Assembly: GCA_947504985.1 (NCBI GenBank)
Contig: CANNKH010000007.1
Span: 1-33,691 of the forward strand
Direction: 5' to 3'
Origin: Methylococcaceae bacterium
GTDB taxonomy: Bacteria; Pseudomonadota; Gammaproteobacteria; Methylococcales; Methylomonadaceae
Length of the DNA stretch: 33,691 bases
Shown: piece after piece, positions 1 to 33,691 of the stretch
Layout of the letters: each line of letters begins with the position of its first letter
Position numbering within the stretch: the stretch's first letter is position 1
Program-made: the position numbers and the translations under genes
Notes under the pieces: model-generated
What the model was told of the DNA's origin: nothing
Database searches by the model: none
Seen by the model: only the letters and a program-made list of their open reading frames with translations

Positions 1-63
1 ATTAACTCAAGCAATGAAAAAATAATCACAGGAACTACCTCAGAATATTTACAGGATGATTAA
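1..63 (+). CDS. possible C-terminal end of a gene entering from upstream (INSSNEKIITGTTSEYLQDD*)
   Basis: Frame 1 is open from base 1 to a TAA at 61-63; too short to assign a family. Confidence 0.3.
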   Translation: MNSSNEKIITGTTSEYLQDD

Positions 64-240
64 CTATCAACCCTATTTATCAGTTACGCAAGCCTTAGCC
101 TGTCACACAATTTGCCTCATGAGCCAAGAATAATTCCTTAACTGTGGGCAGTGAGGGTATGCCGGAGAGATGCTCGCTTGCTGACATACAAAATCTTAAT
201 CCCCAAAAGACGTCCTTCTGCAACAGGATCGAGCAAAACA

Positions 241-2499
241 TCATTGATCATTATGCCAATACCTCGCATCAATATCACGTTGAGTTTCTACAGCTATTGA
301 GTTTTTGTTGATACGGACACTAATCGCGCCGCTATCTGCGTTATTTAACACCTTGGCGTTAAGCTGCCTATAGCGCATCAACACATCTCGATGCGGATGT
401 CCGAATTGATTACGATAACCCGCTGGAATTAATACGACATCCGGTTGCACCATTTGCAAGAACGGCAGTGTTGATGAGGTGTTGCTGCCATGATGCGGTG
501 CAATCATCACCGCTGACTTTAAATGCCCTCGATACGTCTCAAATAGCCTGGATTCTGCATCCGCTTCTATATCGCCCGTCAGTAAGACTGAGCCGTATTC
601 GGCATCAATTTTAAGTACACAAGAGTTGTCATTTTCCGATGCTATTGAGGAGGTGTCGGGAGAAAGTAGCGTAAACCTGACCCCATCCCATTGCCAAGAC
701 TGCCCCGCCATGCAGGCAACGGGAGCGTATTCGCGCAAACGCTCAGGCACACTGGTCATTACTCTATCGGCAGGAATTTCGCTCAGTACGGATGCTGCAC
801 CACCGATATGATCGTTATCGCCATGACTGATAATTAATTGATCCAGTTTAGTCACGTCATGCAGGCGCAAAAAAGGCAACACCACACTTTGTCCTCTATC
901 ACTTTCGGCAGAAAATTTAGCGCCAGTATCATAAACCAGCCAGTGGTTTGCGGTTTGTACGACAACCGCTAAGCCTTGACCAACATCCAGCAAGGTCAGA
1001 TTAAGGTCACCAGTTTCAGGTTTTTGAGCAGAAGAAAATGCCAGCGGCAACAACATTACTAGACCTGACCAACGGGCCGGCATCCCTTTGGGCGCCAGTA
1101 AAATCAACAGGCCAGGGACGGCAAAAGCCAGCGCCCAATACGAGGGCTGCGGATGATTAACTATTGCAAAGGGTAAGCTCGCCAGAAACTCCAGCAACCA
1201 GTACAAACCTTGCAAAATCTGGTCAAGCAGAAAAAATAACTGATCTGCCAGAGCTTGCCAGACAAACATCAGCAATACGGCACCTAGGGCGACTGGCACA
1301 ATCAACAGACTGATAACCGGCACGGCAATAAAATTAGCCAGCGGCGCACAAACCGATAGTTGTTGAAAAAAGAACAATAGCAAAGGCGATAAACCCAGCG
1401 AGGTCACCCCATTTATCTTGACGGCTTCAGTAAGATACCCCGACTTGCCCAAGCGCCCAGCAACAGCGTAAACAATCACCGCCACAGCAAGAAAGGACAA
1501 CCAGAAACCCGGCGCTAACACCGCAAGCGGATCAAACACTAGCACGGCAAGCAGCGCGGTAGCCAAGGTGTTAAACGGCTGGATATTGCGTTGCCAAATA
1601 ATTGATAACATTAGCATCGCCAACATGACCACAGCGCGTTGCGTCGGCACTGAAAAGCCTGCGAGCGCCGCGTAAAATACACCCGACAGCAAGGCGAACA
1701 GCGCCGCCACTTTTTGCGGCGACCAAGCCAGATAACCCGTCCACACCCACATTCTGAGCGTCAAAAAATAAATCAGCCCGGCAACCAATCCGATATGCGA
1801 ACCGGAAATCACCATGAGATGCGTCGTGCCTGTTTTACGGAACACAGCCCATTGTTGCGGCGTAATGCCGCTACCGTCACCGATGGTCAAGGCTTTTAAT
1901 AAGCCATAATCTTTACCGTAACTCGATAAATGATCGCTGATTATTTGCCGCCAAACGGCAATGCTCAACCACGCCGTATCCTGTCCAAGTAACACAGGCT
2001 TGGGGAAGGGGCGCACATAGCCGGTCGCACCGATGCCTTCGGTGAATAACCAGCGCTCATAATCAAAACCACCCGGATTGATGGTGCCATGCGGCGGCTT
2101 TAATCTGACAAAAAAGCGCCAGTGTTGCCCCGCCTTTATGTCAATAGTGGGGTAATACCAGCTAAGTCGTAATCTGGAGGGTATTGGTTTTACCGATGGC
2201 GTGACGATAAAATCAAAGCTTACGCGTCGATCATCCTGTGCTGGTAAATCTGCAATAACCCCACTAATTTCTACATCCCCACCGGCGAGGCGTTCAGGCA
2301 AGCGATCAGCTAATTTTATCGAGGCAAACACTATCGCCCAAATTACGCCGACAATAAAAAAAAGACTACGCCAGTAACGTAACCAAACCATAAATCCGGC
2401 GCAAACAGCCAAAACAATGAGTCCATGTTTATCCGGCAACTGCGAAAACTGCTGAACCAGCAAAACACCGGCTAAAAATGCCGATGCAAAAAATATCAT
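241..2499 (-). CDS. comEC: ComEC/Rec2-type DNA internalization protein
   Basis: 752 aa; multiple TM segments with a ComEC-like core (GDGSGITPQQWAVFRKTGTTHLMVISGSHIGLVAGL) and a C-terminal metallo-beta-lactamase domain (ISHGDNDHIGGA). Confidence 0.93.
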   Translation of the reverse strand: MIFFASAFLAGVLLVQQFSQLPDKHGLIVLAVCAGFMVWLRYWRSLFFIVGVIWAIVFASIKLADRLPERLAGGDVEISGVIADLPAQDDRRVSFDFIVTPSVKPIPSRLRLSWYYPTIDIKAGQHWRFFVRLKPPHGTINPGGFDYERWLFTEGIGATGYVRPFPKPVLLGQDTAWLSIAVWRQIISDHLSSYGKDYGLLKALTIGDGSGITPQQWAVFRKTGTTHLMVISGSHIGLVAGLIYFLTLRMWVWTGYLAWSPQKVAALFALLSGVFYAALAGFSVPTQRAVVMLAMLMLSIIWQRNIQPFNTLATALLAVLVFDPLAVLAPGFWLSFLAVAVIVYAVAGRLGKSGYLTEAVKINGVTSLGLSPLLLFFFQQLSVCAPLANFIAVPVISLLIVPVALGAVLLMFVWQALADQLFFLLDQILQGLYWLLEFLASLPFAIVNHPQPSYWALAFAVPGLLILLAPKGMPARWSGLVMLLPLAFSSAQKPETGDLNLTLLDVGQGLAVVVQTANHWLVYDTGAKFSAESDRGQSVVLPFLRLHDVTKLDQLIISHGDNDHIGGAASVLSEIPADRVMTSVPERLREYAPVACMAGQSWQWDGVRFTLLSPDTSSIASENDNSCVLKIDAEYGSVLLTGDIEADAESRLFETYRGHLKSAVMIAPHHGSNTSSTLPFLQMVQPDVVLIPAGYRNQFGHPHRDVLMRYRQLNAKVLNNADSGAISVRINKNSIAVETQRDIDARYWHNDQ

Positions 2500-2543
2500 G
2501 ATGGGGATTTAATGAGCGGCAGCGTTTCTGACTCAACGAATAA

Positions 2544-3089
2544 TTATGAAATAGATTTAGCGGTATTAGCCAAAATCAATCGTTGATGCTTTCTTATTGA
2601 CCATTTTTTGGCGACATGATGACGCCAAGCCCAATTAACTGCAAAATAACCGATGACGGAACAGATAATAGCCATCATAAGACAACCTAATAAAAAAGGC
2701 TTCCAAGCCGTGTTAAGACCGGACATAACCCCCTCCAGGGAGAATTCAATATTGTTTTCAGGCAAAGGTAAATTCATCAAACAGAGTCCAAACCGATACG
2801 CAAAATAAAATAACGGCGGCATAGTGAGGGGATTAGAAAACCAGACCAACATCACCGCAATAGGTAAATTGGCTCGATAATAAAGCGCACTCGACGCCGC
2901 AATCAACATCTGCCCCGGCACGGGAATCCATGCCGCAAATAAGCCTACGGTAAAAGCTTTGGAAACGGAGCGCCGGTTTAAGTGCCAGAAATTGGGATCA
3001 TGCAGCTTGTCACCCAGAAATTGAAGATTTTTATGATTTTTGATCCATTCAGGATCAGGCATGTACTTTGTCAGCAACAGTTTTGGCAT
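2544..3089 (-). CDS. DUF2062 domain-containing membrane protein
   Basis: 181 aa; WIPVPGQMLIAASSALYYRANLPIAVMLVWFSNPLTMPPLFYFAYRFG is typical of DUF2062. Confidence 0.85.
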   Translation of the reverse strand: MPKLLLTKYMPDPEWIKNHKNLQFLGDKLHDPNFWHLNRRSVSKAFTVGLFAAWIPVPGQMLIAASSALYYRANLPIAVMLVWFSNPLTMPPLFYFAYRFGLCLMNLPLPENNIEFSLEGVMSGLNTAWKPFLLGCLMMAIICSVIGYFAVNWAWRHHVAKKWSIRKHQRLILANTAKSIS

Positions 3090-3193
3090 CGTGGGTACCT
3101 AGATAGTGGTGGTGATTCCACTCTAGCAGGTTTTTGTTGCGCTAAACACCTCTAACAACGTCAAATCTGGTTAAAATACGAGTTATAAAATGA

Positions 3194-3338
3194 GCTACCA
3201 ACTAAGACGGGACAGTTAACCCCAATGTTGTAGACGCATTCAATGCAAATGCTGGTTAGGCGGGGTCAAAGCTAGCTTTCGCTTCGACCCCGCTCAGCGA
3301 ACAGCTTAACCTTAAACTGCCCCGCCTTAGTTGGTAGC
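3194..3338. repeat. 145-bp element with ~26-bp imperfect terminal inverted repeats and an inner hairpin (MITE-like)
   Basis: GCTACCAACTAAGACGGGACAGTTAA at the left end pairs with TTAAACTGCCCCGCCTTAGTTGGTAGC at the right end; inner GCGGGGTC...GACCCCGC at 3260-3293. Confidence 0.6.
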
Positions 3339-3402
3339 CAAAAAGCGCAATGAAACATTTTTGTAGTCTATTCAAATGCCTCATTAATGGAGGAACGGTT
3401 TA

Positions 3403-3795
3403 TCACTTTTGATTGAAAAAGTAATAGTTACCAAATTTTCCTTTTAAAGTCATATTTTTGTCGTCTTTTTCAACAACCGTAAAAACATCAAACCTGCCAC
3501 TGCCTATAATCGCAACTTTTAATTTGCCGTCTTCTACATCGTAAGCTACTGGGGGTTGGTCATAGTAAATTCCCTCGCGCGGAATATGTAAAATCGTTAA
3601 TTTGCCGTCTTTAAATACCCAAGTATCTTCTCTATTAATTGGTTGCTTGTCAGTTAAAGAGTTTTTGCTGTATTGCAGCTTCCATGCCCCTTGTACTTCT
3701 TCTTTAGTTTGCAAGGTAACATCGGCATAAACCGCGCTACCAAATAAAGATAAACCCAATAATAGTGCCGCTAGATTTATTCGTTTCATTATCAT
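3403..3795 (-). CDS. hypothetical secreted protein, possibly lipocalin-like
   Basis: 130 aa with signal peptide (MIMKRINLAALLLGLSLFGSAVYA) and a beta-rich body. Confidence 0.65.
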   Translation of the reverse strand: MIMKRINLAALLLGLSLFGSAVYADVTLQTKEEVQGAWKLQYSKNSLTDKQPINREDTWVFKDGKLTILHIPREGIYYDQPPVAYDVEDGKLKVAIIGSGRFDVFTVVEKDDKNMTLKGKFGNYYFFNQK

Positions 3796-3931
3796 TTCCC
3801 TAGTTAATATTAAAATTACTCATTGAAAGTTTTTAGATCTGTCCCTAATTACAAGCGTAAAGATAAAAAATCTTGATTCCCCAATCGATAGAGGTGTCTA
3901 AGGAATAAGCATGACACCGTTCGGCAATATA

Positions 3932-3964
3932 ATGACTGCCAGTCCTTTGAGGACTGGCAGTCAT
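3932..3964. repeat. 33-bp near-perfect palindrome, copy 1
   Basis: ATGACTGCCAGTCCT-TTG-AGGACTGGCAGTCAT: 15-bp perfect arms, 3-nt loop. The same 33-mer occurs in opposite orientation at 15119-15151. Confidence 0.85.
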
Positions 3965-4008
3965 AGCACACGCAACGAGGTTATTTTGTACCCCTTCCTA
4001 AGCTGGAA

Positions 4009-4053
4009 TTTACTGTATCCCTAACGATAGAGTGAGCAGGACGATACAGTAAA
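4009..4053. repeat. 11-bp perfect inverted repeat upstream of mnmH
   Basis: TTTACTGTATC (4009-4019) and GATACAGTAAA (4043-4053). Confidence 0.5.
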
Positions 4054-4250
4054 GGTTACGCCTTGTCACCATCCAAAATACTGTGAAATCCCCCCGTTAT
4101 TTGTTTAAACACCCCCGAAATTAGACGCTATCAAGCAAAACATCGCAATCGCCTACCGAATTAGCACTAATCCACGCAACCAATTTAGACGCACAGGAAT
4201 GTTAGAATGTGTTTTGATAATTTTTAAAATGCGTTCTTAACCTACAAATC

Positions 4251-5333
4251 ATGAGTACACACGCAACCCTGCCCGCTGCTGAGGCATTTAGACACCTTTG
4301 CATAAATAATAAAATAGCGGTTATTGACGTAAGATCAGCGGGCGAATATAACAAGGCTCACTTTGGCAACACGTTAAATATGCCTATACTTTCAGATGCC
4401 CATCGCCATGATGTAGGACTGACGTATAAAACAGAAGGCTCTGGCCCGGCAAAAGCGCTAGGACATCAGCTTGTCAGTGGCGCTTACAAAGCACTTATGA
4501 TTCAGCAATGGTGCGAAGCCATCAAAAGCCAGTCTGAATCCTCGTTGATTTTTTGTTGGCGTGGTGGACTACGTTCTAGGCTAGCCCAAGATTGGATATA
4601 CGAAAATGGCTGCGAAGCTATTCGTGTCGATTCCGGCTATAAGGGTTTACGACAGGAAGCGCTTAAGCAAATAGAAACCCCGGGCTCGTTTATCATTCTT
4701 TCCGGCATGACAGGTGCCGGCAAGACGCGTTTGCTCCACAAACTCAGAAATTTTGTCGATCTCGAAGCCCTTGCCAATCACAGAGGCAGCGCGTTCGGGT
4801 CGCATTTTGACGCCGGTCAGCCTCAACAGGCTACGTTTGAAAACAAACTGGCGCAATCCCTTTATCAGACGACTCGTAACTATATTCTTGAAGACGAAAG
4901 TCCCAATATTGGTCGTTGTCATGTACCCGACCGCTTTTATGCACGCATGGCTACAGCGCCAATGGTAATCATAGAAACCCCTGCACAGCAACGAGCATTG
5001 GCAATCTATCAGGAATATATTCAGATTCCATTGGCAAACGGCATACCATTACCGACGCTGGAATGCTGCTTTGCAAAAAACATAGAACGGATCAGAAATA
5101 AACTGGGCGGCCTTGAATGCGATAATATTAAAAAGCTGCTGACCAAGTCATTTGCATTGAATGCACTGACCGATGACGGCATCGCTGCCCATCTCGACTG
5201 GATTGAACGCTTATTAACCCTTTATTACGACAACCGGTATCTTTATTCGCTGTCATTAAAATCACGCAAGACCTTGTTTAAAGGTTCGTGGGAAGACTGC
5301 CTGAATTTTTTAACGAGCATAGACAATGAATAA
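4251..5333 (+). CDS. mnmH: tRNA 2-selenouridine synthase
   Basis: 360 aa; rhodanese domain with active-site Cys (FCWRGGLRSRLAQDW) followed by a P-loop (GMTGAGKTRLL); overlaps the selD-fusion gene. Confidence 0.93.
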   Translation: MSTHATLPAAEAFRHLCINNKIAVIDVRSAGEYNKAHFGNTLNMPILSDAHRHDVGLTYKTEGSGPAKALGHQLVSGAYKALMIQQWCEAIKSQSESSLIFCWRGGLRSRLAQDWIYENGCEAIRVDSGYKGLRQEALKQIETPGSFIILSGMTGAGKTRLLHKLRNFVDLEALANHRGSAFGSHFDAGQPQQATFENKLAQSLYQTTRNYILEDESPNIGRCHVPDRFYARMATAPMVIIETPAQQRALAIYQEYIQIPLANGIPLPTLECCFAKNIERIRNKLGGLECDNIKKLLTKSFALNALTDDGIAAHLDWIERLLTLYYDNRYLYSLSLKSRKTLFKGSWEDCLNFLTSIDNE

Positions 5334-7596
5334 CTCCCATACGCCCATCGTTTCAGATTTAGTGCTGCTAGGTGGCGGACATGCCAATATTCAGGTTTTA
5401 AAGATGCTGGCAATGAACCCCATTGGCGGCCTTAGAATCACGTTAATATCAGACCAGACCCATTCGCCCTATTCCGGTATGTTGCCCGGCTATCTGGCGG
5501 GCTATTATTCGTATGAAGAATGCCATTTCGATTTGAGACGGCTCTGCGAAGAACTCGGTCAGCGGTTTATCAAGGCAAAAATTATCGGCGTAAACCCGCA
5601 ACAAAAAAAAATCCAGCTGGAAAATAGGCCGGAAGTCAGTTACGACTGTGCCGCTATTAACGTAGGCATTGAACCCATAAACATAACGTATTTATCACCT
5701 GAAGTGGCGTTAAAACTCATACCGCTGAAGCCAGTATCCAAGTTTATTGCCCACTGGCAGCGATTAATTGCCGATTTGGGGTTTTATCAAGGTAATGCCC
5801 CGTTGCAACTGGCTGTAGTTGGGGCTGGCGCCTCGGGCGTTGAAATATCGATTATCCTGAAGAGGTTAATTGATAAAAACCAGTGGAATGTGCAGGTGAA
5901 TCTGATTCACCGGCATGATTTCCTGGTTTCGGCAAAAGACCTTAAAGCTCAGAGACAGCTGTCAAAAGTGCTTGCAGAATTAGGTATTAACGTCTTTAAA
6001 AATACAAGCGTACTGGAGCTACAAGACAACGGCTTGGTGCATAAAGATAGCCAAGGGCACAGTTATACCAAAGATTTTTATCGTATTCTGATAGCTACCC
6101 AGGCCGCCGCGCCAACGTGGTTTAAAAATTCGGCGCTACCGGTAAACGAGGATGGTTTTGTAAAAGTTACCGAAAAATTACGCATAGAAAATGAAGACGC
6201 CCTTTTTGCGGCGGGAGATTGCATCCACTTTTCCCCGACGCCATTGAAAAAAGCGGGGGTGTATGCGGTCAGGCAGGGCATGATTCTTGAGCACAATATA
6301 CGCGCTTTTTTCACTCGGCAAGCCTCACTGAAAACCTTCCACCCTAAAAAAAATGTGTTGTCATTAATCACCATCGGCAATCGACAAGCCATCGTTCACC
6401 AAGACGACTTCTCTATACTCAGATGGCTGCCGCCTACACTGCTATGGCGAGTTAAAAACCAGATCGACAGGCATTTTATGAACCGTTTTCAGACCCATAC
6501 ATTCAACGTAAGGCCTGGATATTTCAATAAAACTATGCCGGCATCCAAAACCACGTTGGCTCCGAACGATTGGCAGGCTAACACTTGCGGCGGCTGTGGC
6601 AGCAAACTAGCGGCCTCCACGCTCACGCCAAGCCTGAATAAACTGGTAATTCCAAAAGATGATGCCGTGTTACTGGGTGTCAACGATGGCGAAGATTGTG
6701 CGTTGACGCGGTTTTCCGAAGCTATGCTGTGCCTGCAAAGCATTGACCAGTTCCGAGCATTTATTACCGATCCTTATATGCTGGGTCAAATTGCAACCCA
6801 GCACGCCTTAAGCGATATCTATGCGATGGGCGGTGTTGCCAAAACGGCGCAAGTAGGCTTAACCCTCGGTCCGGCAACTGACAAGATTCATAGCGAGGAT
6901 ATTTTTCAAATCATGTCAGGCGTGCTGGACATTTTGACTAAAAGCGGGGTTTCTCTGGTTGGTGGTCACACCAGTGAAGGCGCAGAATTAGCAATTTCAA
7001 TGGCTGTCCAAGGCGAAATCGAGCCAAAACAGGTGTTAACAAAACGCCTGACCAAACCCGGAAACCTGCTAATACTCACTAAACCGATTGGTACGGGAAG
7101 CATCTTTGCAGCCAATAGGCTTGCCCAGGCGAATGGGCAACTGGTTGATGAGGCACTGTCCAGTATGCTTGAATCCAACAAAGCCGCAATGGAAACAATC
7201 AAGCACTTTGATATTTCCGGCTGCACCGATATTACTGGTTTTGGCTTATTAGGCCACCTAGTTGAAATGATGGGAAAAAATAGCAATAACGCGTTAGGCG
7301 TCAAAATCAACTACGCAACAATTCCACTATTCAATGGTGTGAATGAATTATTTGCAAAAGGCTATTACGCATCAATTGCCGATAAAAACCACGCCTCTTT
7401 AAGTTCGTTACTAGACGCTAGCGTGAGCAACCAAAAATTTCCTGCGCTGTTTGATCCACAAACCAGCGGGGGGCTTTTATTTTCGCTTCCCGCCCAGCAA
7501 ACAAAAGCCTGTCTGACAGCACTTTATCAAAATGGAGTCACCCAAGCTGGGGTGATAGGTGAAGTTATTGATGCGTATAAAATACTAATTTTGTAA
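5326..7596 (+). CDS. selD: FAD/NAD(P)-dependent oxidoreductase fused to selenide, water dikinase (SelD)
   Basis: 756 aa; N-terminal NADH-dehydrogenase-like domain (LLGGGHANIQVLKML...; AVVGAGASGVEIS; AAGDCIHF), C-terminal SelD domain (CGGCGSKLAASTL; DIYAMGG; LVGGHTSEGAELAISMAVQGE; DPQTSGGLLFSL). Confidence 0.93.
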   Translation: MNNSHTPIVSDLVLLGGGHANIQVLKMLAMNPIGGLRITLISDQTHSPYSGMLPGYLAGYYSYEECHFDLRRLCEELGQRFIKAKIIGVNPQQKKIQLENRPEVSYDCAAINVGIEPINITYLSPEVALKLIPLKPVSKFIAHWQRLIADLGFYQGNAPLQLAVVGAGASGVEISIILKRLIDKNQWNVQVNLIHRHDFLVSAKDLKAQRQLSKVLAELGINVFKNTSVLELQDNGLVHKDSQGHSYTKDFYRILIATQAAAPTWFKNSALPVNEDGFVKVTEKLRIENEDALFAAGDCIHFSPTPLKKAGVYAVRQGMILEHNIRAFFTRQASLKTFHPKKNVLSLITIGNRQAIVHQDDFSILRWLPPTLLWRVKNQIDRHFMNRFQTHTFNVRPGYFNKTMPASKTTLAPNDWQANTCGGCGSKLAASTLTPSLNKLVIPKDDAVLLGVNDGEDCALTRFSEAMLCLQSIDQFRAFITDPYMLGQIATQHALSDIYAMGGVAKTAQVGLTLGPATDKIHSEDIFQIMSGVLDILTKSGVSLVGGHTSEGAELAISMAVQGEIEPKQVLTKRLTKPGNLLILTKPIGTGSIFAANRLAQANGQLVDEALSSMLESNKAAMETIKHFDISGCTDITGFGLLGHLVEMMGKNSNNALGVKINYATIPLFNGVNELFAKGYYASIADKNHASLSSLLDASVSNQKFPALFDPQTSGGLLFSLPAQQTKACLTALYQNGVTQAGVIGEVIDAYKILIL

Positions 7597-7597
7597 C

Positions 7598-7760
7598 TTA
7601 CTTAAGCTCGGTTTCGATGTCATCAGATAGCCCTGTGTTATCTTGAAATAAAAAACCATCTCCATTGCTAGTAAATACAAACGGCACATCTAGGCTTTCG
7701 GCATAGGCTTCAGCACATATGTTGTATTTAAAATAGCTGCTTATCACAATATATTGACAT
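7598..7760 (-). pseudogene. relic resembling an N-terminal segment of a type I restriction enzyme R subunit (HsdR)
   Basis: Minus-strand reading gives CQYIVISSYFKYNICAEAYAESLDVPFVFTSNGDGFLFQDNTGLSDDIETELK*, resembling the 'YAE.LDVPFAFSSNGDGFIFHD.TG' stretch of HsdR/DEAD proteins; no start codon, and an in-frame stop lies upstream. Confidence 0.45.
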
Positions 7761-7930
7761 CAAAATAAATGGTTCTGAATAGTTTCACAGTCTCACTAGC
7801 AAACCGCCCCTCGCCAAGAAAATCTGGAAGGGGGGGGGAACATGATAACGATACAATCGGGGGTTAGCATATCAACAACGTCAGGATACATTGATGGCGG
7901 ATTACCTCGCGGCGAATCAGCCTTGCCGCT

Positions 7931-8506
7931 TTAAAACTCACTGCATGGCATTGTTGTAACCGTTTCATCTACAACAGATTTTGTACTTTCACCCAATTGG
8001 CCGTTAGTGATTACCGTAAAGTCTTTAACTCCTTTGAGGTAACCGGTTAAATTCGCTGTATTCAAAAGTAAAGTTAGGTTATCGCTCCAGATGCCCATTG
8101 CATCGGGATTTCCGTTGTTACCATAATCAGCGCCAGTTAAGCTAATTTGCAGTAAATTATCCCCTGTCGATTGTTCGTTAGGTGGCGCAATAGTCGCTGA
8201 ACCGGTTAGTGGCGTGACATAAGCATTAGGTGGAAACGTAGCCTGACTACCACGTTCTAAAGCATCCAAATGAGCTATTTTTAATGGTGCGCTGCCTCTG
8301 GCTGGATCAACAATTAGCTTAAGTCGCGTTAACCAGCCACCTGGGATCGTGGTGCCAACGCGAAAGCAATACTCCCCGCCTTTCATAAAGTTTTTGGCGC
8401 TAGTCGCGCTAGCGGCAGGTGACAAGGTGATGGCGAGGCAGATAGCTGTAAGGCAAGTTACTAATTTAATAGAGCGTAATGTGCTATTCATAAGTGTATT
8501 TCTCAC
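7931..8506 (-). CDS. hypothetical secreted protein
   Basis: 191 aa; signal peptide (LVTCLTAICLAITLSPAASA); two Cys in the mature part. Confidence 0.6.
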   Translation of the reverse strand: MRNTLMNSTLRSIKLVTCLTAICLAITLSPAASATSAKNFMKGGEYCFRVGTTIPGGWLTRLKLIVDPARGSAPLKIAHLDALERGSQATFPPNAYVTPLTGSATIAPPNEQSTGDNLLQISLTGADYGNNGNPDAMGIWSDNLTLLLNTANLTGYLKGVKDFTVITNGQLGESTKSVVDETVTTMPCSEF

Positions 8507-8606
8507 TGGATTAAAAGTTATGTGGATAGTGGCTATCCTTAAAAGGCGTAATCACTAAGTTGAGTAGAGTGGACAGGCTTTTTTCCGCCCTATACGGCTA
8601 CGCAGT

Positions 8607-9041
8607 TTATTTAGGCAAATAATTCCGATCTAAAGTTTGTGCTAAAGTGAAAGGTGATTCATACGGAAAAGTCGAATGAGGTAAATTCGTTTCCTTTACC
8701 GCAAACAGAATTGCTTTCGTATAGGCTTTCTCAAACTTCTGCTCTAACTGATGTTTTAAACTCGGATTATCTTCAATTAAATCGACAACTTCCAAGCGTT
8801 GTTCTTCAATGGTTGCAAGCCAGCTGTTACACCTTCTTTGTGACTGGTACACCCACTTTAATAAATGCCCTAATAATAAAGTAAGGCGGTGAATCAATTC
8901 GCGTTTTTCACTCGCGCCCATACTTTCTAGCTCCTCTATCAAATAATGGACGTCTAAATGGGTCAACTCCCCAGATTTTAAAATACTTGCTTGTTGATTT
9001 GTCCAAGCGTAAAAATCTTGTTCGTGCAAAGAGGCTGTCAT
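8607..9041 (-). CDS. DUF29 family protein
   Basis: 144 aa; YDxDFYAWTNQQASILKSGELTHLDVHYLIEELESMGASEKREL...RLTLLLGHLLKW pattern typical of DUF29. Confidence 0.88.
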   Translation of the reverse strand: MTASLHEQDFYAWTNQQASILKSGELTHLDVHYLIEELESMGASEKRELIHRLTLLLGHLLKWVYQSQRRCNSWLATIEEQRLEVVDLIEDNPSLKHQLEQKFEKAYTKAILFAVKETNLPHSTFPYESPFTLAQTLDRNYLPK

Positions 9042-9104
9042 GATTTATTCCATGCGGTCTTTTTCTTGAAAACGAGGGTATAACAGAAAGCGGTATCAAC
9101 CCAA

Positions 9105-9860
9105 TTAAAGACTAACCGACATTGTTCTAATAGAATTTTTACTCAACACAGGCAATGCCGCTATGGCTTCGCGCAATTTAGTTTCCCAACTGCGTCTTAA
9201 TTGCGACATGTAATCATCATCGTCATCAAAACAATAATATTCGTTGAGGCTAAAGCTATTTTTACGGTAGATCAGCATTTCCACCGGGGCGCCAACACTG
9301 GCATTACTGCGAATGGTTGAATCCATTGAGACCAAGCAACAACGGGCGGCTTCGTCTATTGAGGTATCTGGTTTTAGAAAACGATCCAGTATGGGTTTGC
9401 CGTACTTGCTCTCGCCTATTTGTAAGAAGGGGGTATTTGCAGAACTGGTGATGCTATTGCCTTCGGAATAAACCATATACGCACCATGCGGTTCGTTGGC
9501 GATTTGTCCGGCGATAATAAAGGTTGCGGAAGGGTTGAAGGCAGATTGGCCTTGCGAGGTAAGGTGTTGTTTTTGCTTTTCTACGCTGATATGGCCTAAG
9601 TAATCGGCCGCTTCTGATAAACATTCGACCGTATTGATATTGATTTTGGCGTTTTTGATTTTATCGCGGTGCATTTGTTCTAATACCGCTTGAGTGGTCG
9701 CAAGGTTTCCGGCGCAAAGCAGGACAATTTTACGGTCGCTCTGGGTATCAAAAGGGTGCATTTTGCCGTGTGTGCTGACGTTATCAATACCGGCATTGGT
9801 CCTTGAATCAGATACCAAAATAAGTCCTTCGTTTATAGACGCTGCAATACAATAAGTCAT
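9105..9860 (-). CDS. Anbu-type proteasome-like peptidase (start moved from TTG 9866 to ATG 9860)
   Basis: MTYCIAASINEGLILVSDSRTNAGIDNVSTHGKMHPF: N-terminal Thr nucleophile after Met removal, Asp17 and Lys32 counted from that Thr, SDSRTNAG motif characteristic of Anbu; genomic context agrees. Confidence 0.93.
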   Translation of the reverse strand: MTYCIAASINEGLILVSDSRTNAGIDNVSTHGKMHPFDTQSDRKIVLLCAGNLATTQAVLEQMHRDKIKNAKININTVECLSEAADYLGHISVEKQKQHLTSQGQSAFNPSATFIIAGQIANEPHGAYMVYSEGNSITSSANTPFLQIGESKYGKPILDRFLKPDTSIDEAARCCLVSMDSTIRSNASVGAPVEMLIYRKNSFSLNEYYCFDDDDDYMSQLRRSWETKLREAIAALPVLSKNSIRTMSVSL

Positions 9861-9927
9861 AGTCAAGTGTGATCAAACGTTCAAAATGGCGGTCATTTTA
9901 AACTTTTTTATCCAGAAATGCGCTTAA

Positions 9928-10725
9928 TTATGTGACGGTATTATAAAGATTCTCAACGCTGACCTGCATACTCGTAAGCTGTACCCCTGAGCCAAACTGA
10001 TGAAATACGGAGACATCGGCAGCGTCACGCCCAAACGCAACAATAACTCTACCACCGGACAAATCATGCTGGGTTGGATCAAACGTGTACCAACGGTCGC
10101 CCACATACGCCTCAAACCAAGCGTGCATGTCCATAGGTTCCAGATTATTGAGATAGCCGACCACAATACGCGCTGGGATGCTGATACTGCGGCACAACGC
10201 AATACCCAAATGGGCAAGGTCACGGCACACCCCGTAGCCACGCTGATGTATTTCGGTCGCCGATAACGGTATATCGCTGGAACCGGGCAGATAATGTATT
10301 GAATATCTGATCCATTCGACAATTCTGTTCACTTGATCGTAGCCCGGCATGGCATCGCTGGTAATATCTCTAGCCAGCTCGCCAAAACGATCCGATTCGC
10401 AATAACGGCTAGGTAACAAAAAGACCAGAACCTCTTTGGGTAAATATTGTATTTCTACAAAATACGCGCCAGGCGCGGTATCACTACACTCAGCAACCAG
10501 CGCTTCCGCCGAGGTATTGATAAGTAACTTACCCCCTGGCGCAACCAGACGCTGACAGGAATTACCGTAGCTATCAGTACCTTCAATGACAGCTACATTA
10601 GGTTTTATCAGGTAAGTTTCACGCATAATCCATTGCTGAATGCCTCGGTAAGGACGCAGCATAAAAATCAATGCGGCGGCATCCTCTATCTGGAAACAAA
10701 GATTGCAACTGACTTTTAGTTTCAT
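9928..10725 (-). CDS. transglutaminase-like protein TG1, the type usually beside Anbu (start likely ATG 10725, not TTG 10752)
   Basis: MKLKVSCNLCFQIE...; triad motifs GYGVCRDLAHLGIALCRS, DMHAWFEAYV, YTFDPTQ. Confidence 0.9.
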   Translation of the reverse strand: MKLKVSCNLCFQIEDAAALIFMLRPYRGIQQWIMRETYLIKPNVAVIEGTDSYGNSCQRLVAPGGKLLINTSAEALVAECSDTAPGAYFVEIQYLPKEVLVFLLPSRYCESDRFGELARDITSDAMPGYDQVNRIVEWIRYSIHYLPGSSDIPLSATEIHQRGYGVCRDLAHLGIALCRSISIPARIVVGYLNNLEPMDMHAWFEAYVGDRWYTFDPTQHDLSGGRVIVAFGRDAADVSVFHQFGSGVQLTSMQVSVENLYNTVT

Positions 10726-10754
10726 CGTGTGTCTTGTTGGCAAGCTTACCAACG

Positions 10755-11450
10755 TTAAACCCCCAGTACGTCAAGCTGGCTGTAGGCATGATTCAGCCAC
10801 ATTTTTACCCGCTGCCGATCAAGTAAACCCAAGGCATTAAGATGTTCAAGATCACGATTTCTGGCCGCCCAAAAACTGGAGTTATTACCGTCAATTTTCG
10901 TCATGATTGGTGTATATAAACGTTTTAATACCATTACTTTGGCATTCATAGCCAGCGCCCGGTCTTTAACACCGGAAAATTCCAGCAGCGTAAAATCTTC
11001 TTCCCTGAGCTGGTTTTGCACCAGTACATAGTTCAACTTCGAACCATAATGGTCTAACAATTTACTCAGCAATTCCACGCTGTCTTTACCCGAATCCATC
11101 ACATTCCAGTAAGTCAGTGTAATACCTAATTCTTCCGCCACCTCCAGTACACCGGACTCATCAATCCACGTCGATAAGGGATAATGCGTTTGCGCCGCCA
11201 GATCAACTAAGATGCGTCGTTCCGGTTCGGCTGCTGCGGCGTCAATGATAGTATCGAGACTTTGATAATTATCAATCACCGTAGGCGAGGCATAATCAGC
11301 ATAAAACCGCAGTAATGCACCATGTGAGCGATCGGTATCGAAACCAATAAACGGTATATTTCCGTCTATCATGTATTGCGCCAAGACCCGTGCAAGCACT
11401 GACTTGCCTACACCGCCTTTTTCGCCGCCGATAAAATGTATCGTTGTCAT
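10755..11450 (-). CDS. MinD/ParA/CobQ-type P-loop ATPase
   Basis: 231 aa; deviant Walker A GGEKGGVGKS, FDTDRSHGALLRFY, RILVDLAAQ; no recognisable ParB partner nearby. Confidence 0.85.
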   Translation of the reverse strand: MTTIHFIGGEKGGVGKSVLARVLAQYMIDGNIPFIGFDTDRSHGALLRFYADYASPTVIDNYQSLDTIIDAAAAEPERRILVDLAAQTHYPLSTWIDESGVLEVAEELGITLTYWNVMDSGKDSVELLSKLLDHYGSKLNYVLVQNQLREEDFTLLEFSGVKDRALAMNAKVMVLKRLYTPIMTKIDGNNSSFWAARNRDLEHLNALGLLDRQRVKMWLNHAYSQLDVLGV

Positions 11451-11508
11451 AAAGCCCTCGTTATTAGTTCAAGAAATTAAAAATCACCACATTGTAGTGA
11501 AGGTATCG

Positions 11509-12471
11509 TTACTCCAATCGCAACACATCTACCGAAACCGATAAGGTATGCTGCCCTCCCCCAAAAGCAATGCCCTTGAGCGGGGTGACATCCGCATAAT
11601 CACGCCCCCATGCCAGCGTAATATGTTGATCGTAGGGTAATTTATTGTTGGTTGGATCAAAATCAAGCCAGCCGGTACCCGGTAAATAAACCGCAAACCA
11701 AGCATGGGAGGCATCTGCGCCGACTAATCGCTGTTGACCCGGTTCAGGTTGAGTCTCCACATACCCACTGATATAACGCGCCGCAAGCCCAAAGCTACGC
11801 AAGCAGCCGATAGCCAAATGGGCAAAATCCTGACAAACGCCACGTCGATGACTAAGCACATCAGATAATGGTGTTGCAATCGTCGTAAATGAAGGGTCGT
11901 AAGTAAAATCGATGTAAATTCGCTGCATTAAATCGCGAACAACGTCTATTAACAGGCGATTAGGTTGAAATGAAGCTTGCGCATAATCGGCAAGTGCCTG
12001 ACTACTGGTGACCATCGGCGAGTCTAAAACGTAGTACCGCGCATCCAGTATTTCCAGATTGAAATCCTGATGTTGGATCTGATCCTGACTACCTTGGTTT
12101 TGGGACTGATTTTGACTTTGAAATGGCAACTGTACCTGATCCGTCCCGTCTTGCAGCATATTACGCACTTGTTCCCAAGCCAATGGCTTAGATAAATCGC
12201 TGATAATGTCGTGCCTAGGAAATACGGTTATCTCACTGATTGCAGTGACCACCAATTGTTTATGCGATTGTTGGATGGCGAAATAGGTGACTCGGTTACC
12301 GAAAAAATCAATGAATTCGTAAAAATCAGTCGGCGTGGGTACAATCTCAAAATGGCTGGATTCACAACGTTGTCGCCAGAAATCACGAGGCAGTAATCTT
12401 GCCTCATTCTGACATAACCCCACGGCCTGACTATAATTGTAAACGGTAGTATGGGTGATGCGGTATTTCAT
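11509..12471 (-). CDS. transglutaminase-like protein TG2 with N-terminal bacterial transglutaminase-like beta domain
   Basis: 320 aa; RRGVCQDFAHLAIGCLRSFGLAARY, ASHAWFAVYLPGTGWLDFDPTN. Start overlaps the preceding gene's stop (ATGA). Confidence 0.92.
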   Translation of the reverse strand: MKYRITHTTVYNYSQAVGLCQNEARLLPRDFWRQRCESSHFEIVPTPTDFYEFIDFFGNRVTYFAIQQSHKQLVVTAISEITVFPRHDIISDLSKPLAWEQVRNMLQDGTDQVQLPFQSQNQSQNQGSQDQIQHQDFNLEILDARYYVLDSPMVTSSQALADYAQASFQPNRLLIDVVRDLMQRIYIDFTYDPSFTTIATPLSDVLSHRRGVCQDFAHLAIGCLRSFGLAARYISGYVETQPEPGQQRLVGADASHAWFAVYLPGTGWLDFDPTNNKLPYDQHITLAWGRDYADVTPLKGIAFGGGQHTLSVSVDVLRLE

Positions 12472-15056
12472 AACTCATCTTCCGTAGGCTTGTTCACCAT
12501 CATCAATTGCGACGTTTGCGAATGACTAAAATACGACCGCGCAATAACTTCTGCAACACGCCATAACAGTTCAGTGGTATTAGCCAGTAAACGATCAAGT
12601 TCGGCATAAATCCCTGAATCTTCATCATCTTTAAGTAAATCAACCACGTTGCTTAAGCGCAAATCCGTATAAGCTTTCAGGATTAATCGCTCTTCCTCGC
12701 TCAACTGACCTTTACCACGCTCTCGAGGTAATGCGTCGATATGTGCTGATAGTTGCAATAACTGGTAGGCTACTGAGCGCGGATGTGTTTCATCAAGCAA
12801 CAAAAGCTCCAGCAACATCGGCAACTGGATTACTGAACGGTAACGCCGCTGATAAATCGTCAAGCTATCCGTTGAAAACAAGACGGCTTCAAGTATCTGA
12901 TATTGAACAGCCGGATCATGTCGAGATACCACGGTGGCACGTAGCAAAGCGATCAATACCAAGGCGCGTTCTACTCGACGACCACTGTCCAGCATCAACC
13001 AACCCGCCTCCCGAGTCATGCTATCACTGGTTAAACCCGCAAACGTGACAATGCCAGCAATTAATTCATCCAAACCACTTTGCAAGGTTTCTACGGTCAG
13101 CTCATTATTCATCGCGCGTTGCTGCCAACGATGCTGAATATTATCAACACTGCGCCAGGTATCCTGTGACCACAAATCGCGAATACTGAAAGCGGATTGC
13201 ACAAAAATTTGAATATTGGCCGCCAGCGAGCCAACACGTTTGCTGTCTCTGACCAACGAAAAAAGCTCGGCCTCAGGCGCTGCCAATAACTTTTCACCGC
13301 CCCTCACAAAGCCAGGATACGTCGCCGTCACTTGAGTCAGCGTACACAATAATACGGTAAGACATTCGGTGTCTTTGGCATCGTTAAACTCTAAGGTATC
13401 ACGATATTTCAATACCACCGTTCGCAATAACCGCGCCGCCCCGTCAGTGCGCTCCAGATAGCGGCCAACCCAAAACAAATGATCAGCGGCACGACTCGTC
13501 AAGGGTTCGGTCACCGCCGCGATCAGCGAATGACGCCCCCCCTTAATCAACCCAGGTTGCGGTATTACTGTCGCCGGTTTTTCAGGCTCAGACGCTAGTA
13601 CCCAGGTATCTTTACTAATCCCCCCCGCCTGATTAGAAACAATAGAATCACCCTTCTCACGCGCAACCCGGGTCAGTCCGCCTGGCATCACCTGATAATC
13701 CTCGCCACTAGCAACCACAAAATTACGCAACACGGCATTGCGTGGTTCAATATGATGGTCGATAAACGCCGGTACGGTAGAAAAGCTGACACATTCTTGA
13801 CCAACAAATAAATAAGGCTTGGCACGAATAGCATCGCGTAAGGTATCTCGTGCTTTACTGCTTAAAGCACTACCAAAGATAACCTCATTACCGTGCTTGC
13901 GGTTAATCGGCTTGATAGTCAGTTTGTCAAGATTATGTAAGACAAAATCACGCTCACGGCGCTGCCCACACCACCAAGTAGCTACTGACGGCAACCGTAG
14001 CTCTTGATTTAAAAAATGTCGGCATAACCGAGGTAAAAAGGCCAGCAAGCCAGGATTTTCAAGTACGCTACTCCCTAACGGATTGGCAATGGCCACATTA
14101 CCGCGCCGAACGGCTTCCAACAGTCCTGCGACACCCAGCCGCGAATCACTACGCAATGCCAGCGGATCACAAAAAGAATCATCGACACGGCGTAAAATAA
14201 CATCAACCGGTTGCAATCCTTCCAATGACTTGAGCCAAACATAACCATCTCGCACCGTCAGGTCATCACCCTGAACTAGCGTGTAACCCAGATAAGAGGC
14301 CAAATAAGCATGTTCAAAATAGGTTTCATTAAAAGGGCCGGGAGTCAGTACCACGATGCGCGGATTGTCTTTATTATGCAGCGCAATAGAAGCAAGCCCT
14401 GTGCTTAACCCTTTGAAAAAACCCGAGAGCCGTTGTACTTGAGTTTCCCGAAAAATATCCGGAAGAATACGCGTCATCACCGTGCGATTTTCCAGTGCAT
14501 AACCCGACCCAGATGGCGCTTGGGTACGGTCATCCAATACCCAAAGTCGTCCTTTTGGACCACGCACTAAATTTGCCGAATAAATCGTCAATTGCCTGTT
14601 CTGATTCGGCAAAGTGCCGACACAAACCGGCAAAAAACCATGATGCGCAAAAACCAGCTCGGCCGGCAACAAGCCTTTTTTTAACAGGGTTTGCTTGCCA
14701 TAGATATCTTTTAGGATCAGATCCAACAACTCGGCACGCTGTTTAAGACCAGCTTCAATTCCTGTCCATTCTTCGCCGCTAATCAGCAATGGCACCGGAT
14801 CAAGACGCCACGGACGTGTCAGCTTGTGTTCATCACCATAGACATTGTAAGTGACGCCATTTTCACGCAATAACCGTTGGGCTTCACGACGGCGACGATC
14901 AATTTCAACACTCCCCAAAGCTTCCATCGCCTTAATAAAACGATCCCAGTAAGGCAATACCTTGTGTTCTGTCGCAAGCATTTCATCGTAGACGCCTAGC
15001 CGGGTCTCGTAAAATTGCACACCAATATCGTTAGCTGCTGTCTCTGTATTACGCAC
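12468..15056 (-). CDS. fused circularly permuted ATP-grasp / alpha-E domain protein
   Basis: 862 aa; N-terminal half with YNVYGDEHKLTRPWRLDPVPLLI, LTPGPFNETYFEHAYLASYLG, MPGGLTRVAREKG, SKDTWVL; C-terminal alpha-E (SRAADHLFWVGRYLERTDGAARLLR). GTG start. Confidence 0.92.
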   Translation of the reverse strand: MRNTETAANDIGVQFYETRLGVYDEMLATEHKVLPYWDRFIKAMEALGSVEIDRRRREAQRLLRENGVTYNVYGDEHKLTRPWRLDPVPLLISGEEWTGIEAGLKQRAELLDLILKDIYGKQTLLKKGLLPAELVFAHHGFLPVCVGTLPNQNRQLTIYSANLVRGPKGRLWVLDDRTQAPSGSGYALENRTVMTRILPDIFRETQVQRLSGFFKGLSTGLASIALHNKDNPRIVVLTPGPFNETYFEHAYLASYLGYTLVQGDDLTVRDGYVWLKSLEGLQPVDVILRRVDDSFCDPLALRSDSRLGVAGLLEAVRRGNVAIANPLGSSVLENPGLLAFLPRLCRHFLNQELRLPSVATWWCGQRRERDFVLHNLDKLTIKPINRKHGNEVIFGSALSSKARDTLRDAIRAKPYLFVGQECVSFSTVPAFIDHHIEPRNAVLRNFVVASGEDYQVMPGGLTRVAREKGDSIVSNQAGGISKDTWVLASEPEKPATVIPQPGLIKGGRHSLIAAVTEPLTSRAADHLFWVGRYLERTDGAARLLRTVVLKYRDTLEFNDAKDTECLTVLLCTLTQVTATYPGFVRGGEKLLAAPEAELFSLVRDSKRVGSLAANIQIFVQSAFSIRDLWSQDTWRSVDNIQHRWQQRAMNNELTVETLQSGLDELIAGIVTFAGLTSDSMTREAGWLMLDSGRRVERALVLIALLRATVVSRHDPAVQYQILEAVLFSTDSLTIYQRRYRSVIQLPMLLELLLLDETHPRSVAYQLLQLSAHIDALPRERGKGQLSEEERLILKAYTDLRLSNVVDLLKDDEDSGIYAELDRLLANTTELLWRVAEVIARSYFSHSQTSQLMMVNKPTEDEL

Positions 15057-15118
15057 GCACTAAGCCTTTGTATGTTGTCATATCTTTATACAGCGTTTTC
15101 AGGTCAAGTTAGGATGCC

Positions 15119-15151
15119 ATGACTGCCAGTCCTCAAAGGACTGGCAGTCAT
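15119..15151. repeat. 33-bp near-perfect palindrome, copy 2 (inverted relative to copy 1)
   Basis: ATGACTGCCAGTCCT-CAA-AGGACTGGCAGTCAT; exact reverse complement of 3932-3964. The flank at 15152-15182 resembles, on the opposite strand, the flank before copy 1. Confidence 0.85.
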
Positions 15152-15216
15152 CCTGTTGCCGAGTGTGTCGTACTTGTTCCTAACCGACATTGAAACCGCT
15201 GTAAGTTGAAACAAGA

Positions 15217-18200
15217 CTACCGGCTCCGATGCCGCAAATCCAATGTAAAGGGATACTCGTCACTCAACTCCTCGACGGGAGGTGCCATCGGTCTTGGCGC
15301 TGCCTCACTCACCGTAAAGGTATTCAATACCGGTTTATCTGACGGTTCAGCGGGCAGCGCGGTCAACGGTGGGCGAATAATCGCGCCAGGGGTATGCCCA
15401 TAATCCCAAAAGCGTGTGATGCGCCGCGCTTCCGCTTCGAAGCTATTAACCGGGAACGCATCATAACTGCGTCCGCCAGGATGAGCGACATGATAAGTAC
15501 AACCGCCAATCGCATGACCATTCCAGGTATCAATCACGTCGAATATCAACGGCACATGTGGGCTAATAGTCGGGTGCAACGCTGACGGTGGTTGCCATGC
15601 CCGATAACGCAAACCGGCGACATATTCCCCTTTACGTCCGGTGCTGCGCAATGGCAAGCGCCGACCGTTACAAGTCAAGACATAACGTCCTTCGGTAAAA
15701 CCCGTGACCTGAACTTGCAGACGTTCCACCGATGAATCAACATAACGTGCCGTGCCTGTGCTGCTGACTTCTTCACCCAACACATGCCAAGGTTCGATAG
15801 CAAAACGTAACTCCAATTCCATCCCATCAATCATCGTCGTACCGTAACGCGGAAAACGGAATTCAAAAAACGGCGCTAACCATTCCAATTCAAACCCATA
15901 ACCGGCACGTTGCAAATCTTTAACAACGTGCTTCATATCTTCGCGCACATAATGCGGCAACATGAAACGGTCATGCAGTTCCGTGCCCCAGCGTACCAGA
16001 TCATGTTTATACGGTTCGCGCCAGAACCACGCGATTAGCGAACGCAGCAAAACCATTTGCACCAACGACATGCGGGCATGAGGCGGCATTTCAAACGCAC
16101 GCAACTCCAAAATGCCCAAACGCCCCGTCGCGCTATCAGGCGAATACAGCTTGTCGATACAAAACTCGCTACGGTGGGTATTGCCGGTGATGTCAGTCAA
16201 TAAATGCCGCAATAACCGATCGACCAGCCACGGCGCGGGCACTTCGCCTTCAGGCATTTGCTGGAACGCAATTTCCAGCTCATACAGTTTTTCATCGCGA
16301 CCTTCATCAACGCGCGGCGCTTGGCTAGTCGGACCGATAAACATGCCGGAAAATAAATAGGATAACCCCGGATGATGCTGCCAATACGTTACCAAACTGC
16401 GCAATAAATCAGGGCGACGCAATAACGGACTATCGGTCGGCGTTTGCGCACCGACAGTGATATGGTTGCCGCCGCCAGTCCCCGTATGGCGACCGTCCAG
16501 CATGAATTTTTCGGTACCTAATCTGACCTGAAAGGCCTGCTCATACAAAACAGTGGTTTTTTCAACCAGTTCCTGCCAACTTTTGGACGGATGGATATTG
16601 ACTTCAATAACCCCCGGATCAGGCGTCACCATCAAGCGTTCGATACGGTAATCACGCGGCGGCTCATAGCCTTCAATAACCACAGGCAAGGCCAGTTTTT
16701 CTGCCGTAGCCTCAACAGCAGCGATCAAATCCAAATAATGTTCCAACAGCGACAACGGCGGCATGAAAATATGCAGACGCCCATCTCGTGGCTCCACACA
16801 AACCGCCGTATGCGGAATTTCTACAATAACGGTGTCGTCATCACCCGATGCCTGCGCAGTAATTTCAGGATGCGCGTTGCGTTTTTCTTCAAGGTAACTA
16901 TAGCGACGAGCAACTTCGCCGTAATAATCACCCAGCTCGGGCAAATCAGTGAATAGGCTCTGCGGCTCTTGGGTATCGCGTTTGTCAGGCGCAACCCAGG
17001 GCAAGCTGTCCAACGGCATCCGCATACCCATTGGTGAATTCCCCGGAATCAAAAATAGCTGTCCCCGACGAAAATCCCACGGCCCACTCTGCCAATTTTG
17101 TTCAGACCAGTTCCATTTAATGGGCAGCGCAAAACCTATCGGTTGACCTAAATCGGCATCCAGTAATTTGGCGATCGTTTTACGTTCAATCGAATCTTTC
17201 AGATTGACTTTTAACGGATTAATATTCACCGGTAAATTGCCTTCCTGCCACAAATAATAAAAGTTATCTTCGTAGGCAGTGGCGATATGCCGTTGCTTGG
17301 CACCCAAATGTTGAGTCAAGTGCTGAACAAACTGCTGGGCATGTTTTACAGTATGTCCATAGTCCTTGTTAATATCAGCCAACAACTCAACATTACGCCA
17401 AGCCGATACCCCATCTTTGCGCCAAAATATGCCATATTGCCAACGCGGCAAAGGTTCACCGGGATACCATTTACCTTGTCCATAATGCAGCATCGCGCCT
17501 TTAGCGAAGACATCACGCAAGCGTTTGGTCAATTCTTGTGCGCGTTCGCGCTTGTGCGCACCATCAGCGTGCGTATTCCACTCATCACCTTCCATATCAT
17601 CGACAGAAACAAAAGTCGGCTCGCCTCCCATCGTCAACTTGACATCATCTTCGATAAATTGCCTGTCAACCTGCAGACCCAACGCATCAATGTTGTACCA
17701 TTGCTCGTCGGTATACGGTTTGGTGACGCGTGGATCTTCATGTAGCCGCTCCACAGTGTTGCTGAACTCAAACTCCACTTCGCATTTATCGGTACCGCCG
17801 GTTACCGGTGCTGCACTAGCAGGGTTCGGTGTACAAGCGAGCGGAATATGGCCTTCACCGGCGAGCAAACCAGAGGTGGGATCAAGCCCTATCCAGCCCG
17901 CGCCAGGAATATACACTTCCGTCCACGCATGTAAATCAGTGAAATCCTGCTCAGGACCAGAAGGCCCATCCAGCGATTTAATATCAGCAGTGAGTTGCAC
18001 CAGATAACCTGACACAAAACGCGCTGCAAGCCCCATATGACGTAGGATTAGCACCAACAACCACGCGGAATCACGACAAGAACCGCTACGTTTCGTCAAA
18101 GTTTCTTCGCAACTTTGTATGCCTACTTCCATGCGAATGTTGTAGCTAATGGCCTGAAACAACTCACGGTTTACATCGACCAGAAAGTCATTGATAGTGC

Positions 18201-18615
18201 GTTTGGTCAGATCAAAATCATTCACCCACTGTGTTAACAACTCGCCGCTTTCGGTAATTTCAAGATAGGGTTGTAATTCCTTAGCCAATTGTGATTCGTA
18301 GTTAAAAGGGTATTGTTCGGCATAAGCTTCGACAAAGAAATCAAACGGATTGATAACCGTCATATCCGCAATAACTTCAACTTCAACGCTGAGTTTGCGG
18401 CATTTTTCAGGGAAAACAACGCGTGCGAGAAGATTACCAAACGGATCTTGCTGCCAATTGATGAAATGTTCTTCAGGCTCAATGCGTAAGCTGTAGCCCT
18501 TAATAGGTGTGCGGCTATGCACTGCCGGACGCAAGCGGAACACATGCGGCGACAGGGACACCGCCCTATCAAAGCTGTAGATGGTTTTGTGACGAAGAGC
18601 CACTTTAATTGTCAT
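15217..18615 (-). CDS. large transglutaminase-like protein TG3 with C-terminal DUF2126
   Basis: 1132 aa; N-terminal transglutaminase (RSGSCRDSAWLLVLILRHMGLAARFVSGYL, DLHAWTEVYIPGAGWIGLDPTSGL) and DUF2126 region (LTMGGEPTFVSVDD, DGRHTGTGGGNHITVG). Confidence 0.94.
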   Translation of the reverse strand: MTIKVALRHKTIYSFDRAVSLSPHVFRLRPAVHSRTPIKGYSLRIEPEEHFINWQQDPFGNLLARVVFPEKCRKLSVEVEVIADMTVINPFDFFVEAYAEQYPFNYESQLAKELQPYLEITESGELLTQWVNDFDLTKRTINDFLVDVNRELFQAISYNIRMEVGIQSCEETLTKRSGSCRDSAWLLVLILRHMGLAARFVSGYLVQLTADIKSLDGPSGPEQDFTDLHAWTEVYIPGAGWIGLDPTSGLLAGEGHIPLACTPNPASAAPVTGGTDKCEVEFEFSNTVERLHEDPRVTKPYTDEQWYNIDALGLQVDRQFIEDDVKLTMGGEPTFVSVDDMEGDEWNTHADGAHKRERAQELTKRLRDVFAKGAMLHYGQGKWYPGEPLPRWQYGIFWRKDGVSAWRNVELLADINKDYGHTVKHAQQFVQHLTQHLGAKQRHIATAYEDNFYYLWQEGNLPVNINPLKVNLKDSIERKTIAKLLDADLGQPIGFALPIKWNWSEQNWQSGPWDFRRGQLFLIPGNSPMGMRMPLDSLPWVAPDKRDTQEPQSLFTDLPELGDYYGEVARRYSYLEEKRNAHPEITAQASGDDDTVIVEIPHTAVCVEPRDGRLHIFMPPLSLLEHYLDLIAAVEATAEKLALPVVIEGYEPPRDYRIERLMVTPDPGVIEVNIHPSKSWQELVEKTTVLYEQAFQVRLGTEKFMLDGRHTGTGGGNHITVGAQTPTDSPLLRRPDLLRSLVTYWQHHPGLSYLFSGMFIGPTSQAPRVDEGRDEKLYELEIAFQQMPEGEVPAPWLVDRLLRHLLTDITGNTHRSEFCIDKLYSPDSATGRLGILELRAFEMPPHARMSLVQMVLLRSLIAWFWREPYKHDLVRWGTELHDRFMLPHYVREDMKHVVKDLQRAGYGFELEWLAPFFEFRFPRYGTTMIDGMELELRFAIEPWHVLGEEVSSTGTARYVDSSVERLQVQVTGFTEGRYVLTCNGRRLPLRSTGRKGEYVAGLRYRAWQPPSALHPTISPHVPLIFDVIDTWNGHAIGGCTYHVAHPGGRSYDAFPVNSFEAEARRITRFWDYGHTPGAIIRPPLTALPAEPSDKPVLNTFTVSEAAPRPMAPPVEELSDEYPFTLDLRHRSR

Positions 18616-18972
18616 AGTCGTTTTTCCTTACCTGTTTGAGATGAAATTAAAGGCCGTTAGCCATCTTAAGCTTCGCGAACAATCAATTTAGGAATAGATA
18701 CAGTGTGTGTCAGCTTTATTATGAAGCAAGCACTGTACCAAACATTTCGTTTTTATATTTGTCTTAGACCAACATTGCAATGTGATGTTTATATAAGGTG
18801 GGCTTGTTTGAATCATACTAAAGACAGTCCCTCAGATAGCCAAATGCACCATATCCGTCACCACAACCACTTTATTGGTTTACATTCGGTGCAATTAAAC
18901 CTGAAATAACCGCATACACAAACTCAAAGACAAAAAACAAATTAAATATCAAAGCGTTAAAATAATTAAAAA

Positions 18973-19001
18973 TTGGCACTATAAATGCTTTATTCTATTA
19001 C
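18973..19001 (+). promoter_or_regulatory. candidate sigma70-type promoter
   Basis: TTGGCA (18973-18978), 17-nt spacer, TATTAC (18996-19001), in the divergent intergenic region. Confidence 0.4.
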
Positions 19002-19007
19002 ACGTAA

Positions 19008-19097
19008 TCATCGTCGTGTCCACCTCCTCGTGTGATAATTGCTTTTATTAAAGCGCCAGCGCGTTACTTATTACCAAGGTAACGCGCTTTTTTTTGC
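19008..19097 (+). ncRNA. candidate ~90-nt small RNA or transcribed leader ending at an intrinsic terminator
   Basis: Lies between a candidate promoter and a strong terminator; contains single-strand-like CCACCTCCTCG (anti-Shine-Dalgarno-like). Confidence 0.35.
19058..19097 (+). terminator. Rho-independent terminator
   Basis: AGCGCGTTAC-ttattaccaag-GTAACGCGCT followed by a long T tract. Confidence 0.85.
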
Positions 19098-19145
19098 CTG
19101 CTATTCTGTGGGGTCAATACAGGCAAAAGCCCATCACGCCCTCAA

Positions 19146-19328
19146 ATGAGGCATACTAACGCCAAAATGGGTCGCTCTAAAAAGCGCTTGAGTTTAATTA
19201 TTTACAACAGCCTGTCCATGTCAGTTTTTATTGCGGTATTTTTTTGGACATTAGCAATAACACTAACTGATGGCACATTTTATGCTGAATTATTTTTAAA
19301 CTCATTCCAAATTATAATAAAGCCATGA
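19146..19328 (+). CDS. possible small membrane protein overlapping the start of the CP-ATP-grasp gene
   Basis: 60 aa with one hydrophobic segment (SMSVFIAVFFWTLAITLTDGTFYAEL); stop overlaps the next ATG (ATGA). Start codon uncertain. Confidence 0.35.
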   Translation: MRHTNAKMGRSKKRLSLIIYNSLSMSVFIAVFFWTLAITLTDGTFYAELFLNSFQIIIKP

Positions 19329-20776
19329 AATCAATCTGGGAAAACTATAAAACCGATATCGCCTATGATGAGCTGATGTTTTCGGAGTTTCAACCGCGCC
19401 CTATCAGTCACAGCTTATGCCAATATTTAAATTCGCTTAAAAAAAATGATATTGATAAACGCAAAATGGCTGCCGAACTGGCGATCATGGAAATGGGCAT
19501 CACCTTCACCGTTTATAGTGATGAAGGCAATATAGATAGAGCGTGGCCTTTCGATATTATTCCGCGAATTATCGATGCCAAAGAGTGGCGCATCATTGAA
19601 AAAGGCTTAAAGCAACGCTTAACGGCCTTAAACTGCTTCATCAGCGATGTTTACGACCAACAGCATTTCATCAAGGAAGGTAAAATCCCTAGCGAAACTA
19701 TCAATACCTCCAAAAATTTTCGCAAGGAATGTATTGGCATGAAGCCTAGCCATAATGTCTGGGCAAACATTTGCGGCACTGATTTGGTGCGTGACAAAGA
19801 CGGCATTATGTATGTGCTGGAAGACAATCTACGCGTCCCTTCGGGGGTATCCTACATGCTAGAAAATCGTGTCATTACCAAACGTGTCTTCCCTGAATTG
19901 TTGCAGGACATCAATATTTTGCCCATAGACGATTATCCGACTCAACTCCAGGATATGCTGTCATCTATTGCGCCATTACCCAATAACAAGCCACGCATTG
20001 TTGTCCTGACACCGGGTATTTACAACTCAGCTTATTTTGAACATGCTTACTTGGCACAACAAATCGGCGCACAACTGGTGGAAGGCAGTGATTTGGTCGT
20101 TAAACAGGATGACTGTGTCTATATGCGAACTATCGAAGGCCTGGAAAAAGTCGATGTTATCTACCGGCGCATAGACGATGATTTCCTTGATCCCGAGGTG
20201 TTCCGAAAAGACTCTAGCTTGGGCGTACCCGGCCTGATGCGAGCATGGAAAGCCGGCAATGTCGCCTTAGCTAATGCGCCCGGTGCCGGCGTTGCTGACG
20301 ACAAGGTGGTGTATGCTTATGTGCCGGAAATGATCCGTTATTATCTTAATGAAGAGCCAATACTACCCAACGTGCCGACTTATCTATGCAGTAATAAAGA
20401 AGATCTGGATTATGTATTGGAACATCTAGCGGAACTGGTGGTAAAGCCCGCAAATGAGTCGGGTGGCTATGGCATGTTGGTAGGGCCGCATTCCACCGCC
20501 AAGGCTGTTGAAGCCTTCCGTAAGGTCATTCAGGCCGATCCACGCAATTATATTGGTCAGCCTACATTATCTATTTCCACCGCACCTACCTTGTGCAAAG
20601 GCAAGCTCGAACCCCGACATATCGACCTGCGACCTTTTATTCTGCAAGGCGAAAATACCTTTGTCACCGCTGGCGGTTTAACTCGCGTTGCCCTCAAAAA
20701 AGGCTCATTAGTCGTTAACTCGTCGCAAGGCGGCGGCAGTAAAGATACCTGGATTATTAATAGGGAGGAAAAATGA
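19325..20776 (+). CDS. stand-alone circularly permuted ATP-grasp protein
   Basis: 483 aa; FTVYSDEGNIDRAWPFDIIPRII, LTPGIYNSAYFEHAYLAQQIG, VVKPANESGGYGMLVGP, AGGLTRVALKKGSLVVNSSQGGGSKDTW. Confidence 0.94.
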   Translation: MKSIWENYKTDIAYDELMFSEFQPRPISHSLCQYLNSLKKNDIDKRKMAAELAIMEMGITFTVYSDEGNIDRAWPFDIIPRIIDAKEWRIIEKGLKQRLTALNCFISDVYDQQHFIKEGKIPSETINTSKNFRKECIGMKPSHNVWANICGTDLVRDKDGIMYVLEDNLRVPSGVSYMLENRVITKRVFPELLQDINILPIDDYPTQLQDMLSSIAPLPNNKPRIVVLTPGIYNSAYFEHAYLAQQIGAQLVEGSDLVVKQDDCVYMRTIEGLEKVDVIYRRIDDDFLDPEVFRKDSSLGVPGLMRAWKAGNVALANAPGAGVADDKVVYAYVPEMIRYYLNEEPILPNVPTYLCSNKEDLDYVLEHLAELVVKPANESGGYGMLVGPHSTAKAVEAFRKVIQADPRNYIGQPTLSISTAPTLCKGKLEPRHIDLRPFILQGENTFVTAGGLTRVALKKGSLVVNSSQGGGSKDTWIINREEK

Positions 20777-21720
20777 TGCTATCTCGTTCCGCAGAACGCC
20801 TGTATTGGCTGGCGCGTTATATAGAGCGTACTGAAAATACCGCCAAGCTGGTCAGTGTCCACATGAACCTGTTGATGGATTTACCTAAAGGTGTGGAAAT
20901 GGGCTGGCAACAACTCATCCGCATCAACGGTGCCGAAGCAGTCAATAAATTTTATGAAGGCAACAAATTAGCCAATGAACGTAATATCACCCGCTTTCTG
21001 TTAACCGATGCGAGTTATCCCGGCTCTTTGTTTTCCTCACTGAGTGCCGCACGAGAAAACATCCGTACCACGCGGGAATTATTGCCTGATGAAGCCTGGC
21101 AGCAAGTCAATGAAATGTACCTGTTTGCTAAAAATAATCTGGAAACCATTGCAAATCGTCGTAGCCGAGTGCTGTTCCTTAACGAAATTCTCAAAGGTTG
21201 CCAACGCTTTACCGGCTTGTTGTCCGGTTATATGAGCCACCATCATCCCTACCGCTTTATCCGTCTGGGCAGAAATCTTGAGCGTGCCGATATGACCAGC
21301 CGCATCCTAGATTTGGCATCTTTGTTATTATCAGAGTCACGTAGCGACGAATTGCGTCAATACGAAACCATTTTATGGATGAACATTTTGACCGCGCTGA
21401 ATGCGTTGTTAATGTATCGCCAACATATGCGCAGCCGAATTGAAGGCGACGATGTGCTTAATTTTCTATTGCTGGATAACAACTTGCCGCGCTCAATCAG
21501 TTGTTGTCTATTAGAAATATCCGATTGCATTAACGAACTACCAAACCATGATTCGTTACCTGAAAAACTACTAGAGCTGGAAGCTTATGTACAAGCTATC
21601 GACACCCATCAAACCACGCAACCGCAATTGCGTGGCATTCTTGATGATCTACAAAACAAGCTAGGGGAGCTGCATAAACAAATTGCTGATAACTGGTTTT
21701 TACGAATGGCCGTCGAGTAA
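20773..21720 (+). CDS. stand-alone alpha-E domain protein
   Basis: 315 aa; MLSRSAERLYWLARYIERTENTAKLV; overlaps the upstream stop (ATGA). Confidence 0.94.
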   Translation: MMLSRSAERLYWLARYIERTENTAKLVSVHMNLLMDLPKGVEMGWQQLIRINGAEAVNKFYEGNKLANERNITRFLLTDASYPGSLFSSLSAARENIRTTRELLPDEAWQQVNEMYLFAKNNLETIANRRSRVLFLNEILKGCQRFTGLLSGYMSHHHPYRFIRLGRNLERADMTSRILDLASLLLSESRSDELRQYETILWMNILTALNALLMYRQHMRSRIEGDDVLNFLLLDNNLPRSISCCLLEISDCINELPNHDSLPEKLLELEAYVQAIDTHQTTQPQLRGILDDLQNKLGELHKQIADNWFLRMAVE

Positions 21721-21823
21721 ATTGGTAAATCCTTTTTTTAAAACAGGTCGCCCGTTTTATCTTGTGATTTCCTTGAGGTAGGGGTTAAATTACACCGATT
21801 TTGTGACTTACCCAGAATAAACC

Positions 21824-23080
21824 ATGGAAATCTACCTAGTCGGCGGCGCGGTACGCGATAAATTACTTAAACTTCCCGTGATCGAACAGGACTGGGTAGT
21901 GATAGGAGAAACACCAGAATCAATGCTGAAACAAGGATTTAGACCGGTCGGCAAAGATTTTCCAGTATTCTTGCATCCTCAAAGCCATGAAGAATATGCG
22001 CTCGCCAGAACCGAACGTAAAACCACGCATGGCTATAAGGGCTTTAGTGTCCATGCGGCGCCGGATGTAAGCCTGGAAGACGATTTAATCCGCCGGGATT
22101 TGACTATCAACGCGATGGCAATGACGCCAGAAGGCCAACTGATTGATCCTTACGGTGGTCAACAAGATTTACAGCAACGGCTTTTCCGCCATGTCTCCCC
22201 GGCTTTCTGTGAAGATCCGGTACGAATTCTACGGGTTGCACGCTTCGCCGCCCGTTATCGACATTTGGGTTTCAAGATCGCAGATGAAACCCGAACGCTA
22301 ATGCAATCAATGGTGAGTACAGGCGAAGTGGATTATTTAGTGCCGGAAAGAGTCTGGTCTGAACTGTTTAAAGCACTGAATGAAAGCTCGCCGGCAGCGT
22401 TTTTTTACACCTTAAAAGATTGCGGCGCGCTAGCAAAAATTTTCCCTGAACTGGATAATTTATTTGGCATCCCGCAACCGGCGCAACATCATCCAGAAAT
22501 TGACACCGGCGTACATAGCCTGATGAGTCTGGAGCAAGCGGCGTTGTTATCGTCCAGTCCCGAAGTACGTTTTGCCGCATTAGTCCATGATTTAGGTAAA
22601 GCCGTTTCGCCTAAAGACAAGCTTCCGCACCATTACCGCCATGAAACCAATGGCCTACCTATTCTGGATGCGCTCTGCCAACGGCTGCGTGTGCCGAATA
22701 CGTTTAAAGCATTGGCACAACAGGTTATGCAATATCACACCCATTGTCACCAAGCCGCGCACACCACGCCCGCCACACTAACCGATACCTTGGCTGCATT
22801 AGGTGCGTTCAAAGCGACTAATACGCTAAATGCCTTTTTATCGGCATGTGAAGCGGATGCTCGCGGCAGAACAGGATTTGAAAACCGCGATTATCCCCAA
22901 GCTGATATTTTCAGGCTTGCCGCCAAAGCGGCAAGTACAGTAGATACCTCGAGTGTTTTAACAGGTAAACTACAAGGCGCACAAATCGGCGCCGCCATCC
23001 GTCAATTGAGAATTAGAGCCGTTGCTGACGTTATCAGTCCTGTAAAATACCAAACGAAATCTCCAACCCTTTGCGGGTAA
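21824..23080 (+). CDS. cca: CCA-adding tRNA nucleotidyltransferase with HD domain
   Basis: 418 aa; MEIYLVGGAVRDKLL, RRDLTINAMAMTPEG, RFAALVHDLGKA. Confidence 0.96.
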   Translation: MEIYLVGGAVRDKLLKLPVIEQDWVVIGETPESMLKQGFRPVGKDFPVFLHPQSHEEYALARTERKTTHGYKGFSVHAAPDVSLEDDLIRRDLTINAMAMTPEGQLIDPYGGQQDLQQRLFRHVSPAFCEDPVRILRVARFAARYRHLGFKIADETRTLMQSMVSTGEVDYLVPERVWSELFKALNESSPAAFFYTLKDCGALAKIFPELDNLFGIPQPAQHHPEIDTGVHSLMSLEQAALLSSSPEVRFAALVHDLGKAVSPKDKLPHHYRHETNGLPILDALCQRLRVPNTFKALAQQVMQYHTHCHQAAHTTPATLTDTLAALGAFKATNTLNAFLSACEADARGRTGFENRDYPQADIFRLAAKAASTVDTSSVLTGKLQGAQIGAAIRQLRIRAVADVISPVKYQTKSPTLCG

Positions 23081-23110
23081 CTTAACCCACTCAATCTTAA
23101 ATTTAACGCT

Positions 23111-23593
23111 ATGCCCTCTTTTGACATTATTTCCGAATTTGATAAACACGAAGTTAAAAACGCAGTCGACCAAGCCAGCAAAGAAGTCGATACCCGTTTT
23201 GATTTTAAAGGCACTGAGTCATCGTTTGAATTGACCGACGAAAAATTGATCATGATTTCTGAATCCACGTTCCAGTTACAGCAAATGTTCAGTGTCGTCT
23301 GTACTAAACTAAGCCGTCGCGGTGTTGATATTGCCTGCCTTGAAGTCGGTGAAGCCAAAGGCAGCGGTAAACTGATGCGTCAGGAAATTACCCTGAAACA
23401 AGGCCTAGATTCAGTCATGGCGAAGAAAATCGTCAAATTGATTAAAGATAAAAAAATGAAAGTGCAAGCCGCTATTCAAGGCGATCAGGTGAGAGTCACC
23501 GGAAAAAAACGCGATGATTTGCAAGAGGTGATTAAAATGTTGAGAGAAGAAAAACTGGAAATGCCGCTACAGTTCGAAAATTTCAGAGAATAA
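23111..23593 (+). CDS. yajQ: YajQ family nucleotide-binding protein
   Basis: 160 aa; MPSFDIISEFDKHEVKNAVDQASKEVDTRFDFKGT and C-terminal VTGKKRDDLQEVI. Confidence 0.96.
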   Translation: MPSFDIISEFDKHEVKNAVDQASKEVDTRFDFKGTESSFELTDEKLIMISESTFQLQQMFSVVCTKLSRRGVDIACLEVGEAKGSGKLMRQEITLKQGLDSVMAKKIVKLIKDKKMKVQAAIQGDQVRVTGKKRDDLQEVIKMLREEKLEMPLQFENFRE

Positions 23594-23935
23594 AGCTGGG
23601 TACAGACGTTGCAATGCAACCAATCGGTACACATGGATCGCTTAACTTAATGGCAGTGACGCAAGACCCGTATAGGCCAGTATAGAATCTGGCTTTTCCC
23701 CGATAGCAGACAGAAATTTTTTGCCACAATTGTCGGGCAAAGATAGTTTAAAGCTGCCTGACTGATAATAGCGACATTAGTCGATATTGTCTTTGCATAT
23801 TGGACAGGCAATTCATAGGTTTTGCGGAATTGTGTCTGTTTGCCCAAATAAGTAATCAATCAAAAATTTTAGTATATTTTGGCTAGGCAATAGTGGCGGT
23901 CAGGCCGGCGACATCTGGTTTTACAAGGATTAAAC

Positions 23936-24946
23936 ATGTACGACACCAAACCTCTGCTGATCAATAGCGACTTTCCGGCGATTTTCCGCAAGCTGCTGCA
24001 CACTTTGCAAATTAACTTGGGCTATCTATGCAATTTGAGTTGTGTGCATTGTCATGTCAATGCCGGGCCAAAACGCACCGAGATGATGAGCAGGGAGACC
24101 ATAGACCAAGTGCTGGCGTTGGCTGAGGCCGCCAATAGCCATACGCTGGATTTGACCGGCGGCGCACCGGAAATGCACCCCGATTTTCGCTATCTGGTGC
24201 AGGCTGCACGCGATCGGGGTATCGAAGTGATTGACCGCTGTAATCTGACCATTTTGGAAGATCCTGATTACAACGATATTGCAGCGTTTCTGGCTACGCA
24301 GCAGGTAAATATCGTCGCCTCCTTACCGTGTTATTTGGAAGACAACGTCGACAAACAACGCGGCAAAGGTGTGTTCAAAGACAGCGTGGCAGCCTTGCAA
24401 CGTCTTAATCGCTTGGGTTACGGCCAGGCGGACAACCCCTTACAGCTTAATCTGGTCTACAACCCGCAAGGCGCGGTATTACCGCCTGATCAGCACCAAC
24501 TGGAACAGGCTTACAAACAGCATTTGCAGCAGCACTACGGCATTGTCTTCAACCGCCTGTATGCCATCGCCAACATGCCGATCCAGCGTTTTGGCAGCAT
24601 GTTGATCAGTCAAGGCCAGTTTGAAGGCTATCTAAGATTATTAAAAGATAATTTTCGCACAGACAACCTCGACAATCTGATGTGCCTGAATACCCTCAGT
24701 ATCGACTGGCAAGGCTACGTTTACGATTGCGACTTCAACCAGATGCTGGCGTTGCCGATGGGAGCAGTTGCCAAACCCAGAGTACATGTCAGCGAGTTGA
24801 ATCCACAATTGTTGCAAAACACGCCGATTGCCACCGCCGCCCATTGCTATGGCTGCACGGCCGGTCAAGGCAGCAGTTGTGGCGGGGCTTTAGTAACTCA
24901 AGAAGCCTTTGTGCCGTTGCCCAAAACCGCTGGGAGCGCTGCATGA
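23936..24946 (+). CDS. arsS: arsenosugar biosynthesis-type radical SAM protein (DUF3641)
   Basis: 336 aa; CNLSCVHCHVNAGPKRTEMM (CxxxCxxC) and C-terminal Cys-rich HCYGCTAGQGSSCGGAL. Confidence 0.92.
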   Translation: MYDTKPLLINSDFPAIFRKLLHTLQINLGYLCNLSCVHCHVNAGPKRTEMMSRETIDQVLALAEAANSHTLDLTGGAPEMHPDFRYLVQAARDRGIEVIDRCNLTILEDPDYNDIAAFLATQQVNIVASLPCYLEDNVDKQRGKGVFKDSVAALQRLNRLGYGQADNPLQLNLVYNPQGAVLPPDQHQLEQAYKQHLQQHYGIVFNRLYAIANMPIQRFGSMLISQGQFEGYLRLLKDNFRTDNLDNLMCLNTLSIDWQGYVYDCDFNQMLALPMGAVAKPRVHVSELNPQLLQNTPIATAAHCYGCTAGQGSSCGGALVTQEAFVPLPKTAGSAA

Positions 24947-27093
24947 AGCTATCCAAAATAGTCTTTCTGCTGGTCAGTATCGGCATAATCACCTTGTTTT
25001 TTGGCTTCGATTTTCAACATTATCTGACACTGGACAATCTGAAATCGCAGCACACGGCGATAGCCGACTATCGCCAAAATCATCCGCTGCTAGCGATTGC
25101 GCTTTATGCCACGTTGTATATCGCAGTTACCGCTTTGTCGCTGCCGGGGGCGGCGATATTGACGCTGGCCGGAGGCGCGGTATTCGGCGTCTTGTGGGGT
25201 ACCCTGATTGTCTCGTTCGCTTCCAGCATCGGCGCGACCCTGGCGTTTCTGGCGGCTCGGTTTTTGTTACGCGACTGGGTCAAATCCAGGTTCAGCACCC
25301 GTTTACAGGCTATCGATGAAGGCGTGAATCGTGACGGCGCCTTTTATTTGTTCACATTGCGTCTGGTGCCTTTGTTTCCGTTCTTCATGATAAATCTGGT
25401 CATGGGGTTGACACCCATCAAGGCAAGGACGTTTTACTGGATCAGTCAGGTCGGGATGCTGGCGGGAACGGTGGTTTATGTCAATGCGGGCACCCAGTTA
25501 GCGAAAATCGACTCCTTGTCCGGTATTCTCTCCCCCGCACTGCTGGGCTCGTTTGCCTTGCTAGGTCTTTTCCCTTTGGTGGCGAAAAAAATGCTCGAAT
25601 TCATCACTCAACGCGAAATTTACGCGAATTGGACTAAACCGGCCCGCTTCGACAACAACTTGGTGGTGATCGGTGCCGGTGCCGGCGGCTTGGTGTCGGC
25701 TTATATCGCCGCTGCCGTCAAAGCCAAAGTCACGCTGATAGAACAGCACAAAATGGGCGGTGACTGTCTGAATACCGGCTGCGTTCCATCCAAGGCGCTG
25801 ATCCGCTCGGCCAAGCTGCTATCGCATATCAAACGCGCTAAGGAATTCGGCATAGCCAAAGCGGAAGTCGAATTTGATTTCGCTACCGTAATGGAGCGAG
25901 TGCAACAGGTCATTAAAACCGTAGCACCGCACGATTCAATCGAACGTTATACCGAATTGGGCGTTGAGGTAATTCAGGGTACCGCTAAAATCGTCTCGCC
26001 TTGGGAAGTTGAAGTGACGACCGCCGATGGCAGCAAAACCATCACCACGCGCTCGATTGTCATCGCCGCCGGTGCACGGCCTTTCGTGCCGCCGATTCCC
26101 GGCATCGAACAGATCAATTATCTGACTTCAGAAAATGTCTGGAATTTGCGCGAAAGACCGAAGCGCCTGCTAGTGTTGGGTGGCGGCCCGATAGGCTGCG
26201 AACTGACGCAAACCTTCGCCCGCTTGGGTAGTCAGGTGACACTGGTGGAAATGGCGCCGCGCATTATGGCCCGCGAAGACCAGGACGTATCCCAAGCGGT
26301 GATGGCTCGTTTCCAACAAGAAGGCGTAGATGTGCGGGTCAATCACACCGCCAAGCAATTCATCGTCGAAAATGGCGAAAATATTTTGCTTGCCGAAAAT
26401 GACGGGCAAACCGTTAGGATTGTATTCGACCAAGTGCTGATCGCTATCGGCCGCGCTGCCAATGTCCAAGGCTATGGCGTTGACCAATTAGGCATTACTT
26501 TGTCGCCGCGCAACACCATAGCCACCAACGCCTTTCAGCAAACCAACTATCCCAATATCTTCGCTGTCGGCGATGTGGCGGGGCCGTATCAATTTACCCA
26601 CACCGCCGCGCATCAGGCCTGGTATGCGGCAGTGAACGCTTTGTTTGGCCAGTTCAAAAAGTTTCGCACCGATTATTCGGTGATTCCGTGGTCGACCTTT
26701 ACCGACCCAGAAGTCGCCCGCGTTGGCCTGAATGAGCAGGATGCGCAAGCGCAGGGCATCGCTTACGAAGTGTCAACCTATGGCATCGACGATCTGGATC
26801 GGGCAATTGCCGATAGCGAAGCGCATGGTTTTGTCAAAGTTTTGACCGTGCCGGGTAAGGATAAAATTCTTGGTGTTACTTTCGTCGGCGAACATGCTGG
26901 CGACTTGATCGCCGAGTTCGTGCTGGCGATGAAACACGGCATTGGTCTGAATAAAATTTTAGGCACAGTTCACATCTATCCGACCTTGGCCGAAGCCAAC
27001 AAATATGTTGCAGGCGTTTGGAAACGCAATCATGCCCCCACGGCTTTGCTGAACTGGGTGAGCCGTTACCATGCCTGGCGACGTAACGATTGA
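24943..27093 (+). CDS. TVP38/TMEM64 membrane domain fused to a dihydrolipoamide dehydrogenase-like FAD oxidoreductase
   Basis: 716 aa from ATG 24943 (ATGA overlap with arsS; the ORF-track start at 24682 runs inside arsS); TVP38 domain (LPGAAILTLAGGAVFG...FPFFMINLVMG), then VVIGAGAGGLVSAYIAA, GGDCLNTGCVPSKALIRSAK, FAVGDVAGPYQFTHTAAHQAW. Confidence 0.93.
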   Translation: MKLSKIVFLLVSIGIITLFFGFDFQHYLTLDNLKSQHTAIADYRQNHPLLAIALYATLYIAVTALSLPGAAILTLAGGAVFGVLWGTLIVSFASSIGATLAFLAARFLLRDWVKSRFSTRLQAIDEGVNRDGAFYLFTLRLVPLFPFFMINLVMGLTPIKARTFYWISQVGMLAGTVVYVNAGTQLAKIDSLSGILSPALLGSFALLGLFPLVAKKMLEFITQREIYANWTKPARFDNNLVVIGAGAGGLVSAYIAAAVKAKVTLIEQHKMGGDCLNTGCVPSKALIRSAKLLSHIKRAKEFGIAKAEVEFDFATVMERVQQVIKTVAPHDSIERYTELGVEVIQGTAKIVSPWEVEVTTADGSKTITTRSIVIAAGARPFVPPIPGIEQINYLTSENVWNLRERPKRLLVLGGGPIGCELTQTFARLGSQVTLVEMAPRIMAREDQDVSQAVMARFQQEGVDVRVNHTAKQFIVENGENILLAENDGQTVRIVFDQVLIAIGRAANVQGYGVDQLGITLSPRNTIATNAFQQTNYPNIFAVGDVAGPYQFTHTAAHQAWYAAVNALFGQFKKFRTDYSVIPWSTFTDPEVARVGLNEQDAQAQGIAYEVSTYGIDDLDRAIADSEAHGFVKVLTVPGKDKILGVTFVGEHAGDLIAEFVLAMKHGIGLNKILGTVHIYPTLAEANKYVAGVWKRNHAPTALLNWVSRYHAWRRND

Positions 27094-27108
27094 AGAATAA
27101 GGTTTCAA

Positions 27109-27795
27109 ATGATGACTTTTCAAATCAGTATCGTAATACCAGTGTTTAACGAAGCCGAAAACCTAGCTACCAAACTACCTGCCTTGCAAGAACTACGTGA
27201 CCACTGTCAATTACTGCTAGTCGATGGCGGTAGTCACGACGACAGCCCGGTTATCGCCGAGTCTCTAGTGGATAAGGTCATATTTAGTCCGCGCGGCAGG
27301 GCTCGGCAAATGAACGCGGGGGTAGCGCAGGCCGATGCCGATGTGTTGCTGTTTCTACATGCCGATACCCAATTACCGAATGATGCGGCTAGCTTGATTA
27401 GCCAAGCCATTGCTAAAGGTTTCCACTGGGGTCATTTCGATGTGGTATTCGACACCCCCCAACCTATTTTCAAACTGATTGCCTTCATGATGAATCATCG
27501 CTCGCGACTGACCGGCATCGCCACCGGCGACCAGTGTTTATTCGTGACTCGGCAAGCTTTTCAGTCAGTCGGCGGATTTCCGCAGATTGCCTTGATGGAG
27601 GATATTGCCATCAGCAGCAAACTGAAAAAACGGGGCAGCCCCTGTTGTTTAAAGGCCAACGTGGTGACCTCAGCCCGGCGCTGGCAACAACACGGGATAT
27701 TCAAAACCATCTTGCTGATGTGGTGGCTACGATTAGCTTATTTTTTTGGTGTCCATCCTGACGATCTGGCAATGCGTTACTACGGGAGATTGTGA
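27109..27795 (+). CDS. glycosyltransferase, TIGR04283-type (arsenosugar cluster)
   Basis: 228 aa; ISIVIPVFNEAENL, LLVDGGSHDDSP, PRGRARQMNAGVAQADADVLLFLHADT. Confidence 0.9.
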   Translation: MMTFQISIVIPVFNEAENLATKLPALQELRDHCQLLLVDGGSHDDSPVIAESLVDKVIFSPRGRARQMNAGVAQADADVLLFLHADTQLPNDAASLISQAIAKGFHWGHFDVVFDTPQPIFKLIAFMMNHRSRLTGIATGDQCLFVTRQAFQSVGGFPQIALMEDIAISSKLKKRGSPCCLKANVVTSARRWQQHGIFKTILLMWWLRLAYFFGVHPDDLAMRYYGRL

Positions 27796-28022
27796 TGGAA
27801 ACTACACTACGCTTCGGTGTGTGTTCGTCGTTATTTTATGGTTGATAACGCGGTTTTTGAGTTGGCAATAACGTCGATATTGGCTTATTAATCTGAACCT
27901 AGCGGCTTTAGAAATGACATACTGAGATGACGACCGGACTGAGCGATTTCCGCGACACTAAAGAACTGGGGTTCCTGCAATTATTGGCGATGCCATTTCA
28001 GCCTTTGCGCAAGCACTGAACG

Positions 28023-28649
28023 ATGGCTTATCAATTTCCAGACAGCGTGTTGCTGGTCTTCTGTAAAGCGCCGATAGCGGGGCAAGTGAAAACCCGTTTG
28101 CAACCGGAATTGTCCGCCGAACAAGCCGTAGCCGCACATATCAATTTGACATGGATGACGCTGGATCGCGCCTTTCAACAGCAATTTTGTCCGGTCGTAC
28201 TGTGTTGCTCGCCTGACAGCGAACATTCATTTTTTCAGCAATGCGCCAAGGATTACCCGCTAATGCTAACCCAGCAATGCGGTAATGATCTGGGAGAACG
28301 TATGCACAACGCGTTGACAGAGGCGTTATCAAAGTATCGACATGCCGTGCTGATGGGTTGTGACTGCCCCAGTTTGACCGTAGTCGATTTAGAGCAGGCT
28401 CTGCTGATGCTGCATACTGGCTCAGATGTGGTGATGGCACCGACCGAAGATGGGGGGTATGTGCTGATCGGACTAAATGAGCCGCAGCCAAATTTATTTT
28501 ATGGCATGACCTGGAGTACCGCCCATGTCATGCTGGAAACCCGTCACCGAATAGCCAAAGCAAGATTGAAGTTATATGAGCTGGATAAACAATGGGATGT
28601 CGATACCATTGCAGATTGGCAACGCTATGGTTTGCTTGAAAAAAAATAG
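28023..28649 (+). CDS. TIGR04282/DUF2064-type glycosyltransferase
   Basis: 208 aa; LLVFCKAPIAGQVKTRLQPELS, LGERMHNALTEAL, MGCDCPSL, MAPTEDGGYVLIGL. Confidence 0.92.
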   Translation: MAYQFPDSVLLVFCKAPIAGQVKTRLQPELSAEQAVAAHINLTWMTLDRAFQQQFCPVVLCCSPDSEHSFFQQCAKDYPLMLTQQCGNDLGERMHNALTEALSKYRHAVLMGCDCPSLTVVDLEQALLMLHTGSDVVMAPTEDGGYVLIGLNEPQPNLFYGMTWSTAHVMLETRHRIAKARLKLYELDKQWDVDTIADWQRYGLLEKK

Positions 28650-28915
28650 CCGATTATCTGACGGGGGAATTATCCATGTATTTTGAAATCAGTCGTGATC
28701 GGGTAATGGTCTGAGTTGTTGATGGTAGAAAGTGTTTCTTTTTTAACCACAGCCTTAATCACTTGATCAGGTGTCCGTAAAAACCGGAGAAGATCAAATT
28801 AATGTAATACCCACGAAAGTTATGATAAGGTTGATCTTGCCATGTAACTAATTAAATAGGCTGAATATCTAAGCAGTTGCAGGTCTAATAAAAATAACTA
28901 TAACGAGGGTATTAC

Positions 28916-29428
28916 ATGAAATTATTAAAAAGCGCAGTCATCGCTACGACATTGGCACTTTCTTTAGGCTCTTTTTCGACAACTGCCGCTGTCTGTTTAG
29001 GGATGGCATGTATGTATAACAGAATGACTCCAGTTGAAGGCATTAACGCTACGTTAGATCAAGTTAATGAAGCATTGGAAGCTATTCAGGTAAGAAACAG
29101 CGGTGGCGCTGCAGGCACTGACAAAGATAGTGACGATCTCATTATCAATACCATCAAAGAAGCCTTGAAATTAAGTAAGGAAATCAATGCCAATGATAAA
29201 CTCGATCGCAATCGTAACCGGGCTAATGATTATTTGAAAAAAGCGCGAGTAGCTGTGCAGGAAGGTGATTTGGCTAAGGCAACGGAGCAACTAAACGAAG
29301 CTGAAAAGCGTTTTTCAGACCTTAAAAGTATGATCGACTTAACTCAGGCCGATAGGGCATCACAACAGACTCACATGCTAAACCGTATTTTGGATACCCG
29401 CGATAGTGCAGCGGGTGCTCGTAAATAA
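28916..29428 (+). CDS. hypothetical secreted helical protein
   Basis: 170 aa; signal peptide, then CLGMACMYNRM and charged helical repeats (RANDYLKKARVAVQEGDLAKATEQLNEAEKRF). Confidence 0.7.
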   Translation: MKLLKSAVIATTLALSLGSFSTTAAVCLGMACMYNRMTPVEGINATLDQVNEALEAIQVRNSGGAAGTDKDSDDLIINTIKEALKLSKEINANDKLDRNRNRANDYLKKARVAVQEGDLAKATEQLNEAEKRFSDLKSMIDLTQADRASQQTHMLNRILDTRDSAAGARK

Positions 29429-29480
29429 TATTTTTTGGTTCTTCCTGAACTTGCGGGATTATCCTGCACTGCTGACCAAG

Positions 29481-29530
29481 CTCTACGACAACCTAACCGC
29501 TTTCTTCAAGTGTTTTAGCTTGTCGTAGAG
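29481..29530. terminator. inverted repeat between convergent genes, possible terminator-like structure
   Basis: CTCTACGACAA (29481-29491) / TTGTCGTAGAG (29520-29530), between the ends of convergent genes; no clear T tract. Confidence 0.4.
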
Positions 29531-29572
29531 ATGTTCTTCAGTAATTATTACCCCCTAAAAATTACGAATAGG

Positions 29573-30466
29573 TTAATACCTTGAAGGTAAACGACTAACG
29601 GATTGCAAATGCCACGGTTGTTCATCTATTACCGCTTCTAATTTGTCCTCGGTGCTATCGTCCAAACCGGTAAAAAAATCCAGTCCAGTTTGTGCTTCTA
29701 TGGTGTCAATACTTGTTACAAATTGCGTTAAAGGTTCTCGGCCGTTCACCGTTTGCGGGACTAAAAAACCCAGTGCAACCGCCTTTGTTGTTGGCGTGGC
29801 TTCGGTGATATAAATTTTGTAAAACGCATCGGGTATTTCTACCCTCCAATCAGAGTTTAGACGTTCAACTGCGCCCTTAAAAACAGGTCCCGTAATAACC
29901 CAGACTTTGCTAAATAATTTTGCAAACCTATCAACTTCCACTTCTTCTAAGCGCTGCCATAATTTTTGATTCAAATTAGGTTTTTGTGGCGTAATGTTAG
30001 TCATCAAAAAGCTATCTATCTGCCCTTGTTTACCATAAAGACGACTGATCGCGTAATTCGGTGCCATGTGTCCACGGTCATAACCACTTTTTTGATAACT
30101 CTCATGACTAACGCGATTAATACAGCGCCAATCGGTTTCAAAACGGCTGGGGCGCTTTAACGAAGGTTGATTTTCAGCAGCCGATGTTAGCGCGTATTCC
30201 ACCCAGAGCGGGTTACCGCGTAAATCAGAATACCCTAGAATAAACCCATGATTGCGGAAGATACGAAACCAAGTATCACTATTGCCTGGCGCTAGCGCTT
30301 GCGGCTCGCCCTGATAAAGCAGTGCAGGCCGAGCAAGCTTGACCTCATAAGCGTAACCGCCCAAGCTCAGTGCAACAATAATCAATAATAAGGCAGGCTG
30401 TTTGTAAGCAAGACGGCAAAGCCCACACAGCAAGCTAAACCAGATAGTTTTTTGTCTTTTTCTCAT
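29573..30466 (-). CDS. DNA/RNA non-specific endonuclease, N-terminally membrane-anchored or exported
   Basis: 297 aa; DRGHMAPNYAISRLYGKQGQIDSFLMTNITPQKPNLNQKLWQRLEE with N-terminal hydrophobic segment. Confidence 0.94.
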   Translation of the reverse strand: MRKRQKTIWFSLLCGLCRLAYKQPALLLIIVALSLGGYAYEVKLARPALLYQGEPQALAPGNSDTWFRIFRNHGFILGYSDLRGNPLWVEYALTSAAENQPSLKRPSRFETDWRCINRVSHESYQKSGYDRGHMAPNYAISRLYGKQGQIDSFLMTNITPQKPNLNQKLWQRLEEVEVDRFAKLFSKVWVITGPVFKGAVERLNSDWRVEIPDAFYKIYITEATPTTKAVALGFLVPQTVNGREPLTQFVTSIDTIEAQTGLDFFTGLDDSTEDKLEAVIDEQPWHLQSVSRLPSRY

Positions 30467-30591
30467 TTAGCCGTTTTTTCGTAGACGGCATCGCGCACCG
30501 ATGCCTTGAAACACGAAGATATAGAAGGGATAAAGCTGTTTTCTGGTAACTATTCAGACCCCTGCCAAAAATTACGCTGTAAACATAGACC

Positions 30592-30718
30592 TCCCCCTTT
30601 GAAAAAGTACCCAAAGGGCATAAAGGGGACTGAGGGGGAGAGCAACGCGAGGGGGCGTATCTAAAAAATCTCCCCTAACCCCTTTTATGCCCTTTGGGTA
30701 CTTTTCCAAAGAGGGGGA
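30592..30718. repeat. 127-bp long imperfect inverted repeat (~45-50 bp arms)
   Basis: TCCCCCTTTGAAAAAGTACCCAAAGGGCATAAAGGGG... pairs with ...CCCCTTTTATGCCCTTTGGGTACTTTTCCAAAGAGGGGGA. Confidence 0.8.
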
Positions 30719-30793
30719 CTGATTACTTTCAATGTTAGCTGATTTCGAATCTACAGAGGTAACAGGCACTAAATCAAGGTTACTAAATCGTTG

Positions 30794-31609
30794 CTAGCGA
30801 CGATAATTATGACCGTAAAAAATCTCGGTGACTTCCCGTCGTAGCTTCTTTTCAATCTCGGCTTTTTTAGCCGCCGTCAGATTACTTTCTTTCTCAAACA
30901 AATAATTTTCCAGCTCTGTTTCTTTAAGCATCATTTTGGTGTGAAAAATATTTTCCTGATACACATTCACATCGATCATCTGATAGCTTTGCTGAGTGTC
31001 TTTGGCAATATAATTTTGGATAGACGTAATATTGTGATCGATAAAATGCTTTTTACCCGAGATGTCTCGAGTAAAACCACGCACGCGGTAATCCATAATA
31101 ACCACATCAGACTCAAAGCTATGAATCAGATAATTAAGCGCTTTTAGTGGCGAAATACGACCACAAGTGGAGACATCAATATCCGCACGAAACGTGCTGA
31201 TACCACTATCAGGATGACTTTCAGGATAAGTGTGAACAGTAATATGGCTTTTATCCAAATGCGCTAGCACTGTTTCAGGCAGTGGCCCCGGGGATTGGCT
31301 ATTCATGTTCGAAGGCGGTGCCACATCACCCTCAGAAATCAGCATAGTGACGCTGGCGCCTTGTGGATCATAATCCTGATGCGCGATATTTAGAATTTGC
31401 GCACCAATGATCTCAGCAACATCTTTCAGGATTTGTGTCAGCCGGATAGCATTATAGGCTTCATCAATATATTCGATATAAGCCTGTTGCTGTTCAGCGG
31501 GAGCATAACAAATATCGTATATATTGAAGCTCAGTGACTTTGTTAGATTGTTAAAACCGTGTAATTGCAACTTGTTCAATTCATTAAACCTCAATAACTT
31601 CAAAATCAT
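30794..31609 (-). CDS. speD: S-adenosylmethionine decarboxylase (E. coli-type)
   Basis: 271 aa; [40 protein letters not shown] (autocleavage Lys-Ser), [14 protein letters not shown]. Confidence 0.96.
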
Positions 31610-32000
31610 GGGTGATTTCCACCGATTTACCGAGCATAATCGCCGCAGAACAATATTTTTCTGCAGACAATTTCACGGCACGTTCAACAGCGGATGCCTT
31701 TAAATCACGCCCACTAACGACAAAATGCAGATGAATCTTACTAAACACACTCGGTATGGCATCAACGCGTTCGGCAGAAAGCTCAGCAACACAACTCACT
31801 ATATTATTTCTGCCTTTTTGCAGAATTTGCACGACATCGAAGGATGAGCAGCCTCCCAACCCCAGTAATATCATCTCCATCGGGCGTATGCCCATATTGC
31901 GCCCACCGTGATCAGGCGGGCCATCCATTACAACCGCATGGCCACTGCCAGTTTCTCCGACAAACATAACACCGTCGACCCATTTGACTGTTGCTTGCAT
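31584..32000 (-). CDS. OsmC family protein
   Basis: 138 aa; [57 protein letters not shown]. Confidence 0.93.
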
Positions 32001-32128
32001 TTATTTGCCCTAAAAAAAAGACGCATAGGATAGCACACAATATTTATTCATAACCTTTCGATATTGATTTTTTGTTACAATTCTGCACACTTTCAAAATG
32101 TATAAAATGGACACTGGACAACACGGCC

Positions 32129-32791
32129 ATGACATCAAGCTTTCCCAAAGATCTATATAGAAAAGAAGCCTTAGAAAATTTTTTGCAGCTATGCCATAAA
32201 AAAACTTATCCCGCCAAAACCTGTATTTTTAGGCCAGGCGATCACGACGATAAGCTTTATTTCATCATTGAAGGCTCGGTCAGTGTGAGTGCTGAAGATG
32301 ATGAGGGCAAGCAAGAATTGATGCTGGCCTATCTTAATAAAAATGAATTTATCGGCGAAGTTGGTGTTTTTAATGCCACCAAAGAAACCCGACAAGTCAC
32401 CATTAAAGCACGTAGCGAATGCCATTTGGCCGAAATAAGCTATGAACGTTTTCGACAAGCACTCAAAAAAGAATTACTGGAATACGCCCCAGATTTGCTT
32501 TGCTTGATCGGTTATCAATTGTCAGCGCGGCTTTTGATTACCAGCCGTAAATTTACTGATCTGGCTTTTATGGATGTAGAAGGACGGATTGCCCGAATCC
32601 TGCTTGATCTTTGTAAAGAACCTGATGCCATAACCCATCCTGAAGGTATGCAGTTACATATTTCTCGCCAAGAAATAGCCCGCTTGGTGGGATGTTCAAG
32701 AGAAATGGCGGGGCGTGTTATAAAAGAGTTGGAAAATAAAAAATTGATTACTGCACACGGTAAAACTATCGTTGTGTTTGGTACACGCTAA
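32129..32791 (+). CDS. Crp/Vfr-like transcriptional regulator (start likely ATG 32129, not 32072)
   Basis: cNMP domain (IIEGSVSVSAEDDEGKQELMLAYLNKNEFIGEVGVF) and HTH (ISRQEIARLVGCSREMAGRVIKELENKKLITAHGKTIVVFGTR), close to E. coli CRP C-terminus. Confidence 0.92.
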   Translation: MTSSFPKDLYRKEALENFLQLCHKKTYPAKTCIFRPGDHDDKLYFIIEGSVSVSAEDDEGKQELMLAYLNKNEFIGEVGVFNATKETRQVTIKARSECHLAEISYERFRQALKKELLEYAPDLLCLIGYQLSARLLITSRKFTDLAFMDVEGRIARILLDLCKEPDAITHPEGMQLHISRQEIARLVGCSREMAGRVIKELENKKLITAHGKTIVVFGTR

Positions 32792-32827
32792 AATAACCAC
32801 TCATTAGTTTTACTGAGAGAAAAGATT

Positions 32828-32998
32828 ATGACTGACTATAAAAAATACCAATGCAACATTTGTGAACACATTTATGATGAAGCTGAAGGCGATCCCGATT
32901 CCGACATTGCACCAGGCACGTTATGGGAAAACATTCCCGATGATTGGCGTTGCCCCAAATGTGGAGTAGAAAAAAGCGAATTTGAATTAATGGCTTAA
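32828..32998 (+). CDS. rubredoxin (not in the supplied ORF track)
   Basis: 56 aa: MTDYKKYQCNICEHIYDEAEGDPDSDIAPGTLWENIPDDWRCPKCGVEKSEFELMA; CxxC...CPxCG iron site. Confidence 0.97.
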   Translation: MTDYKKYQCNICEHIYDEAEGDPDSDIAPGTLWENIPDDWRCPKCGVEKSEFELMA

Positions 32999-33027
32999 GG
33001 TAACACTCGGCGGATAGACTAATAAAT

Positions 33028-33063
33028 AAGCACTCCCCCCTTTGAAAAAAGGGAGAAGTGCTT
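33028..33063. terminator. stem-loop downstream of rubredoxin, possible terminator
   Basis: AAGCACTCCCCCCTTT / AAAGGGAGAAGTGCTT with two mismatches, no T tract; shares CCCCCTTTGAAAAA with the 30592 element. Confidence 0.45.
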
Positions 33064-33109
33064 ACCTGATTTTTAACTGCCCCCTTCATTTAGAAGTGTC
33101 CGATTCTAT

Positions 33110-33691
33110 TTAAGTCTGTCGATACTTTGTTTTATCCTTAAGGCGCATGGTTTCGGTTATATCTTTGCCTATTCCGCAGTAGCCGGTAAAGCGGCCCGAA
33201 GGGTCGAACATCGGTTCACCGCTTACCATTAAATATTGCCGTGAGCCATCAGGATTCGCCAAGCTGTAAATGAAATCCAGGAACGGTCGTCTGGCTGCCA
33301 GGTTTGCTTCAAGTATTTCGCGCTCGTTTTCATTCCAGCGTGCCCCGTGGTCATCCCTGATGCTACCCAAGGTGTCATCAAAGCGGATACCCAGCATCTC
33401 AAGCACCGCACCAAAAACATTGGTGAAATGCCCATGCTCATCCTGCTCCCAATACCAGTCAGACGATAGCTCCGTCAAGCGGCGAAAACGCGCTTCGCTC
33501 TGCCTCAATTCTGTCGTCCGTTCCAACACCGTTTGTTCCAACAACTTGTTGTAATTATCAAGTTTTCTGTATAACAGCCGCACTTCCAGAATGTTATGAA
33601 TACGCGTCTGTACTTCGATCAGATCAAAGGGTTTGGCAACAAAATCTTTCGCTCCGGCAGCGAGCGCCTTCAACTTATGACTGGGTTGAGC
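33110..33691 (-). CDS. response regulator receiver (C-terminal part) with PAS domain, truncated at the window edge
   Basis: AQPSHKLKALAAGAKDFVAKPFDLIEVQTRIHNILEVRLLYRKL (receiver end), then PAS (RFRRLTELSSDWYWEQDEHGHFTNVFGA...GYCGIGKDITE); frame stays open to base 33691. Confidence 0.88.
   Translation of the reverse strand, partial: AQPSHKLKALAAGAKDFVAKPFDLIEVQTRIHNILEVRLLYRKLDNYNKLLEQTVLERTTELRQSEARFRRLTELSSDWYWEQDEHGHFTNVFGAVLEMLGIRFDDTLGSIRDDHGARWNENEREILEANLAARRPFLDFIYSLANPDGSRQYLMVSGEPMFDPSGRFTGYCGIGKDITETMRLKDKTKYRQT

Follow-up and report, generated by a model that had tools for sequence, protein, structure and literature searches.

Two divergent gene units with sigma-54 promoter matches combine Anbu, transglutaminase-like proteins, putative ligases and a ParA-like ATPase in a member of the Methylomonadaceae

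Introduction

The Anbu operon, reportedly described by Valas and Bourne and by Iyer et al., joins genes for an ATP-grasp, an alpha-E protein, a transglutaminase and Anbu. To our knowledge, the role played by Anbu and the ligases that accompany it has been a standing question since about 2008. In published tests, Anbu showed neither peptidase activity nor stable contact with its operon partners, and the ATP-grasp of the Yersinia Anbu operon freed phosphate from ATP (PMC6376114). Anbu is also upregulated in nitrogen-limited Pseudomonas putida (PMC5666114). A second architecture, the Rv2566 type, was placed in the carboxylate-amine-ligase superfamily, which contains DUF2126 and gave rise to the Pup ligase (PMC2588565). 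In addition, the Burkholderia cenocepacia cluster I35_5080-83 (DUF404/407, DUF403, transglutaminase and large transglutaminase) is sigma-54/NtrC-dependent, with changes of 6 to 9.4-fold (PMC5491218).

Here, a locus containing members of all these families was analyzed in a window of 33,691 nucleotides (the whole stretch of DNA examined) from a Methylovulum-type methanotroph. In our reading, to which we give a probability of about 0.5, the locus would encode a two-unit system that is induced in nitrogen limitation and acts on a peptide or protein, both making and cleaving amide bonds.

Results

Gene content and conservation of the locus

An earlier note on this DNA had named Anbu, transglutaminase-like (TG), circularly permuted (CP) ATP-grasp and alpha-E proteins, and the profile search placed every one of these families with high confidence (Pfam). 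The reverse-strand unit runs from TG-DUF2126, a Transglut_core domain joined to a putative amidoligase (15217..18615), through FUS, a fusion of CP_ATPgrasp_2 and Alpha-E (12468..15056), TG2, which carries Bact_transglu_N and Transglut_core domains (11509..12471), a ParA/MinD-type (TraL-like) ATPase gene that the earlier operon listing had missed (10755..11450), and TG1 (9928..10752; Transglut_core, 2e-23, with a match to 3isr) to Anbu (Pfam Proteasome), whose open reading frame (9105-9866) has an ATG start at 9860 and was therefore set to 9105..9860. The forward-strand unit is composed of a stand-alone ATP-grasp (CP_ATPgrasp_2; 19325..20776), predicted to be an active ligase, and a stand-alone Alpha-E protein (20773..21720), both assigned by Pfam. 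FUS and TG2 overlap by 4 bp, as do the ATP-grasp and alpha-E genes, which supports two operons and agrees with the two divergent units proposed before.

The system had also been drawn from position 8607 onwards, but the gene at 8607..9041 on the reverse strand encodes a DUF29 protein (Pfam) whose place beside the locus is shared by the nearest relative alone, so it was rejected as a component and is probably a bystander; it is absent from the other loci examined. Downstream of alpha-E, cca and yajQ are housekeeping neighbours, and GH15/glucokinase genes found beside the locus in some genomes were taken as local neighbours.

The six-gene unit TG-DUF2126/FUS/TG2/ParA/TG1/Anbu is conserved across the family Methylomonadaceae, and in many close relatives the split ATP-grasp and alpha-E pair is sited elsewhere in the genome. 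The phylum survey showed that other families of Pseudomonadota have their own merged clusters of ATP-grasp and alpha-E, TG-DUF2126, Anbu, FUS and TG2, so the joining of both modules is recurrent; the merged layout described earlier is present here, but the neighbourhood comparison ruled out that it is special to this locus. The trio TG-DUF2126/FUS/TG2 was found in identical order at four loci of other Pseudomonadota, and the classical four-gene Anbu order at two.

Ligase candidates and catalytic residues

In a search of solved structures, the stand-alone ATP-grasp matched 3n6x with an E value of 3e-160. Its predicted metal triad was placed by the spacing common to ATP-grasp enzymes, because the PDB profile search for GspS homologues on which the metal site could be mapped matched only 3N6X; we take the spacing (13 and 2) to equal that of D-Ala-D-Ala ligase. 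The triad D153/E166/N168 and the Gly-rich loop GGYG were invariant in 51/51 homologues. In the 72 homologues of FUS, the triad Asp was kept in 21 only, Glu and Asn were kept in none (Arg replaced Asn in 68), and the Gly-rich loop was not conserved, while the alpha-E part retained its ER motif in 71/71. An equal ligase role for both ATP-grasps, as in the earlier statement that ATP-grasp ligates, is untenable because FUS lacks Glu and Asn in 72/72; judged by these residues, the fused ATP-grasp is probably not a ligase. That statement had also left DUF2126, a putative amidoligase, uncounted. The DUF2126 domain here scored 1362 bits over the whole profile length and follows an N-terminal TG domain (Pfam), and the stand-alone ATP-grasp and DUF2126 are likely to be the ligases of the system.

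The AF2 model of the stand-alone alpha-E protein was confident (pLDDT 89), and a Foldseek search of the PDB gave no match below an E value of 0.4, so the attempt to read its function from the fold was dropped. For Anbu, the sequence search of the PDB gave the solved Anbu chains 5loy, 5lox and 5nyw with E values of 1e-46 to 1e-66, and T1/D17/K32 were intact in 73/73 homologues, with Thr1 exposed after Met removal. The Cys-His-Asp triad of the transglutaminase superfamily was kept in TG1 (58/58 homologues), TG2 (81/81) and TG-DUF2126 (69/69).

Sigma-54 promoter matches and a candidate small RNA

Three sigma-54 promoter matches lie in the 709-bp divergent gap, for the TG-DUF2126 operon (TGGTACAGTGCTTGCT, 18725..18740, reverse strand), a candidate small RNA (TGGCACTATAAATGCT, 18974..18989, forward strand) and the ATP-grasp/alpha-E unit (TGGCACATTTTATGCT, 19271..19286, forward strand), which upholds the shared promoter region postulated in the earlier note. 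The GG-N10-GC match near the first gene of both units is kept in relatives, and 14 related sequences have it 51-56 bp upstream of the ATP-grasp gene. Among Methylomonadaceae, matches were found before the ATP-grasp gene in 16/22 sequences and before TG-DUF2126 in 21/41, compared with 20/374 control genes, and the corresponding counts before FUS, TG1 and Anbu were 0, 0 and 1/52; in other taxa, 10/29 ATP-grasp genes had a match compared with 18/580 controls. The enrichment over control genes was about 10-fold, which agrees with the sigma-54/NtrC control published for the Burkholderia homologue (PMC5491218), and a sigma-70 promoter scan stayed at chance level. The sequence TGCACC-N5-GGTGCA (up to 2 mismatches) was found before 9/52 ATP-grasp and 7/77 TG-DUF2126 genes compared with 3% of controls, a weak enrichment of NtrC boxes, and in the window NtrC half sites occur only separated. 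Sigma-54 also drives genes unrelated to nitrogen. The promoter pattern suggests that both units are switched on by nitrogen shortage.

The same pattern would fit a small nitrogen-rich peptide or amide store, made or remobilised under nitrogen shortage and only matured or recycled by Anbu and the TGs, as would the place of the B. cenocepacia cluster in the NtrC regulon alongside urease and transport genes (PMC5491218) and a metagenomic tie to urea-metabolism domains (PMC3597751); however, the conserved unit contains no transporter or dedicated carrier gene, and we regard such a store as possible but doubtful.

The forward-strand segment 18990..19095 is a candidate for a sigma-54-driven small RNA, composed of stem-loop 1, ACCUCCUCGUG, stem-loop 2 and an intrinsic terminator (19058-19095). 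Its fold z-score was -4.2, compensatory changes were found in 7/20 pairs, covariance model matches were obtained in 20/41 relatives, and the search against Rfam gave no match. Candidatus Methylobacter favarea has a strong match next to the operon, and Methylobacter psychrophilus Z-0021, which carries the operon, gave none. The candidate would constitute an RNA family so far undescribed in methanotrophs, whose activity curbs the escape of methane from lakes and wetlands.

A ParA/MinD-type ATPase in the operon

The ParA-like protein matched NCBIfam TraL (NF010461) with an E value of 3e-12 and 46.5 bits, below the cut-off of 360, and all 25 aligned members matched the same family; a TraL conjugation role was rejected since the score is far under the cut-off and no transfer genes were seen nearby. 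Its AF2 model (pLDDT 86) resembles MipZ, ParA and ParF (MipZ, TM 0.65), the Walker motif GGEKGGVGKS is invariant, and K11, K16, S17, D38, D40 and D83 are present in 92/92 sequences, in line with a deviant Walker A motif, a Walker B Asp and the SIMIBI fold. The ParA-like gene was found in 2/200 genomes of the Pseudomonadota sample and TG-DUF2126 in 65/200, and because it is missing from most TG-DUF2126 genomes, the ATPase is considered accessory.

That the modules are mere neighbours sharing sigma-54 regulation, with the ParA-like gene as a hitch-hiker serving some other function, for instance DNA or plasmid partition, would agree with the separation of ParA-TG1-Anbu from TG2126-FUS-TG2 in several genomes (L061, L062 and L093) and with the unlinked ParA-like gene in Verrucomicrobia and Burkholderiales, and it is mostly unlinked outside the family. 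We consider this unlikely, as the gene holds its operon place in most Methylomonadaceae and adjoins TG-DUF2126 in three Hydrogenophilales loci. A gene for a ParB partner was not noticed alongside it. The two genes also co-occur in trans, TG-DUF2126 being present in 23/24 genomes with the ParA-like gene compared with 65/200 in the sample, and in 4/4 Verrucomicrobiae with intact close ParA-like homologues compared with 28/113, the counted genomes being related rather than independent events. We know of no earlier report linking a positioning-type ATPase to an Anbu/ligase system, and the link offers the system a new partner that is open to direct testing.

Discussion

In the amide-bond system that we favour, both divergent units would be switched on by NtrC or another sigma-54 activator. 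Two ligases would then be active, the DUF2126 domain and the stand-alone CP-ATP-grasp working with its alpha-E partner, and would place amino acids or amines onto a carboxylate, with FUS as a non-catalytic relative in a scaffolding or regulatory role. The amide product may be cleaved or transferred by the three transglutaminase-like proteins and trimmed by Anbu, and the ParA-like ATPase may assemble or position the machinery. A bolder version, which we rate as a long shot, is that the ParA/MinD ATPase organizes a nitrogen-starvation amide-ligase/Anbu machine in space as a new cargo class, with the dead ATP-grasp as scaffold and the sigma-54-driven small RNA, co-expressed from the intergenic region that the two units share, silencing mRNAs via its CCUCC motif. 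The promoter data point to nitrogen limitation as the condition for study, and the residue data make the stand-alone ATP-grasp the first choice for assay.

Pup-like tagging, in which a peptide or amino acid would be coupled to proteins by the ligases and taken off again by the TGs, with Anbu degrading the tagged proteins, would account for ligases, TG fold and proteasome relative occurring together and for the shared ancestry of DUF2126 and Pup ligase (PMC2588565), but it is improbable given that the conserved unit has no AAA+ unfoldase and no small conserved tag gene that was noticed (the systematic search covered ORFs of at least 70 aa), that no Pup-like ORF was found near the Rv2566 type (PMC2588565) and that Anbu was inactive as a peptidase in published assays (PMC6376114).

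Compared with the Pup-proteasome of actinobacteria, the locus shares a ligase of the carboxylate-amine ligase superfamily and a proteasome relative, with Anbu in place of the 20S core. The ParA/MinD positioning ATPases (McdA, ParC and MipZ) and TraL/StbB/VirC1 share the deviant Walker A motif, signature lysine and SIMIBI fold with the ParA-like protein, whose similarity to TraL is weak and for which any cargo would be new. The B. cenocepacia cluster resembles the locus in its CP-ATP-grasp, alpha-E, TG and large TG genes and is under sigma-54/NtrC there (PMC5491218), whereas its listed genes include neither Anbu nor ParA nor a fused ATP-grasp, and nitrogen control here is a promoter prediction. 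All four families of the Anbu operon (structures 5LOX, 5NYW and 5NYJ) are present with intact catalytic residues, but Anbu and TG1 sit in the DUF2126 operon with the ParA-like gene while ATP-grasp and alpha-E form the opposite unit, and the classical order of ATP-grasp, alpha-E, TG and Anbu in one operon is not kept. With the Rv2566-type TG-DUF2126/FUS/TG system, the locus has the gene trio in common, in the order found in other Pseudomonadota, and the operon here is extended by ParA, TG1 and Anbu.

Organization of the Locus and Its Relatives

The locus in the window is best read as a system that forms and breaks amide bonds under nitrogen limitation. The organism is a Methylovulum-type methanotroph, and its nearest named relatives were Methylovulum MAGs. 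The minus-strand unit, running downward from 18615, encodes a transglutaminase-like (TG) protein with DUF2126 (TG-DUF2126), a fused CP-ATP-grasp/alpha-E protein (FUS), TG2, a ParA/MinD-like ATPase (10755-11450, minus strand), TG1 and the proteasome-like Ntn hydrolase Anbu, which starts at 9860 with Met-Thr, and the plus-strand unit from 19325 encodes a stand-alone CP-ATP-grasp (ATPg) and then alpha-E. There is a 4-bp overlap both between FUS and TG2 and between ATPg and alpha-E. Every family named in the earlier note was confirmed by Pfam; the ParA-like ATPase was absent from that note. A DUF29 gene (8607-9041) adjoins the locus in the nearest relative only.

TG-DUF2126 was present in 22 of the 25 Methylomonadaceae genomes, and the ParA-like gene in the same 22. 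The order TG-DUF2126-FUS-TG2-ParA-TG1-Anbu was kept in most of the family, and the departures from it are informative: ParA-TG1-Anbu was separate from the rest at four loci (L061, L062, L081, L093), and at two (L041, L078) TG1 was missing between ParA and Anbu, both of which were retained. The split ATPg/alpha-E pair varied in position: in the window, L033 and L035 it adjoins the operon in divergent orientation, in many Methylobacter-like genomes (L084, L086, L088) it is convergent and follows Anbu downstream, and in others it occupies another chromosomal site.

TG-DUF2126 was found in 65 and Anbu in 68 of 200 sampled Pseudomonadota genomes. Merged clusters of other families (L211-L215, L218, L220-L222) have Anbu adjoining TG-DUF2126 and frequently include FUS, TG2, ATPg and alpha-E, and classical ATPg-alpha-E-TG-Anbu operons were also observed (L234, L235, L240). 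In the Anbu tree, the operon copies were placed beside a copy from the same family that is linked to ATPg (L052), apart from the other merged clusters. Merging of the two modules looks recurrent, which argues for their cooperation and removes the uniqueness that had been claimed for the window layout, since the neighbourhood survey found merged clusters in other Pseudomonadota families.

Several further variants were observed. L051 (G014) was disrupted by stops and frameshifts, with TG-DUF2126, FUS and Anbu in pieces; in two genomes (L164, L168) TG-DUF2126 lay within very long frames (~1955 aa) with one TGA. A glucokinase and/or GH15/phosphorylase-kinase-like gene adjoins the locus in several Methylobacter-like genomes (L041 11140-15343, L044, L078, L113, L079, L097), and L057, L058, L059 and L060 have a second, distant Anbu (~41%) in an operon with N-formylglutamate amidohydrolase (PF05013) and another transglutaminase-like gene.

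Catalytic Residues

In 51 stand-alone ATP-grasps, D153, E166, N168 and the GGYG loop were invariant. Among 72 fused proteins, 49 have N and 21 have D at the first triad position, none has E at the second, and none has N and 68 have R at the third; the equivalent of the Gly-rich loop was not conserved. Since the D-13-E-2-N spacing is that of the magnesium triad of D-Ala-D-Ala ligase, the fused domain, with its triad replaced, is predicted from sequence to be a non-ligase. The alpha-E motif of FUS was kept in 71/71. With ATPg residues intact, FUS residues lost and DUF2126 placed in the carboxylate-amine ligase superfamily (PMC2588565), the ligases of the system are likely ATPg and DUF2126. The TG catalytic triads and Anbu catalytic residues were invariant among homologues. 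The alpha-E model was confident (pLDDT 89), with no PDB match found to it.

ParA-like ATPase

The deviant Walker A motif was invariant, and the model gave a confident SIMIBI fold with MipZ, ParF/ParA and Get3 as neighbours; similarity to TraL was weak. Close homologues (61-67%) were found in Verrucomicrobia, Burkholderiales, Hydrogenophilales and Nevskiales; most are unlinked, but in Hydrogenophilales (L126, L132, L140) the gene directly follows TG-DUF2126. By raw counts uncorrected for relatedness of the genomes, TG-DUF2126 was present in 23/24 genomes with a close homologue versus 65/200 in the phylum sample, and within Verrucomicrobiae in 4/4 genomes with an intact one versus 28/113. The ATPase itself occurred in only 2/200 of the phylum sample, and is an accessory depending on TG-DUF2126. 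A stop interrupts a fifth Verrucomicrobiae homologue (G279:C150:5218-5712), and its genome lacks TG-DUF2126; the two were possibly lost together.

Sigma-54 Promoter Matches and a Small-RNA Candidate

Three sigma-54 matches fall in the 709-bp divergent region, at 18740-18725 (minus) for TG-DUF2126, at 18974 (plus) for a small-RNA candidate, and at 19271 (plus) for ATPg, 54 bp before it. In Methylomonadaceae, matches were found upstream of ATPg in 16/22 (14 at 51-56 bp) and of TG-DUF2126 in 21/41, versus 20/374 control genes, and of FUS in 0/49, TG1 in 0/52 and Anbu in 1/52, and in other taxa upstream of ATPg in 10/29 versus 18/580 controls and of TG-DUF2126 in 3/32 (not significant); related sequences were thinned by their last 60 bases only, so that p-values for these counts overstate independence. 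NtrC-box enrichment was weak. TGCACC and GGTGCA half sites at 18845-18893, conserved in L033 and L035, may be NtrC half boxes.

The candidate sigma-54-driven small RNA (~105 nt; 18974-19095 with its promoter match, plus strand) has a CCUCC motif, two stem-loops, ACCUCCUCGUG and an intrinsic terminator, with a fold z of -4.2 and compensatory change in 7/20 pairs; the Rfam search gave no family match. A covariance model that excluded the promoter matched in 20/41 relatives, all within the 22 family genomes having the locus, and in 0/16 order-level relatives. GG-N10-GC stood directly upstream of 22/24 matches; 11 of the 24 trained the model and were chosen partly by this promoter, so that the independent promoter evidence is the other 13 (11 with GG-N10-GC, one a poor match in G012). 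Paralogues occur in some genomes. Since the small RNA directly adjoins TG-DUF2126 or ATPg in 12/20 genomes and lies elsewhere in the remaining ones, it is a neighbour sharing regulation rather than a proven component of the system. A shorter variant in L044 (17216-17309, plus strand), with CCUCCUCGUG and a terminator, has a sigma-54 match on one side and ATPg on the other, and could therefore be a leader there.

Proposed Mechanism

The sequences themselves show the protein families, their residues, the arrangement of the genes, the co-occurrence and the promoter matches, and the flow, substrate, product, interactions and expression of the system are inferred. In this reading, stand-alone ATP-grasp and DUF2126 would be the two active ligases, FUS a scaffold of dead ATP-grasp/alpha-E, the three TG-fold proteins amidases or transferases, and Anbu a trimming hydrolase. 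The ParA-like ATPase would be an organiser, a positioning idea that follows from the ParA/MinD family positioning protein cargos (PMC10241942). In published assays, neither peptidase activity of Anbu nor a stable complex was found (PMC6376114). Published results support the predicted regulation: Anbu was up in nitrogen-limited P. putida, as cited in PMC5666114, and in Burkholderia cenocepacia the genes for ATPg, alpha-E, TG and the large TG depend on sigma-54/NtrC (PMC5491218).
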